64,000 bases of DNA, taken from contig NZ_SNXW01000003.1 in assembly GCF_004362855.1 (NCBI RefSeq), positions 1 through 64,000 of the forward strand, read 5' to 3'. This DNA comes from Aquabacterium commune (GTDB lineage: Bacteria; Pseudomonadota; Gammaproteobacteria; Burkholderiales; Burkholderiaceae_C). Below are positions 1-64,000 of this stretch, piece after piece. The translations under genes were made by a program, and so were the position numbers. The stretch's first letter is position 1. Each line of letters begins with the position of its first letter. The notes under the pieces are model-generated. The model did not search any database, was not told where the DNA came from, and saw nothing but the letters and a program-made list of their open reading frames with translations.

Positions 1-43
1 TCTTGCGTTCAAATCCAGTGGTGCTCAGGCTCATCTGCTTCAT
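1..43 (-). CDS. IS5-family transposase, N-terminal fragment (cut by window edge)
   Basis: The minus-strand ATG at 43-41 starts a reading frame MKQMSLSTTGFERK that runs off the left edge of the window. This opening is characteristic of one branch of IS5-family DDE transposases. Only 14 residues are visible, so neither completeness nor activity can be judged. Its place just inside a recognisable IS5-type terminal repeat supports the call. Confidence 0.6.
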   Translation of the reverse strand, partial: MKQMSLSTTGFERK

Positions 44-95
44 GCTGATACTGTCTCACATTCAGGGCTGCATGCGAAGGTTTTGCAGACCTTCC
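1..95 (-). mobile_element. IS5-family insertion sequence, right end
   Basis: The window opens inside an insertion sequence. Read on the minus strand, the end at position 95 begins GGAAGGTCTGCAAAACC, which resembles the GGAAGG-type terminal repeats of the IS5 family. It is followed directly by CTAG (96-99), the YTAR-type target that IS5 elements duplicate. A transposase start codon lies 52 bp inside the end. The other end, and therefore the target duplication, lies outside the window. Confidence 0.65.
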
Positions 96-131
96 CTAGG
101 GCTTCCATCAACAAGCGAACGGTAGTTCAGC

Positions 132-410
132 ATGAAAACGCCCCTTACCAATACCTGCGATTTGCAGCGAGCCCTTGCTCAATACATCGCCCAGAGGCCG
201 CGCCAGGCGGACAGCCTGGTTCATTTGCCCAGTTTTTTCCATTGCTTCGCCGATGCCATCGCAGGCACATCTGAGCAGGAACTGCGTGACGTGTTTGACG
301 CATTTGTCCGGGATGGCTGGCTCACAGCCGACACGGCGGGCTACCGCATCACACCGGAGGGTTGTCATTGGGCTCGATCTGGCCATCTGCCACCGATACG
401 GCGTACATGA
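132..410 (+). CDS. small hypothetical protein, winged-helix-like
   Basis: A 92-residue frame starting 32 bp beyond the IS5 target site. I do not recognise a named family. The middle and end (ELRDVFDAFVRDGWL, then YRITPEG) have the rhythm of a winged helix-turn-helix, in which a recognition helix is followed by a wing of the 'gYrlTpeG' type, so a small DNA-binding protein is possible. There is no strong ribosome binding site, and the start lies so close to the insertion that the original promoter or N-terminus may have been displaced. An overlapping frame at 175-432 has worse composition and was discarded. Confidence 0.4.
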   Translation: MKTPLTNTCDLQRALAQYIAQRPRQADSLVHLPSFFHCFADAIAGTSEQELRDVFDAFVRDGWLTADTAGYRITPEGCHWARSGHLPPIRRT

Positions 411-540
411 CGGCAGCGTTTCTGACGCGTGATCAGCGCTTGTAGCGGGCTTGGCCATGCCCAAGAGTGGTCAGCCAGGCTGCCGTTTCCCGTCCGAGAA
501 ACGGCTCTCATCACCAGCAGCCACAACCGGACACCCTCAC

Positions 541-568
541 GGGGATTGGTGCAAAAAACCCCGCTTTC
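541..568 (+). repeat. extra copy of Tn3-type terminal repeat
   Basis: A 28-bp sequence beginning GGGGATTGGTGCAAAAAA. It matches the left terminal repeat at 627-654 at about 24 of 28 positions in the same orientation, 86 bp upstream. It may be the true outer end of the transposon or the scar of an earlier insertion of a relative. Confidence 0.5.
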
Positions 569-626
569 TCCGTGATGGTTCCATATGAATCAACAACTTA
601 GCAAGTTGCAAAAATTGAGCACTCAC

Positions 627-654
627 GGGGATTTGTGCAGAAACTCCCGGTTTC
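627..654 (+). repeat. Tn3-type terminal inverted repeat, left
   Basis: Begins with GGGG, as Tn3-family ends do, and carries the core GTGCAGAAACTCCCGG. It lies 33 bp beyond the tnpA stop codon, the usual position for the transposase-proximal end. Confidence 0.55.
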
Positions 655-687
655 CCATGTTTGCAACACCGCGCACTACGTCCAGCC

Positions 688-3627
688 TCAAGCCCGCTTG
701 AGATCGGCCTGGCGCTTTTGCAGCAAGGTGGCGGCATGCCTGTCGATCCCGAAAGACATGGTGCCCCGGAAGTTGATGTTGCCAAAGTGGACTGGGCCCA
801 TCCGCCGGAGCCAGGCATCATCGACAGGGGTCTTGGCCTTTTTCCAGCGGTCCACCACCTCCTGCATTTTCATGGTGTTCCAGGCGATCACGATGTTCGT
901 CAGCAAGGCGTGTGATCCGGAGATGGCGCGCATCTCGTCGCTGCGCCGCCCGCGCTCGGGCATCACTCGACCATGAAACACCGCCCGCTGAAGTTGGTGA
1001 ACGGATTCACCTCGGTTGAGCAGGGTGTGAATTTCGCGCCGGAAGTCCTCGTTGCTGAAGAAATCACAGAGATACAGGCTGCGCAGCAGCTTGCCCAGGT
1101 GATCGGCGGCCTTGTGAAGGGGGTCGCCCTGAGCAGCGCTGCCCATCTTCTCCAGCACGAACTTCGGTGACACCCGTCCAATTCGGATTGAGGCGATCAG
1201 GCGCAGCAACTCGTCCCAACCTTTGATGATGGCGCGCTCGGAAATCTCATCCACCGTGGCCACAGCCAAAGCGTCAGGTACTTCCATGCGCCGGGGGACA
1301 AACAGACGCCGCTCAGACAGGTTGCGCAACTGCGGGCACAGGTCGAAGCCCAGGAGCTTGGCCACAGCCATGGCGACGTTGGTGTAGCCATGGGTGTCAA
1401 CGGCCAGCAAAGACAGCCTGATGCCATCTTCCACCGTGGCGTTGTAGCGCTCGACACCCTCGACCGCCGCCCCTGCTTGTCGCTCGTTCAAAACGATGGG
1501 CTGATCGTAGATGACGCCGTAGGTGCTCAACACATGGGTGTAGATGCCCACGGCGTAGGTTCTGCGGCGTGGGTCAATCCGGGCATTGAAGAGATGCTTG
1601 GATGCATCAAGGGACATCATGTCGGCAGAGGCCTTGTCGCCTTTGCCCCAGTGCTCGGCAATCGGAAAGCGCTTCTGGAAGGCGACGACCCGGTCATTGG
1701 CCTTTCGCAGCCGATCCGCTGCCTCCAGTGCCCGCATCGCCGAGGTGACATGCGCCACCTCCAGCCCCGGCACCATGGCGGCAACACCTTTGGCGTCGTT
1801 CTCTGTGCCGTGGGCCAGCAGTGCCCCGTAGCAGCCAAGCAGTTCCTGCACGGAGTTGGCTTTGCGGCCAAGCAGCGTTTCGGTGAGGCCGACGTGAACA
1901 TCAACCTCCACAATCATGTCGCTGAACTGGCACTCCCCGATCACATTGAACATGGCGTCCCGTGCTCGGCGGACTTGATCGTCGCCTTCCAGCGGAAGCA
2001 AGGCCGGCAACCGGAACTGGGCCTGATCGTCAATCTCAACCTTGCCGGTTTTCAATGCCTCGGCCAGGCCCGCTAGACCGGCATCTAGGTTGGCTCTGAT
2101 GACGTCCAGGAGTTTGCGCGGATCCATGACCAGGTTCAAAGCACTGATGAACTGACCGCGTTCCTTCTTCCATTGTTCAGGAGGGATCAGCAGGCCTTCC
2201 CGGTTGCGGTAGTCCAGGCTGTGCTCGATCCATAGCCTGCCGCCACGCAGGTCTTTGCGCACAGACATCAATGTGCATGCACGCAGCGCAGCGTGCGCCT
2301 TGACACGGTCCTCATCGCGTAACAGGTCATGCCAGACCGGATCTGTGATCGCCAGGTCAAAGTCCGTCGGTAGTTCTTTGACGCCCCTCGCTTTCAAATC
2401 GCGCAACACGTCGATCTGCTTGAGCGATGGGACGTTGGCTCGGCCCTGTAGGTCTAGGCCGGTGAGTCCGTTGAGCAGAGCCTGCACGCGGTTGCTGTCC
2501 TCCACCAATGCTTGGCGTACCAGGGCGGCGCGACTGTAGCGGGGCTCGACATCGTCCTTGGGCACAAGCTGCTTGAGTGCTTCCAGCTTCTGTTCGGGAT
2601 CGGGCCCTTCCTCATGAAGAACCTGCCGGATCTGTTCTTGCTTTTCCCGGTAATGAGTCAGGCCACGGGTTTGCTTGCTTTGCACCTTCGTTGACGCTCG
2701 CCGCACCAGGTCGCAGACCCGGCGCGCTGCGATGTACAGCGCCACGTCTGTGAGCTCCAGAAGGTTCATGCGCAGGAAACAGATCACTTCAACGGACTGG
2801 GTTTCGTGCTTGAGGCGCTTGGTGTCGCTGGGTGGGCGATGCACCACCGCCTGACCATAGGAGCGCAGCCGTGCATTGGGGATGGCATCGAGCGTCCACC
2901 GGTCCACGCCAAGATCTTTGAGAAAGGTGATCTTGTCCGTCACCTCGGTCAAGCCCGATGGCCCGTGCTTCCCGGGGGAGCCTTTGAGCCATTCGAGCAC
3001 GGTGCCACCCGTGCGCCCTCGACGCATCGAGAACATAGCCTTGATGGCTTTGCCGACACCGGGCTCGCCCACCTGTTCTCGAATGGTGTTCAGTGCGGCT
3101 TCATCGATGGCAAGGTAGGCTTGCCGAGCCAGATCGCGGAGCACACGATCACCAGGCAGCACCCGGCCTTGATCGAACAACCAGATTTCGGCTTGCTTGA
3201 CCAGGTCACCAACCGAGGAGGCAGTGCCTGCCAGCCTGCCGAGCGTCTGCGCGCACATGGCAAGCACGTCCGCGTCGACCTCTGTAAAACCACTGGCTTG
3301 GCGGGCCCACGCTTGATGCTCGTAGAGGGTGGATTGACGGCTGTAGAGCGCCTTGAGCGATGCGACTGAGGTTTCTTGAATGCCAAGGGCGGCACACAGT
3401 GAACGCAACAATGCTCGCGGGACATTGGTCAACCGATCCAGGGGACGGCCTGTCGTCCTGATGACCGTCAATTGAATGGCGGCGGCAAGGCGCCCAGTCG
3501 TGCGGAACCGTTTGCGGATTGCGTCCAAGTCGTCCTTGCTCAACTGGAACGACTGCTCCACGTCGAACTCAGTGAGCGACTTTGGCAACTCTGTGGCACC
3601 GACGAAGCGCTGACGGAACGTGGTCAC
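688..3627 (-). CDS. tnpA: Tn3-family transposase
   Basis: A full-length 979-residue transposase; the family is usually 950-1000 residues. The N-terminal third has the helical DNA-binding region (DUF4158-like; DLDAIRKRFRTTGRLAAAIQL), and the C-terminal half is the DDE catalytic domain. The likely catalytic acidic residues lie in SADMMSLDAS, in AVDTHGYTN (followed by the typical GFDLCPQLRNL), and in a glutamate within LNRGESVHQLQRAV. It would catalyse replicative cointegrate formation through the flanking inverted repeats. No frameshift or internal stop is seen, so it could be active, but there is no resolvase here to resolve cointegrates. The start ATG at 3627 was chosen because MTTFRQRFVG matches the usual beginning of this group. 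Confidence 0.93.
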   Translation of the reverse strand: MTTFRQRFVGATELPKSLTEFDVEQSFQLSKDDLDAIRKRFRTTGRLAAAIQLTVIRTTGRPLDRLTNVPRALLRSLCAALGIQETSVASLKALYSRQSTLYEHQAWARQASGFTEVDADVLAMCAQTLGRLAGTASSVGDLVKQAEIWLFDQGRVLPGDRVLRDLARQAYLAIDEAALNTIREQVGEPGVGKAIKAMFSMRRGRTGGTVLEWLKGSPGKHGPSGLTEVTDKITFLKDLGVDRWTLDAIPNARLRSYGQAVVHRPPSDTKRLKHETQSVEVICFLRMNLLELTDVALYIAARRVCDLVRRASTKVQSKQTRGLTHYREKQEQIRQVLHEEGPDPEQKLEALKQLVPKDDVEPRYSRAALVRQALVEDSNRVQALLNGLTGLDLQGRANVPSLKQIDVLRDLKARGVKELPTDFDLAITDPVWHDLLRDEDRVKAHAALRACTLMSVRKDLRGGRLWIEHSLDYRNREGLLIPPEQWKKERGQFISALNLVMDPRKLLDVIRANLDAGLAGLAEALKTGKVEIDDQAQFRLPALLPLEGDDQVRRARDAMFNVIGECQFSDMIVEVDVHVGLTETLLGRKANSVQELLGCYGALLAHGTENDAKGVAAMVPGLEVAHVTSAMRALEAADRLRKANDRVVAFQKRFPIAEHWGKGDKASADMMSLDASKHLFNARIDPRRRTYAVGIYTHVLSTYGVIYDQPIVLNERQAGAAVEGVERYNATVEDGIRLSLLAVDTHGYTNVAMAVAKLLGFDLCPQLRNLSERRLFVPRRMEVPDALAVATVDEISERAIIKGWDELLRLIASIRIGRVSPKFVLEKMGSAAQGDPLHKAADHLGKLLRSLYLCDFFSNEDFRREIHTLLNRGESVHQLQRAVFHGRVMPERGRRSDEMRAISGSHALLTNIVIAWNTMKMQEVVDRWKKAKTPVDDAWLRRMGPVHFGNINFRGTMSFGIDRHAATLLQKRQADLKRA

Positions 3628-3735
3628 GATGCCCCCATGTGGTTGACCGTTGGATGGACTCCAACTATAGGGGATCAGACAGGCTGGATTGACAGTTCAC
3701 GCCGAACGCCTTCAATCAAGGGTTAACGCCTGGTC

Positions 3736-3763
3736 GAAGCCGGGAGTTTTTGCACCGGAACCG
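3736..3763 (-). repeat. Tn3-type terminal inverted repeat, right
   Basis: Inverted relative of the left repeat, sharing the core GTGCAAAAACTCCCGG on the minus strand. It lies about 110 bp upstream of the tnpA start. The outermost bases differ from the GGGG of the left end, although GGGG occurs 6 bp further out. Confidence 0.5.
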
Positions 3764-3776
3764 AGATCACCCCGTG

Positions 3777-3908
3777 ATGGACTCGACCACGCTGACCGAT
3801 GCCGAGAAGAACGCCAGCCTGCGGCAGTGGGATGGCGAGCGGCAGAAGGTCTATGACCGGGTCAACAAGGCGTGGGCCCAGGCCATCCAGGAGGATGCCG
3901 GTCAGTAG
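3777..3908 (+). pseudogene. possible 3' remnant of an unknown gene cut by the transposon
   Basis: A short open frame of 43 residues with a Lys/Gln/Asp-rich helical ending (DAEKNASLRQWDGERQ..., ending EDAGQ). The frame continues upstream without a stop into the transposon's right repeat, so it may be the tail of a longer protein whose front was removed by the insertion. I do not recognise the family. Its last 7 bp overlap the convergent membrane-protein gene. Confidence 0.3.
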
Positions 3909-4228
3909 TCTGGGCCAGGTCCTGCAGCGATGCAGGACCACACCAGCCACCACCAAAGCAGGGTAACGGCCATGGATGTCCCGATGAATGGCCAGGCCCA
4001 GGCATCGGGAATCTTTTCCGCCAGCGATGACAGGGGCCAGGCGGGGGCGAGCAGGACGACCAAGGTGCAGGCGCCCCCGGCGATCAGCGTCAGCGGCGCC
4101 ATGAGCACCGCCCCGACGTCGCCGATCAGCTCGCTGCCCACCACCCGGCCAGCGATGACCAGCACCACGCCGGCGGCGCACGCCATGGCCAGGCGGGGGA
4201 GAATGGTGTCGAACGGGCGCGCGCGCAT
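3902..4228 (-). CDS. small hypothetical membrane protein
   Basis: A 108-residue protein with about three hydrophobic segments (roughly residues 11-28, 35-58 and 80-103) and a short loop KIPDAW before the last, consistent with a small inner-membrane protein. The family is not recognised. The frame is open upstream to 4354, but the extra 42 residues are hydrophilic, cysteine- and proline-rich and overlap the direct repeats near the tRNA fragment, so the internal ATG at 4228 (MRARPFDTILP) is the likelier start. It is the last gene of the island-like region before the tRNA fragment. Confidence 0.5.
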   Translation of the reverse strand: MRARPFDTILPRLAMACAAGVVLVIAGRVVGSELIGDVGAVLMAPLTLIAGGACTLVVLLAPAWPLSSLAEKIPDAWAWPFIGTSMAVTLLWWWLVWSCIAAGPGPDY

Positions 4229-4350
4229 GGCCGCCAGATTATCAGGATCACCGCATTTGTCATCCGGCACGGCGCCCCGACAAAATGGCATTGGCCGAGC
4301 CATTTCGGGTGCGCTGGAATACTTCCCAGGGAAGAATCCGGGGAAAATTC

Positions 4351-4380
4351 GCACCTTTCAGCACCTCTCAGCACCACCGA
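4351..4380 (+). repeat. three tandem decamers
   Basis: Three adjacent 10-bp units: gcacctttca, gcacctctca, gcaccaccga. They lie 46 bp before the T-arm of the tRNA fragment, inside the non-coding stretch 4229-4567. Short direct repeats next to an attachment site can be arm-type integrase or excisionase binding sites; that role is inference. Confidence 0.4.
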
Positions 4381-4420
4381 ATTGAGCAGCATTCCCAGTG
4401 CGCCCTGGTGTCCTGCAGGC

Positions 4421-4454
4421 ATTTTGATTGGTTCGAATCCAATAGCGCCTACCA
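4421..4454 (+). other. tRNA 3' fragment, probable attR of an integrated island
   Basis: The sequence contains a perfect T-arm (stem attgg, loop ttcgaat, stem ccaat at 4427-4443), followed by the 3' acceptor strand agcgcct, discriminator A and encoded CCA ending at 4454. No matching 5' acceptor (aggcgct) lies within tRNA distance upstream, and no D-arm or anticodon arm can be folded, so only the 3' part of the gene is present. It is followed 6 bp later by a strong terminator. This is the expected structure where an integrative element used the tRNA 3' end: the intact tRNA would lie further left, outside the window. The acceptor and T-arm resemble a Burkholderiales tRNA-Val, but the identity is uncertain. 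Confidence 0.6.
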
Positions 4455-4460
4455 AACACG

Positions 4461-4495
4461 AAGCCCCAGGTTCTCACGAGCCTGGGGCTTTTCTC
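4461..4495 (+). terminator. Rho-independent terminator after the tRNA 3' end
   Basis: A 10-bp perfect stem (aagccccagg / cctggggctt) with a 10-base loop, followed by TTTTCTC. It would have terminated the original tRNA transcript and now insulates phaR from the island. Confidence 0.8.
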
Positions 4496-4567
4496 GTTGG
4501 TGGATCAAGGCGCGCCCACATCCCGCTGGCTGCTCCTACAATGGTTCGAGCAACAGGAGAGTCCAGG

Positions 4568-5167
4568 ATGAGTGCCGCCCCCCGCAAGCCCGCCGCCCAA
4601 GCCGCCAGCGACCACACCGAAGGCGCAGAAGACGCCAGCCAAGCTGCCGCACCGGACGCTGAAGCGCCGGCCAAGGTGCCGCCCGGCGTGCGCGCCATCA
4701 AGAAGTACCCCAACCGGCGCCTGTACGACACGCGCACCAGCAGCTACATCACGCTGTCTGACGTGAAGGACATGGTCATGTCCTGCGAGCCGTTTGCGGT
4801 CGTGGACGCCAAGACCGGCGACGACATCACGCGCAGCATCCTTCTCCAGATCATCCTGGAGGAAGAATCGGCGGGCATGCCCATGTTCACCACCCACGCA
4901 CTGGCCCAGATCATCCGTTTCTACGGCCACACCATGCAGGGGCTGATGGGCAACTACCTGGAAAAGAACATCCAGTCCTTCATCGACCTGCAAGCCAGCC
5001 TGACCGAGAACTCGGTGCTGAAGATGCAGCAGCCGCTGATGCAGAACTTCATGGGTGGCTACATGGAGCAGTCGCGCCAGATGTTCTCGCAGATGCAGGA
5101 GCAGATGGCCAAGCAGACCGAGACCCTGATGGGCAACCTCGGCGCCGGCCTCACGCCCAAGAAGTGA
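4568..5167 (+). CDS. phaR: polyhydroxyalkanoate synthesis repressor PhaR
   Basis: A 199-residue regulator that in this order binds PHA polymer and DNA and represses phasin genes. After an Ala/Pro-rich, poorly conserved N-terminus of about 40 residues comes the conserved PHB_acc_N domain: IKKYPNRRLYDTRTSSYITL, then the segment around DIMRSILLQII-like helices (DDITRSILLQIIL). The C-terminal half is Met/Gln-rich and helical (MQEQMAKQTETL). The start ATG at 4568 has the Shine-Dalgarno AGGAGA 8 bp upstream, whereas the open frame from 4382 runs back through the tRNA fragment and terminator and cannot be coding. Confidence 0.95.
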   Translation: MSAAPRKPAAQAASDHTEGAEDASQAAAPDAEAPAKVPPGVRAIKKYPNRRLYDTRTSSYITLSDVKDMVMSCEPFAVVDAKTGDDITRSILLQIILEEESAGMPMFTTHALAQIIRFYGHTMQGLMGNYLEKNIQSFIDLQASLTENSVLKMQQPLMQNFMGGYMEQSRQMFSQMQEQMAKQTETLMGNLGAGLTPKK

Positions 5168-5197
5168 CGCGGCTGGCTGCGGCTTGGGCGGTTGCAC

Positions 5198-5863
5198 TCA
5201 CAGCATCGGCTTGAGCCCCGCCCAGATGTGCTCCAGCATGAGCGGATGGGCCTTGGCCAGCGGGTGGATGCGGTCGGCCTGGAACCAGTCCACGGCGTCG
5301 GGCCGGTCGGCCACGTCCTTGAGCAGGAAGGGCACCAGGCCGCTGCGCGTGTCACGCGCCACCGCGGCGAACAGCTGGGCAAAGTCTTCCGTGTACTTGC
5401 GCCCGTAGTTGGGCGGCACGCGCATGCCCACCACCAGGACCTTGGCACCGGCGTCCTGACAGGCCTTGACCATCGCGCGCAGGTTGTCTTCGGTGCTGCG
5501 CAGCGGGAAGCCGCGCAAGGCGTCGTTGGCGCCGAGCTCGATCACCACGTGCGTGGGCTTCTGGCTTTGCAGCAATGCGGGCAGTCGGCTGCGGCCGCCC
5601 GAGGTGGTCTCGCCGCTGATGCTGGCGTTGAACACCTGCACCTTGCGGCCCTGCTGGGCCAGCCGCGCCTCCAGCAAAGCGACCCAGCCGGTGCCGCGCG
5701 CCAAGCCGTACTCGGCTGAGAGGCTGTCGCCCAGCACGAGCAGGGTGGCAGGGCGATGGGCGCTGGCGGGTGCGCCATGGGCTGCGCCGGCCAAAACGAT
5801 GGCGCATCCGCTCAAAGCCCATCGCAACACACCGCGCCGCGCGTTGTGGAAAACTTCTGTCAT
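5198..5863 (-). CDS. tesA: GDSL arylesterase / thioesterase I (TesA-like)
   Basis: A 221-residue SGNH-fold hydrolase with an N-terminal signal peptide (hydrophobic WALSGCAIVLAGAAHGA, cleavage near residue 29), so periplasmic. Block I VLGDSLSAEYGL carries the nucleophile Ser. ISGETTSGG supplies the oxyanion Gly, GANDALRG the block III Asn, and DRIHP the catalytic Asp and His. TesA hydrolyses acyl-CoA thioesters and aryl or lysophospholipid esters. The divergent neighbour is an ABC ATPase whose start codon is about 10 bp away, the same head-to-head arrangement as E. coli tesA-ybbA. A start four codons earlier (MADSM, 5875) is possible and would overlap ybbA. Confidence 0.92.
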   Translation of the reverse strand: MTEVFHNARRGVLRWALSGCAIVLAGAAHGAPASAHRPATLLVLGDSLSAEYGLARGTGWVALLEARLAQQGRKVQVFNASISGETTSGGRSRLPALLQSQKPTHVVIELGANDALRGFPLRSTEDNLRAMVKACQDAGAKVLVVGMRVPPNYGRKYTEDFAQLFAAVARDTRSGLVPFLLKDVADRPDAVDWFQADRIHPLAKAHPLMLEHIWAGLKPML

Positions 5864-5873
5864 GCTGTCTGCC

Positions 5874-6608
5874 ATGTCGTCTGAATTGCCTGTCTCTGTG
5901 CCTGCGGCTTCGTCCGCATCGGCCCCTGTGGTCGCCGCTGCTGCTCCCGCCATCGTTGTGCGAGGGCTCAGCAAGCTGGTGGACGATGCGTCCGGCCCCT
6001 TGACCATTCTGAACCACATCAACCTCAGTGTGGCGGCTGGGGACACCCTGGCCATCGTCGGGGCCTCGGGATCGGGCAAGAGCACCTTGCTGTCTCTGCT
6101 GGCGGGCCTGGACGTGCCCAGCTCCGGCGAGGTGTGGCTGTGCGGGCAGGGCCTGTTCGAGATGAGCGAAGACGAACGCGCCGCCCACCGCGCCCGCCAC
6201 GTCGGCTTCGTCTTCCAGAGCTTCCAGCTGATCGCCCACCTCAGCGCGCTGGAAAACGTCATGCTGCCGCTGGAGTTGCGCGGTGTCCGCGACGCCCGCG
6301 ACCGCGCCACGGCCATGCTCGAGCGCGTCGGTCTGGGCGCCCGCCTGAACCACAAGCCGGTGCTGCTGTCCGGTGGCGAGCAACAGCGTGTGGCATTGGC
6401 GCGGGCCTTTGTTGTGCGTCCGGACATCCTCATGGCCGACGAACCCACGGGCAGCCTCGACCATGCCACCGGCCAGGCCGTCATGGACCTGATGTTCGAG
6501 CTCAACCGCGAAATCGGCACGACACTCATCCTCGTCACCCACGACGCGCAGATTGCCCAGCGCTGCGCCCACAGCGTGCGCATCCAGGCCGGTCAGATCG
6601 CTGCCTGA
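5874..6608 (+). CDS. ybbA: ABC transporter ATP-binding protein (YbbA/LolD-like)
   Basis: A 244-residue ATPase of the MacB/LolD/YbbA subfamily. Walker A GASGSGKST is at about residues 63-71, the Q-loop in FVFQSFQLI, the signature LSGGEQQRVALARA, Walker B ILMADEP and the switch His in LVTHD. The first 25 residues are a low-complexity Ala/Ser stretch, so the true start could be later. It pairs head-to-head with tesA as in E. coli. The large YbbP-type permease that normally follows ybbA is absent: the next gene is rlmB, 53 bp downstream. The partner permease is either elsewhere or lost. Confidence 0.88.
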   Translation: MSSELPVSVPAASSASAPVVAAAAPAIVVRGLSKLVDDASGPLTILNHINLSVAAGDTLAIVGASGSGKSTLLSLLAGLDVPSSGEVWLCGQGLFEMSEDERAAHRARHVGFVFQSFQLIAHLSALENVMLPLELRGVRDARDRATAMLERVGLGARLNHKPVLLSGGEQQRVALARAFVVRPDILMADEPTGSLDHATGQAVMDLMFELNREIGTTLILVTHDAQIAQRCAHSVRIQAGQIAA

Positions 6609-6661
6609 CCACGTAGCCTGACCACGCCGCTTCAGGCACCGCCAGCGGTTACGATGCCGGC

Positions 6662-7396
6662 ATGAGTCAGAAACTGCTGTTCGGCTTCCACGCCGTGTCC
6701 GTCCGCCTGAAAGTGGCGCCCAATTCGGTCCGCGAAATCCACGTGGACGCCACCCGGCGCGACCAGCGCATGAAGCAATTCCTGGCCAAGGTCGAGGAAG
6801 CGGGCATGCGCGCCATCGACAGCGACGACGATCGCCTGCAGCAGATGGCTGGCACGCACCGCCACCAGGGCGTCGTGGCCCGCGTGGACGCCGTGCAACT
6901 GGCGCGCTCGCTCGATGACTTGCTCGACAGCCTCGCCGAGCCGCCCTTGTTGCTCGTCTTGGATGGTGTGACCGACCCGCACAACCTGGGCGCCTGCCTG
7001 CGCGTGGCCGATGGCGCCGGCGCGCATGCCGTCATTGCCCCGAAGGACCACGCCGTCGGCATCAACGCCACGGTGGCCAAGGTGGCGAGCGGCGCGGCCG
7101 AGACCATGCCGTACTTCATGGTGACCAACCTGGCGCGCACGCTCACCGAACTCAAGGAGCGCGACATCTGGGTCATCGGCACCGCCGACGACGCCCCCCG
7201 CAGCCTGTACCAGGCCGATTTCAAGGTGGCCAGCGCGCTGGTGCTGGGCGCCGAAGGCAGCGGCATGCGCCAGCTGACGCGCAAGCATTGCGACGAGCTG
7301 GTCAGCATCCCGATGATGGGCGGGGTGTCCAGCCTCAACGTGTCGGTGGCCAGCGGCGTGTGCCTGTACGAGGCGCGCCGCCAGCGCATGGCTTGA
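6662..7396 (+). CDS. rlmB: 23S rRNA (guanosine-2'-O-)-methyltransferase RlmB
   Basis: A 244-residue SPOUT methyltransferase that 2'-O-methylates G2251 of 23S rRNA in the P-loop of the peptidyl transferase centre. The N-terminal substrate-binding domain (residues 1-75; [13 protein letters not shown]) precedes the knotted SpoU domain. SpoU motif 1 is in [20 protein letters not shown] (Asn and Arg), motif 2 in [11 protein letters not shown], and motif 3 in [21 protein letters not shown] sequence ([18 protein letters not shown]). Length and motif order are normal. It follows ybbA on the same strand and may be co-transcribed. Confidence 0.96.
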
Positions 7397-7416
7397 GCGC
7401 AACAGCCCAGCGCTGT

Positions 7417-8625
7417 TCAGTCCAGCCCGAGCACTTGCGCTCGGCGCTCTTCCTGGCGCTTCTGAACCCGCTGCGCCCACAGGCTCAGTGCCAGGGCCAG
7501 CAGCATCCAGGCCAGCCCTGGCCAGTGCAGCGATGCGTATCCCTGGTGCGCAATCACCCAGCCACCGCCCGATGCGCCCAGCGCATGCCCCATGTAGATG
7601 GCCGAGGTGTTGAGGGCCATCAAGGCCGGGGCCAGCCGTGGCGACAGTCCACCCAGCCGAGCCTGCTGGCCTGAGTTCGTGGCAAAACCACTGAGCGCCC
7701 AGGGCAACATCACCAGGGCCAGCGCAGGCAGGCTGCCAGCCAGCGGCCACAGCAGCAGGCTCAGCGCCATCATGCCCAGTGTGAGGCTCACGGCGGGCGC
7801 GGCGCCAACGCGGTCCACCATGCGGTTGAGCACCACATTGCCCGTCAGGGCCAGGGCGCCGAACCAGCCAAACATCAGGCTGATCTGCTCGGGGCTGGCA
7901 CCGAAGACCTGGCGGTAGTAGGGTGCGGCGTAGGCCAGCAAGGTGAACTGTCCGGCACTCTGGCAGGCCGTGACCAGCACCAGCGCCATCAACAGCGGCG
8001 ATTTGAACACCTTGCCCCACAGCCGCAACGACAGCGCTGGCGGCCGGATGCCATGGGGCAGAGACCGGTTCACCAGCACAGCGGCCAGCAAGGCGCCTGC
8101 CGCCACGCAGGCCATGGCCACGCGCCAGCCCATGCGCTCACCGATCCAGGCAGACATCGGCATGCCGGCCACCGAGGCGATGGACCAGCCCATGAAAACG
8201 AAAGTGATGGCGCGCCCGCGCCGTGCAGGCGTGCTCATGAAGGCGGCGGTGGCCGCGGCCTGAGGCGTGAACACCGCGGCCGACAGCACTGTCAGCGCGC
8301 GGATGGGCATCAGCCAGTGGTAATCGGGCGCCAGCGCCGACAACAGGTGGCCTGCCGCGTACCAGAGCATCGCCCAGGTCAGCAGCTTGCGGCGGTCCAT
8401 CTGGGCCACACGCCAGGCCAGGATGGGGGCGCCGACACCCATCATCATGGCGGCCACGGCAATCAGGCGTCCACCCTCGGTGACGCTCACCTGCAGGTCA
8501 TGGGTGATGTCGTTGAGCGTGCCGGCCGTGACCATCACGCCACAGCCGATGATGAAATTGCCGAACAGCAGCGACCAACTGGCCGATCTGAGGCTCTGGC
8601 GTGACAGCGCGCGTTCCAACTCCAT
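7417..8625 (-). CDS. MFS transporter, AraJ-like efflux family
   Basis: A 402-residue inner-membrane protein with about 12 hydrophobic segments. The first (SLLFGNFIIGCGVMVTAGTL) leads to the 2-3 loop with RMDRRKLL-type sequence (AQMDRRKLLTWAML), in the MFS motif A position. Families of this layout export sugars, arabinose-like compounds or drugs by proton antiport; the substrate cannot be predicted. It is convergent with rlmB and lies 12 bp downstream of the dehydrogenase gene on the same strand, so the two probably form a transcription unit. Confidence 0.85.
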   Translation of the reverse strand: MELERALSRQSLRSASWSLLFGNFIIGCGVMVTAGTLNDITHDLQVSVTEGGRLIAVAAMMMGVGAPILAWRVAQMDRRKLLTWAMLWYAAGHLLSALAPDYHWLMPIRALTVLSAAVFTPQAAATAAFMSTPARRGRAITFVFMGWSIASVAGMPMSAWIGERMGWRVAMACVAAGALLAAVLVNRSLPHGIRPPALSLRLWGKVFKSPLLMALVLVTACQSAGQFTLLAYAAPYYRQVFGASPEQISLMFGWFGALALTGNVVLNRMVDRVGAAPAVSLTLGMMALSLLLWPLAGSLPALALVMLPWALSGFATNSGQQARLGGLSPRLAPALMALNTSAIYMGHALGASGGGWVIAHQGYASLHWPGLAWMLLALALSLWAQRVQKRQEERRAQVLGLD

Positions 8626-8637
8626 CGCGCGTCTGGC

Positions 8638-9645
8638 TCAGTGCTGCACGCGCAAGGCTTCGGGGTTGACGATGTGGGTCGGCTGGCCCGCCATGAAATT
8701 CAGCAGGTTGTCGAACGCCACGCTGAAGTTCTGCTCGTAACTGTCTTGCTCGACGAAGCCGATGTGCGGGGTGCACACCGCGTTCTCCAGGCGCAGCAGG
8801 GGGTGGCCTTGCAAGATGGGCTCGCTCTCGAACACGTCGATCGCCGCCAGGCCTGGGCGGCCGCGGTTGAGTGCCATCACCAGGGCGTTGTCATGGAGGA
8901 GCTCTGCGCGCGAGGTGTTGACGAACAGCGCGGTCGGCTTCATGCGGCTGAGGTCTTCCAGCGTGATCATGCCGCGGGTGGTGTCGCTGAGCCGCAGGTG
9001 CAGGCTCAACACATCACACGCTTCGAAAAAAGCTTCACGCGAGGGCGCGGGGATGCAGCCGTCGGCTTGGGCCTTGGCGCGCGAGGCCTCGCTGCCCCAC
9101 ACCGTCACGTGCATGCCAAAGGCCTTGCCGTAGCCGGCCACCAACTGGCCCACCTGGCCGTAGCCCCAGATGCCCAGCGTCTTGCCATGCAGTTGCACGC
9201 CGAGCCCGAAATTGCTGGGCATGGACGCCGACTTCAAGCCGGACTGCTGCCAGGCGCCATGCTTGAGGTTGCCGATGTACTGTGGCAGGCGCCGCATGGC
9301 GGCCATCACGAGGGCCCAGGTCAGCTCGGCCGGTGCCACGGGCGGGCCTTCGCAGTGCGCGACGGCGATGCCCAGGCGGGTGCAGGTGTCGATGTCGATG
9401 TGCGGACCCAGGGGGCCGATCTGACAGATCAGGCGCAGCTTGGGCAACTTCTCCAGCAAAGCTTTGGGGAACTGCGTGCGTTCGCGGATGGCGACCAGCA
9501 CTTCGGCGTCGCGCAGGCGGACGGCCAGCTGGCCGGTGCCTTTGACGGTGTTGGTGAAGACTTTGGCGGACAGGCCGTCGAGCTTGGCGGCGCAGCGCAA
9601 CTTGCGCACTGCGTCCTGATAGTCGTCCAGGATGATGATGTTCAT
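8638..9645 (-). CDS. D-2-hydroxyacid dehydrogenase family protein
   Basis: A 335-residue NAD(P)-dependent enzyme of the phosphoglycerate/glycerate/formate dehydrogenase fold. The Rossmann motif GIWGYGQVGQLVAGYG is at about 150-165. The catalytic Arg is in NTSRAEL, Glu in DVFESEP and the His in CTPHIGFVE. The N-terminal substrate domain has VAIRERTQFPKALLEKLPKL, typical of the PGDH-like branch. Which 2-keto acid is reduced is unknown. The start ATG at 9645 (MNIIILDDYQD) begins exactly at the first beta strand; the frame is open nine codons further upstream but without a better start. Confidence 0.9.
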   Translation of the reverse strand: MNIIILDDYQDAVRKLRCAAKLDGLSAKVFTNTVKGTGQLAVRLRDAEVLVAIRERTQFPKALLEKLPKLRLICQIGPLGPHIDIDTCTRLGIAVAHCEGPPVAPAELTWALVMAAMRRLPQYIGNLKHGAWQQSGLKSASMPSNFGLGVQLHGKTLGIWGYGQVGQLVAGYGKAFGMHVTVWGSEASRAKAQADGCIPAPSREAFFEACDVLSLHLRLSDTTRGMITLEDLSRMKPTALFVNTSRAELLHDNALVMALNRGRPGLAAIDVFESEPILQGHPLLRLENAVCTPHIGFVEQDSYEQNFSVAFDNLLNFMAGQPTHIVNPEALRVQH

Positions 9646-9772
9646 GGGGCTGTGTGCGATCCAGCTGCCCATTGTGCAACGCTTGCGTGGCCGAACGTGT
9701 GCGCCGTGTTGCGCGATGTGAGAATCGGTGTCTGAGCGCCGTGGCCGCGTCGTGCGGCCAGGCCTTCAACGC

Positions 9773-10297
9773 TCACCAGGTGGTGACCTTGCCGCGCTGG
9801 TCGTCGCTGCGCCGCGAGGCGCGCACGGGGAAATGGCTGTCCAGCGCGTCCAGGCGCAACTGGGCCTCCATTTGCCCGCGGTGCACCGAGATGACCTTGA
9901 AGACGTCGGCGCGCAGGTGCCACAGCTCCCGCAGCGAGCGGGCCGTGCCAATCTGGTCGCGCACATGGTTGGCGCGCAGCGATTGCAGATCCCACAGCGC
10001 AGCGATGAATTCGGACTGGATGCCACGCAGGCCCGAGACGGGTGCCAGCTCACGCGGCGACTCGTCCATGTCCCACAGCCAGCGCCAGAAGCGCTGCACC
10101 CAGACCACGCCGACCGGCGCGCTGCGCGCAAAGCGGGAGGGTGGGGTGACTTCATGGCGGCGGGGCGTGGCATCGAGCGCGCCATGGGCGGAGACCGCGT
10201 CCGCCGCGTCGTGCTTGACGGACGTCAGCACCGCACGCTTGTGGGCGTGGGTGTCGATGTGCGCGGACTCGTCGTTGGAGAAAAAGAAGGAAGCCAT
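9773..10297 (-). CDS. conserved hypothetical protein
   Basis: A cytoplasmic protein of 174 residues with no recognised domain. The C-terminal half (LRGIQSEFIAALWDLQS, then SLRELWHLRADVFKVISVHRGQMEAQLRLDALDSHFPVR cut into helices) looks like a conserved helical family that I believe is common in Burkholderiales but without known function. The start at 10297 has GAGGG 4 bp upstream. The frame is open to an ATG at 10357, giving 194 residues. The opposite strand carries an open frame over the same bases, but its composition is worse and it lacks a ribosome binding site. Confidence 0.55.
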   Translation of the reverse strand: MASFFFSNDESAHIDTHAHKRAVLTSVKHDAADAVSAHGALDATPRRHEVTPPSRFARSAPVGVVWVQRFWRWLWDMDESPRELAPVSGLRGIQSEFIAALWDLQSLRANHVRDQIGTARSLRELWHLRADVFKVISVHRGQMEAQLRLDALDSHFPVRASRRSDDQRGKVTTW

Positions 10298-10430
10298 GTC
10301 ACCCTCGCTGCGCGGTGAGGCCCGCGCTGTCAGCTCTGTCTTGTGGACATCGGCCATCCTAGGCCGAGCTTGAGGGCGCGATCTGCCGAAGAGAGGGGGA
10401 AACAGCCAAGGAACGGCTGTCAGCGCAAGC

Positions 10431-10667
10431 TCAGGCCGTCAGGGCGGGGTGCGAGTGCACGGGATGCGCATCGGTCCTGGCGCTGCCAGAGCGGGCATCC
10501 GCCACAACCTGCGCGGCGGCCATCACCTGGCGCGCGCAGTCTTCGCAGCATCCGCAGCACGTGGCCACGCGGGTGGCATCCTGCAGGGCTTCGAAGGAGG
10601 TGCAGCCGCCCTGGACTTGGGCGACGATGGCGCGGTCAGAAACGCCGTGGCAAACACACACGATCAT
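10431..10667 (-). CDS. bfd: bacterioferritin-associated ferredoxin (Bfd)
   Basis: A 78-residue [2Fe-2S] protein that donates electrons to bacterioferritin so that stored ferric iron is released as Fe2+. The BFD fold is complete in the first 55 residues. The four cluster ligands are in VCVCHGVSD (Cys-X-Cys) and TCCGCCEDC (Cys-X2-Cys, with extra cysteines). The last 25 residues are an unconserved His/Ala tail. It lies downstream of bfr on the same strand, but a Fur-like box directly upstream suggests its own iron-starvation promoter, as known for bfd in other proteobacteria. Confidence 0.93.
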   Translation of the reverse strand: MIVCVCHGVSDRAIVAQVQGGCTSFEALQDATRVATCCGCCEDCARQVMAAAQVVADARSGSARTDAHPVHSHPALTA

Positions 10668-10718
10668 GGCGGCACGCGGGGCGGCGGGGCGCCCATGGAA
10701 CTCACATGCTGCGCATTA

Positions 10719-10740
10719 TGTAATGAGAATGATTCGCATG
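10719..10740 (-). promoter_or_regulatory. putative Fur box upstream of bfd
   Basis: The sequence taatgagaatgattcgcat (10721-10739) matches the Fur 19-mer (GATAATGATAATCATTATC) well in its central AATGAGAATGATT. It lies 52-73 bp before the bfd start, a position that would block a bfd promoter when iron is plentiful. Confidence 0.65.
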
Positions 10741-10802
10741 CAAGTGCCGTCTGAACGCCATGCCACCCCCGTCCCGTGAACAGGGTGCAAGGCTGGCATC
10801 CC

Positions 10803-11282
10803 TCAGCTCGCCACGTCGCCCATGATGGACTGCAGGTAGTTCGCCTCGCCCACCTTGCCCAGCAGGTCGATCTGGGTTTCGAGGAAGTCGATGTGCTCCT
10901 CGGTGTCGTCGAGGATGTGCTGCAGCAGGTCGCGCGAAACGTAGTCGCGCACCGATTCACAGTGGGCGATGCCGTCCTTCACCGGGGCTTGCGCAGCGGT
11001 TTCCAGTTGCAGGTCGCAGGCCAGGATTTCGGGCACGCTCTCGCCGATCAGCAGCTTGCCCAGCGCCTGCAGGTTGGGCAGGCCGTCGAGCGTGAAGATG
11101 CGCTCCATGAGCTTGTCGGCGTGCTTCATCTCGCCGATGGACTCTTCGTACTCTTTCTTGGCCAGCTTGGCGAAACCCCAGTGCTTGAGCATGCGGTAGT
11201 GCAGGAAGTACTGGTTGGTGGCGGTCAGCTCGTTCTTCAGCTGGGCATTGAGCAGTTCGATGACCTTGGCGTCGCCTTGCAT
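10803..11282 (-). CDS. bfr: bacterioferritin
   Basis: A 159-residue heme-containing ferritin that forms 24-mer iron-storage cages. The start MQGDAKVIELLNAQLKNELT is diagnostic. Ferroxidase ligands are visible: Glu18 in LKNELT, Glu and His in IGEMKHADKLMERI, and the C-terminal DDTEEHIDFLETQ. Met52 in the EMKHADKLMERI helix region would bind heme. The ATG at 11282 is preceded by AAGGA; the frame extends 11 codons further but with non-conserved sequence. Bfd lies downstream, so storage and release proteins sit together. Confidence 0.96.
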   Translation of the reverse strand: MQGDAKVIELLNAQLKNELTATNQYFLHYRMLKHWGFAKLAKKEYEESIGEMKHADKLMERIFTLDGLPNLQALGKLLIGESVPEILACDLQLETAAQAPVKDGIAHCESVRDYVSRDLLQHILDDTEEHIDFLETQIDLLGKVGEANYLQSIMGDVAS

Positions 11283-11545
11283 GGGAGTCCTTCTGTTCGG
11301 TGAAACTTGCAACAATTGTGGACCAGCATGACCCGATTGTGAACACCATGACGGTGACAGGACACACGGGCGTAGGCCACATCGGCTATACTCCTAAGGT
11401 TTACCCGCAACCACCCCCCGCCCGGTCACACCCCTCGTTTCCTTCACTGGAGTCGATCCTGTCACGCCCCTGCCACGCCTTCGTGCGTCGCGGTTCAGGC
11501 TGACAGCAAAGAGCCGGGCGCGCACAACAAACGGAGAATGAACCC

Positions 11546-12731
11546 GTGCTGCCCGTCCTGCCCCAAGCTCTTCTGGCCCTCGCAGACGGCACGGTCTTTC
11601 CAGGCACCTCGATCGGCGCTGCCGGTCACACCGTCGGCGAAGTGGTGTTCAACACCTCGCTCACCGGCTACCAGGAAATCCTCACCGACCCGAGCTACTG
11701 CCGTCAGATCGTGACCCTCACGTATCCGCACATCGGCAACTACGGTGTCAACGGTGAAGACGTCGAAGCCTCGAAAGTCCATGCCGCTGGTCTGATCATC
11801 AAAGATCTGCCCATCCGCACTTCCAATTTCCGCCAGACGCGCACCCTCTCGCAGTACCTGCAGGACGAAGGCACGGTTGGCATCGCCAACATCGACACCC
11901 GCAAGCTGACCCGCCTGCTGCGCAGCAAGGGCGCGCAAAACGGCTGCATCGTGGCCCTGCCGGTGGGCGAGGCCATCACCGATGCCGTGATCGCCGATGC
12001 CGTGGCCCGCGCCCAGGCCGCGCCGAGCATGGCGGGCCAGGACCTGGCCCAGGTCGTCACCCGCGCCGACGTCGGCCAGTGGGACGAGACCGAATGGAAG
12101 CTGGCCAACGCCGAACTCGGCGGCAAGCCTGGCTTCGGCAAGCAGACCGCCCCGAAGTTCCACGTCGTGGCCTATGACTTCGGCGTCAAGCGCAACATCC
12201 TGCGCATGCTGGCCGAGCGCGGCTGCAAGGTCACCGTGGTGCCCGCCAAGACGTCCGCGTCTGAAGTGCTCAAGCACAAGCCCGATGGCATCTTCCTGTC
12301 CAACGGCCCAGGCGACCCGGAGCCTTGTGACTACGCCATCGCTGCGGCGAAAGAGCTGATCGAAACCGGCATCCCGACCTTCGGCATTTGCCTGGGTCAC
12401 CAGATCATGGCCCTGGCCTCGGGCGCCAAGACCTTCAAGATGAAGTTCGGCCACCACGGCGGCAACCACCCCGTCAAGGACCTGGACACCGGCCGCGTCA
12501 GCATCACCAGCCAGAACCACGGTTTCGCGGTCGATGAGCAGACGCTGCCGGCCAACCTGCGCGCCACGCACATCTCGCTGTTCGACGGCACGCTGCAAGG
12601 CCTGGCCCGCACCGACAAGCCCGCTTTCTGCTTCCAGGGTCACCCGGAAGCCTCGCCCGGTCCGCATGACATCAGCTATTTGTTTGATCGTTTCACCGCG
12701 CTCATGACCACTGCCCAGGTGGAGAAGAACA

Positions 12732-12739
<8 letters not shown>
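11546..12739 (+). CDS. carA: carbamoyl-phosphate synthase small subunit
   Basis: The 397-residue glutaminase subunit of carbamoyl-phosphate synthase, feeding arginine and pyrimidine synthesis. The N-terminal CPSase small domain ([19 protein letters not shown]) is followed by the class I amidotransferase domain with nucleophile Cys in FGICLGHQ and the His/Glu pair in [12 protein letters not shown]. It starts with GTG at 11546, 9 bp after ACGGAGA. An ATG at 11538 is out of frame. The 263 bp upstream contain a TATACT (11387-11392) that could be a -10 box, but no convincing -35. Its 3' end overlaps carB by 8 bp, so translation is likely coupled. Confidence 0.97.
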
Positions 12740-16007
<3,268 letters not shown>

Positions 16008-16130
16008 ACTGGCACGTTCCGGGGCGCATCCAACCGCCCTGGCTTGCTGCACACACGTGGGCCGCACCCGGCCACCCTCAGGGGATGGTCATGGGATGCG
16101 GCTCACGTTCATTTCGGAAGACACACAGCC

Positions 16131-16607
16131 ATGTCCACCATCCCCATCACGAAGAACGGCGCAGAAAAGCTCAAAGAAGAACTGCACCGCCTCAAGCACG
16201 TTGAGCGTCCTGCCGTCGTGGTTGCCATCGCCGAGGCGCGCGCCCAGGGCGACCTGTCGGAAAACGCCGAGTACGACGCCGCCAAGGACAAGCAGGGCTT
16301 CATCGAAGGCCGCATCCAGGAAATCGAAGGCAAGCTGTCGGCCGCCCAGATCATCGACCCGTCCTCGCTGGACGCGGGCGGTCGCGTGGTGTTCGGCGCC
16401 ACGGTCGAAATGGAGATCGAAGCCACGGGTGACGTCGTGACCTACCAGATCGTCGGCGACGACGAGGCCGACCTCAAGGAAGGCAAGATCTCGATCGGCT
16501 CACCCATTTCCCGCGCACTCATCGGCAAAGAAGCCGGTGACGTCGTCACGGTGCAGGCACCGGGTGGTGCGCGCAACTATGAAATCATCGAAGTCCGCTA
16601 CGTCTGA
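16131..16607 (+). CDS. greA: transcription elongation factor GreA
   Basis: A 158-residue factor that enters the RNA polymerase secondary channel and stimulates cleavage of backtracked transcripts. The N-terminal antiparallel coiled coil carries the conserved tip acidic residues in [20 protein letters not shown] (Asp41 and Glu44 equivalents). The C-terminal FKBP-like domain ends with [13 protein letters not shown]. The ATG at 16131 gives the standard start [14 protein letters not shown]. It follows carB after 123 bp, a carAB-greA order common in proteobacteria. Confidence 0.97.
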
Positions 16608-16624
16608 GCGCTGAGGGCATTGGC

Positions 16625-17068
16625 ATGAACGTCGTGCGTGTGCAATCGCTGCTGTCAGGGCTATGGGCCGGTCTGTTGCTGGCGGTGGGCGGCGTGTCTG
16701 CGCCCAGCCTGTTTGCTGTGCTGGAGCGCCAGGCTGCGGGCGCCGGGGCAGGGCAGATCTTCCAGATGGAAGCCCGCATCAGCTTGGGCATGGCCGTTGT
16801 GCTGTTCGTGCTCGAACGTCGCCGTGTGCGTGACCTTGTCGAAGAAGGCCAGAGCACCTCGGCCATGAGCGCCACCTTGCTGATGGCCCTGGGTGCGCTG
16901 TTCCTGACGGTGTTTGGCGGCTTCGTGCTGCACCCGATGATCCAGGCGGCCAAGGCCGGCCAGCCCACGGCGCTGTCTTTCGGGGCCCTGCATGGCATTT
17001 CCGCAGGGCTGTATTGGGCCAAGACGCTGCTGGTGCTGGTCCTGGCCTGGCGCCTTTCCGCGCGCTGA
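16625..17068 (+). CDS. DUF4149 family membrane protein
   Basis: A 147-residue integral membrane protein with four predicted helices (about 8-30, 48-62, 78-104 and 122-144). It matches the DUF4149 pattern, with a small first-helix motif LWAGLLLAVGGVSAPSLF and HPMIQAAKAG between helices 3 and 4. The function of the family is unknown. It begins 17 bp after greA and is probably co-transcribed with it; the greA-DUF4149-yhbY-rlmE-ftsH neighbourhood is conserved in Burkholderiales. Confidence 0.85.
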   Translation: MNVVRVQSLLSGLWAGLLLAVGGVSAPSLFAVLERQAAGAGAGQIFQMEARISLGMAVVLFVLERRRVRDLVEEGQSTSAMSATLLMALGALFLTVFGGFVLHPMIQAAKAGQPTALSFGALHGISAGLYWAKTLLVLVLAWRLSAR

Positions 17069-17085
17069 ACTTGCACGCTGCACCA

Positions 17086-17111
17086 TAGAAAACGGCACCC
17101 GAAGGTGCCGT
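17086..17111 (-). terminator. terminator of yhbY
   Basis: An 8-bp perfect stem (acggcacc / ggtgccgt, 17092-17111) with a CGAA loop. On the minus strand it is followed by a short U-rich run (TTTCTA). The plus-strand side lacks a T run, so it mainly serves yhbY. Confidence 0.6.
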
Positions 17112-17167
17112 CATGGAGCAGGGAGCGCTGACGCGCCGAAGGCCAAGAATTCGCGTCAGTCCGGCGA

Positions 17168-17638
17168 TCAGTCCGGCTTTTTGCTGGCCACGCGCTTCTT
17201 GGCGCGCTTGATCAGGCCACCTGCGGTCACGCGCTGGTTGCCCATCACCATGACCTTCTTCACCTCGGGGCGACGCAGGCCGCTCTTGGAGAACTTCAAG
17301 ATCTTGACTTCGCGCGGCGCGGCGCCACGCTTGTCGTCGTCCACGCGTTCGGAGACTTTCTCCGGGATCGGGCGCCAGATCACCAGCAACTTGCCGATGT
17401 GCTGGATGGGCGCGGCGTTGAGTTGCTCGCAAATCTGAGCGAGGATGGCTTCGCGCGCGGCGCGGTCATCTCCCAGCACGCGCACCTTGATCAGGCCATG
17501 GGCCTTGAGGGCGGAGTCGGTTTCCTTCAGGACGGGTTCGGTCAGGCCGTCGCCACCGATCATCACGACGGGATCCAGGTGGTGTGCGTCGGCGCGAAGT
17601 GCGCGACGCTCGGCAGTGTTCAGTTCAATTGCAGGCAT
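17168..17638 (-). CDS. yhbY: YhbY family RNA-binding protein
   Basis: A 156-residue protein with an N-terminal CRS1-YhbY (CRM) domain of about 95 residues: [24 protein letters not shown], then the GKLLVIWRP strand. E. coli YhbY associates with pre-50S particles, so a ribosome-assembly role is likely. Beyond the domain is a basic tail of about 60 residues ([29 protein letters not shown]) not present in E. coli YhbY and probably contributing to RNA binding. It is divergent from rlmE, with only 17 bp between the start codons. Confidence 0.92.
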
Positions 17639-17655
17639 CCCTCTATTATCGAGCC

Positions 17656-18330
17656 ATGAAACTCAAAACCAAAAGCAAAAAGATCAACAAGGCTTGGTTG
17701 AACGAACATGTGCACGATCCCTACGTGCGCCAGGCCCAAAAAGATGGGTTTCGTTCCCGTGCGGCGTACAAGCTCAAGGAAATCGACGAAGCCTTGAACC
17801 TGATCCGCCCTGGTCAGCTGGTGGTGGACCTCGGCGCAGCGCCGGGCGCCTGGAGCCAGTACGTGCGCCGCAAGTTCGCACCGAAGGACACTGGGGCCGG
17901 TGGTGCGGCCGTGGGCGAACTCAACGGCACCATCATCGCGCTGGACCTGCTGGAATTCGAGCCCATCGAGGGCGTGCAGTACATCCAAGGGGACTTCCGC
18001 GAAGACGAGGTCCTGGCCAAGCTGCAGGAGGCCGTGGGTGGCCGCCCGGTGGACGTCGTGATTTCCGACATGGCGCCCAACCTCAGCGGCATCGACGTCA
18101 CCGACAGCGCCCGCATCGCCCACCTGATTGAGCTGGCCATCGATTTTTCGCAAAACCACCTGAAAAAGGACGGCGCCCTGGTTTGCAAAGTTTTTCACGG
18201 GGCCGGCTACAGCCAGCTGGTGGAATTGTTCAAAGCGCATTTCAGGGTGTGCAAACCCATCAAGCCCAAGGCGTCCCGGGACAAATCCTCTGAGACTTTC
18301 CTGGTCGGCATCGGCCTGAAACAGGCGTGA
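17656..18330 (+). CDS. rlmE: 23S rRNA (uridine-2'-O-)-methyltransferase RlmE (FtsJ/RrmJ)
   Basis: A 224-residue heat-shock methyltransferase that modifies U2552 in the A-loop of 23S rRNA. SAM motif [15 protein letters not shown] is at about 55-68. The catalytic K-D-K tetrad is seen in [11 protein letters not shown] (Lys), [10 protein letters not shown] (Asp) and LVCKVFHG (Lys). The start at 17656 ([12 protein letters not shown]) is the typical basic N-terminus; the frame upstream overlaps yhbY. It is followed by ftsH after 229 bp, as in E. coli rlmE-ftsH. Confidence 0.97.
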
Positions 18331-18559
18331 CGTTGAACTGACGCGGCCCTGACGCCACAGGAAGCACCGATTTTCCGGCTTTCATGGGGGATCGGGTGCC
18401 GGCACAGGGGACTTGACTCGTCTAGAATCATCCCCATGTACCGCGAAGACCGCGCCAATGTTTCACACTGTTGAAACGGTGCCGTTTTTGAACTGCTTTC
18501 GGTGTTTGGGTGCATCCAGCACCCGCTGAAGGTGGCGTGTAAGGGTTGAAGGAGCCGCG

Positions 18560-20464
18560 GTGAACAATCAATGGTTCTCTAAGATTGCAGTCTGGCTGGT
18601 TGTTGCCATGGTGTTGTTCACCGTGTTCAAGCAGTTCGACCGCGCCAGCAGTGTGGGCAGCCAGATGGCTTACTCGGAATTCCTGGAGGAAGTCCGTGCC
18701 AAGCGCATCCGCAGCGTCACCCTGCAAGAAGGCATGGGCGGCACGGAGATCCTGGCCGTCAGCACCGACGACAAGCGCATCCGCTCCACCGCCACCATCA
18801 TGGACCGCGGCTTGGTGGGCGACCTGATCAACAACGGCATCAAGTTCGACGTCAAGCCGCGCGAGGAGCAGTCGCTCATCGTCAGCCTCTTGTTGTCCTG
18901 GGGCCCCATGCTGCTGCTGATCGGCGTCTGGATCTACTTCATGCGCCAGATGCAAGGCGGCGGCAAGGGCGGTGCTTTCAGCTTCGGCAAGAGCAAGGCC
19001 CGCATGCTGGACGAGGCCAACAACAACGTCACCTTCGCCGATGTGGCGGGCTGTGACGAGGCCAAGGAAGAAGTCAAGGAACTGGTGGATTTCCTGCGCG
19101 ACCCGCAGAAATTCCAGAAACTCGGTGGCCGCATCCCCCGCGGCGTGCTGCTGGTTGGCCCCCCGGGCACCGGCAAGACGCTGCTGGCCAAGTCCATCGC
19201 GGGCGAAGCCAAGGTGCCGTTCTTCACCATTTCCGGTTCTGACTTCGTGGAAATGTTCGTCGGCGTGGGCGCAGCCCGTGTGCGCGACATGTTCGACCAG
19301 GCCAAGAAAAACGCCCCCTGCATCATCTTCGTGGACGAAATCGACGCCGTCGGTCGCCACCGCGGCGCTGGCTTGGGTGGTGGCAACGACGAGCGCGAGC
19401 AGACCCTCAACCAGATGCTGGTCGAGATGGACGGTTTCGAGACCAACCTGGGTGTGATCGTGATCGCCGCGACCAACCGCCCTGACATCCTGGACCCGGC
19501 GCTGCTGCGTCCCGGTCGTTTCGACCGCCAGGTCTATGTCACGCTGCCCGACGTCCGTGGCCGCGAGCAGATCCTGAACGTGCACATCCGCAAAGTGCCT
19601 GTGAGCCAGGACATCCGCGCCGACATCCTGGCCCGCGGCACGCCTGGTTTCTCCGGTGCCGACCTGGCCAACCTGGTCAATGAAGCCGCGCTGTTCGCCG
19701 CCCGCCGCAGTGGCCGCGTCGTCGAGATGCAGGACTTCGAGAAGGCCAAGGACAAGATCATGATGGGCCCTGAGCGCAAGTCCATGGTGATGCCCGAGGA
19801 AGAGCGCAAGAACACCGCCTACCATGAGGCGGGCCACGCCCTGGTCGCGCGCATGCTGCCCAAGACCGACCCCGTGCACAAGGTCACCATCATCCCGCGC
19901 GGTCGTGCGCTGGGTGTGACGATGCAGCTGCCTGAAGGCGATCGTTACAGCATGGACAAGCTGCGCATGCTGGACACCATCTCGGTGCTGTTCGGTGGCC
20001 GCATCGCCGAAGAGGTCTTCATGAACCAGATGACCACAGGCGCGTCGAACGACTTCGAGCGCGCCACGGCCATCGCCCGCGACATGGTCACCCGCTACGG
20101 CATGACCGACGAGCTGGGCCCCATGGTCTATGCGGACAACGAGGGTGAAGTCTTCTTGGGGCGCTCGATCACCAAGACCACCAACATGTCCGAAGAGACC
20201 ATGCAGAAGGTGGACAAGCAGATCCGCAAGATCATCGACGAGCAGTACGCCACCGCGCGCAAGCTCATCGAGGACAACCAGGACAAGATGCACGCCATGG
20301 CCAAGGCCCTGCTGGAGTGGGAAACCATCGATGCAGAGCAGATCAACGACATCATGGAAGGCCGCGAGCCCCGTCCTCCGAAGGACTGGAACCCTCCGAC
20401 CAACAAGCCCAACGGTGGCGCCAAGCCGCCGGTGAGCACAGACGGCGCGCCGGCCGCCGTCTGA
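18560..20464 (+). CDS. ftsH: ATP-dependent zinc metalloprotease FtsH
   Basis: A 634-residue membrane-anchored AAA+ protease that degrades misfolded membrane proteins and regulators such as LpxC. Two transmembrane helices (about 5-22 and 107-126) flank a periplasmic domain. Walker A is GPPGTGKT, Walker [13 protein letters not shown], and the pore motif lies near [13 protein letters not shown] sequence [20 protein letters not shown] is intact, and the zinc site HEAGH is in [13 protein letters not shown]. It starts with GTG at 18560 with AAGGAG 6 bp upstream. The C-terminal tail is Pro/Lys-rich and poorly conserved. Confidence 0.98.
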
Positions 20465-20488
20465 TCCGCGACCCTTGCGCTCACACAC

Positions 20489-20515
20489 AACGGGGCTTCG
20501 GCCCCGTTTGCTTTT
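20489..20515 (+). terminator. terminator downstream of ftsH
   Basis: An 8-bp stem aacggggc / gccccgtt closed by the stable tetraloop TTCG, followed by TGCTTTTT. Strong Rho-independent type, separating ftsH from folP. Confidence 0.85.
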
Positions 20516-20589
20516 TGGGCCCACCCAGGGCGACCTGCACTGCCACGACACCGCCACAACACCGCAACCGCGCGTCACCTCACAGCCCC

Positions 20590-21447
20590 ATGCATCACTG
20601 GCAGACCACCCGATTCAGCATCGACCTCAGCCGCCCGCAGATCATGGGCATCGTCAACGTCACGCCCGACTCGTTTTCCGATGGCGGTCAACACGCGAGC
20701 ACCACGTCGGCCTTGCGCCACGCGGAGCAACTGGTTGCCGAAGGTGCCCACGTCCTGGACATTGGCGGAGAGTCCACGCGCCCCGGTGCTCCCACGGTGC
20801 CACCCGCTGAAGAGTGGGCGCGCATCGAAGGCACGGTCAAGGGCGCGTTGGCGCTGGGCGTGCCGGTGTCGGTGGACACGTGCAAAACAGAAGTGATGCA
20901 GCGTGCGCTGGACGCCGGCGTGGACATCGTCAACGACATCCGCGCATTGCAGGCTCCCGGCGCACTGGACGTGGTGCGCGACCATGGACGCTGCGGCGTT
21001 TGCCTCATGCACATGCAAGGCGCTCCTGACACGATGCAGCAAGCACCGGTCTATGAAGACGTGATGGACGAGGTGCGGCACTTCCTGCTGGCGCGGCTGG
21101 CCGCTGTGCGCCAGGCGGGAGTGGCCGATGCGCGCATCACGCTCGACCCCGGCATCGGCTTTGGCAAAACACCTGCGCACAATCTCGCGTTGCTGCGTCG
21201 CCAGCGCGAACTCCTGGACCTGGGCTTGCCGCTGCTGCTGGGCTGGTCGCGCAAGTCCACCTTGGGGCAATTGACGGGCCGTCCTGTGGGCGAGCGCCTG
21301 GTGGCCAGCGTGACGGCAGCCCTGGCAGCGGTGCAGCACGGCGCCCGCATCGTGCGCGTCCATGACGTTGGCGCAACAGCCGATGCGCTGAGGGTGTGGG
21401 AAGCTGCAGGATTGCTCGACGTCGCACAAAACTCGGTCACAATCTGA
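20590..21447 (+). CDS. folP: dihydropteroate synthase
   Basis: A 285-residue TIM-barrel enzyme joining p-aminobenzoate to the pterin pyrophosphate in folate synthesis; the target of sulfonamides. Signature 1 is [16 protein letters not shown], with the pterin-site [10 protein letters not shown] and VNDIRAL. Later motifs are [10 protein letters not shown] and GWSRKS, ending in RVHDV. Residues 1-15 ([14 protein letters not shown]) form a short lead common to proteobacterial FolP. It lies 25 bp upstream of glmM, the usual ftsH-folP-glmM order. Confidence 0.97.
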
Positions 21448-21472
21448 GCGCCCTTCATTCAGCATCGCAGCC

Positions 21473-22810
21473 ATGTCACGACAATTCTTCGGCACAGACG
21501 GCATCCGCGGCACGGTTGGCCAGGACCCCATCACCCCCGATTTCGTGCTCCGCCTGGGGCATGCCGTGGGGCAGGTCTTGCGACGCCACACCCTGGGCCG
21601 CCGCCCGACCGTGCTGATTGGCAAGGACACCCGGATCTCGGGCTACATGCTGGAGTCGGCGCTGGAGGCTGGTTTCGCCTCGGCAGGGGTGGACGTGCTG
21701 CTGACTGGCCCGCTGCCCACGCCCGGTGTGGCCTACCTGACGCGCGCCCTGCGCCTGAGCCTGGGTGTGGTCATCAGTGCTTCGCACAACCCCTTTGCCG
21801 ACAACGGCATCAAGTTTTTCTCGGCACGTGGCGAGAAGCTGCCCGATGAGTGGGAGCTCGCCGTGGAGGCCGCCCTGCGCGAACCGCCGCAGTGGGTGGA
21901 CTCGCCCAACCTGGGCAAGGCCCGCCGCCTGGAAGATGCGCGCGGCCGCTACATCGAGTTCTGCAAAAGCACCTTCTCCTCCAACCTGTCGCTCAAGGGC
22001 CTCAAGCTCGTGATCGACGCCGCCCATGGTGCGGCCTACCAGGTGGCGCCCGAGGTGTTCCATGAACTGGGCGCCGAGGTGATCTCGATTGGCTGCTCGC
22101 CGGATGGCCTGAACATCAACGATGGCGTGGGTGCCACCCACCCAGAGGCCTTGGTCGAGGCTGTCAAGGCACACCGTGCCGACTACGGCATTGCTCTGGA
22201 TGGTGATGCCGACCGCTTGCAGTTCGTGGACGCCAAGGGCCGCCTGTTCAATGGCGATGAACTGCTCTACGTGATGGTCGCCGATCGCCTGGACCAAGGC
22301 GAAGACATCCAGGGGGCCGTGGGCACGCTCATGACCAACATGGCCGTCGAGCTGGCCCTGCAGAAGCGGGGCATCGAGTTCGTCCGCGCCAAGGTGGGCG
22401 ACCGCTATGTGCTGGAAGAGCTGGTGCGCAGGGGTTGGCACCTGGGTGGCGAAGGCTCTGGTCATCTCATCGCGCTGGACCGCCACACCACCGGCGACGG
22501 CATTGTCAGTGCGCTGCAGGTGTTGAAGGCCGTGGTGCGCAGCGCCTGCACGGTGGGGCAGTGGTTGGAAGGCGTTGAGCTCTTCCCGCAGCGGCTCATC
22601 AATGTGCGGCTGCAAGCAGGGCAGGATTGGAAGAGCAACGCAACCCTGCAGACCGTGCAGCAGGAGGTTGAAGGCGAGTTGCTTGGGCGTGGCCGCGTGC
22701 TGATCCGTGCCTCGGGCACCGAGCCACTGCTGCGTGTCATGGTGGAAGCGCAGGATCAGGCCTTGGCCGATCGGTGTGCGCAACGTTTGGCGGATGCTGT
22801 GAACGCCTGA
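21473..22810 (+). CDS. glmM: phosphoglucosamine mutase
   Basis: A 445-residue enzyme that converts glucosamine-6-phosphate to glucosamine-1-phosphate for peptidoglycan and LPS. The phosphoserine loop is [18 protein letters not shown] (Ser near 102). The metal-binding loop is [11 protein letters not shown] (three Asp), the sugar-specificity loop GGEGSGHLI, and the phosphate-binding C-terminal loop [15 protein letters not shown]. All four domains are present at normal length. Start [13 protein letters not shown] is canonical. Confidence 0.98.
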
Positions 22811-22837
22811 GACAGCTTACCTGTTGTTGTACCGTGA

Positions 22838-22863
22838 AAAAGGGCGCCCTCGGGCGCCCTTTG
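22838..22863. terminator. bidirectional terminator between glmM and the fasciclin gene
   Basis: A perfect 11-bp stem (aaagggcgccc / gggcgcccttt) with a 2-base loop, so the real loop is probably 4 bases. T-rich on both sides (TTTGCATT right, TTTTTCAC left on the minus strand). It can stop both convergent transcripts. Confidence 0.8.
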
Positions 22864-22903
22864 CATTGATGGCGACGGCGGTACTGCGGTTGCCGCCGGC
22901 GAA

Positions 22904-23413
22904 TCACTTCTTGGGAGGCGTCAAGACCCGGTCGATGATGTGGACCGCGCCATTGGGGGCGAACAGATCGGCCTTGGTCACCAGGGACTCGTCCACGGTG
23001 ACAAAACCACCCGCCTTGGAAGCGGTGATCTTGCCGCCGCCCAGCGTGGCCAGGGGTGCGCCACCGGCCAAGATGTCAGAGGACCTGACGGTGCCAGCCA
23101 CCATGTGGTGCTGCAGCAGGGCCTTGAGTGCTGCGGGGTCCTTGGCCAACTTGTCCAGCGTGGCGGCAGGCACGGCCTTGAAAGCCTCGTCACTGGGGGC
23201 GAAGACGGTGACAGGGTTGCTGCCAGACAGCACGTCGCCCAGGCCGGCGCTGGTCACAAGCTTGTTGAACGTGCTCAGCTCGGCCGTGCTGCCCACCACG
23301 GATTGCACCGTTGCCGGGCCCATGTTGCCGGTCGTGGCGCAACCAGCGAACTGGAGGAGGGCGCCCAGGGTGGCGGCGGTCAGAACCAGGCGACGGGTGG
23401 GGCGAAAAGTCAT
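22904..23413 (-). CDS. fasciclin-domain lipoprotein
   Basis: A 169-residue secreted protein with a lipobox (LLQFAGC, Cys at about 24) after a basic and hydrophobic signal, so probably anchored in the outer or inner membrane facing the periplasm. One FAS1 domain fills residues 45-167. The H1 motif reads NPVTVFAPSDEAFKAVP and the H2 region AVHIIDRVL. FAS1 proteins mediate adhesion or unknown envelope functions. It is convergent with glmM and divergent from pstS, but a link to phosphate is not evident. Confidence 0.9.
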   Translation of the reverse strand: MTFRPTRRLVLTAATLGALLQFAGCATTGNMGPATVQSVVGSTAELSTFNKLVTSAGLGDVLSGSNPVTVFAPSDEAFKAVPAATLDKLAKDPAALKALLQHHMVAGTVRSSDILAGGAPLATLGGGKITASKAGGFVTVDESLVTKADLFAPNGAVHIIDRVLTPPKK

Positions 23414-23565
23414 GAGGAATCTCCAACGGTAGGTGTGCGCCGCAACAATGGCGCTGCCGGCAAGATAGGTGTCAAATGTGACAAATGCATGAATAAAATG
23501 TGAAGGCTCGCATGTGTGACATAGGCCAAGCGCATCAATCGTTTGATGACAATCGTGAGTGGATG

Positions 23566-23598
23566 TGTCACGGTTGCGTCACAGAGGCTCGGTAAAGT
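23566..23598 (+). promoter_or_regulatory. Pho box and -10 of the pst operon
   Basis: Two direct half-sites TGTCA (23566-23570) and CGTCA (23577-23581) lie exactly 11 bp apart, the spacing of PhoB-binding Pho boxes. A -10-like TAAAGT (23593-23598) follows 11 bp later, so PhoB would stand in for a -35 contact. The pstS start codon is 48 bp further on. The inference is that phosphate starvation induces pstS and the genes behind it. Confidence 0.6.
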
Positions 23599-23645
23599 GC
23601 GCAAGGTAAAAATTCGTTTGTCACATGACAAGGAAAGGCACACAC

Positions 23646-24680
23646 ATGAGCTTCAAGATGATTCGGACCGCTGTGGCTGTTTCGCTGGCCCTGATTTCGG
23701 GCAGCGTGCTGGCCAATGACGTGACTGGCGCGGGTGCCAGCTTCCCGGCACCCCTGTACTCCAAGTGGGCTGCTGCTTACAGCACCGCCACCAAGGTGCA
23801 GGTCAACTACCAGTCCGTCGGCTCCGGCGCCGGCATCAAGCAGATCAAGGCCAAGACGGTGGACTTCGGTGCCTCCGACATGCCCCTGACCGACGAAGAG
23901 CTGGCCAAGGACGGCCTGCTGCAGTTCCCCACCGTGATCGGTGGTGTGGTGCCTGTGGTCAACATCAAGGGCATCAACCCTGGCCAGCTGAAGCTGACGG
24001 GCGAGTTGCTGGGCAACATCTACTTGGGCAAGATCACCAAGTGGAACGACCCGGCCATCGCCGCCCTGAACCCGGGCGTCCCTTTGCCTGACGCAGCCAT
24101 CGCACCCGTGCGTCGCGCTGACGGCTCCGGCACCAGCTTCATCTTCACGAACTATCTGTCGAAGGTGAACGCCGAGTGGAAGTCCAAGGTGGGTGAAGGC
24201 ACCGCCGTGAACTGGCCCACCGGTGCAGGTGGCAAGGGCAACGAGGGCGTGTCGTCTTTCGTGCAGCGCCTGCCGAATTCGATCGGCTACGTGGAATACG
24301 CCTACGCCAAGCAGAACAAGATGTCGCACGTTGCCCTGAAGAACGCTGCTGGCAACTTCGTCGAGCCTGACGACCTGACCTTCAAGGCCGCTGCCGCTGC
24401 TGCCGAGTGGAACAAGTCGTTCTACCAGGTGCTGACCAATCAGGCTGGCAAGGATGCTTGGCCCCTGACGGGCGCCACTTTCATCCTGATCCACAAGTCG
24501 CAGGACAAGCCCGTTCAAGGCGCTGCTGCCCTGAAGTTCTTCGACTGGGCTTACTCTGGCGGTGACAAGGCTGCGGCCGAGTTGGAATACGTGCCGCTGC
24601 CCAGCAGCGTCAAGGACCTGGTCCGCAAGCAGTGGGGTTCCGTGGTGGACACCGCTGGCAAGACCGTGTCGTACAAGTGA
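23646..24680 (+). CDS. pstS: phosphate ABC transporter substrate-binding protein PstS
   Basis: A 344-residue periplasmic phosphate-binding protein. The signal peptide is residues 1-22 (IRTAVAVSLALISGSVLA, cleaved before NDVTGAG). Phosphate-contacting motifs are visible: GAGASFPAPLYSKW, SVGSGAGIKQI, VDFGASDMPLT and RADGSGTSFIFTNYL. The length matches E. coli PstS (346). I chose the ATG at 23646 because the seven-codon upstream extension would disrupt the signal peptide. An inverted repeat follows the gene, so pstS can be expressed above the rest of the operon. Confidence 0.97.
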   Translation: MSFKMIRTAVAVSLALISGSVLANDVTGAGASFPAPLYSKWAAAYSTATKVQVNYQSVGSGAGIKQIKAKTVDFGASDMPLTDEELAKDGLLQFPTVIGGVVPVVNIKGINPGQLKLTGELLGNIYLGKITKWNDPAIAALNPGVPLPDAAIAPVRRADGSGTSFIFTNYLSKVNAEWKSKVGEGTAVNWPTGAGGKGNEGVSSFVQRLPNSIGYVEYAYAKQNKMSHVALKNAAGNFVEPDDLTFKAAAAAAEWNKSFYQVLTNQAGKDAWPLTGATFILIHKSQDKPVQGAAALKFFDWAYSGGDKAAAELEYVPLPSSVKDLVRKQWGSVVDTAGKTVSYK

Positions 24681-24704
24681 TCGTTTGATCCTTGTCTGAA
24701 AAGG

Positions 24705-24740
24705 CCGGGCGCGTGCGCAGAGCAAGCGCCCGGTTTGTTG
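24705..24740 (+). terminator. attenuator-like hairpin between pstS and pstC
   Basis: An 8-bp perfect stem (ccgggcgc / gcgcccgg) with a 13-base loop, then TTTGTTGTTG. A leaky terminator here fits the need for far more PstS than membrane components. It could equally protect the pstS 3' end from degradation. Confidence 0.6.
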
Positions 24741-24782
24741 TTGAAGAGACTTCGCTTCAGCTGTCTCTGCGATGGAGTTCGC

Positions 24783-25814
24783 ATGACCGCCATTTTGCCC
24801 ACTGACATGGACGACGCTGGTGCACAGCCGTCCCGTCAAGAAAAGCGCCACCCCATGACCAATCCGCCCTCACGGCGTGTCAATGCCCCGTGGGCAGACG
24901 CCGTTTTCGAATGGGCCGCGCGCGCCGCCGCCGTCCTGACCCTGAGCTTGCTGCTGGGCATCATCGGTTCGCTGGTCGTGGGCGCTTGGCCTGCCATCCA
25001 GGAATACGGTCTGGGCTTCCTGGTCAGCACGGACTGGGACCCGGTGCAAAACAAATTCGGTGGCCTGGTGATGATCTACGGCACGCTGATGACCTCGTTC
25101 ATCGCGTTGTTGATCGCCGTGCCCGTGAGCTTCGGCATCGCCGTGTTCCTGACCGAGCTGTCGCCTTCCTGGCTGAAGCGCCCGCTGGGCATCGCCATCG
25201 AATTGCTCGCCGCCGTGCCCTCGATCGTGTACGGCATGTGGGGCCTGCTGGTGTTCGGGCCGATCCTGGCCGAGTACGTGCAACAGCCGCTGCAATCCCT
25301 CACGCAAGGCATCCCTTACGTGGGCGCCTTCTTCTCCGGTCCTCCTGTGGGCATCGGCATCTTGTCGGCCGGCATCATCCTGGCCATCATGATCATCCCC
25401 TTCATCGCGTCGGTGATGCGTGACGTGTTCGAAGTCACGCCGCCCATGCTGAAGGAGTCGGCCTATGGTCTCGGTTCGACCACCTGGGAGGTCGTGTCCA
25501 AGGTGGTGTTGCCCTACACCAAGACCGGTGTGGTCGGTGGCGTCATGCTGGGTCTGGGCCGTGCGCTCGGCGAGACCATGGCCGTGACCTTCGTCATCGG
25601 CAACATGAACCAGCTGAACTCGCTGTCGGTGTTCGAGGCGGCTAACAGCATCACCTCGGCGCTGGCCAACGAATTTGCGGAAGCCGGCGAAGGCCTGCAC
25701 CAAGCCTCGCTGATCTACCTGGGTCTGATCCTGTTTTTCATCACCTTCGTGGTACTGGCCTTCTCCAAGGTGTTGCTGGCCCGTCTGAAGAAGTCTGAAG
25801 GAGCGCGTTCATGA
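24783..25814 (+). CDS. pstC: phosphate ABC transporter permease PstC
   Basis: A 343-residue inner-membrane permease with six main helices. The EAA loop that contacts PstB lies in [31 protein letters not shown]. The N-terminal 40 residues are hydrophilic. The start at 24783 has GGAG five bases upstream; an internal ATG at 24855 (MTNPPSRR) is an alternative closer to the family's usual start. Its stop overlaps pstA (ATGA), showing translational coupling. Confidence 0.95.
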
Positions 25815-26668
25815 GCGCAGAACTGCACGCCATCCGCGCCCGCCGACATGCGGGTCGCAAGCGCACCAATTTCATCGCCCTGACCCTGTCGCTGAGCGCC
25901 ATGCTGTTCGGCCTCGTCTGGCTGGTCTGGATCCTGGTCGAGACGGTGCACCTGGGCCTGGGTGGTCTGGCCCTGGCCACGTTCACCGAGATGACGCCCC
26001 CTCCGATGGAGGCCGGCGGCTTGGCCAACGCCTTGATGGGCTCACTCTTGATGGTGGGTCTGGCCACACTGATCGGCACGCCCGTCGGCATCCTGGCAGG
26101 CATCTACCTGGCCGAGTACGGTCAGAGCACCTGGCTGGGCAGCGTGACCCGCTTCATCAACGACATCCTGCTGTCGGCGCCTTCCATCGTGGTCGGTCTG
26201 TTCATCTACTCGGCCGTGGTGGCACCCACCAAGACCTTCTCGGGTGGTGCCGGTGTGCTGGCTTTGGCGCTGATCGTGGTGCCGGTGGTCATCCGCACCA
26301 CCGAGAACATGCTGTCGCTGGTGCCAGGTGCGTTGCGTGAGGCGGCTTACGCTCTGGGCACGCCGAAGTGGCGCGTCATCATGACGATCACGCTGAAATC
26401 GGCCCGCGCTGGCGTCATCACCGGCATCCTACTGGCCATTGCCCGCGTGTCCGGAGAAACCGCACCGCTGCTGTTCACGGCCCTGTCCAACCAGTTCTGG
26501 ACGACGGACCTGGGTTCGCCCATGGCCAGCCTGCCGGTGACGATTTTCAAATTCGCGATGAGCCCTTATGAGAACTGGCAGAAGCTTGCCTGGGCAGGCG
26601 TCTTCATCATCACCATCGGTGTGCTGGTGCTCAACATCGTCGCTCGAACCTTGTTCCGCCAGCGTTGA
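25811..26668 (+). CDS. pstA: phosphate ABC transporter permease PstA
   Basis: A 285-residue partner permease of PstC with six hydrophobic segments. The EAA motif [20 protein letters not shown] and the following [25 protein letters not shown] are typical of PstA. Basic residues ([10 protein letters not shown]) precede the first helix. It overlaps pstC by 4 bp and precedes pstB by 34 bp. Confidence 0.97.
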
Positions 26669-26702
26669 TCGCTTGGCCCACTGAATTTCGGAGAACCTGA
26701 TC

Positions 26703-27488
26703 ATGGATGCCAAGGTGCAAACCCAATCTCCCGCGAAGGCCAAACTGGCCGTCAAGAACCTGAACTTTTACTACGGCAAGTTCCACGCGTTGAAGAACGT
26801 GAACATGGAGTTGCCCGAGAACAAAGTCACCGCTTTCATTGGCCCGTCGGGCTGCGGCAAGTCCACGCTGCTGCGCACCTTCAACCGCATGTTCGAGCTC
26901 TACCCCGAGCAGCGCGCCGAAGGCCAGATTCTGCTGGACGGCCAGGACATCCTGACCACCAAGGAAGACGTGTCGCTGATCCGTGCCAAGGTCGGCATGG
27001 TGTTCCAGAAGCCGACGCCGTTCCCGATGTCGATCTACGAGAACATCTCGTTCGGCGTCAAGCTGTTCGAGAACCTCTCGCGCTCCGAAATGGACGAGCG
27101 CGTGGAGTGGGCCTTGAAAAAGGCCGCGCTGTGGAACGAAGTCAAGGACAAGCTCAACCAGAGCGGCTCCGGCCTGTCCGGCGGTCAGCAGCAACGTCTG
27201 TGCATCGCCCGTGGCATCGCCATCAAGCCCGAAGTGCTGCTGCTGGACGAGCCGTGCTCGGCGCTGGACCCGATCTCCACCGGCAAGATCGAAGAGCTGA
27301 TCCATGAGCTCAAGGACGACTACACCGTCCTGATCGTGACGCACAACATGCAGCAGGCTGCCCGCTGCTCCGACTTCACGGCCTACATGTACCTGGGCGA
27401 GCTGATTGAATTCGGTGCCACCACCGACATCTTCATGAAGCCCAAGCGCACGGAAACCGAGGACTACATCACCGGCCGTTTCGGCTGA
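26703..27488 (+). CDS. pstB: phosphate ABC transporter ATP-binding protein PstB
   Basis: A 261-residue ATPase energising PstCA. Walker [10 protein letters not shown] is at about residues 49-57, the Q-loop in [17 protein letters not shown] (a PstB hallmark), signature [14 protein letters not shown], Walker [14 protein letters not shown] and switch His in VTHNMQQA. N-terminus and length are normal. The ribosome binding site is GGAG at 26691-26694. Confidence 0.98.
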
Positions 27489-27539
27489 TGTGTTTTCCTT
27501 TGCTTTCGCGCCCAACAGATACACACAAGGAGTCGTCTC

Positions 27540-28247
27540 ATGACGGAAAAACACCTGTCCAGCCAGTTTGACAACGAACTCAGCGGCATTTCCACGCGCG
27601 TGCTGGAAATGGGCGGCCTGGTCGAATCCCAGGTGGCCTTGGCCATTGACGCCCTCACGCACTTCAATGGCGAAGTCGCCAGCCAGGTGCTGACCCACGA
27701 AGAGCGCGTCAATGCCATGGAAATGTCCATCGATGCGGACCTGTCGGCCATCATCGCGCGCCGCCAGCCGACCGCCCGCGACCTGCGCCTGCTGATCGCC
27801 ATCTCCAAAACGATTGGCAACCTGGAACGTGTGGGTGACGAAGCCGCGCGCGTGGCCCGCACGGTCCAGCGCCTGATCAACACCGGCGTGTCCAGCCGCC
27901 TGCGCCTGCCGGTGAGCGACGTGTCGTTCGAAGCCGGTCTGGCAACGGCCTCGCTGCGCAAGGCCCTGGACGCTTTTGCCCGTCTGGACACCACGACCGC
28001 GCTGGAAGTCATCAAGGCCGACAACGAAATCGACGCCGAGTTCGATGGCCTGATGCGCAAGCTGATCACCTACATGATGGAAGACCCGCGCACCATCTCG
28101 GCATCGATCGACCTGGTGTTCGTGGCCAAGGCCATCGAGCGCGTGGGCGACCATGCCAAGAACCTGGCCGAGCAGGTGATCTACATCGTCAAGGGCACCG
28201 ACGTGCGGCATAACACGCCGGAAGCCGTTGAGTCCATCATCAAATAA
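27540..28247 (+). CDS. phoU: phosphate signaling protein PhoU
   Basis: A 235-residue protein of two similar three-helix bundles that transmits the transporter's state to PhoR and represses the Pho response when phosphate is abundant. Each half carries a metal-binding acidic motif: ERVGDEAARVA (residues 98-108) and ERVGDHAKNLAE near residue 200. The start MTEKHLSSQFDNELSGIS is canonical, with AAGGAG 8 bp upstream. Confidence 0.97.
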   Translation: MTEKHLSSQFDNELSGISTRVLEMGGLVESQVALAIDALTHFNGEVASQVLTHEERVNAMEMSIDADLSAIIARRQPTARDLRLLIAISKTIGNLERVGDEAARVARTVQRLINTGVSSRLRLPVSDVSFEAGLATASLRKALDAFARLDTTTALEVIKADNEIDAEFDGLMRKLITYMMEDPRTISASIDLVFVAKAIERVGDHAKNLAEQVIYIVKGTDVRHNTPEAVESIIK

Positions 28248-28262
28248 CAGAGGAGCAGCGCG

Positions 28263-28964
28263 ATGAGCCGTGTGCTGGTGGTTGAGGACGAGTTGGCGAT
28301 CGCGGAGTTGATCGCATTGAACTTGCGTCATTCCGGTTTCGAAGTGGTGCTGGCCCGCGATGGCGACGAGGCACAGCTGGAGATCGACAAGGTGCTGCCC
28401 GACCTCGTGCTGCTGGACTGGATGCTGCCAGGCCAGTCGGGCTTGTCGTTGGCCAAGCGCTGGCGCGGTGTGGCGCGCACGCGCGACCTGCCCATCATCA
28501 TGCTGACCGCCCGTGCGGAAGAGGTGGACAAGGTCGCTGGCCTGGACGCGGGGGCCGACGACTACCTGACCAAGCCTTTTTCGACGCACGAGCTGATGGC
28601 CCGTGTGCGTGCGGTGTTGCGTCGCAAGGCACCTCAGGCACTGGATTCGGCCGTGGAGATCGCCGGCCTGCGCCTGGACCCGGCCACCCGCCGTGTCTGC
28701 CGTGGCGAGCAGGAAGTGAAGATCGGTCCGACCGAGTTCAAATTGCTGCACTTCTTCATGACCCACCCGGAGCGCGTGCACAGCCGTGCGCAACTGCTGG
28801 ACCGTGTCTGGGGTGACCATGTCTTCATCGAAGAGCGCACGGTCGATGTGCACGTGAAGCGTCTGCGCGAGGCCTTGTCGCCGGTGCACCGCTCCCAGTT
28901 GATCGAGACCGTGCGTGGCGCGGGCTACCGCTTGACCCAACAGGTCGTTGACGCCGCAGCCTGA
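28263..28964 (+). CDS. phoB: phosphate regulon response regulator PhoB
   Basis: A 233-residue OmpR-family regulator. The receiver domain has acidic pocket VEDE, phospho-acceptor Asp in LVLLDWMLPG (about residue 53), Thr in IIMLTAR and Lys in LTKPFS. The C-terminal winged helix (residues 130-228) has the recognition region VFIEERTVDVHVKRLREAL and ends RGAGYRL. It would bind Pho boxes such as the one before pstS. It follows phoU by 15 bp and precedes phoR by 9 bp. Confidence 0.97.
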   Translation: MSRVLVVEDELAIAELIALNLRHSGFEVVLARDGDEAQLEIDKVLPDLVLLDWMLPGQSGLSLAKRWRGVARTRDLPIIMLTARAEEVDKVAGLDAGADDYLTKPFSTHELMARVRAVLRRKAPQALDSAVEIAGLRLDPATRRVCRGEQEVKIGPTEFKLLHFFMTHPERVHSRAQLLDRVWGDHVFIEERTVDVHVKRLREALSPVHRSQLIETVRGAGYRLTQQVVDAAA

Positions 28965-28973
28965 CGGAGCCCT

Positions 28974-30305
28974 GTGGATTCAAGCAACTCTTGGCTGCTG
29001 TCGCGCATCCTGGTCCGTGTGGTGGCCGGCGTGCTGGGCGGCGTGGTGGGCTATTGGCTGGGCTTTCACCTGGGTTACCCGGTGGCTTTGGGCATCTCCC
29101 TCGGTGCGGCTTCTGTGCTGGCCTTGTCTGTCAGCGACACGCTCAAAGGCAGCGAGCTGCTGGACTGGCTGCGCACGCCGGAGCAGGCCTCGCCGCACCT
29201 GGCGGGTGTCTGGGCAGAGGTCGCGCACCGGGTGCAGCGCTTGGTCCGCACGCACCGGGATGAGGTGGAGGCCGAGCGTGCCCGACTGGACCAGTTCCTG
29301 TCGGCCATCGAGGCCTCGCCCAATGGCGTGCTGCTGCTGGACGACACCGACCACATCACCTGGGTGAGTGCAGCTGCGGCCGACCACTTCGGGCTCAACC
29401 GCCAGCGCGACCTGCAGCAGCGCGTGACCAACCTGATCCGCCAGCCCGCCTTTGTGCAGTACCTGGCCGTGGGGGACTTCCGGGTGCCGGTCAAGGTGCC
29501 GGTGAGCCGTGGATCGCTGACTTGGTTGCAAATCCAGATCCAGGAGTACGGCGAGGGGCTGAAGCTGGTGCTGTCTCAGGACATCACCGAGCGCGAACGC
29601 GCCGACACCATGCGCCGGGACTTCGTGGCCAACGTGTCACACGAGATCCGCACGCCACTGACGGTGCTCAATGGCTTCATCGAGACCTTGGGTTCCTTGC
29701 CACTGACCGAGGTGGAGCGCAAGCGCGTCATCGCCTTGATGGCGCAGCAGGCAGACCGCATGCAGAGCCTGGTGGCCGATTTGCTGACGCTGGCCCAGAT
29801 CGAGGGCAGCCCGCGGCCGGCTTCTGACCGATGGATCAGGGCCTCGGCGTTGATGCAGCGCATCGAGAGCGATGCCAGGGGCTTGTCGCGTGAGCGGCAT
29901 CCCATCACCGTGTTCCTGGACCCGAGCGATCAGGCGGTGGAGGTTTCAGGCATCGAAAGCGAGTGGCTGAGCGCCATGGGCAATTTGGTGTCCAACGCCG
30001 TGCGTTACACCCCTGCGGGTCAGCCCATCGAGGTGCGTTGGCAGACCTTGCCGGACGGCACAGGCGAGTTCAGCGTGCGCGACCATGGTGCCGGCATTGA
30101 CGCTGAGCACATCCCACGCCTCACCGAGCGCTTTTACCGGGTGGACGGCAGCCGTTCGCGGGACACGGGCGGCACAGGCCTGGGCCTGTCCATCGTCAAG
30201 CACGTGGTGCAGCGGCACGGCGGTGAGTTGAAAATCACCAGCGAAAAGGGCAAGGGCTCGGTCTTCACACTGCAGATCCCCGCGGTGCGGGTGCGCAAGG
30301 CCTGA
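28974..30305 (+). CDS. phoR: phosphate regulon sensor histidine kinase PhoR
   Basis: A 443-residue membrane kinase partner of PhoB. Two hydrophobic helices at the N-terminus (about 8-30 and 35-54) anchor it, without a large periplasmic domain, as expected for PhoR. A PAS domain lies at about 105-200 (NGVLLLDDTDHITWVSAAAA). The H-box is VSHEIRTPLTVLNGF, the N-box GNLVSNAVRYTPAG, and the G-boxes DHGAGI and GTGLGLSIVKHVV. It starts with GTG at 28974 after CGGAG. Confidence 0.95.
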   Translation: MDSSNSWLLSRILVRVVAGVLGGVVGYWLGFHLGYPVALGISLGAASVLALSVSDTLKGSELLDWLRTPEQASPHLAGVWAEVAHRVQRLVRTHRDEVEAERARLDQFLSAIEASPNGVLLLDDTDHITWVSAAAADHFGLNRQRDLQQRVTNLIRQPAFVQYLAVGDFRVPVKVPVSRGSLTWLQIQIQEYGEGLKLVLSQDITERERADTMRRDFVANVSHEIRTPLTVLNGFIETLGSLPLTEVERKRVIALMAQQADRMQSLVADLLTLAQIEGSPRPASDRWIRASALMQRIESDARGLSRERHPITVFLDPSDQAVEVSGIESEWLSAMGNLVSNAVRYTPAGQPIEVRWQTLPDGTGEFSVRDHGAGIDAEHIPRLTERFYRVDGSRSRDTGGTGLGLSIVKHVVQRHGGELKITSEKGKGSVFTLQIPAVRVRKA

Positions 30306-30344
30306 CAGCGAAGTGACGGATCCCCGACCTGGGACTCAGAGCGT

Positions 30345-32039
30345 TCAAGGTGCCGCGGCGTTGCGGCGGTACACCACGATGAGTTCCGAGTTGCGCGTGC
30401 GCTGGTTGTACTGCGCCACCGTGTGCCAGCCTGCCACGCGGGGTGCGCGTGATTTGGGCTGGATGCGCAGCACGAGCGTGCCACAACGCGCGGAAGAGGC
30501 GCCATGGCGGCCATCGACGCGGTAGTCGCCGAAGTACTCCATGCCGGTCAACAGGCCGACCGATGCGCCAGGTGCGCACACCAGTTCGCTGCGGGGCATG
30601 TGGGGCGCGATGCGGCTCATCAGCAGGCGGTAGCTGCGGGCTTGATCGAGCAAGGGCAGCCACAAGCTCATGAGCAGCAACCAGCACAGGGCCACGCCGC
30701 CAGCCGGCAGCACCAGGCTTTTCCACAGGGCATGGCTGCGGCGCGCCGTGCGCCAGCGCACCAGCCACAGCCACAGCAGCGTGCCTGCGGTGCCCACAGC
30801 CAAGGTCACCCAAGAGAAGTTCACTTGGGCTCCGGGCACCAGCTTGAGCACGTTGGCTGCGGTTCGTGCCGGCTCACCCGTTTGCACAGCGACGTAACCC
30901 AGCCAGATGGCCGCGGCGCACACCGTGAAGAAGCACACCGAGAACCAGTCGATGGCCGCGCCCAGGCTGCGTTGCAGGATGGGCAGACAGAACGCCGCCA
31001 GCACGGCCAAAGGGGGCAGGGCGATCAACAGGGCGCGGTCGTTGCCACCCATGGCGATGGCCGACGCCATGCCGACGCTGGCCAGCAGCAGGGGCACGGC
31101 GATGTGCCGGCGACGCAGGTGCTGGCGCCAGTGCCAGCAGGTCAGTGCGGCCAGAGGCAAGGTGGGCCAGGTGAACCACACCATCAGCTGCAGGATGGCC
31201 GATGGGCGCCACTCCTGGGCGATGCGCCATCCCCAGCCGGGCAGCCCAGCGGCGCTCAAAGCGCCAGCCATGCCCGCGGCCAGGGCCGTGCTGATCAGCA
31301 CCCAGCGCAGGTGTTCGCGCATGTCGCCTTGCTGGGAGCGCAGGCAGACCAGCACGGCCGCAGCGCCCAACAACATGGCCACCGCCGGGCTGCCACTGGC
31401 CGCCAGGATGGGCAGACTGAGCAGCGTGGCAGCGCGGGCTGCGCCGCGGCGGTGCCCCACAGCAGACAAGCCGAACAGCAACAAGACGCTGCCGCTGAGT
31501 TGCAGCAACTCGGGCGTGGTTTCATGCCCCAGTTGCAGCAGCCCCAGGGATGCGATCAGCGCGAGCAGCGCACCGTCGGCCACCGCTCTGGCGTAATCCT
31601 GCGGGCGGGCTTCGCCACCGAAGGCCAAAGGCAGGGGTTGGGCCGCGTCCGTGCGGGCCAATTCGTAGGTGGCGTACCAGGTCAGGGCCAGGACGCCGGT
31701 GAGCAGAGCTGCAAAGGGCAGCCGCGCGGCCACGGCCGGGTCCACCCAGGGGCTCAGCAGGGCGATGGCGCCACCACCCAGCCAGTAAGGCAGGATGCCG
31801 CCCGATTGGGGCACAACGCCGCCGACGTGCGGGTGCCACCACGAAGCCTGTCCGAGCGCCAGGCTCCACATGTGGCCGAAGGCGGCGATGTCTTCGTTCT
31901 TCCAGGGGTCCCGGCCGAGCAGCCCGGGCAGGACGTAAGCCGCGCAGAACAGCAGCAGCGCCACGCGGGGCAGGCGCTGAGCGGCCCGCTGGGTGACGAG
32001 GGCGGGGGAGGCCGGGGGCAGGTGGGAGGCTGGCTTCAT
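30345..32039 (-). CDS. GT-C family membrane glycosyltransferase (ArnT/PMT-like)
   Basis: A 564-residue protein with about eleven transmembrane segments and a C-terminal periplasmic domain (from residue 470). The first loop has GRDPWKNEDIAAF, the acidic DPWKxED-type motif of ArnT-like GT39/GT83 enzymes, which move a sugar from undecaprenyl phosphate to lipid A or protein. The acceptor cannot be predicted. An ATG at 32117 would give 590 residues, but its extra sequence is Trp/Pro/Arg-rich and overlaps the rpmE2 terminator, so 32039 (MKPASHLPP) is preferred. It is convergent with phoR, ending 39 bp from it. Confidence 0.8.
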   Translation of the reverse strand: MKPASHLPPASPALVTQRAAQRLPRVALLLFCAAYVLPGLLGRDPWKNEDIAAFGHMWSLALGQASWWHPHVGGVVPQSGGILPYWLGGGAIALLSPWVDPAVAARLPFAALLTGVLALTWYATYELARTDAAQPLPLAFGGEARPQDYARAVADGALLALIASLGLLQLGHETTPELLQLSGSVLLLFGLSAVGHRRGAARAATLLSLPILAASGSPAVAMLLGAAAVLVCLRSQQGDMREHLRWVLISTALAAGMAGALSAAGLPGWGWRIAQEWRPSAILQLMVWFTWPTLPLAALTCWHWRQHLRRRHIAVPLLLASVGMASAIAMGGNDRALLIALPPLAVLAAFCLPILQRSLGAAIDWFSVCFFTVCAAAIWLGYVAVQTGEPARTAANVLKLVPGAQVNFSWVTLAVGTAGTLLWLWLVRWRTARRSHALWKSLVLPAGGVALCWLLLMSLWLPLLDQARSYRLLMSRIAPHMPRSELVCAPGASVGLLTGMEYFGDYRVDGRHGASSARCGTLVLRIQPKSRAPRVAGWHTVAQYNQRTRNSELIVVYRRNAAAP

Positions 32040-32115
32040 GGGCGCGTCACAGCGGATGAGGCGGACCGACGGGTGCCACGGCCGCCAAGGCAGCGAAGGC
32101 CTGGCGTGGCTTGGC

Positions 32116-32146
32116 AATGAAAAAGGGCAGCCTGGGCTGCCCTTTC
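32116..32146 (-). terminator. terminator of rpmE2
   Basis: A strong stem aaagggcagcc / ggctgcccttt (32120-32145) with a tiny loop, followed on the minus strand by TTTTCATT. It ends the rpmE2 transcript just before the glycosyltransferase gene. Confidence 0.75.
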
Positions 32147-32213
32147 AACGCTGCGTTGCAACGCATGCGATGAACACGTCCGGACGGCGCACAGGCGCGT
32201 CCGGAGGCGGGCA

Positions 32214-32471
32214 TCACTTGCGGAACTGAGCGAACTTGTTGCGGAACTTCTCGACGCGACCGCCCAACGAGTCCACAGACTTCTGCGTGCCGGTGTAAAA
32301 AGCGTGCGACTCAGAGGAGGTTTCCAGCTTGAACAGGGGCAGTTCACGGCCGTCTTCCAGCGTGATCTTGTCCTTGGCGGGAGCGCAGGAGCGGGTGACG
32401 AACTGGAAGCCGTTGGACTGGTCCAGGAACACGACTTCGCGGTAGTTGGGATGGATACCTTGCTTGGGCAT
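32214..32471 (-). CDS. rpmE2: 50S ribosomal protein L31 type B
   Basis: An 85-residue ribosomal protein. It starts [17 protein letters not shown] and contains [22 protein letters not shown], both diagnostic. It lacks the CXXC zinc motif of type A L31, as zinc-independent paralogues do. The ORF extends ten codons upstream to 32501, but MPKQGIHP is the universal start. It lies downstream of rho with a terminator between, so it has its own promoter. Confidence 0.97.
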
Positions 32472-32569
32472 GGGAAACCTCTTGCTGTTTGCAAATTGCA
32501 TGTTCGGGAGCCACCTGACACCATGCCAGACACTTTCCGACAGCTGGAAAACCGCAGATTATAGCACCA

Positions 32570-32607
32570 CAAACGCAAAACGGCCCAGCGCGGGGCGCGG
32601 GGCCGTT
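32570..32607 (-). terminator. terminator of rho
   Basis: The stem aacggccc (32579-32586) pairs with gggccgtt (32600-32607). On the minus strand it is followed by TTTTGCGTTT. It lies 27 bp beyond the rho stop codon. Confidence 0.7.
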
Positions 32608-32633
32608 GGAAGTCCAGGTTGCCTGCGGGCGGA

Positions 32634-33899
32634 TCAACCGCCGCGACGCATCATGTCGAAGAAATCGTGGTTGTTCTTCGTGGACTTCATCTTGTCGAGC
32701 ACGAACTCCATCGCCTCGATCTCGTCCATCGGGTAGAGCAGCTTGCGCAGGATCCAGCTCTTTTGCAGGATTTCCGCCTTCAGCAGCAACTCCTCACGGC
32801 GCGTGCCCGACTTGTTGATCAGGATGGACGGATAGACGCGCTTTTCGGCCATGCGGCGGTCCAGGTGGACTTCGCAGTTGCCGGTGCCCTTGAACTCTTC
32901 GTAGATGACTTCGTCCATGCGGCTGCCGGTGTCAACCAGCGCGGTGCCGATGATGGTCAGCGAGCCGCCTTCTTCGATGTTGCGCGCCGCGCCGAAGAAG
33001 CGCTTGGGGCGCTGCAGGGCGTTGGCATCCACACCGCCCGACAGCACCTTGCCCGAGGACGGCAGCACGTTGTTGTACGCGCGGGCCAGTCGGGTGATGG
33101 AGTCCAGCAGGATGACCACGTCCTTCTTGAGCTCGACCAGGCGCTTGGCGCGCTCGATCACCATTTCGGCGACCTGCACGTGGCGCTGGGCCGGCTCGTC
33201 GAAGGTCGAGCTGATGACTTCGCCGCGCACGGTGCGCTGCATCTCGGTCACTTCCTCGGGGCGCTCGTCCACCAGCAGCACGATGAGGTGCACGTCCGGG
33301 TGGTTGGCAACCAGGGCGTGGGCCAGGTTCTTCATCAGCACCGTCTTGCCGCTCTTGGGCGGGGCGACGATCAGGGCGCGCTGGCCTTTGCCGATGGGGG
33401 CGATCAGGTCGATGATGCGGCTGCTGACGTTGTCGTCGCTGCGCACGCCGTCGCTTTCGAGCTTGAACTGCTCGTCAGGGAAGAGCGGCGTGAGGTTCTC
33501 GAACATCAGCTTGTTCTTGTTCACCTCGGGCGACATGCCGTTGACGCGGTCCACCTTGACCAGCGCGAAGTAGCGTTCGCCATCTTTCGGCACGCGGACT
33601 TCGCCTTCGACGAGGTCACCGGTGTGCAGGTTGAAGCGGCGCACCTGGCTGGGCGACAGGTAGATGTCGTCCGTGCTGGCAAGGAAGCTCATGTCGAGGG
33701 CGCGCAGGAAGCCGAAGCCGTCTGGCAGGACTTCGAGGACGCCGTCGCCGAAGACTTGCTCGCCGGCTTTGGCGCGCTTCTTCATGATGGCGAACATCAG
33801 CTCCTGCTTGCGCATGCGAGAGACGTTTTCGATCTCGAGGCTTTCGGCCATCTCCACGAGTTTGGAGATGTGCAGTGCCTTCAATTCGGAAAGGTGCAT
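32634..33899 (-). CDS. rho: transcription termination factor Rho
   Basis: A 421-residue hexameric RNA helicase. The N-terminal helix bundle ([19 protein letters not shown]) precedes the RNA-binding cold-shock-like domain with [16 protein letters not shown]. The ATPase core has Walker A APPKSGKT (P-loop), Walker [16 protein letters not shown]-loop and R-loop ([27 protein letters not shown]). Length is typical of the E. coli-type protein without the N-terminal insertion of high-GC Gram-positives. The 291 bp between it and trxA are long enough for a leader through which Rho represses itself; I see only a G-rich run at 33978-33993 there. Confidence 0.98.
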
Positions 33900-34191
33900 G
33901 GATGGTGACCCTGAACGAGGCCGCCCGGGCAGGACATGCTCAAGGGCATGCCGTCAGGCAGACAAGATAGTCGTGGGCAAAGGGGGTGGGGGGACGAAGC
34001 CTGCAGCGAAGCAGGTCATCGAGCCTGCGCGTTCCGGCAGACACGCCGAGACGGTGCGAGCGGGTGGCGACGTCAACCGACGGCAACCACCACGAAAATC
34101 ATTATAGGCCTGTTTGCGACAGCATGGCTTGCTGCGCGCCAAGGCGTTCAGGTCGCGCACGGTCTGCCCGTTGCGCGACCCGATGGAGCGC

Positions 34192-34521
34192 TCAGATGTT
34201 CTCGTTGACGAAGGCCGTGAGTTGGGCCTTGGACAGCGCGCCGACCTTGGTGGCAGCCAGTTGGCCGCCCTTGAAGATCATCAGCGTGGGGATGCCACGG
34301 ATGCCGAACTTGGCCGGGACTTCGCGGTTCTGGTCCACGTTCATCTTGGCGACGTTCAGGCGGCCGTCGTAGTCCTTGGCCACTTCGTCGAGAATCGGGG
34401 CGATCATTTTGCAAGGGCCGCACCATTCGGCCCAATAATCCACCAGCACCGGCTGTGTGGCCTTCAGGACGTCGGCATCGAAAGATGCATCGGTGATGTG
34501 TTTGATCAGGTCGCTGCTCAT
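34192..34521 (-). CDS. trxA: thioredoxin
   Basis: A 109-residue cytoplasmic disulfide reductase. Active site WCGPCK is at residues 32-37, the buried Asp in [10 protein letters not shown], and cis-Pro in [11 protein letters not shown]. Start [15 protein letters not shown] is canonical, so the 25-codon upstream extension to 34596 is not used. It lies upstream of rho on the same strand, the classic trxA-rho order. Confidence 0.98.
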
Positions 34522-34642
34522 GAAACTGTCCTCGTGAGGGCTGGGGAATCCAGGGATTGCGGAACCACGCCAGCCAGGTTGTCGTGATTCTGACACAGAA
34601 GGTGCGGGCGCTCAGGCCAGCCGGAAATCATCAAACTCAATC

Positions 34643-37600
34643 ATGCCGATAGTCAGCGCCTTGGGCGATCCTGTGTCCGGAGGTTCTCATGTGGATGTGG
34701 CCAATCTGCTGCCCGGCTTGACGCAGCCCTGGGTTTGGGCCCCGGGTGTGGCGCCGCAGCAGGCGTGGCGCGATTGGGCTTTGCAAACGTCGGCCTGGTT
34801 GCAGGGGCAGGGCGTTGAGGCGCGCGACGCCTGTGTGGTGCTGCCCGTGGGCGCGGTGCTGTCGCAGGCGCGCCAGGCTTGGGCGCAGGCCGTGGGCGGC
34901 TGGTTGCCGCGCATCGACACCATCGCGGGGCTGATCGATGGCCTGGCCTGGTCGCACACGCCGCCGGTCTGGGGCGGGGCCTTGGCCGAGGTGTTCGCGG
35001 GGCCGGTGACGCTGGACAGCGTGTGGGACCGGTTGCACGCACGCCACAGTCTGCAGGCGCAGGCATGGGCCAAGCAGTGGTCCCGGCGCGATCCGCGGGG
35101 TTTCGAGTTCGCGCTGGACCAGGTGGTGGACGCCGCCCAAGCCTGGACGCGCGCTTTGCAAGGCTGTGCGCCCGAAGCCCGATCGGCGCGGGTGGAGGCC
35201 TGGCGGGCGCTGATGTCTGAGGCCCAGGGGCAGGGCGGTGCGTCCCACGGGCCTGGCCACCGCGAGGCCTTGTTGCTGGCCTGGGCCCTGGAATGGGCGG
35301 CCGCATCGGCGCAACAGGGCTTTGCCTCTGACGCGGTGTTCGCCTGCGCGGTGGACCGTGCGGGCCCGGCGGCCTGGGTGGCGGTGAATGCCGGCGACAC
35401 GGTGGCGCCTGGCAGCGAGGGCGCCTTGACCCTGGCCGTGCTGGCCCATGCCGCGGCGCATGGCAAGCCGGTGAGGCGGGTCGTGGCGCGGCCGTCTGCG
35501 TTGGCGCCGGCCGATGCCGTGGACGGGGCCTTGGCGGACAGCTCGTTTGATCACTCGTTCGATCGCTCATCCGGCAAGCCGCCCAGCCCGAGCGTGACCC
35601 TGCTGGCTTGCGCCGACACGCTGGACGAGGCCCGCCAGGCCGCCGCGGCTGCTTTGCAGGCCGTCAACGCGGTGCGTGCGAACGCCTGTAACGGCGCGGC
35701 GCATCCGGTGGCCTTGATCGCGCTGGACCGCGGCGTGGTGCGCCACGCGCGGGCCTTGCTGGAAGAGATGGGCGTGTCCCTGGCTGATGAGACCGGCTGG
35801 CGGCTGTCCACGACGCGCGCGGCCACCGTGTGTTCGCGCCTGCTGGCGGCATCGAACCCGCGGGCATCGACCGACGAGGTGTTGGACTGGTTGAAGTCGG
35901 GCTGGTTGCGCTGGGATGCTGCACAAGGTGCCACGCAGGGCGGCCCTCACACCCACCTGGACGATGCCGTCGGGCAGCTGGAAGCCTGGTGCCGCCAGCA
36001 CGGGCTGGTGCAGGCCTGGGGGCTGGGTGCTGTCATGGCGTCGCCTTCGGACCTGGCGCGCTCGCTGCCGGTGGACGGTGCGGCCGTGTGGCGTTGGGCG
36101 CAGGCTGCTGTGGCCCCTTTGCAGGCCATGTGGCGCGACCGCCGCGGCAACCTGGCGGGCTGGCTGCAGGCCTTGCACGCGACCATGGCCGCCTGTGGCG
36201 CCCAGGCGTCGTTGTGCGAAGACGCGGCGGGCTTGCTGGTCTGGGAGGCGTTGCGCCTCGGCGAGTTCGAAGCCGCACCAGCATCGACGGGGGATGCGTC
36301 GGCAGAGGCTGCGCAGGGCAGGGCTCCCGCGTCGGGGTGGCTGGCCGTGTGCCAGCGCACGCGCATGGATGGCGCCGCGCTGCAGCGCTGGGTCCGCGAG
36401 GTGCTGGAAGAGGTGACCTTTCGGCCCGCACCGCCTGAAGGCGCGCCCGATGTGGTCATCACGACCCTGGCACGTGCGGTGCTGCGGCCTTTCTCGGCCG
36501 TGGTCATGCCCGGTGCCGACGAGCGCCAGCTGGGCGCTTTGCCCAACAGCCCGGGCTGGCTGGGCCAGCGCTTGCGCGAGGCCATGGGTTTGTCCACCGC
36601 GGTGCAGTTGCGCGAAGCCCAGTGGGAGGCCCTGGGGTTGCTGCTGACCCAGCCGGAGGTGACTTGCCTGCACCGACGGGCGCAAGGCAGCGAGACGCTG
36701 GAGCCCAGCCCCTGGCTGACCCGCTGGGCACAAGGCCGTCCCGACGCCGTGCTGCACGGCACCGACCCCCGCGAAGCCCTGGCCGTGGCGGCCACGCCCG
36801 TGGCCATGCCCGCACCCAGCCTGATGGGGGCGCCCGTGGGTTTGCCGGCGCGGGTGTCGGCCACCAGCTACGAGCAATTGCGCCAGTGTCCCTACCGCTT
36901 CTTTGCCGCCACGGTGCTGGGTTTGCGCCAGGCGGACGAGCTGGAGGAAGGTCTGGAGGCGTCCGACTACGGCATCTGGCTGCACGAGGTGCTCAGGCGC
37001 TTCCACGAAGCGCGCTCGCAGGCGCTGGCTTTCAGTCAGGCTGACGAGGACGTGGCCCAGTGGCTGGCCGTGGCGCGCGAGGTGTCGGTCGATCTGGGCA
37101 TGGGTGGCGAAGGCCAGCGCGCCCATTTCCTGCCTTTCGCCGCGGCCTTGCCGGCCCTGGCCCGGGCCTACGTGGGCTGGTTGCGCACGCACGAGGCCGA
37201 CGGTTGGGCCGTGCGCGCCACCGAGCAGTCCATCACCCGGGCCTTGGCCTTGCACGATGGCAGTGCGTTGCAGCTCTACGGGCAGCTGGACCGCATCGAC
37301 GTGCGCCACGAGCCAGCCGGTGATGGCCAGGCCCGGCGCGAAGTGCGCTGGGTGCTCGATTACAAAACCGGCAACGCCGAGAGCCTGCGCCTGCGCGCCC
37401 AGTCGGGCAGCGAAGACACCCAACTCGCTTTCTACGCGGCCCTGGGCGCCGATGCACAGGGTCACACAGGCGATCAGGTCCGCGCAGGCTACGTCCACCT
37501 GGACCCCAAGGCCGTGAAGATGCTGGAGCACCCCGATGTGGCCGACAGCGCCGAAGCCCTGCTGCAAGGCCTGGCCAGCGATTGGCAGCGCCTGCGAGAA

Positions 37601-37711
37601 GGCAGCCCCTTGCCGGCCCTGGGCGAAGGCCCGGTGTGCGGCCACTGCCATGCGCGCGGCCTGTGCCGGCGCGACCACTGGACACCCGAGGAGGCCCACG
37701 ATGGCCCATGA
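34643..37711 (+). CDS. addB: AddB-like helicase-nuclease subunit (PD-(D/E)XK)
   Basis: A 1022-residue B subunit of the AddAB end-resection complex that prepares double-strand breaks for RecA. The first 600 residues are a diverged helicase-like region without an intact Walker A. The C-terminal nuclease has WVLDYKTGN (Asp and Lys of the active site, about residue 900) and QLAFYAAL. An iron-sulfur 'staple' is formed by Cys749 (QCPYRFF) and the C-terminal triplet CGHCHARGLC (Cys 999, 1002 and 1008). It overlaps addA by 11 bp. Long antisense frames over both genes are codon-bias shadows. Confidence 0.9.
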   Translation: MPIVSALGDPVSGGSHVDVANLLPGLTQPWVWAPGVAPQQAWRDWALQTSAWLQGQGVEARDACVVLPVGAVLSQARQAWAQAVGGWLPRIDTIAGLIDGLAWSHTPPVWGGALAEVFAGPVTLDSVWDRLHARHSLQAQAWAKQWSRRDPRGFEFALDQVVDAAQAWTRALQGCAPEARSARVEAWRALMSEAQGQGGASHGPGHREALLLAWALEWAAASAQQGFASDAVFACAVDRAGPAAWVAVNAGDTVAPGSEGALTLAVLAHAAAHGKPVRRVVARPSALAPADAVDGALADSSFDHSFDRSSGKPPSPSVTLLACADTLDEARQAAAAALQAVNAVRANACNGAAHPVALIALDRGVVRHARALLEEMGVSLADETGWRLSTTRAATVCSRLLAASNPRASTDEVLDWLKSGWLRWDAAQGATQGGPHTHLDDAVGQLEAWCRQHGLVQAWGLGAVMASPSDLARSLPVDGAAVWRWAQAAVAPLQAMWRDRRGNLAGWLQALHATMAACGAQASLCEDAAGLLVWEALRLGEFEAAPASTGDASAEAAQGRAPASGWLAVCQRTRMDGAALQRWVREVLEEVTFRPAPPEGAPDVVITTLARAVLRPFSAVVMPGADERQLGALPNSPGWLGQRLREAMGLSTAVQLREAQWEALGLLLTQPEVTCLHRRAQGSETLEPSPWLTRWAQGRPDAVLHGTDPREALAVAATPVAMPAPSLMGAPVGLPARVSATSYEQLRQCPYRFFAATVLGLRQADELEEGLEASDYGIWLHEVLRRFHEARSQALAFSQADEDVAQWLAVAREVSVDLGMGGEGQRAHFLPFAAALPALARAYVGWLRTHEADGWAVRATEQSITRALALHDGSALQLYGQLDRIDVRHEPAGDGQARREVRWVLDYKTGNAESLRLRAQSGSEDTQLAFYAALGADAQGHTGDQVRAGYVHLDPKAVKMLEHPDVADSAEALLQGLASDWQRLREGSPLPALGEGPVCGHCHARGLCRRDHWTPEEAHDGP

Positions 37712-40700
37712 AGCCTACCAACTCGACGGCCAATGGGTGGACCCCGCTCGTTTCTACGCCGTGGCCTGCGACCCGCAGCGCAGCGTGGTCGTGGAAGCCT
37801 GCGCTGGCGCAGGCAAGACGTGGATGCTGGTGTCGCGCATCCTGCGGGCCATGCTCGATGGTGTGCCGCCGCAGCAGGTGCTGGCCATCACGTTCACGCG
37901 CAAGGCCGCGGGCGAAATGCGCGAGCGCCTGCACCGCTGGCTGGCCGATTTCGCCCAGGCCTCACCGGCGCAGCGCGAGACCGAATTGCGCCTGCGCGGC
38001 GTGCCCGAAGCGCGCTTGGCCGAGCTTTCGCCGCGCCTCGGGGCATTGCACGGGGAGTGGCTGGCCGGTGGCCGCGGCGTGGAAATCCACACCATCCACG
38101 GTTGGTTCTCCCGCCTGGTCAAGGCCGCGCCGCTGGACCTGCTGGCCGAGCTGAACCTGCCGCCCGAGCTGCAATTGCTGGAAGACACCGAAGCCATCTG
38201 GCCCGAGCTGTGGGCGCGTTGCCTGCGGCGCATCGATGCGCTGGCGGGCGGTCGCCAGCCCGAGGCGTCGGCACCCAAGCAAGATGGGTCGCAGGGCGCC
38301 TCCCTCGATGACCCTCTCGACGATGCCTGGCTGGCCTTCCACGCCGTCATCCGCGCAGCCGGCCGCCACAACGCCCAGGCCTGGTTGCTGCAAGCCCTGC
38401 ACAACCGCCTGGAGGTGTTCCTGGCAGAGCAGGGCGGTGTGCTCGCCGACAGCGTGCCTTCTGCAGCCGATTGGGACGCACAGTGGGCAGGCTTGGACCA
38501 CCCTCACCAGGCGCTGGCGCGCACATCGGTGAACGACGGCTTCTGGGCGCTGGCACGAGCCCAGGCCACGGCCAAGCCGGGCAGCAAGGCGGTCAAGGCC
38601 GGCGAAGCCGTGGCGCTGGCGCTGGCCGAGACCGATCTGGCCCAGCGCATGGACGCCCTCCTGCAAGCCCTGTTCACCAAAGACGGCAAGGGCGACGCGC
38701 GCAAGCAGCTCGGCGATGCCCCCGAGCTGGCCTGGGCCCAAGCCTGGCTCCACGACCTGCGCCAGGCCTGTGCCCAGCAAGACGCCCACGCCTTGCACCG
38801 CCAGATGGTCACGCTCAGCCGCCTGATGATGGACGAGTACGCCGCCTTCAAGCGCGAACGCGGCCTGGCCGACATGGCCGACTTGGAACTGGCCGCGGCC
38901 CGCCTGCTCAGCGACGAGGCCCTGGCCGGCTGGGTGCAGCAACGCCTGGACAGCCAGGTGCGCCAGGTCCTGATGGACGAGTTCCAGGACACCAGCCCGC
39001 TGCAGTGGCAGGCCCTGCGCGCCTGGCTGTCGGCCTATGCCGGTGCGGGCGGTGGCGGCAGCGGCCGCGAGCCCTTGCAGGTCTTCCTGGTGGGCGACCC
39101 CAAGCAAAGCATCTACCGCTTCCGCCGGGCCGATCCCCGCGTCTTCGAAGCGGCCAAGGACTTCGTCATCGAGGGCCTGGGCGGCCACCTGCTGGCCTGC
39201 GACCACACCCGCCGCAACGCCCCTGGCGTGCTGGACTGCCTCAACCGCGTCATGGGCCAGGCCCACGCCGAGGGCGCCTTCCCCGGCTGGCGCACGCACA
39301 CCACGACCTCGCAGGACGCCGCGCGCATCCGCGTGCTGCCCAGCGTGTCCAAAGACAGTGCTGACAGCACAGGTGTCAACGGTGCCGATGACGGCCAGGC
39401 AGATGACACCGGCGAGTCCAGCACCCCCTGGCGCGACACCCTGCGCACCCCGCGCCTGCAGGCCCGCACCACCGTCAAGGCGGTGGAGGCGGCGCAGTTG
39501 GCCCAGGCCGTCGCCCACGCCGTGCGCCACGAAGGCGTGCCCGCCGATGAGGTTTTCGTGCTCAGCCGCACCCGCGCGACCCTGGCCCTGGTGGCCGAAG
39601 CGCTCGACGCGCTGGGCGTGCCCCACGTGGCGCCCGACAACACCCCGCTGATCGACACCCCCGAGGTGCGCGACCTGGTCGCCGTGGTCGAGGCGCTGGT
39701 GTCGCCCCGCCAGAACCTGGCGCTGGCGCATGCGCTCAAGAGCCCGGTGTTCGGCGTGGATGACGCCGGCCTGATGGCCCTGGCGGCGTGGGCCACCAAG
39801 CCCCAAGCGTCCACCCCCTGGTGGGACGCCCTGCAAGCCTGGGCCGCCTCCGGCGAAGCCATGCCCGAAGCCCTCGCCCGCGCTGCGCATCTGCTGTCGG
39901 CCTGGCGGGGTCTGGCCGCGCAATTGCCCCCGCACGACTTGCTCACGCGCATCGTCACCCAGGGCGAGGTGCGCGAGCGCGTGCTGGCCTGCGTGCCGAC
40001 CAGCCAGCGCGCCCAGGCGCTGTGGCACATCGACGCCTTGCTGGCCCACACCCTGGAGATGGACGCCGGCCGCGACGCCACGCCTTACCGCTGGATCCGC
40101 GCGCTGCGCCAGCAGTCGCCGACCTTGCCGGCGCGTGCCCAGGCCGGCGCCGTGCAGCTGCTGACCATCCACGGCGCCAAGGGCCTGGAGGCCCAGGTCG
40201 TGTTCATGCTCGACACCGACCCGCTGCCACCCAAACGCGCCAGCTATGCCCTGTTGGTGGACTGGCCCGACAACGCACCGCACCCCGCCCGCGTGGCCTT
40301 CGTCCAGGCTGAAAGCGCGCCGCCGCCCAGCCTGGCCGCGCCGTTGGAGGCCGAGCGCCTGGCCGCCCAGCGCGAGGAGCTCAACGCCCTCTACGTGGCC
40401 CTCACCCGGGCGCGCGAACAGCTCGTTTTCAGCCGCAGCGTGCCCAGCCGGGCATCGTCGTCGGGGGCGATGAGCTGGTGGCAGCGCCTGGTGGCGTCCG
40501 AAGCCATCGACCCGCAAGGCGAAGCCATGGCAGGGCAGGGCAATGCGCCGGGCCTGCAAACCCCGCGTGCCGCGATGGCCGAACTTGCCGTCCTGCCAGC
40601 GCTGCGGCCCAAGCCAGCCGACGACAACCTCGCCGCTGATGCTGAAGCCGACGACCCCCACACCCGCCTGCTGGGCCAGGCCGTGCACCGCGCGCTGGAG

Positions 40701-41138
40701 GTGCTCACCGTGCAGCCCGTGTCGGCGCGCAGCGAAGCCCTGGTGCGGCAAGCGGTGGTGTCGGCGCTGCGCAGCGTCGGGCTGCCCACCCGATGGCAAG
40801 GGGATGCCGAAGCGCGCACCCGCGCCATCCTGTTCGCGCCGGAGTTGCAGCCCTGGCTGGACCCGCAGCGCCTCTTGTGGGCCGGCAACGAGGTGGCGCT
40901 GTGCCACGAGGGGCAGACCCTGCGCCTGGACCGCCTGGTCGCTCGCCAGACGGATGCCGGCCGCGAGTGGTGGGTGATCGACTACAAGCTCAACGCCCAG
41001 CCCGACGCGCTGCTGTCTCACCGGCAGCAACTGCGGCGCTACATCGCGGCGGTCAGCCACCTGCAGCCGGGCGAGCCGGTGCGGGCGGCTTTCGTCTCCG
41101 GCAAGGGGCAGTGGTTGCCGGTGGACGCGCTGGGTTGA
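37701..41138 (+). CDS. addA: AddA-like UvrD-family helicase-nuclease
   Basis: A 1145-residue A subunit, a 3'-5' UvrD/RecB-like helicase fused to a nuclease. Walker A is ACAGAGKT (33-40), motif Ia AITFTRKAAGEM, Walker B VLMDEFQDTSPLQWQ, motif III LVGDPKQSIYRFRRADP, motif V LLTIHGAKGLEAQVVF and motif VI LYVALTRAREQLVF. The C-terminal nuclease has HRALEVL and WWVIDYKLN. The start at 37701 (MAHEAYQLDG) overlaps the addB end. With addB it makes the RecBCD-equivalent machine usual in Burkholderiales. Confidence 0.95.
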   Translation: MAHEAYQLDGQWVDPARFYAVACDPQRSVVVEACAGAGKTWMLVSRILRAMLDGVPPQQVLAITFTRKAAGEMRERLHRWLADFAQASPAQRETELRLRGVPEARLAELSPRLGALHGEWLAGGRGVEIHTIHGWFSRLVKAAPLDLLAELNLPPELQLLEDTEAIWPELWARCLRRIDALAGGRQPEASAPKQDGSQGASLDDPLDDAWLAFHAVIRAAGRHNAQAWLLQALHNRLEVFLAEQGGVLADSVPSAADWDAQWAGLDHPHQALARTSVNDGFWALARAQATAKPGSKAVKAGEAVALALAETDLAQRMDALLQALFTKDGKGDARKQLGDAPELAWAQAWLHDLRQACAQQDAHALHRQMVTLSRLMMDEYAAFKRERGLADMADLELAAARLLSDEALAGWVQQRLDSQVRQVLMDEFQDTSPLQWQALRAWLSAYAGAGGGGSGREPLQVFLVGDPKQSIYRFRRADPRVFEAAKDFVIEGLGGHLLACDHTRRNAPGVLDCLNRVMGQAHAEGAFPGWRTHTTTSQDAARIRVLPSVSKDSADSTGVNGADDGQADDTGESSTPWRDTLRTPRLQARTTVKAVEAAQLAQAVAHAVRHEGVPADEVFVLSRTRATLALVAEALDALGVPHVAPDNTPLIDTPEVRDLVAVVEALVSPRQNLALAHALKSPVFGVDDAGLMALAAWATKPQASTPWWDALQAWAASGEAMPEALARAAHLLSAWRGLAAQLPPHDLLTRIVTQGEVRERVLACVPTSQRAQALWHIDALLAHTLEMDAGRDATPYRWIRALRQQSPTLPARAQAGAVQLLTIHGAKGLEAQVVFMLDTDPLPPKRASYALLVDWPDNAPHPARVAFVQAESAPPPSLAAPLEAERLAAQREELNALYVALTRAREQLVFSRSVPSRASSSGAMSWWQRLVASEAIDPQGEAMAGQGNAPGLQTPRAAMAELAVLPALRPKPADDNLAADAEADDPHTRLLGQAVHRALEVLTVQPVSARSEALVRQAVVSALRSVGLPTRWQGDAEARTRAILFAPELQPWLDPQRLLWAGNEVALCHEGQTLRLDRLVARQTDAGREWWVIDYKLNAQPDALLSHRQQLRRYIAAVSHLQPGEPVRAAFVSGKGQWLPVDALG

Positions 41139-41312
41139 GCGCTCCGGTCTGCGCTCTTGAATGCGCGCTTGGATGTGGACCAGACCGTGACAAATGCACG
41201 AGGCTGGGAACAAGACGCTGAATCCGTGGCTTTACAGGGTTTTGCCTGACGGCCGGGTGTAGTGCAATCGTCGGTAACAAAGGGACACAGACCCTTCCCC
41301 CAAGGATCCGCC

Positions 41313-43103
41313 TTGCCCCCGCCCACCATGGCCGCTGCCACGCCCCCTCCCACCGCTGCGCCTCGCCTGTTCGGCCGATTCGAGCTGCGACAGATGCTGG
41401 GCCGCAGCATGGCCTCCAGCACCTGGCTGGCCTGGGACCCGCGCGCCCAGCAAGACATGCTCTTGTGCGTGCCCCGCGCCCAGCCGGCCAACGCAACCGA
41501 GCGGGAAGAGTGGACGCAGGACGTGCTGTCGGCGGCCCGCCTCAAACACCCCCACCTGGCCGAAGCACTGGAAGTTGGCAGCCACGACGGCTGGCCCTTC
41601 CTGACAGCGGCCCGCAACGGCGGCATGACCCTGCTGGAGCGCCTGCAGACCAGCCCGCCGCCCACCCCCCTGGAAGTGGCCCACTGGACCTGCGAGCTGC
41701 TCGAAGGCCTGGCCTACGCCCACGAAGCCGGCGTGGCCCACCAGGACATCGGCCTGCACACGGTGCTCATCGACAAGGCCGGCCATGCGCTGCTGGTCAG
41801 CCTGGGCGCCGGTCTCGTGCCACTGCAGCCGGGCCAGGCGCAACGCACGCCGCGCGGCCGCCAGGAAATCCGCAAAACGACCGAGCGCGACGTGCTGATG
41901 GTCGGCCTCTTGCTGCACCGCCTGCTGGCCAACCACCCTGCGCTCGACGACGCCGACATCTACAGCGCCGCCAACCGCGTGGGCGCGGAAATCGTGCGCC
42001 TGCCCTGGACCACGCCCCACCCGGTGCCCGAAACGCTGCGCGCCATCGTCAACCGCGCCACCGACCGCCAGCACCGCCAGCGCTACCTCAACGCCCGCAC
42101 GCTGCTGAGCGCCTTGCAGGGCTGGGTCAAGACCAACGCCACCGACTCCGGCGGGCCGCTGGCCTTGCTGCTCGACCGCCTCAACAGCGTCGGTTCCCTG
42201 CCAGGGCGGCCCGACACCGAGCGCGGCTTCATCGCCGCCTTGTCGGCCGATTCCCTGCGCGTGGACGATTTTGTCGATGTGATGGTGAAGAACCCCGCCC
42301 TGGTCTGGGAGCTGATGCGCGCGGTCAACACCGCCGGCTACAGCAGCACCTCCAGCGACGATGGCGTCACCACGCTGTCGCGTGCCGTGCTGCTGCTCGG
42401 GCAGAAGGGGCTGCGCCAGGTGCAGGCTGCGGTGCGCAGCTGGCCCGGTGTGCTCGCGGCCATGGCCAGCATGTCGGCCGAAGCAGGCCAGGCGGCCATG
42501 AAGGCGCTGGAAGATGAGTTGCGCAACACCTGCCTGGCCGGCCACATCGCCCGGCTGATGGCGCCGTTCTCCATCCATGACGAAGAGGCCAGCATCGCGG
42601 CCATGTCGCAGCGCCTGAGCTGGTTGCTGGTGCTCTACCACTTCCCCGATGAAGCCTTGCAGATCCAGCGCCTGACGCAGGCCGCACCGCCCAGCGAGCC
42701 CGGCGCGCAGCCCACACCCGGCATGAGCCTGGAGGCGGCCGCCGGTGCGGTGCTGGGCATCAACCTCGACGACCTGACGGCCGCGGTCATGCGCCACTGG
42801 GGCCTGCACGAGCGCCTGGTCCAGGCGGCTCGGCCCGTGGGCTTGCAACGCGGCGTGCGCCACCCGGCCAACCCCGAAGACATCTTGCGCACCGTGGCCA
42901 GCATGGCCAACGAGGTGGTCAACGCCACCGCGCTGCAAGGCCCCAAGTTCCTGGCGGCCATGCAGCAGGTGCATGCGCGCTATGCCCGTCCGCTGGAGCT
43001 GGGCCCCAAGGAATGCGGCCAGGCCTTGGAGCGCGCCATCCGATTGGTGGACAACCTGCCCTTGGCCGACGCACCGGTCAGCGGGATGATGTCGCTGGGT
43101 TGA
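41313..43103 (+). CDS. pseudokinase-HDOD domain fusion protein
   Basis: About 596 residues. The first 260 resemble a Ser/Thr kinase fold (FGRFELRQMLG, then HEAGVAHQDIGLHTVLID), but the sequence lacks an obvious VAIK lysine, the catalytic-loop Asn is Thr, and the DFG is replaced by VSLGAG. The middle (about 285-500) is an HDOD domain: LPGRPDTERGFIAALSAD, then DVMVKNPALVWELMRAVNTAGYSS, then TLSRAVLLLGQKGLRQVQ. HDOD proteins act in signal transduction linked to c-di-GMP and motility. The start codon is uncertain: TTG at 41313 has AAGGA 6 bp upstream, while GTG 41262 and ATG 41328 are alternatives. Confidence 0.8.
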   Translation: MPPPTMAAATPPPTAAPRLFGRFELRQMLGRSMASSTWLAWDPRAQQDMLLCVPRAQPANATEREEWTQDVLSAARLKHPHLAEALEVGSHDGWPFLTAARNGGMTLLERLQTSPPPTPLEVAHWTCELLEGLAYAHEAGVAHQDIGLHTVLIDKAGHALLVSLGAGLVPLQPGQAQRTPRGRQEIRKTTERDVLMVGLLLHRLLANHPALDDADIYSAANRVGAEIVRLPWTTPHPVPETLRAIVNRATDRQHRQRYLNARTLLSALQGWVKTNATDSGGPLALLLDRLNSVGSLPGRPDTERGFIAALSADSLRVDDFVDVMVKNPALVWELMRAVNTAGYSSTSSDDGVTTLSRAVLLLGQKGLRQVQAAVRSWPGVLAAMASMSAEAGQAAMKALEDELRNTCLAGHIARLMAPFSIHDEEASIAAMSQRLSWLLVLYHFPDEALQIQRLTQAAPPSEPGAQPTPGMSLEAAAGAVLGINLDDLTAAVMRHWGLHERLVQAARPVGLQRGVRHPANPEDILRTVASMANEVVNATALQGPKFLAAMQQVHARYARPLELGPKECGQALERAIRLVDNLPLADAPVSGMMSLG

Positions 43104-43123
43104 TGTCGCTGGGTTGAAGGCGC

Positions 43124-44161
43124 TCAGCCGTGGCGCAGCGCCTCGGCACAGTCCTTCACCAGGCCCGGGCCTTCGTAGATGAGGCCGGTGTAGATCTGCA
43201 CCAAGTCGGCGCCCGCATCGCGCTTGGCGCGGGCATCGGCGGCGCTCATCACGCCACCCACCCCGATGATTGGGTAACGCGGGCCGAGCGCCGCACGCAG
43301 CTGGCGGATCACCTGGTTGCTGGCCTCCAGCACGGGCGCGCCGCTCAGGCCGCCGGTCTCAAGCGCGTGCGGCAGGCCTTGCACGGCCTCGCGGGACACC
43401 GTCGTGTTCGTGGCGATCACGCCGTCGATGCCGTTTTTCTGCAGCGTGGCCGCGATCACGCCCACCTGGGTTTCGTCCAGATCGGGGGCGATTTTCACGA
43501 ACATGGGCACCGTGCGGCCGTGCCGCGCGATCAGCTGCTGGCGGCGTTCCTGCAGGCGGCCCAGCAGCGCGTCCAGGGCCTCGTCGCTTTGCAGCGCGCG
43601 CAGGTTCTGCGTGTTCGGGCTGGAGATGTTGACGGTGACGTAGTCGGCGTGCGGGAAGACACCGTCCAGGCCGATCAGGTAGTCATCGACCGCGCTTTCG
43701 ATGGGCGTGGCCGCGTTCTTGCCGATGTTCAGGCCCAGGATGCCGCCGTTGCGGCGAAAGCTCGCACGCTTGACGTTGGCCAGGAAGCTGTCGAGGCCTT
43801 CGTTGTTGAAGCCCAGGCGGTTGATCAGCGCGTTCGCCTCGGGCAGGCGGAACATGCGGGGCTTGGGATTGCCCGGCTGGCCCTTGGGCGTCACGGTGCC
43901 CACCTCCACGAAGCCGAAGCCCATGGCGCCCAGGCCGTCGATCACGCGGCCGTTCTTGTCCAGGCCGGCGGCCATGCCCACGCGGTTGGGGAAGGTGATG
44001 CCGGCCAGGGTGACCGGGTCCTGCACCCGCTGCTCGGCCCACAGGCAGGCCAGGGGCGTGTTCTGGAAGCGGGCCAGCGCAGCGATGGTCAGGTCGTGGG
44101 CGACCTCGGGGTCCAGCTTGAACAGGACGGTTTTCGGGAGGAAGTAGGGGATCAGAGCCAT
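43124..44161 (-). CDS. pyrD: quinone-dependent dihydroorotate dehydrogenase (class 2)
   Basis: A 345-residue membrane-associated FMN enzyme oxidising dihydroorotate to orotate in pyrimidine synthesis. The N-terminal membrane helix pair ([19 protein letters not shown]) marks class 2. Motifs seen are [36 protein letters not shown], the catalytic Ser region [14 protein letters not shown], and [14 protein letters not shown] at the FMN phosphate site. The start [10 protein letters not shown] at 44161 follows GGGGA. It is divergent from tex with 102 bp between. Confidence 0.97.
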
Positions 44162-44263
44162 GCCGTGATTGTCCCCGATCCGCGGGTGCCCTGTGGCAAA
44201 CTGCCCCGCTTCCGACGCCCGCCCCTCTGACGCCCAACCCTCCCAAGCCCAAAGAGAACTGCC

Positions 44264-46687
44264 TTGGACAAGATCCTGCTGCAACTGGCCGCCGAACTGA
44301 AGGTTCGCCCCTCCCAAGTCAAATCCGCCGTGGACCTGCTGGATGGCGGCGCCACCGTGCCCTTCATCGCGCGTTACCGCAAGGAGGCCACCGACGGCCT
44401 CGACGACATCCAGCTGCGTGAGCTCGAAGCCCGCCTGGCCTACCTGCGCGAGCTGGAAGACCGCCGCGCCGCCGTGCTCAAAAGCATCGAGGAGCAAGGC
44501 AAGCTCACGCCCGAATTGCGCACCGCCATCGAGGCCGCGCCCACGAAGCAGGAGCTGGAAGACCTCTACCTGCCCTACAAGCAAAAGCGCCGCACCAAGG
44601 GCATGATCGCCCGCGAAGCCGGCATCGAGCCACTGGCTGAACGGCTCTTCGCCGACCCGACGCTCGACCCACTGGCCGAGGCCACCGCCTTCCACGCTGC
44701 CCAGGCAAGCGAAGCTGGCGCCACTTTCACCGACGCCTTCGCCGATGCCTTCGCGGTGCTCGACGGCGTGCGCGACATCCTCTCCGAGCGCTGGGCCGAA
44801 GACGCCGAGCTCATCGGCAAGCTGCGCGACTGGCTCTGGGCCGAAGGCCTGTTCCAGTCCAAGCTGATGTCGGGCAAGGACGAGCTCAACGCCGACGTCG
44901 CCAAGTTCCGCGACTACTTCGACTACGACGAGCCCATCCGCACCGTGCCCTCGCACCGCGCCCTGGCCGTGTTCCGTGGCCGTGCCAACGAGATCCTCGA
45001 CGCCAAGCTGGTGCTGGCCGAAGACCTGGACGCGGCGCAAGCCCAGGCCGCTGGTGCCGTGAAAGACGCCAAGGCGCCACGCCCCGTGTCCGCCGCCGAA
45101 GCCCGCATTGCCATGCACCTGGGCTGGTCGCACAAGAAGCGCCCGGGCGACGACCTGCTGCGCAAGACCGTGGCCTGGACCTGGAAGGTCAAGCTCTCGC
45201 TCAGCCTGGAGCGCGACCTCTTCACCCGCCTGCGTGAATCGGCCGAAGCCACCGCCATCAAGGTGTTCGCCGAGAACCTGCGCGACCTGCTGCTGGCCGC
45301 GCCGGCAGGCAAGCGCGTGGTCATGGGCCTGGACCCGGGCATCCGCACCGGCGTGAAGGTGGCCGTGGTGTCCGACACCGGCAAGGTGCTCGACACCAGC
45401 ACGGTCTATCCGCACGAGCCGCGCAAGGACTGGGAGGGCAGCATCCACACCCTGGCCAAGCTCTGCGCCACGCACGGCGTGAACCTGATCGCCATCGGCA
45501 ATGGCACGGCCAGCCGCGAAACCGACAAGCTGGCCGCCGACCTCATCAAGCGCCTGCAGCAACTCGCACCCGGTGCCGTCATCGACAAGGTGGTGGTGTC
45601 CGAGGCCGGTGCTTCGGTTTATTCGGCGTCTGAGTTCGCCAGCAAGGAACTGCCCGATCTGGACGTGAGCATCCGCGGCGCCGTGTCGATCGCCCGCCGC
45701 CTGCAAGACCCGCTGGCCGAGCTCGTGAAGATCGACCCCAAGAGCATTGGCGTGGGCCAGTACCAGCACGACGTCAACCAAAGCGAGCTGGCCAAGACGC
45801 TGGACGCCGTGGTGGAAGACTGCGTCAACGGCGTGGGCGTGGACCTCAACACGGCCTCGGCGCCGCTGCTGTCGCGCGTGTCGGGCCTGAGCGCCACCGT
45901 GGCCAACAGCATCGTGCGCTGGCGCGACGCCAATGGCGCGTTCAAGAACCGCAAGCAACTCATGGACGTGGCCGGCCTGGGCGCCAAGACCTTCGAGCAG
46001 GCCGCGGGCTTTTTGCGCATCCGCGACGGCGACAACCCGCTCGATGTGTCGGGCGTGCACCCCGAAACCTACCCCGTGGTGCAGAAGATGCTGGCCCACA
46101 CCGGCAAGGCCGCGGCCGAACTGGTGGGCAAGAGCGACGTGCTGCGCACGCTCAAACCCGAGCTGTTCGCCGACGAGAAGTTCGGCGTCATCACGGTGCG
46201 CGACATCCTCACCGAGCTGGAAAAGCCAGGCCGCGACCCACGCCCCGACTTCAAGGTGGCCCGCTTCAACGACGGCGTGGACGACATCAAAGACCTGCAA
46301 GAAGGCATGGTGCTGGAGGGCACGGTCTCCAACGTGGCGCAGTTCGGCGCCTTCGTGGACCTGGGCGTGCACCAGGACGGCCTGGTGCATGTGAGCCAGC
46401 TGGCCAACAAGTTCGTCAGCGACGCGCGCGAGGTGGTCAAGACCGGCGACATCGTCAAGGTGCGCGTGCTGGAAGTGGACATGGCCCGCAAGCGCATCTC
46501 ACTCACCATGAAGCTGGACAGCGCGCCGGCGCCCAGAGCTTCCGGTGCTGGCGCAGGCAAGGACAACAGCTTCCGCCCGGCCGCGCGCAACGAGCGCATG
46601 GGCGGTGGCGGCGGGCGTGGTGCACCTGCACCGGCCAGCCCGGCCAACTCCGCCATGGCCGCGGCGTTCGCCAAGCTCAAGCGCTGA
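44264..46687 (+). CDS. tex: RNA-binding transcriptional accessory protein Tex
   Basis: An 807-residue nucleic-acid-binding protein conserved in bacteria and related to Spt6. It has an N-terminal helical domain ([16 protein letters not shown]), a YqgF/RNase H-like domain ([17 protein letters not shown]), helix-hairpin-helix motifs ([16 protein letters not shown], then [19 protein letters not shown]) and a C-terminal S1 domain ([20 protein letters not shown]). The tail from 745 is Gly/Arg-rich. It starts with TTG at 44264, since no ATG fits the conserved N-terminus ([11 protein letters not shown]). Confidence 0.96.
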
Positions 46688-46750
46688 GTTCTCCGCAGGG
46701 CGGGGCCTCGTGGAAGTATCATGAAACCCGCCTTGAGAAGGAGTTCTGCA

Positions 46751-46993
46751 ATGACGGCAATCGAACTGCAACTGATGGAACGCCTCAAGAAGCTGTCACC
46801 CAGCCGAGTGGCCGAGGTTTTTGACTTCGTGGAGTTTCTGGCCTCGCGTGAAGAGCGCGCCGCAGCCGCCCAGAGGCTCACCGAAGGCATGGCCAGGCTT
46901 GACGCCTTGAACCTGCCGCCGGTCTCTGAAGATGAGGTCGAAGCCGAGGTGCAGGCCGCACGGCTGGCGCGCCGCGCTCAGCAGGGCGCTTGA
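46751..46993 (+). CDS. DUF2281-like antitoxin
   Basis: An 80-residue protein with a helical N-terminus, LQLMERLKKLSPSRVAEVFDFVEFLASR, of the type found in DUF2281 and related small antitoxins paired with PIN toxins. The C-terminus is acidic and then basic (SEDEVEAEVQAARLARRAQ), as in domains that wrap a toxin. AAGGAG lies 8 bp before ATG 46751. Its stop overlaps the start of the PIN gene, the coupling typical of toxin-antitoxin pairs. The partner is broken here. Confidence 0.7.
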   Translation: MTAIELQLMERLKKLSPSRVAEVFDFVEFLASREERAAAAQRLTEGMARLDALNLPPVSEDEVEAEVQAARLARRAQQGA

Positions 46994-47306
46994 GCCCAAG
47001 GCCCGAGCGAACAGTGCGCATCGTCATCGACACCAACTTGCTGGTGTCCGGCGTGATTTCCGACGGGCCACCCCGCCAGTTGCTCAACTCCGCCAAAGCC
47101 GGGGAGTTTGAGTTCTGCACCAGCGAGACACTGCTGACCGAACTGCTCGATGTGCTCTCACGCGGCAAGTTCGCGGCGCGGCTCGCCCAGGCCGGGCTGA
47201 CCTCATCGCCTCGGGCGACAAGCGCGATTTGCTGCCACTTGGCAGCCATCAGGGCATGCCCATCGTCACGGCTGTCGAGGCTTTGCAGCGGATCCAAGGG
47301 CACTGA
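46990..47306 (+). pseudogene. PIN-domain toxin, inactivated by an internal deletion
   Basis: The front encodes a normal PIN-domain start (VRIVIDTNLLVSGVISDG, then ETLLTELLDVLSRGKF) up to LAQAG at about 47193. From there the same frame turns into meaningless sequence, while another frame (47193-47306) reads RADLIASGDKRDLLPL and then MPIVTAVEALQRI, the expected PIN C-terminus, ending in TGA at 47304-47306. About 40-50 central residues with the middle acidic ligands are missing and the two halves are out of frame. A PIN toxin normally has about 135-140 residues. GTG at 47014 is an alternative start. Confidence 0.75.
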
Positions 47307-47314
47307 ACCAGGGC

Positions 47315-48499
47315 TCAAGGCACCACGGTCAAGAACAAGAACGCCGCGAACAGCACCAGGTGCACCGCGCCCTGCATGACGGTGGCGCGGCCGCTGCCCA
47401 GGGTCAGGGTGGCGGTGATGAGGGTCAGGGCCAGCAGCACGATCTGCATGGGCGGCAGGCCCAGCACGATGGCAAACGGGAACCAGGGCGACAGGCCGGC
47501 CACGACCGGGATGGTCAGGCCGATGCTGGCCAGGCCCGAGCCCAGCGCCAGGTTCAGGCTGCTCTGCATGCGGTTGCCTTTGGCCGCGCGGATGGCGGCG
47601 CCGGTCTCGGGCAGCAGCACGATGAGGGCGATGACGACGCCGGCCACCGCGTGCGGCAGGCCAGCGGCATCGACACCGGCTTCCAGCGCTGGGGCCAGGG
47701 CCTTGGCCAGGCCGACCACGCCCACCAGGGACAACATCAGCAGGCCCAGGCTGGTCCAGGCCACGGCGTTGGAGGGCGGCTCGGCGTGGTGGTGTTCGTC
47801 GGGGTGCGCATCGGCGCGTGCGTCCGTGAGGTCGCCGCCCTGGCCGCCCACCGGCAGGAAGTAGTCGCGGTGGCGCACGGTCTGCACGAACACGAACACG
47901 CCGTACAAGGCCAGCGAGGCCACGCCGGCGAAGGCCAGTTGCGAGCCGCTGTAGGTCGGGCCTGGCGTGGTCTGGGTGAAGCTGGGCAGCACCAGCGAGA
48001 GGCCGGCCATGGCGCCGAGCGCGGCCAATGCCGGGCTCGTGCCCTCGACGCGGTAGGCCAGCACGCCATGGCGCAGGCCGCCCAGCACCAGGCACAGGCC
48101 GACGATGCCATTGCTGGCGATCATGACCGCGGCGAACACCGTGTCACGCGCCAGCGAGTTGGCGCTTTCGCCGCCGGCCAGCATCAGCGAGACGATCAAG
48201 GCCACCTCGATGATGGTGACGGCCACGGCCAGCACCAGCGTGCCGAAGGGCTCGCCGACGCGGTGGGCCACGACCTCGGCGTGGTGGATGGCGGCCATCA
48301 CGGCGGCGAACAGGGCCGCGGTCAGCACGGCGCCCAGCCCCAAGCCCAGCGGCCGACCCCAGGCGGCGGCCAGCAGGCCCAAGGCCAGCACTGGCACGGC
48401 CAGGCACCATGGGGGCAGGGCGGGGTTGCGCAGCCAGTGGGTGGGCGCGGCAGGGCTGTGGGCGGTGGCGTCGGTGGGGGCGGTGGGGTCCAGGGGCAT
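47315..48499 (-). CDS. chaA: calcium/sodium:proton antiporter, ChaA type
   Basis: A 394-residue member of the CaCA superfamily with about eleven helices. The first alpha-repeat is HHAEVVAHRVGEPFGTLVLAVAVTIIEVALI cut across TM2-3 (Glu in GEPFGT and IIEVAL). The second repeat is LIVLLPETGAAIRAAKGNRMQSSLNLALGS. Between them is a hydrophilic His-rich loop (HPDEHHHAEPP). E. coli ChaA exchanges Ca2+, Na+ or K+ for protons at alkaline pH. It is convergent with the TA pair and 29 bp downstream of the metal ATPase on the same strand. Confidence 0.9.
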   Translation of the reverse strand: MPLDPTAPTDATAHSPAAPTHWLRNPALPPWCLAVPVLALGLLAAAWGRPLGLGLGAVLTAALFAAVMAAIHHAEVVAHRVGEPFGTLVLAVAVTIIEVALIVSLMLAGGESANSLARDTVFAAVMIASNGIVGLCLVLGGLRHGVLAYRVEGTSPALAALGAMAGLSLVLPSFTQTTPGPTYSGSQLAFAGVASLALYGVFVFVQTVRHRDYFLPVGGQGGDLTDARADAHPDEHHHAEPPSNAVAWTSLGLLMLSLVGVVGLAKALAPALEAGVDAAGLPHAVAGVVIALIVLLPETGAAIRAAKGNRMQSSLNLALGSGLASIGLTIPVVAGLSPWFPFAIVLGLPPMQIVLLALTLITATLTLGSGRATVMQGAVHLVLFAAFLFLTVVP

Positions 48500-48528
48500 G
48501 GCCTGATCCTAAATGATCCGGCCCGAGG

Positions 48529-50925
48529 TCATGGCCGCCATCGCAGCAGCCTGAGCCCATTGAAGACGACCAGCAGGCTGGCGCCCATGTCGGCGAACAC
48601 CGCCATCCACAGCGTGGCCTGGCCGGTGAAGGCCAGCGCGAAGAAGACCACCTTGATGCCCAAGGCGAGTGCGATGTTCTGCCAGAGGATGGCGCCGGTG
48701 GCCTGGCTCAGGCGGATGAAGCTGGCCAGCTTGCGGGGGTCGTCGTCCATGATGGCCACGTCGGCGGTTTCCAGCGCGGTGGCGGTGCCGGCCGCGCCCA
48801 TGGCCAGGCCGATGTCGGCGCGGGCCAGGGCAGGGGCGTCGTTGACGCCGTCGCCCACCATGGCGACGCGGCCATGCGCGGCTTTCAGGGCCTCGATGGC
48901 GCTGAGCTTGTCCTGCGGCAGCAGGCCGCCGCGGGCGTCTGCCACACCGAGTTGCGCGGCCACGTGCCGCACGGCCTGGGCGTTGTCGCCGCTCAGCACG
49001 GCGGTGTGCACGCCGAGGGCCTGCAGTTCCTGGATGGCCTGGGCCGAGGTGGGCCGCAGCGTGTCGGCCACGCCCAGCACGGCGGCCGGGCCATCGGCGT
49101 TGAACAGCACGAAGGCCGTGCGGCCCTGCGCTTCCAGCGCCTGCAGGCGGGCCACGGCCTGGCCCAACTGGCCCAGGTGCGCGCCGCCAGCCTGCTCGGC
49201 GGTTTTCTCCTGCAGCCAGCGCGCGTGGCCGAGGCACCAGGCCTGACCATCGACCGTGCCTTGCACGCCGCGGCCCGCTTGCAGGGTGAAGTCATGCACC
49301 GGGCTGAGGGTCGCCCCTGCCGTGGCCACCCGCTCGCGCCAGCCGGCCGCCACCGCGCGGGCCACCGGGTGGGTGCTGGCCGCGTCCAGGCTGGCGGCGA
49401 TGCGCAGGGCCTCGGCGTCGCTCAACGCGGCACCGTGCACCTGCACGCCGGGCAGGGCCTGGCAATCGGTCAGGGCGGGGCGGCCTTCGGTGAGCGTGCC
49501 GGTTTTGTCCAGCGCGATGGCGCGCAGGTGGCGCCCGGCCTCCAGGTGCACGCCGCCTTTGACGAGGATGCCCAGGCGCGCCGCCGCGGCCAGGCCACTC
49601 ACCACCGTCACCGGGGTGGACACCACCAGCGCGCAGGGGCAGGCGATCACCAGCAGCACCAGGGCCTGGTAAGCCCAGGGCTGCCACCCCTCGGAAGGCG
49701 TGGCGCTCAGCCAGGGCCCCAGCAGCGCCACACCGAGGGCCAGCAGCACCACGGCGGGCGTGTACCAGCGCGCGAAGGCATCGACAAAGCGCTGCGTGGG
49801 CGCGCGCTGCGCCTGGGCTTGCTGGATGGCCGCGGCCATGCGCGCCAGCGTGCCGCCGCTGGCCGTGGCCGTGGTGCGTGCTTCGATCAGGCCGTCGGCC
49901 AGCACGCTGCCGGCGAACAGGGCGTCGCCCACGGCCTTGTCCACGGGCAGGCCCTCGCCGGTGATGGCGGCCTCGTTGAGCGCACCCTGGCCCTGCGTGA
50001 TGTCGGCGTCCAAGGGCACGCGCTCGCCGGCGCGCACGCGGATGCGGCTGCCCACGGCGACCTCGGCCACCGGGCGCTCGGCCCAATCACCCGAACCGTT
50101 CGCCTTGGCAGACCACACCCAGGCCACCTCGGGCGCCAGCGCCGACAGCGCCTGCACCGCCTTGCGCGCCCGCTCCAGCGACAGCGCCTCGATGGCTTCG
50201 GCCACGGCGAACAGGAACAGCACCATCGCCGCCTCGGACCATTTGCCAATCACCAGCGCACCCAGCACCGCCAGCGACATCAGAAAGTAGATGTTCAGCG
50301 TGGCGTGGCGCAGCGCAATCCAGCCTTTCTGAGCGGTCGGGCCGCCCGCCAGGCCCATCGACAGCGCGGCCAGTGCCATCACCGGGAGCGACACCTCCAC
50401 GCCCGTCGCCCAGGCGGCGGCCTCTGCGCCCACCGCGGCCAGGCCAGAGGCGGCCAGCAGCCAGCGCTGGCGCGTGGGCACAGCCGGCGGCAGGGGCTGC
50501 ACGGTTTGCCCGGCGGCCAGCACGCGCGGCGCCATGCCGATGTCGGCCAGGGCGGCTTCCAGCGGCAAGGTCGCGTCCAGGGTGTGGTGCACGGTCAGTT
50601 CGCGCGACAGCAGGTTGAAATCCAGGCGCGCCACACCGGCCATGGGCGCCAGCTTCTGGCGGATCAGGCCTTCCTCGGTCGGGCAGTCCATCTGCTCGAT
50701 GCGAAAGCGCACGGGCCGGGTGCCGGGCGGCGCGTCCGCGGCGGCGGGCGGCGGCGTGAGCGTGGAGGTGCAGCAGTCGCCATGGTCGTGGCTGTGGTCG
50801 TGGCTGCCTTCGCTGTGACCGCCGTGCTCGCCGTGCGGGTGGCCGTGATCGGCGCTCAGTGCTTCGGGCGGCGCACTCGCCACGCGGATGGGGATGACGG
50901 GATGGCGGCGTGGCGGGGTGCTCAT
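48529..50925 (-). CDS. zntA: heavy-metal P1B-type ATPase (Zn/Cd/Pb exporter)
   Basis: A 798-residue ATPase that pumps Zn2+, Cd2+ or Pb2+ out of the cytoplasm. The N-terminus is a His-rich stretch (HGHPHGEHGGHSEGSHDHS) followed by one HMA-like domain with MDCPTEE in place of the usual CXXC. The membrane metal site is ACPCALV, the phosphorylation site DKTGTLTEG, the HP motif THPVARAVA and the hinge MVGDGVNDAPALARAD. The start ATG at 50925 is chosen because upstream sequence is the repeat array, although the frame stays open to 51222. Specificity for Zn/Cd over Cu rests on family resemblance. Confidence 0.92.
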   Translation of the reverse strand: MSTPPRRHPVIPIRVASAPPEALSADHGHPHGEHGGHSEGSHDHSHDHGDCCTSTLTPPPAAADAPPGTRPVRFRIEQMDCPTEEGLIRQKLAPMAGVARLDFNLLSRELTVHHTLDATLPLEAALADIGMAPRVLAAGQTVQPLPPAVPTRQRWLLAASGLAAVGAEAAAWATGVEVSLPVMALAALSMGLAGGPTAQKGWIALRHATLNIYFLMSLAVLGALVIGKWSEAAMVLFLFAVAEAIEALSLERARKAVQALSALAPEVAWVWSAKANGSGDWAERPVAEVAVGSRIRVRAGERVPLDADITQGQGALNEAAITGEGLPVDKAVGDALFAGSVLADGLIEARTTATASGGTLARMAAAIQQAQAQRAPTQRFVDAFARWYTPAVVLLALGVALLGPWLSATPSEGWQPWAYQALVLLVIACPCALVVSTPVTVVSGLAAAARLGILVKGGVHLEAGRHLRAIALDKTGTLTEGRPALTDCQALPGVQVHGAALSDAEALRIAASLDAASTHPVARAVAAGWRERVATAGATLSPVHDFTLQAGRGVQGTVDGQAWCLGHARWLQEKTAEQAGGAHLGQLGQAVARLQALEAQGRTAFVLFNADGPAAVLGVADTLRPTSAQAIQELQALGVHTAVLSGDNAQAVRHVAAQLGVADARGGLLPQDKLSAIEALKAAHGRVAMVGDGVNDAPALARADIGLAMGAAGTATALETADVAIMDDDPRKLASFIRLSQATGAILWQNIALALGIKVVFFALAFTGQATLWMAVFADMGASLLVVFNGLRLLRWRP

Positions 50926-50969
50926 GGCGCCCATTGTCCCGCGCTTGCGGCCTTCCTGGCGGCGTGTGG

Positions 50970-51258
50970 GGGCTTGCGTGCTGCACGTGCCGAGCTTTGT
51001 GCTCGGGTCACGCACCTCGGAGGTGCGCGCGCCGAGCTCAGAGCTGCAGTGACGCACCTTTTTGCTGCGTGAGCCGAGCAAAAAGCTCGGCGCGCGGAGA
51101 TGCGCAGCTCGGCACGCCGAGCTCAGAGCTCCGTGCATGCACCTCAAAGGTGCGCAAGCCGAGCTCTGAGCTCCGCGTGTGTCGTGATTTGCTCGGGCGG
51201 TGCAGCAAAAAGCTCGGCGCATGCACCTCGGAGGTGTGCGGGCCGAGCTCAGAGCAGG
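50970..51258. repeat. 42-bp tandem repeat array with alternating hairpins
   Basis: About seven units start at 50970, 51012, 51054, 51096, 51139, 51181 and 51223, a period of 42 bp (one unit 43). The first half of a unit is the palindrome GCACCT-CGG-AGGTGC or a variant (CAA loop at 51139). The second half centres on GCCGAGC-nnnnn-GCTCGGC, with a five-base loop that changes from unit to unit (tttgt, tcaga, aaaaa, tctga). The best stem is at 51073-51091. Some units are degenerate. The array fills most of the 419-bp gap between the zntA start and the restriction gene; apart from it I see nothing in that gap. No spacers, so not a CRISPR. Confidence 0.8.
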
Positions 51259-51344
51259 AAGGCTGGGGAAAAACGCTCAGGCGGCGGTGTGCGCAAGCCG
51301 CAAGCGGAGGTGGCCCGCGAAAGGCGGGCAGTTCCGGGCGCGGC

Positions 51345-54300
51345 TCATGCCCCCCGCCACGCCGCGGCAGCGCCCTGCTGGGTGGCCTGCGCGCGGCCCA
51401 GGGCCGTGAGGGTGTCGAGGATCTGCGGCAGGCGCTTTTTCCAGGGGCCGCGCCCGGTGAAGCGGTCGGCGAGCTGGGCTTCGCTCAGCGGCGAGGGGCT
51501 GGTTTGCAGGGCGTCGGCCACGGCGCGCATTTGCTCTGGCAGTTCGGCGGGCCAGGGCTGGCGGGCGCGTTGGGCGCCTGCACCTTGCGATGAGGCCGCT
51601 GCATCTGTGGCCTCCGCGGCCTCCGACCCTTCCGATGCCTCCAACGCTGCCCCGCCATCGGGCGCGTCGCGGCCGGCGGCATCGCTGCCCGAGCCAGCGG
51701 CAGATGGGGCCACGGTGGCCAAGGGCAGAGCGCTTTGCGTGGCCGCTGCGGCGCGCTGCGCCGGGTCCTGGAAGGCGGGGCGCAGCCAGCGCACGGTGCC
51801 GTTGGCTTCTTCGGCGGCGCGGCGGGCGTTCAGGGCGACGAGGCGGCCGAGCAGGGCGTCCGTCCAGGCCTGGCGGGCGCTCAACTGGCCCTCGCTGCTG
51901 TCGCCGCCCGTGCTGCCCGCGCCGTGGCCCCAGGGCACCTCGCCCAGGTCGGCCCAGCCGTAGGCCTGCAGCACGGCGGCGTCGAGCTCGGTGTGCAGGC
52001 TCAGCAGCACGCCGGCCAGGCCGGCATCGTGGTGCTGCTTTTCCTTGGCGCTGAGGGGGCGGCCGGCGCGCAGGGCTTCGAGCACGTTGTAGAGCCCGGT
52101 CAGCGTCAGGCCCGCGGCCTGGCCTTCGGTGGATGCGAGCACGCGCTTGCGGTGGGCGTCGATGGCTTCGGCGCGGGCGCGCAGGGTGTTGGCGAGGGGG
52201 CTGGCGGGGGCGAAGCCGGTGTCGTCGGCGGGGAAGGGGAAGGTTTCGAAGCAGCGGGTTTTGTTGTAGCGCGGGTCGTTGCCCACGCCGAGGCGGCTGC
52301 CGGTGGCCAGGGCCCATTCGCCGTGCACGGTGCTGGACAGCACGGCCAGGGGCAGGGCGTCGTCCAGGGCGATGGCGATCAGCATGTTGTCAGGCAGCAC
52401 ATCGGCATCGAGGAACTGGAAGACGCGGTGCTTGGTGGTTTCGACGGTGGCGATGTAGCGGGGGAGGTTGGCCAGTTGCTGGCGCATGTCTCCACGAAGT
52501 CTGCGATGAAGCCACCAACTTTCGCGGACGGATGCCATGCGGTTCACGTCGCGCTCCGGCTTCACCCGGTCGTGCAGCCACTGGTAAATGGCGGGGTAGC
52601 GGTTGCGCACGGCATCGGCGTCCAGGCCGAACAGGTCGATCACCATCGACCCGCGCGGCGTGGCTGTCAGGTCTCGGCCATTGCGGTAGGCGCGGATATG
52701 GCGCTCCAGCCCCGGCTCGCGGCCCAGGCCCAGCGCAGCGGCCTCGTCCGGCGTGACGATGAAGCCGGCGCTACCCAGTTCATGCCCGCGGTTTGAAATG
52801 CCCATGTTGGCCCGCAAGGCCACGGCCCCGGCCACGTTGGCGCCCACGCGCAGGTCGGCATGGACCACACCGGTTTGGCCGGTCAGGGCCACGGCCACCT
52901 CGTCGTGCTCGCCGGCGGTTTCGCTGCTCACGCTCAGCAGGCGGCCTTCGCCGGTGCCTGCGGCGCCCACGGTCATGGCAATGCGCACGGCGGCCCCGGC
53001 GGCGCTGTCCACCCAGGGGTGGTCGGGCACGGCAAAGCGCAGGTGCAGCGGGGCTTTGCCATCTGACAGGTGGGCCTCGATGACGCGGCGGTTGAAGGTC
53101 TGGCGCAGGCTGTTGGTGGTGATGAGGCCAAACTGCCGCACGGCGCCCTGGCGGGTCAGGGTGGCGGCGTGGTCCCACCAGTGCATGACGAAATCGGCGC
53201 TGTCGGGCACGCCGGGCCAGGCGGCGCGCAGGGCCTCCACATAGCCATCGCCCAGCGCAGCCCGCATCGTGCTGGCACCAATGAACGGCGGGTTGCCCAC
53301 GATGTAGTCGGCCTGCGGCCAGGCGGCCGGGCGCGGGTTCAGGTAGCGCCACTGCGGCGTTTGCGCGGCCTCGTCGGGCACGGGCAGGCCCGTCACGGGG
53401 TGGGGCTTGTGGGTGACGCCGTCCCAGCGGGTCAGGGCGTGGCCTTGGGCATCGAGGGCGGGCTCCTGGCCATCGCAGGCCAGCACGGCGTCGCGGTGCG
53501 CGATGTTGCCGAAGTCGTGCACCACGGGCTCGGCCACGCTGGCGGCGCCCTGGGTGCGGATGTGCCACTGCAAATGCCCGATCCACAGCACCAGCTCGGC
53601 CAGGGCGGCGGCGCGCTGGTTGAGCTCGATGCCCAGCAGCTGCTTGGGCGTGACGGTTTCGCCCTCCAGGCCGAGCTTGCTTTGGGTGTCGCCCAGGTCG
53701 TGCAGCTGGTTGAGCACCTCGCCTTCCAGGCGCTTGAGGTGTTCCAGCGTCACGTACAGGAAGTTGCCGCTGCCGCAGGCCGGGTCCAGCACGCGCACGG
53801 TGCACAGCTGGTGGTGGAACTGGCGCACGGTGGCGCGCGCCTCGTTCATGGCCTTGGCGGCCTGGCTCACCTGCTTGGCCGTGGGGGCCTTCGGCTTGCC
53901 TTTGGCATCGAGCGGGTGCTGCAGGGCCTGTGCTTCGCTGGCCAGCAGCAGGGCGGCGGCCTGGGCGTCGGCCCACTGGGCGCGCAAGGGCTCGATCACG
54001 GTGGGCAGCACCAGGCGCTCCACGTAGGCGCGCGGCGTGTAGTGGGCGCCGAGGGCGTGGCGCTCGGTGGGGTTGAGGGCGCGCTCCAGCAGGGTGCCGA
54101 AGATGGCGGGTTCCACGGCGGTCCAGTCGGCCTGGGCGGCGCGCAGCAGCAGCCTGATCTGCGGCTTGCTCAGGGGCAGCACGTAGCCGTCTTGCGCATG
54201 GCCTTTGAAGATCTTGCCGTTGAAGCGCAGCAGTTGCGCGTTGAGCGCGCCGTTGTAGTCGCCCGTGTCCATGTCGCGCCAGAGCACGCGCAACTGGCGC

Positions 54301-55127
54301 TGCAGCGCGTCGGGCTCGTCGATGTGGCGCTCCAGCAGGGTGCGGAAGCTGTCGCGCGGCAGCAGGGCCACGTCTTCGGCGAACATGCAAAACAGCGCAC
54401 GCGTCAGGAAGGCCGCGACCTGCTCGGAGGGGTGGCCGGCGTCTTCCAGCGAGCGCGCCACCTCGGCGAGCTTGGCGGCCACATCGCGCGTGACCTCGGC
54501 GCTCAAGCGCGCCGGGTCCAGCGACATCGGTGCCATCCAGACCTTGCGCAGGCGCTCGCGCACCTGGGGCTGGGCCAGATCGACCAGCGCGATGCGGTGG
54601 CTGCGCGTGTCGGGGAAGGGCGTGTAGGTGCCGCCGCTGCGCGAGAACTCGGCGTAGAGCTCGATGACGTGGCCGACGTCGATGACGATCAGGAAAGGCG
54701 GGCGGCCCTCGCTTTGCGGCAGGGCGCGGGCGTAGTTTTCCGCTTGCTGGCGCGCACCGAGCATGGCCGTCTGGAAGCCCTGGGTGTGCGGCGCGGTGCG
54801 GATCTTTTTGGCCTCCAGCACGAAGGCATCGCGGCGGTAGCAGTCGAGGAAGCAGCTGGTGTCGTTGCCATCGCCAAAGGCCATGCGCACGCGGCGCTCG
54901 AACACATAGGGGTTCTCGCGCTGGTCGTGGTGGGCGGGCTCGGGGCGGGGCACGCCGAGCACGTCGCACAGCTCGGTGATGAACATCTGGTAGTTGGCGC
55001 GCTCGCTGCCATCCTTGCCTTGCCATTTGGCGATGAGCGCGAGTGCGGCGGCCTGTGCCTGGGCTTGGGCTTGGGTCTGAGCTTCGGCGCTGGCCGGGTT
55101 TCCCTGGGTGTGTGCTTGTGTCGTCAT
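51345..55127 (-). CDS. MmeI-like class IIL restriction-methylation enzyme
   Basis: A 1260-residue single-chain enzyme combining nuclease, methyltransferase and specificity parts. Residues 90-110 carry a PD-(D/E)XK-type core (FLDCYRRDAFVLEAKK, with E105 and K107). A helical connector follows, then GAHYTPRAYVE (360-370), SAM motif I VLDPACGSGNF (446-456) and catalytic NPPF (612-615), implying N6-adenine methylation. The target-recognition region spans about 800-1050. The last 200 residues are an Ala/Ser-rich linker and a helical tail (LSEAQLADRFTGRGPWKKRL) beyond the usual MmeI architecture. The ATG at 55127 is chosen; the frame continues to 55253 but overlaps the divergent gene's leader. Confidence 0.85.
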   Translation of the reverse strand: MTTQAHTQGNPASAEAQTQAQAQAQAAALALIAKWQGKDGSERANYQMFITELCDVLGVPRPEPAHHDQRENPYVFERRVRMAFGDGNDTSCFLDCYRRDAFVLEAKKIRTAPHTQGFQTAMLGARQQAENYARALPQSEGRPPFLIVIDVGHVIELYAEFSRSGGTYTPFPDTRSHRIALVDLAQPQVRERLRKVWMAPMSLDPARLSAEVTRDVAAKLAEVARSLEDAGHPSEQVAAFLTRALFCMFAEDVALLPRDSFRTLLERHIDEPDALQRQLRVLWRDMDTGDYNGALNAQLLRFNGKIFKGHAQDGYVLPLSKPQIRLLLRAAQADWTAVEPAIFGTLLERALNPTERHALGAHYTPRAYVERLVLPTVIEPLRAQWADAQAAALLLASEAQALQHPLDAKGKPKAPTAKQVSQAAKAMNEARATVRQFHHQLCTVRVLDPACGSGNFLYVTLEHLKRLEGEVLNQLHDLGDTQSKLGLEGETVTPKQLLGIELNQRAAALAELVLWIGHLQWHIRTQGAASVAEPVVHDFGNIAHRDAVLACDGQEPALDAQGHALTRWDGVTHKPHPVTGLPVPDEAAQTPQWRYLNPRPAAWPQADYIVGNPPFIGASTMRAALGDGYVEALRAAWPGVPDSADFVMHWWDHAATLTRQGAVRQFGLITTNSLRQTFNRRVIEAHLSDGKAPLHLRFAVPDHPWVDSAAGAAVRIAMTVGAAGTGEGRLLSVSSETAGEHDEVAVALTGQTGVVHADLRVGANVAGAVALRANMGISNRGHELGSAGFIVTPDEAAALGLGREPGLERHIRAYRNGRDLTATPRGSMVIDLFGLDADAVRNRYPAIYQWLHDRVKPERDVNRMASVRESWWLHRRLRGDMRQQLANLPRYIATVETTKHRVFQFLDADVLPDNMLIAIALDDALPLAVLSSTVHGEWALATGSRLGVGNDPRYNKTRCFETFPFPADDTGFAPASPLANTLRARAEAIDAHRKRVLASTEGQAAGLTLTGLYNVLEALRAGRPLSAKEKQHHDAGLAGVLLSLHTELDAAVLQAYGWADLGEVPWGHGAGSTGGDSSEGQLSARQAWTDALLGRLVALNARRAAEEANGTVRWLRPAFQDPAQRAAAATQSALPLATVAPSAAGSGSDAAGRDAPDGGAALEASEGSEAAEATDAAASSQGAGAQRARQPWPAELPEQMRAVADALQTSPSPLSEAQLADRFTGRGPWKKRLPQILDTLTALGRAQATQQGAAAAWRGA

Positions 55128-55236
55128 GCGGGGGATTCTGCCAAAGGGGTGTGGCGGCTTGGCGCTGCCCATCCGATACAGTTCGGCAAAGCCCAAGACC
55201 ACACCACCAACACCCCAGCCTTTGAGAGGGCGTGCC

Positions 55237-56424
55237 GTGAGAATCGAATCCATCCGACTGAAGAACTACAAGGTGTTCCGCGATGTGCACCTGACCGACA
55301 TCCCGAACTTCCTGGTCGTGGTGGGCGCCAATGGGGCCGGCAAGTCCACCCTGTTCGATGTGTTCGGCTTCTTGCACGACTGCCTCAAGGGCAATGTGCG
55401 GCAGGCCCTGGATGCGCGGGGCCGCTTTCGCGAAGTGTTGAGCCGCGACGCCACCGACCCGACCATCCTCATCGAGATCCAGTACCGCATGCAGATCACG
55501 GGTGTGGAGCGGCTGGTGACCTACTCGCTGGAAATCGCGGAGCGTGCGGGCCAACCCATCGTTCAGCGCGAAATCCTGCGCTACAAGCGGGGGCGTTATG
55601 GCAGCCCTTACCGCTTCCTGGACTTCACCAACGGCGAGGGCTTTGCCATCACCAACGAGGAAGACTTCCAGAAGGGCGACGAGGAGCTGGATCGGGAGTC
55701 GCAGAAGGTGGCGCCCGACACCCTGGCCATCAAGGGCCTGGGGCAGTTTGAGCGCTTCAAGGCGGCCACGGCGTTCAGGCAGCTGATCGAGTCCTGGCAC
55801 GTGTCGGACTTCCACATCAACGCCGCACGGGGCCGCAAGGAGGCGTCGGGCGAGTCGGAGCACCTGTCCGAAACGGGGGACAACCTGCCGCTGGTGGCGC
55901 GCTACCTGTTCGAGCAGCACCCCGAGGCTTTCAAGGAGATGTTGGACGTGATGGCGCGCCGCGTGCCGGGCATCGCGTCGGTCACGCCCGAGTTGATGGC
56001 CGATGGCTACCTGACCCTGCGCTTTCAAGATGGCACCTTCAAAACGCCGTTCCTGGACCGCTATGTGTCCGACGGCACGATCAAGATGTTCGCCTACCTC
56101 GTGCTGCTGCACGACCCGAAGCCGCACCCGCTGCTGTGTGTGGAGGAGCCGGAAAACCAGCTCTACCCCAAGCTGATGGGCGAGTTGGCCGAGGAGTTCC
56201 GGCTGTACGCACAGCGGGGTGGGCAGGTGCTGGTGTCCACGCACTCGCCGGACTTCCTGAACGCGGTCAACCTGGAGGAGGTGTGCTGGCTGGTCAAGCG
56301 CGAAGGCGCCACCGAGATCAGGCGTGCCCGCGACGATGCCCAGATCGCTGCCTACATGGCCGAAGGTGACCAGATGGGCTACCTGTGGAAGCAGGGCTTT
56401 TTCGAGGGCGCCGACCCGGTATGA
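55237..56424 (+). CDS. AAA family ATPase (OLD/RecF-like), DUF4276 partner
   Basis: A 395-residue ABC/SMC-type ATPase without a long coiled coil. Walker A GANGAGKST is at 30-38, following the typical lead MRIESIRLKNYKVFRDV. The signature-like YVSDGTIKMFAYLVLL is at 277-291, Walker B LLCVEEPENQLYP at 299-311 and the switch His in STHSPDF at 334-340. This class drives OLD nucleases and antiphage complexes. It starts with GTG at 55237 after GAGAGGG, overlaps the next gene by ATGA, and is divergent from the MmeI-like gene (109 bp apart). Its substrate is unknown. Confidence 0.88.
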   Translation: MRIESIRLKNYKVFRDVHLTDIPNFLVVVGANGAGKSTLFDVFGFLHDCLKGNVRQALDARGRFREVLSRDATDPTILIEIQYRMQITGVERLVTYSLEIAERAGQPIVQREILRYKRGRYGSPYRFLDFTNGEGFAITNEEDFQKGDEELDRESQKVAPDTLAIKGLGQFERFKAATAFRQLIESWHVSDFHINAARGRKEASGESEHLSETGDNLPLVARYLFEQHPEAFKEMLDVMARRVPGIASVTPELMADGYLTLRFQDGTFKTPFLDRYVSDGTIKMFAYLVLLHDPKPHPLLCVEEPENQLYPKLMGELAEEFRLYAQRGGQVLVSTHSPDFLNAVNLEEVCWLVKREGATEIRRARDDAQIAAYMAEGDQMGYLWKQGFFEGADPV

Positions 56425-57011
56425 AAGAGCTGGTTTTTTTCCTGGAAGAGCCTTCGGCACAGGCCATGTTGCAGGGGCTGTTGCCGCGCATGCTGGCCCC
56501 TGACATCCATGTCCGCCTGATTCCTTTCGAGGGCAAGCAGGACCTGGAGAAACAGCTGACCCGGCGCTTGCGTGGCTACCTCAACCCACAGGCCCGTTTC
56601 ATCGTCTTGCGGGACCAGGACAGCGCGCCTGATTGCACCGTCGTCAAGCACAAGCTGCTGAGGCTTTGCGCAGACGCAGGGCGCGGTGCGGTGTCGCTGG
56701 TGCGGGTGGCGTGCAAGGAGCTGGAAACCATTTACTTGGCTGACCTCGCTGCTGTGGAGCGTGCGCTGGGCGTGACTGGGCTGAGCAAGCATCAAGCCAG
56801 TGCCAAGTTCAGACAGCCTGACCACCTGGGCAGCCCAAGCGATGAGCTGCGCAAGCTGACGCAAGGGGCTTACCAGAAGGTGGGTGCGTCGCGCTTGATC
56901 GGGCCGCACCTGGACCTGGCCAACGAACGCTCGCCCACTTTCAAAAATCTGGTGAAGGGCATCAGGCGCCTGGAAGCCGAGTTGTTGGCCTTGCCTGCCG
57001 AAGCGCCATGA
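56421..57011 (+). CDS. DUF4276 family protein, TOPRIM-like
   Basis: A 196-residue protein with the DUF4276 layout: an N-terminal strand ending in acidic residues (VFFLEEPSAQAML, E9 and E10), then IVLRDQDSAPDC (D65 and D67), then CKELETIYLAD. A glutamate after strand 1 and a DxD after a later strand is the pattern of TOPRIM nucleases, so it may act as the nuclease or effector to the upstream ATPase. That assignment is by motif only. It overlaps the ATPase gene by 4 bp and the patatin gene by 4 bp, so the three are probably translated together. Confidence 0.82.
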   Translation: MKELVFFLEEPSAQAMLQGLLPRMLAPDIHVRLIPFEGKQDLEKQLTRRLRGYLNPQARFIVLRDQDSAPDCTVVKHKLLRLCADAGRGAVSLVRVACKELETIYLADLAAVERALGVTGLSKHQASAKFRQPDHLGSPSDELRKLTQGAYQKVGASRLIGPHLDLANERSPTFKNLVKGIRRLEAELLALPAEAP

Positions 57012-58078
57012 AAGCACTGCACATCCACGTCGGCGAGCGCGCCCGCCAGCACATCGCCACCCAGGGCCTGCGCCCGCAGGACATCCGCGTGGTGCCCGCC
57101 GCCGCCGGTGGCCCCAAGGGGCTGATGCTCACCCACCTCGACCAGCAGATCTTCGGCCGCTGGCTGCCCATGGGCGGCCACACGGTGCACCTCGTGGGCG
57201 CGTCGATTGGCGCCTGGCGCATGGCCACGGCCGCCATGCCCGACCCCATCCGCGCCTTCGCCGAGCTGTCGCACGGCTACATCCACCAGCACATCGAGCC
57301 CGAGGCGGGGCGCACATTCCCCTCGGCGGCGCGCATCACCGCCGGCTTCACGCAGACCCTGCAGGACTTCTTCGGCCGCGACACCGCCGCCTTGCTCAAC
57401 CACCCGCGCTGGCGCCTGCACGTGCTGACCTCCAAGGGCCGGCAGATCCTGCGGCAGAACACCCCGGCGCGCACGGCGGCGGGCTTCGCCGGCCTGGCGC
57501 TGACGAATGCGCTCTCGCGCAAGGCCGTGGGCCTGTTCCTGGAGCGCCACGTGTTCTCCTCGCCCGGCGAGCCGCTGCCCGTGCCCCTGCGCGACCTGCC
57601 CACGCAGCACGTGGCGCTGACCGAAGCCAACTTCATCCCGGCCATGCTGGCGTCCTGCAGCATCCCCTTCATGCTGGAAGGCGTGCCGCACATCCCCGGC
57701 GCGCGGCCCGGCACCCACTGGGACGGCGGCCTGGTGGACTACCACGTGCACTGGCCCTACAACCAGATGAAGCCCGGCCTGGTGCTCTACCCGCACTTCC
57801 AGCAACAGGTCGTGCCCGGCTGGCTGGACAAGGGCCTGCGCTGGCGCCACCGCGCCACGCCGGCCTTGAGCAACATGGTGCTGCTGTGCCCCAACCCCGA
57901 GTGGGTGCGCACGCTGCCCGGCGGCAAGCTGCCCGACCGCACCGACTTCAAAAGCCTGCCGCCGCAGCAGCGCATGAAGGTCTGGACCGAGGCGGTGGTG
58001 CGCTCCGAGCAAATGGCGCAGGAGTGGCAGGCATGGCTGGACGGTGGGTGCCCGGTGGATGTGTTGAGGGCGTTGTGA
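57008..58078 (+). CDS. patatin-like phospholipase
   Basis: A 356-residue patatin-fold hydrolase. The oxyanion loop is AAGGPKGL (residues 31-38), the nucleophile elbow GASIGAW (Ser near 65) and the catalytic Asp in WDGGLVDYHVH, so the Ser-Asp dyad is intact. It has no signal peptide. Relatives of this length seem widespread in Burkholderiales as stand-alone genes, so it may be an ordinary lipid-metabolism gene. However, its start overlaps the DUF4276 stop as ATGA, which places it in the same operon as the ATPase pair. The lipid substrate is unknown. Confidence 0.85.
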   Translation: MKALHIHVGERARQHIATQGLRPQDIRVVPAAAGGPKGLMLTHLDQQIFGRWLPMGGHTVHLVGASIGAWRMATAAMPDPIRAFAELSHGYIHQHIEPEAGRTFPSAARITAGFTQTLQDFFGRDTAALLNHPRWRLHVLTSKGRQILRQNTPARTAAGFAGLALTNALSRKAVGLFLERHVFSSPGEPLPVPLRDLPTQHVALTEANFIPAMLASCSIPFMLEGVPHIPGARPGTHWDGGLVDYHVHWPYNQMKPGLVLYPHFQQQVVPGWLDKGLRWRHRATPALSNMVLLCPNPEWVRTLPGGKLPDRTDFKSLPPQQRMKVWTEAVVRSEQMAQEWQAWLDGGCPVDVLRAL

Positions 58079-58100
58079 GGCTGTCGTTACACTCCAAATC

Positions 58101-59423
58101 ATGTCCTCAGACCCGATCGTCGCGCTGTTGCTGATCGCGGCCCTGATTGCCGCCAGCGCTTTCTTCTCCCTGACCGAACTGGCCGTGGCCGCGTCGCGCC
58201 GCGTGCGCCTGCGCCAACTGGCCGACCACGGTGACTGGCGCGCCCAGCGCGTGCTGGCTGTCCAGGACGAGCCCGGCGACTTCTTCACCGCCTTGCAGAT
58301 CGGCATGAACGCCGTGGCCATCCTGGGCGGCGTGGTGGGCGAGGGCGCTTTCTCGCCCATGGCCACGCGCCTGCTGCAGGCCTTGCAGCTCGACGCCGGC
58401 TACATCGAGACCAGCGCCTCGGTGCTGTCCTTCGTGCTGGTCACCAGCCTGTTCATCTTGCTGGCCGACCTCTTCCCCAAGCGCCTGGGCATGGTCGCGC
58501 CCGAGCAGGTCGCGGTGCGCGTGGTCGGGCCCATGCTGCTGGTGCTGGCGGCGTTCCGCCCGCTGGTGTGGTGCTTCAAGCGCCTGACCGACCTGCTGTT
58601 CAAGCTGCTGGGCCTGCCCGAGCGCCGCGACGAGGCCGTCACCTCCGACGACATCCTGGCGATGGCGCAGGCCGGTGCCGATGCCGGCGTGCTGGCGCTG
58701 ACCGGGCAGCAGGTCATCGAGAACGTGTTCGAGCTCGACACCCGCCTCGTCACCAGCGCCATGACCTCGCGCGACCGCATCGTTCACCTGCTGCTCGACG
58801 ACAGCGAGGCCCTGATCCGCGCGCGCATCGAGCAGTTCCCGCACTCGACCTACCTGGTCTGCGACGGCGACATCGACCACGTGGTCGGCTATGTCGATTC
58901 GAAAGACCTGCTCAGCCGCGTCTTCAACGGCCAGCCGATTTCGCTGCAGGCGCCGGGCCTGATCAAGAAGGTGCTGATCGTGCCGGAGCGCATCAGCCTC
59001 TCGGAGGTGCTGCAGCAGTTCCGCCAGGCCTTCGAGGACTTCGCCGTCATCCTCAACGAGTACAGCCTGGTCGTGGGCATCATCACCATCAACGACGTGA
59101 TGAGCACGGTGATGGGCAGCCTGGTGGCGCCCATGGACGACGACCAGATCGTGCAGCGCGACGCCGATTCCTGGCTGATCGACGGCGCCACGCCCATTCC
59201 GGACGTGCTGCGCGCGCTCGACCTCGATCACCTGCCGCAGCAGGACGAGTACGAGACCCTGGCGGGTTTCATGATGGTGATGCTGCGCCGCATCCCGCGC
59301 AAGACCGACAAGGTCAGCTGGGGCGGCTGGCGCTTCGAGGTGCTCGACGTGGACAGCTACCGCATCGACCAGGTGATGGTGGCGCGCGAGGTGCCGAGCA
59401 GCACCCCGCTGGCGGACGGCTGA
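58101..59423 (+). CDS. CNNM/CorC family transporter (hemolysin-like)
   Basis: A 440-residue membrane protein with an N-terminal DUF21/CNNM domain of four helices (SAFFSLTELAVAASRR in the first, LFPKRLGM near the end of the third). It is followed by a CBS pair (about 205-330; VTSAMTSRDRIVHL) and a C-terminal CorC_HlyC domain (ADSWLIDGATPIPDVLRAL, then YETLAGFMM). The family is linked to magnesium or cobalt export; the hemolysin name is historical. It begins 22 bp after the patatin gene and may be read through from it. Confidence 0.92.
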   Translation: MSSDPIVALLLIAALIAASAFFSLTELAVAASRRVRLRQLADHGDWRAQRVLAVQDEPGDFFTALQIGMNAVAILGGVVGEGAFSPMATRLLQALQLDAGYIETSASVLSFVLVTSLFILLADLFPKRLGMVAPEQVAVRVVGPMLLVLAAFRPLVWCFKRLTDLLFKLLGLPERRDEAVTSDDILAMAQAGADAGVLALTGQQVIENVFELDTRLVTSAMTSRDRIVHLLLDDSEALIRARIEQFPHSTYLVCDGDIDHVVGYVDSKDLLSRVFNGQPISLQAPGLIKKVLIVPERISLSEVLQQFRQAFEDFAVILNEYSLVVGIITINDVMSTVMGSLVAPMDDDQIVQRDADSWLIDGATPIPDVLRALDLDHLPQQDEYETLAGFMMVMLRRIPRKTDKVSWGGWRFEVLDVDSYRIDQVMVAREVPSSTPLADG

Positions 59424-59426
59424 AGC

Positions 59427-60563
59427 TCACATCGACGCTTCGAGCAAGGCGCGGTACTGCTCGGGCGTGGCCACGCGCGGGTTGGTCTTGTGGCAGTGGT
59501 CGGCCATCGCGCCGGTGATGACCTTGTCGAACCATTCGCGCTGAACGCCGAGCGCGGCCAGGCCCGTGGGCAGGCCCAGGCGGGCGTTCATGTCCTTGAT
59601 CGCCGCGGGGATGTCACCCTGCGAGCCCAGGCCCATGGCGTGGGCCATGCGGGCCAGGCGGCGGTCCTTCTGCATGGACTCGGCCTCCGCATTGAAGGCC
59701 ACCACGGCGGGCAGGAACATGGCGTTCAAGGTGCCGTGGTGCAGCTTGGGGTTCACGCCGCCCAGGCTGTGGCTGAGGCTGTGCACCGCGCCCAGCCCTT
59801 TCTGGAAGGCCATGGCGCCCTGCATGGAGGCGCTCATCATGTTCAGGCGGGCCTCGCGGTCGCTGCCGTCTTTCGTGGCGCGCTCGATGTGGGCCCAGGC
59901 GCGCTCCAGGCCATCGAGCGCGATGCCATCGGCCGGTGGGTTGAACGCCGCCGACATGAAGGTTTCCATGCAGTGCGCGATGGCGTCCATGCCGGTGGCG
60001 GCGGTCAGCATCGGGGGCAGGCCGAGCGTGAGTTCCGGGTCGAGGATGGCGGCCTTGGGCATCAGGTTCCAGGAGTGGAAGCCCAGCTTGCGGCCGTCGT
60101 CCACGATGACGATGGCGCCGCGCGCCACCTCCGAGCCCGTGCCCGCGGTGGTCGGCACGGCGATCAGCGGCGCGGCCTGCGGCGTGATCTTGGGCGAACC
60201 GCCTTCGATGGTCGCGTAGGTGGTCAGCGGGCCCGGGTGCGTGGCCATGATGGCCAGGCCTTTGGCCAGGTCGATGCTGGAGCCACCGCCCACGGCGATC
60301 AGGCCGTCGCAGCCCGAGGCTTGCCACACCTCGTGCGCCGCGCGCACCGAGGCCTCGGTCGGGTTGGGCGGCGTCTGATCGAAGACGGTGACGGGCAGGT
60401 CGGCCAGCGCGTCCAGCGCCTTCTGCAGGACGCCGGCGGCGCGCACGCCCGCATCGGTCACGACCAGCGGACGGCGGATGCCGACGCGCTCGCACTCGCT
60501 GGCCAGCAGGCGCACGGCGCCGAACTCGAACTGGATCTGGGTCAGGTACAGGATGGTGGACAT
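59427..60563 (-). CDS. iron-containing alcohol dehydrogenase
   Basis: A 378-residue group III alcohol dehydrogenase. NAD-binding GGGSSIDLAKG is at about 94-104 and TTAGTGSEVARG follows. The iron ligands are Asp and His in GMDAIAHCMETF, and two His in HSLSHSLGG and NPKLHHGTLNAMFLP. The natural alcohol is not predictable. The start ATG at 60563 (MSTILYLTQIQFEFG) is at the usual position for the family; the upstream frame is not conserved sequence. It shares a 235-bp intergenic region with the divergent TetR gene and may be regulated by it. Confidence 0.93.
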   Translation of the reverse strand: MSTILYLTQIQFEFGAVRLLASECERVGIRRPLVVTDAGVRAAGVLQKALDALADLPVTVFDQTPPNPTEASVRAAHEVWQASGCDGLIAVGGGSSIDLAKGLAIMATHPGPLTTYATIEGGSPKITPQAAPLIAVPTTAGTGSEVARGAIVIVDDGRKLGFHSWNLMPKAAILDPELTLGLPPMLTAATGMDAIAHCMETFMSAAFNPPADGIALDGLERAWAHIERATKDGSDREARLNMMSASMQGAMAFQKGLGAVHSLSHSLGGVNPKLHHGTLNAMFLPAVVAFNAEAESMQKDRRLARMAHAMGLGSQGDIPAAIKDMNARLGLPTGLAALGVQREWFDKVITGAMADHCHKTNPRVATPEQYRALLEASM

Positions 60564-60743
60564 GGGGGCCTCGCTCTGGATGCCCGGGATCATAGCGAGC
60601 GCCGCGCCGGCCCGTCCCTCAGGAAGATCCGCCTTGCACGGCCCCCGTTCACCCCGGACTTGTGGGGAGTGACCCATTTTGTGGGGTCAAAGCGGTGTCA
60701 ACCGCGGTCGGCTCGACTACCATACGCCCCTGACGATAAAACG

Positions 60744-60758
60744 GACGTTTGAAACGTC
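60744..60758. promoter_or_regulatory. palindromic operator, probably for the TetR regulator
   Basis: A perfect inverted repeat GACGTTT-G-AAACGTC, extended imperfectly to ACGGACGTTTGAAACGTCTGT (60741-60761). It lies 41 bp before the tetR start, in the region shared with the divergent dehydrogenase gene. Autoregulation is the usual arrangement for this family. Confidence 0.65.
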
Positions 60759-60798
60759 TGTACTGTTGGCCCACCGACAGACACCTGGAGACACCCTC

Positions 60799-61542
60799 AT
60801 GGCCACGGCCGCGCCCCGCCTTTCCCCGGCAGACACCAAGACCCGCATCCTGGACGCGGCGGAGGCCCTGTTCATCGGTGGCGGCTTCGATTCCATGTCG
60901 ATGCGCCAGATCACCAGCACGGCCGGCGTCAACCTGGCCGCGGTGAACTACCACTTCGGCTCCAAGGACGCGCTCATCCACGCCGTGCTGGCACGCCGCC
61001 TGGACCCGCTGGACGGCCAGCGCCTGGCCATGCTGGACGCCTTCGAGGCGGCTTACGGCGAGCGCATGAGCTGCGAGCACGTGCTGGTGGCGCTGTTCCT
61101 GCCCGCGGTGCGGATTTTCCGCAGCGAGTCGCCCATGGCCGACAGCTTCCTGCACTTCATCGGCCGGGCCTACACCGACCCCTCGCCCGTGGTGCGCGAC
61201 TTCATCCAGACCAATTACATCCAGACGCTGGGCCGCTTCTTCTTTGCCTTCCAGCGCACCTTGCCCGAGCTCAGTCGCGAAGACCTGGGCTTTCGCCTGA
61301 ACTTCGCCATGGGCGCGCTGTCCGGCATCCTGGCCGGCGGCAACACCCAGCGCCTGATCCGCGAATTCACCCAGCAGCAAGGTGACCACGAAGCCGTGAT
61401 CCTGTCGCGCCTGGCCTCCCTGATGGTCGCCGCCCTGAAAGCCCCGCTGCCTGGGCCGGAAGACGCCACCCTGTTCGGCGCCATGGCCAGCATCCCCGGC
61501 GTGGCGCAAATCGGCATCGCCCCGCCAGCCAACGCGCCCTGA
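60799..61542 (+). CDS. TetR/AcrR family transcriptional regulator
   Basis: A 247-residue repressor. The N-terminal HTH (residues 13-60) reads KTRILDAAEALFIGGGFDSMSMRQITSTAGVNLAAVNYHFGSKDAL in three helices, with the YHFGSKDAL ending diagnostic of TetR. The C-terminal ligand domain is large and aromatic (FFFAFQRTL), with a fatty-acid-type pocket plausible given the genes behind it. An ATG at 60799 follows TGGAG at 60786-60790. It precedes fabG by 97 bp and has a palindrome in its promoter region. Confidence 0.93.
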   Translation: MATAAPRLSPADTKTRILDAAEALFIGGGFDSMSMRQITSTAGVNLAAVNYHFGSKDALIHAVLARRLDPLDGQRLAMLDAFEAAYGERMSCEHVLVALFLPAVRIFRSESPMADSFLHFIGRAYTDPSPVVRDFIQTNYIQTLGRFFFAFQRTLPELSREDLGFRLNFAMGALSGILAGGNTQRLIREFTQQQGDHEAVILSRLASLMVAALKAPLPGPEDATLFGAMASIPGVAQIGIAPPANAP

Positions 61543-61639
61543 TTCCCCGACGTGGCCTGCCGATGGGGCGGGCCTTTTTGACAACCTGGCCACACCGGAC
61601 TGTGCACGTCCACCGGCCTTCAGCAATGCGAGCCTCTCC

Positions 61640-63049
61640 ATGAAAGACGGATACATCGATTTCGCCAACTCCAACGTCGGGGCCAAGCTGGTCAATGCTT
61701 TGGGCCTGCCCAAGCCGATGCCGCTGGAGCGTTACCAGGCCGGCCAGCCCGTGGTCAAGGGCACGGTGTTGGTGGGCGGCGGCGGTGAACCGCAAATGCT
61801 GGAGGCCCTGGCCGGCGTGTTCCAGCGCATCGGTGTGCAGACCCTGGCCCACGAGCGCCTGCCGCAGTGGGTGGCCGTGGCCAACAAGGCCGGCCTGACC
61901 ACCGGCCGCTGGGGCAACAACGGCCAGCCCGGCGAGAAGGTCAAGGCCCTGGTGTTCGACGCCACCGGCCTGACCGACTCCACCCAGTCCGACGCGCTGT
62001 ACTGGTTCTTCCACGATGCCGCCCGCTCGCTGCTGCCTTGCGGTCGCGTCGTCGTGCTGGGCCGTCCGCCTGAGGCCTGCACCTCGCCGCGCCAGGCCAC
62101 CATCCAGCGCGGCCTGGAAGGCCTGACGCGCTCGCTGGGCAAGGAGCTCAAGAAGGGCAGCAACGCCCAGCTGGTCTATGTGGCCGAAGGCGCCGAAAGC
62201 CAGGTCGAATCCACCCTGCGCTTCCTGCTGTCGCCGCGCTCGGCCTATGTGTCGGCGCAGGTCATCCGCATCGGCGCGCCAGTGGGCGACAACGTCGCGC
62301 CCGCCAACTGGGACCAGCCCCTGGCCGGCAAGAAGGTGCTGGTGACGGGCGCCTCGCGCGGCATCGGTGCCGCCATTGCCGAGTGCATGGCCCGCGACGG
62401 TGCCCACGTCATCGCCCTGGACGTGCCCCAGGCCCAGGAAGGCCTCAACGAGGTCGCCAAGCAGATCGGTGGCACGGCGCTGGCGCTGGACATCGGTTCG
62501 CCCGAAGCGCCGCAAAAGCTGGTGGATGCCGCCAAGGCCGACGGCGGCTGGGACGTGGTCGTGCACAACGCCGGCATCACCCGCGACAAGACCATCGCCA
62601 ACATGAAGGAGCACCTCTGGCAGCTCGTCATGAACGTCAACCTGTCCACCCAAGAGCGCATCAACGAGGCCCTCGTTGAAAGTGGCGCGCTGAAGACCGG
62701 TGGCCGCATCGTCTGCGTGTCGTCCATTTCGGGCGTCGCCGGCAACATGGGCCAGACCAACTACGCCGTCTCCAAGGCCGGTGTGGTCGGCATGGTGCAG
62801 GCCAGCGCGCCGATCTTTGCCGAGAAGGGCATCACCATCAACGCCGTGGCCCCGGGCTTCATCGAAACGGCCATGACGGCCGCCATCCCGTTTGCCATCC
62901 GCGAAGCCGGCCGCCGCATGAACTCCATGAGCCAGGGCGGCCAGCCCATCGACGTGGCCGAGGCCATCGGCTGGTTCGCCAGCCCCGCATCGGCCGGCAT
63001 CACGGGCAACGTGATCCGCGTGTGCGGCCAGAGCCTGATCGGCGCCTGA
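61640..63049 (+). CDS. fabG: 3-oxoacyl-ACP reductase, FabG4-type two-domain
   Basis: A 469-residue high-molecular-weight FabG. The C-terminal 240 residues are a full short-chain dehydrogenase: TGASRGIG (236-243), HNAGITRDKTI, catalytic Tyr and Lys in NYAVSKAG (Y375, K379), and AVAPGFIETAM. The N-terminal 210 residues form a second, degenerate Rossmann-like domain without a clear dinucleotide motif (VLVGGGGEPQML is suggestive). This matches Mycobacterium FabG4 (Rv0242c), which uses NADH and CoA thioesters. It heads a probable fabG-maoC-thiolase operon behind tetR. Confidence 0.93.
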   Translation: MKDGYIDFANSNVGAKLVNALGLPKPMPLERYQAGQPVVKGTVLVGGGGEPQMLEALAGVFQRIGVQTLAHERLPQWVAVANKAGLTTGRWGNNGQPGEKVKALVFDATGLTDSTQSDALYWFFHDAARSLLPCGRVVVLGRPPEACTSPRQATIQRGLEGLTRSLGKELKKGSNAQLVYVAEGAESQVESTLRFLLSPRSAYVSAQVIRIGAPVGDNVAPANWDQPLAGKKVLVTGASRGIGAAIAECMARDGAHVIALDVPQAQEGLNEVAKQIGGTALALDIGSPEAPQKLVDAAKADGGWDVVVHNAGITRDKTIANMKEHLWQLVMNVNLSTQERINEALVESGALKTGGRIVCVSSISGVAGNMGQTNYAVSKAGVVGMVQASAPIFAEKGITINAVAPGFIETAMTAAIPFAIREAGRRMNSMSQGGQPIDVAEAIGWFASPASAGITGNVIRVCGQSLIGA

Positions 63050-63091
63050 GTTGCGCACCGACACCACCGGCACTTCACTGGCACAACGCCC

Positions 63092-63952
63092 ATGAAAATC
63101 ATCGAAGTCAACAAGCTGCCCAGCGCGCTGTCGCTCAACCTGGGCGCCTTGCGCTCCAGCAGCAAGCGTCCCGGCGTGGTCGAGGCCCTGCCCGAGGTGA
63201 CCTATGTGCGCCCGCGCGTGGTTGTCGATGCCAAGCGCGTGGCGGCCTATGCCAAGGTGTGTGGCTTCAGCAAGGCGCACGGTGTGCCCATGCTGTTCCC
63301 GCACCTGGACGCCTTCCCGCTGGCCATGATGCTGTTCGGTTCGCGGCGCTTTCCCTGGCCTGCGATGGGGCTGGTGCACCTGGCCAACAGCGCCCGGCTG
63401 CTGCAGCGCATCCATGTGGAAGACGTGCTGCGCATCGAGATGCGCACGGGCGAGCTGATCGCGCACGACAAGGGCCAGGCCTTCACACTGCACGCCCGCG
63501 CCCTGCGCGGTGGCGAGGTGGTGTGGGAGAGCACCTGGACGCTGCTGCGCCTGGGCGTGCGCCAGCCCAAGGGCGAGCCCTACACCAGCCAGTTGGTCGA
63601 TGAGCGTCCGCTGTCGCACCAGGCCGACTTCTTCGCCGGCGCCAGCATCGGCCGCAGCTATGGCCGCGTCTCGGGCGACATCAACCCCATCCACCTCTCG
63701 GCGCTCACCGCCAAGTTCCTCGGTTTTCGCAAAGCGATTGCCCACGGCATGTGGACCAAGGCCCGCGCCCTGGCCACGCTGATGCCGCGCGAGGCGGTGG
63801 CGCAGGCGGAGGTCATCGTCGAGTTCAAAACCCCGCTGTTCCTGCCCGCGCGCGCTTCTCTGTGGGCCATCCGCAGCGAAGACGGCGCTCTTTTCGAAGT
63901 TCGCAACGCCAAGGGCGACAAGCCCCACCTGCGCGGCCGCGTCACCTACTGA
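63092..63952 (+). CDS. MaoC family dehydratase
   Basis: A 286-residue (R)-specific enoyl-CoA hydratase/3-hydroxyacyl dehydratase. The C-terminal hot-dog carries the hydratase 2 motif YGRVSGDINPIHLS (catalytic Asp and His), followed by AIAHGMW. The N-terminal half is a second, non-catalytic hot-dog. In Mycobacterium HtdX (Rv0241c) is encoded beside FabG4, and the same pairing occurs here. It lies 42 bp after fabG and 31 bp before the next start codon. Confidence 0.92.
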   Translation: MKIIEVNKLPSALSLNLGALRSSSKRPGVVEALPEVTYVRPRVVVDAKRVAAYAKVCGFSKAHGVPMLFPHLDAFPLAMMLFGSRRFPWPAMGLVHLANSARLLQRIHVEDVLRIEMRTGELIAHDKGQAFTLHARALRGGEVVWESTWTLLRLGVRQPKGEPYTSQLVDERPLSHQADFFAGASIGRSYGRVSGDINPIHLSALTAKFLGFRKAIAHGMWTKARALATLMPREAVAQAEVIVEFKTPLFLPARASLWAIRSEDGALFEVRNAKGDKPHLRGRVTY

Positions 63953-63983
63953 ACATCCCTGAATCCTTGAAAGGCACCTGCCC

Positions 63984-64000
63984 ATGAACACCACCGTCCG
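63984..64000 (+). CDS. start of a gene, possibly acetyl-CoA acyltransferase (cut by window edge)
   Basis: Only ATGAACACCACCGTCCG is visible (MNTTV...), preceded by GAAAGG about 14 bp upstream. The call to a thiolase is by context alone: the fabG4-maoC order is followed by a FadA2-type thiolase in mycobacteria and many betaproteobacteria. The sequence itself cannot confirm it. Confidence 0.35.

Follow-up and report, generated by a model that had tools for sequence, protein, structure and literature searches.

A candidate HEC-01 defence gene pair in Aquabacterium commune, with a predicted TOPRIM subunit and restriction-modification genes among the neighbours of its relatives

Two overlapping genes of Aquabacterium commune, encoding an ABC-type ATPase and a DUF4276 protein, stand next to a restriction enzyme, which raises the question of whether they form a defence system and, if so, what such a system would guard. 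The locus was investigated within a 64,000 nucleotide stretch of DNA, referred to here as the window, and in related loci from other genomes. The reading that we prefer, with a probability of roughly 0.5, is that this HEC-01 pair is a horizontally moving two-gene defence cassette, an ATPase-gated TOPRIM nuclease guarding restriction-modification (RM) systems. It is based on the observed gene anatomy, the constant ATPase partner, a predicted TOPRIM fold with conserved acids, the patchy presence of the pair together with an empty site, and an association with RM genes in part of the loci.

The first gene (55237..56424, + strand; frame read directly, GTG start) encodes a 395 amino acid ATPase of the ABC/SMC-head type, and the second (56421..57011, +) a 196 amino acid DUF4276 protein, the predicted TOPRIM nuclease subunit. 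The stop codon of the former and the start codon of the latter share an ATGA at 56421..56424 (+), as the first-pass annotation had read it. The ATPase motifs named in that annotation were all present, with key residues kept in 79/79 aligned ATPases: Walker A, GANGAGKST (G30-T38, 55324..55350, +; G30 and K36 in 79/79), the ABC signature VSDGT (residues 277-281, 56065..56079, +; S278, D279 and G280 in 79/79) and Walker B, LLCVEE (residues 299-304, 56131..56148, +), in which E303 was conserved in 79/79 and E304 in 78/79 sequences. H336 was also conserved in all 79. The acidic pattern proposed for the small protein was likewise borne out in an alignment of 81 sequences. E9/E10, the predicted TOPRIM glutamate following strand 1 (56445..56450, +), was conserved in 81 and 80 sequences respectively, and both aspartates of D65-Q-D67, the predicted TOPRIM DxD following strand 3 (56613..56621, +), in all 81. 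E102 (56724..56726, +; 80/81), which follows strand 4 in the model, may be the equivalent of the OLD metal-B glutamate.

Pfam matches above cut-off were AAA_21 for the ATPase (107 bits) and DUF4276 for the small protein (42.2 bits). Both proteins, encoded by adjacent overlapping genes, matched the HEC-01 models of PADLOC over their full length (PDLC04144, 759 bits; PDLC04143, 295 bits), and the pair is therefore a catalogued candidate defence system. Judged by these matches it is a member of HEC-01, from which no difference was seen. HEC denotes Hma-embedded candidate in the available portions of PMC12988326 and PMC10855318; a table in the latter places HEC under 'Unknown', while the available text of the former describes antiviral activity for several HECs including HEC-06, with HEC-01 not named there, and the available part of PMC12724379 lists HEC-01 among the systems found. 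The function of the pairing had been called not established, and the literature searched yielded no demonstrated function of HEC-01 and no mention of the term 'DUF4276'; the pair had, however, already been named as a candidate. A HEC preprint outside that literature may already propose the TOPRIM fold or the RM linkage. To the catalogued candidate HEC-01, already known as such, this analysis adds the predicted TOPRIM fold, the empty site and the position of copies within RM gene sets. A protein search of the same genome found one copy, and a PF14103 search of that genome was uninformative, giving 0 matches there and likewise in 14 controls.

The structures of both proteins were predicted, and the comparison with TOPRIM folds suggested in the first-pass annotation was performed. 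The top solved matches of the DUF4276 model were OLD TOPRIM domains, and the protein is accordingly described here as having a predicted TOPRIM fold; the outcome named in the first-pass annotation as refuting this reading, a predicted structure lacking the fold, did not arise. With hhalign, E9 paired with the glutamate of the OLD VEG motif and D65/D67 with the OLD DxD, using an OLD set from which 10 of 25 loci had failed the motif filter. The catalytic residues of OLD include an acid four residues after the TOPRIM glutamate (available portions of PMC6755086 and PMC7049728); this position is A13 in the window and the same in 79/81 sequences. The AF2 model of the ATPase (pLDDT 84.7) found PtuA of Septu and a retron IA ATPase as its best Foldseek matches (E 2.5e-12), and its head is PtuA/Rad50/OLD-like. 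A PDB sequence search with the ATPase returned 33 sequences, ABC-F and transporter ATPases foremost; PtuA and the OLD nuclease of retron Eco8 followed at E 0.0011. The DUF4276 alignment gave three matches that were taken for chance. AriA and AriB entries were absent from the best 50 structure matches listed for either model, which excludes nothing. One search found 2464 proteins related to DUF4276; 36 of the 120 listed homologues were used (A1), and 50 of the 78 full ATPases (A5).

Relatives of the pair were collected by a scan of genome contigs, from which the best 80 of 259 were kept as loci, with genes called by a simple caller written for this analysis rather than taken from an annotation. 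The recurrence of the pairing, which the first-pass annotation had mentioned, proved complete in this set: the ATPase lay directly upstream on the same strand in 80/80 loci, two of which were cut by the contig end (L045 and L049, whose partial ATPases were kept out of the alignment of 79). The spacing was -4 nucleotides in 76 loci, -1 in three and +3 in one, and the 76 four-nucleotide overlaps were ATGA (73), GTGA (2) or TTGA (1). For comparison, a -4 overlap was a possible reading for 46 of the 315 remaining same-strand neighbours at these loci, and the coupling of the two genes is more than chance. Matches to the pair were found in 8 of 72,556 plasmid records and in none of 50,697 phage records. 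On the Synechocystis plasmid pSYSM (L163 2998-8985) the pair lies near a phosphorothioation-associated methyltransferase and toxin-antitoxin genes.

The tight overlap and the patchy distribution are also what a toxin-antitoxin-like addiction pair, maintained through linkage and not for phage defence, might display, and the toxin-antitoxin genes on pSYSM could be read in the same way. The AAA_21 model, being named for AbiEii, points in this direction too. We consider this explanation unlikely, given that the ATPase has a complete ABC head and AbiEii is a nucleotidyltransferase, that the TOPRIM acids are conserved, that copies occupy positions in RM operons and that so few plasmid records and no phage record matched.

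The first-pass annotation had likened the pair to a split OLD/PARIS-type module. The fold and the acids stood, as predicted TOPRIM features, but the assignment to either system did not. AriB of PARIS belongs to the DUF4435 family. The small protein gave no DUF4435 match in Pfam at E values up to 0.01 or up to 5, where DUF4276 was the only match, and the profile similarity to PARIS was weak. The likeness to PARIS is that of an ABC ATPase and a TOPRIM protein in two genes, together with an RM-guard logic (available portions of PMC12409363 and PMC12707154). Class 1 and 2 OLD proteins and GajA of Gabija resemble the pair in the predicted TOPRIM fold with its acids and in the ABC head; OLD is nevertheless a single chain, whereas the two parts were separate genes in 80/80 loci, and A13 replaces the acid at +4. 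The UvrD-like helicase GajB was not found beside the window pair, where MmeI-like and patatin-like genes stand instead. By the tests available the pair is a member of neither PARIS nor OLD.

Other ATPase systems were similarly partial in their likeness. AbiL is linked to RloA-RloB, and PtuB, the partner of PtuA in Septu, is an HNH nuclease. AbiL likewise joins an ATPase to a Toprim (available text of PMC12409363), and an AbiLi model scored 79.5 bits; the small protein lacked an RloB match in Pfam. Septu resembles the pair in its ATPase, but its partner is not a TOPRIM protein. PrrC (ecoprrI) is an ABC ATPase nuclease inside a type I RM locus, a setting approached by a pair of the same genus (G031) and one on a Meiothermus plasmid, both of which have an hsdS-like gene on one side and an hsdR-like gene on the other, further genes also lying in between; PrrC differs in being a single chain with an anticodon-nuclease domain, and TOPRIM goes unmentioned in the available portion of PMC2610378.

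By profile, the nearest named kin of the pair appear to be MAD3 and MAD4 of MADS. The ATPase scored 132.9 bits against NCBIfam MAD3, and DUF4276 aligned over most of its length with six MAD4-profile proteins (probability 92.7, P 4.3e-7), each encoded at a locus with a related ATPase (L148, L151, L153, L155, L157 and L162, taken from 15 MAD4-profile loci). In contrast, the MAD3 cut-off of 420 bits was not reached by the window ATPase, the PADLOC mad4 model scored only 12.9 bits (E 0.035) on the small protein, and the MAD4-profile proteins lack equivalents of E9 and D67, with AD in place of E9-E10. As they lack these two acids, the MAD4-profile proteins support kinship of the pairs and not nuclease activity. 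Standing beside related ATPases, they have the look of a sister family with altered TOPRIM acids. The immediate flanks of the window pair are MmeI-like, patatin-like and PaeA genes, with no MADS operon seen among them.

The site of the pair in the window was compared with five genomes of the same genus without the pair (G026, G033, G001, G029 and G023). The window segment from 51240 to 57006 is missing from G026, in which only 27 bp separate the aligned flanks; the left edge of the segment is approximate as it falls in repeats. In that genome and in G033, G001 and G029 the P-type ATPase block lies within ~0.3 kb of the patatin-like gene. In G023 the interval from the P-type ATPase gene to the patatin-like gene is filled by ~6.2 kb of different DNA (L115 4713-10938), possibly a hot spot for insertion. 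Clustered CCGAGCTC/GAGCTCGG palindromic repeats of REP-type appearance are present beside the P-type ATPase at 51100-51260, and also in G026 and G009.

The downstream edge of the insertion is an ATGA at 57008..57011 (+), where the patatin-like gene (57008..58078, +) begins with ATGAAA and the stop codon of DUF4276 is contained in that start. The first bases of this gene, ATGAA, were identical in 5/5 genomes without the pair, and the DUF4276 stop codon therefore sits in the old start of a host gene. A -4 overlap of ATGA type could be read for 17 of 62 same-strand downstream neighbours against 46/315 elsewhere (Fisher p 0.024), an excess which is only suggestive given the relatedness of the loci and a way of choosing starts that is biased towards -4. 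The patatin-like gene serves as a chromosomal anchor, being present in 35/37 genus genomes, that of the window included, whereas the pair is present in 3/42 and absent from 39/42; a role as third effector was rejected on these counts. Among the 80 loci only L002, which is 95% identical, has a patatin-like gene, and this gene is probably not part of the system.

The restriction enzyme reported as standing head-to-head with the pair was confirmed as an MmeI-like type IIG/IIL restriction-methylation enzyme (51345..55127, -; start chosen by eye at 55127), with 109 bp between its start codon and that of the ATPase and with scores of 1424 bits for REase_MTase_IIG of PADLOC and 110 bits for MmeI_Mtase. 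In G009 the pair is 95% identical and ~160 bp stand in place of the MmeI-like gene. The two thus came or went separately, and the MmeI-like gene was rejected as an obligate part. G009 (L119) and L002 appear to be the same contig and were counted once. The genes around the window pair encode a P-type ATPase, a Na/Ca exchanger, a dihydroorotate-dehydrogenase-domain protein, the patatin-like protein and PaeA, so that the wider neighbourhood is housekeeping; given this and the G009 locus without the MmeI-like enzyme, the description of the setting as typical of defence islands was not supported for the window. That some copies lie among housekeeping genes might suggest a housekeeping role, as reported for an archaeal OLD ATPase (available portion of PMC12796447), but with so few genus genomes carrying the pair and an empty site known, such a role is highly improbable. 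Elsewhere in the window, a PDDEXK gene is followed by a UvrD helicase-PDDEXK gene (34643-41138), which we take to resemble an AddB/AddA pair.

At the level of the family, the neighbour count proposed in the first-pass annotation gave a different picture. Four RM clusters (type I/III) supplied immediate neighbours in 22/80 loci (35/150 genes), on both sides of the pair in 13 loci, while the same clusters were found more than 5.5 kb away in 1/66 loci (1/99 genes), the remaining contigs being too short. The difference between near and far genes gave a Fisher p of 6.5e-8 with the relatedness of loci ignored, and a link of the family to defence genes is supported. PADLOC was run on 149 of the 150 near genes, leaving out the L002 patatin gene, and its tallies were in agreement. 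Among the first 25 of 135 families in one batch (76 genes) were type I specificity models with up to 11 matches each and a type I methyltransferase with seven, and among the first 25 of 146 in the other (73 genes) type I specificity and methyltransferase had three each. Among the 99 far genes a type I restriction enzyme was seen once, alongside single matches to PDC-S68, DpdF, JetD, RecD-like, GlgB-named, PDC-M16A and PDC-S53 models. Nine further neighbours, mostly large, comprised type IIG-like genes (L022 and L076), a type III restriction gene (L080), a helicase matching the DpdE, DrmD and HmaA models (L060), a TIR match (L070) and four without a match.

In the other 58 loci none of the four clusters was an immediate neighbour; these include a position between aceK and hrpA-like genes in three Pseudomonas and one between homoserine dehydrogenase and threonine synthase genes in L050 and L067. 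Such loci would be expected if the pair were a split OLD- or Gabija-like DNase that attacks phage DNA directly, its RM neighbours reflecting defence co-location only. The fold comparison of the small protein agrees with this, its nearest solved structures being OLD TOPRIM domains, which cut DNA in vitro in the sources available, as does the PtuA/Rad50/OLD-like ATPase head. We regard it as a possible but doubtful account, as it leaves aside the position of pairs inside RM operons and not just near them, with RM genes on both sides in 13 loci, and the lack of a Gabija-type helicase next to the window pair.

The arrangement of the RM genes was examined after HsdR and HsdS, which fell into one cluster, had been separated by representatives and length. 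Sixteen loci had a type I setting. An HsdM-cluster gene directly followed the pair in 10 of these, with the order hsdR-hsdS-pair-hsdM where the contig reaches; the order hsdM-hsdS-pair was seen in L005, L007, L016 and L028, and L020 and L061 show less. Of six loci with a type III setting, L006, L014, L015 and L037 were mod-pair-res, L018 had the pair then res, and L072 the pair then a mod-cluster gene. In G031 (36% identity; L120 7-11335) the order was N6_Mtase, YhcG, Methylase_S, ATPase, DUF4276, DUF4268 and an HsdR-like gene, and on the Meiothermus plasmid (33%; L165 1592-9629) restriction subunit S, DUF4433, macro domain, ATPase, DUF4276 and restriction subunit R. No annotated RM gene was present within 6 kb of the copy on a Pseudanabaena plasmid, for which the gene table is incomplete according to its makers. 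RM linkage was found at family level; in the window the MmeI-like gene stands beside the pair, though G009 lacks it there.

Positions in which the pair separates hsdS from hsdM, or mod from res, would also suit a protein pair that regulates the adjoining RM enzymes or serves them as an accessory subunit, with the TOPRIM protein as a non-cutting docking part. This seems quite unlikely, since a single type of pair accompanies enzymes of types I, IIG and III, the acids are conserved and the G009 pair has no MmeI-like neighbour. In a tree of 79 ATPases, built by a quick method, the type I label required at least 10 changes and the type III label five, and among labelled rows alone one change per label sufficed; these counts therefore do not establish one event, or a large number of independent ones, and gain cannot be distinguished from loss.

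In the preferred reading, a guard of RM systems, the ABC ATPase would sense infection and keep the DUF4276 protein restrained. On a trigger the TOPRIM protein would be released to cut nucleic acid with Mg2+, which would halt phage growth and probably kill the cell (abortive infection). As the pair recurs inside or beside RM sets of differing types, the trigger would most likely be restriction failure, in the form of an anti-restriction protein made by the phage or of a genome left unrestricted. The nuclease activity, the gating by the ATPase, this trigger and the choice between tRNA and DNA as target are what we infer. The pair would then act like PARIS and PrrC, both guards of RM systems: AriB is kept sequestered by AriA and is freed for tRNA cutting by a phage protein, for example Ocr (available text of PMC12409363), and PrrC, within its type I locus, is activated once restriction is inhibited (available portions of PMC12707154 and PMC2610378). 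A bolder version, put forward tentatively and with some doubt, is that HEC-01 may be a general portable RM guard which has moved among type I, III and IIG/IIL systems and senses a failure common to all, that MAD3/MAD4 may be a branch of its stock, and that it may insert so exactly that the ATG of the next gene supplies its last stop codon.

If the preferred reading is true, DUF4276, a domain of unknown function, would become a TOPRIM nuclease subunit, and the catalogued candidate HEC-01 would gain a concrete mechanism with specific residues and triggers. If one guard works for restriction systems of types I, IIG and III alike, this would suggest that bacteria monitor the failure of restriction via a shared signal.
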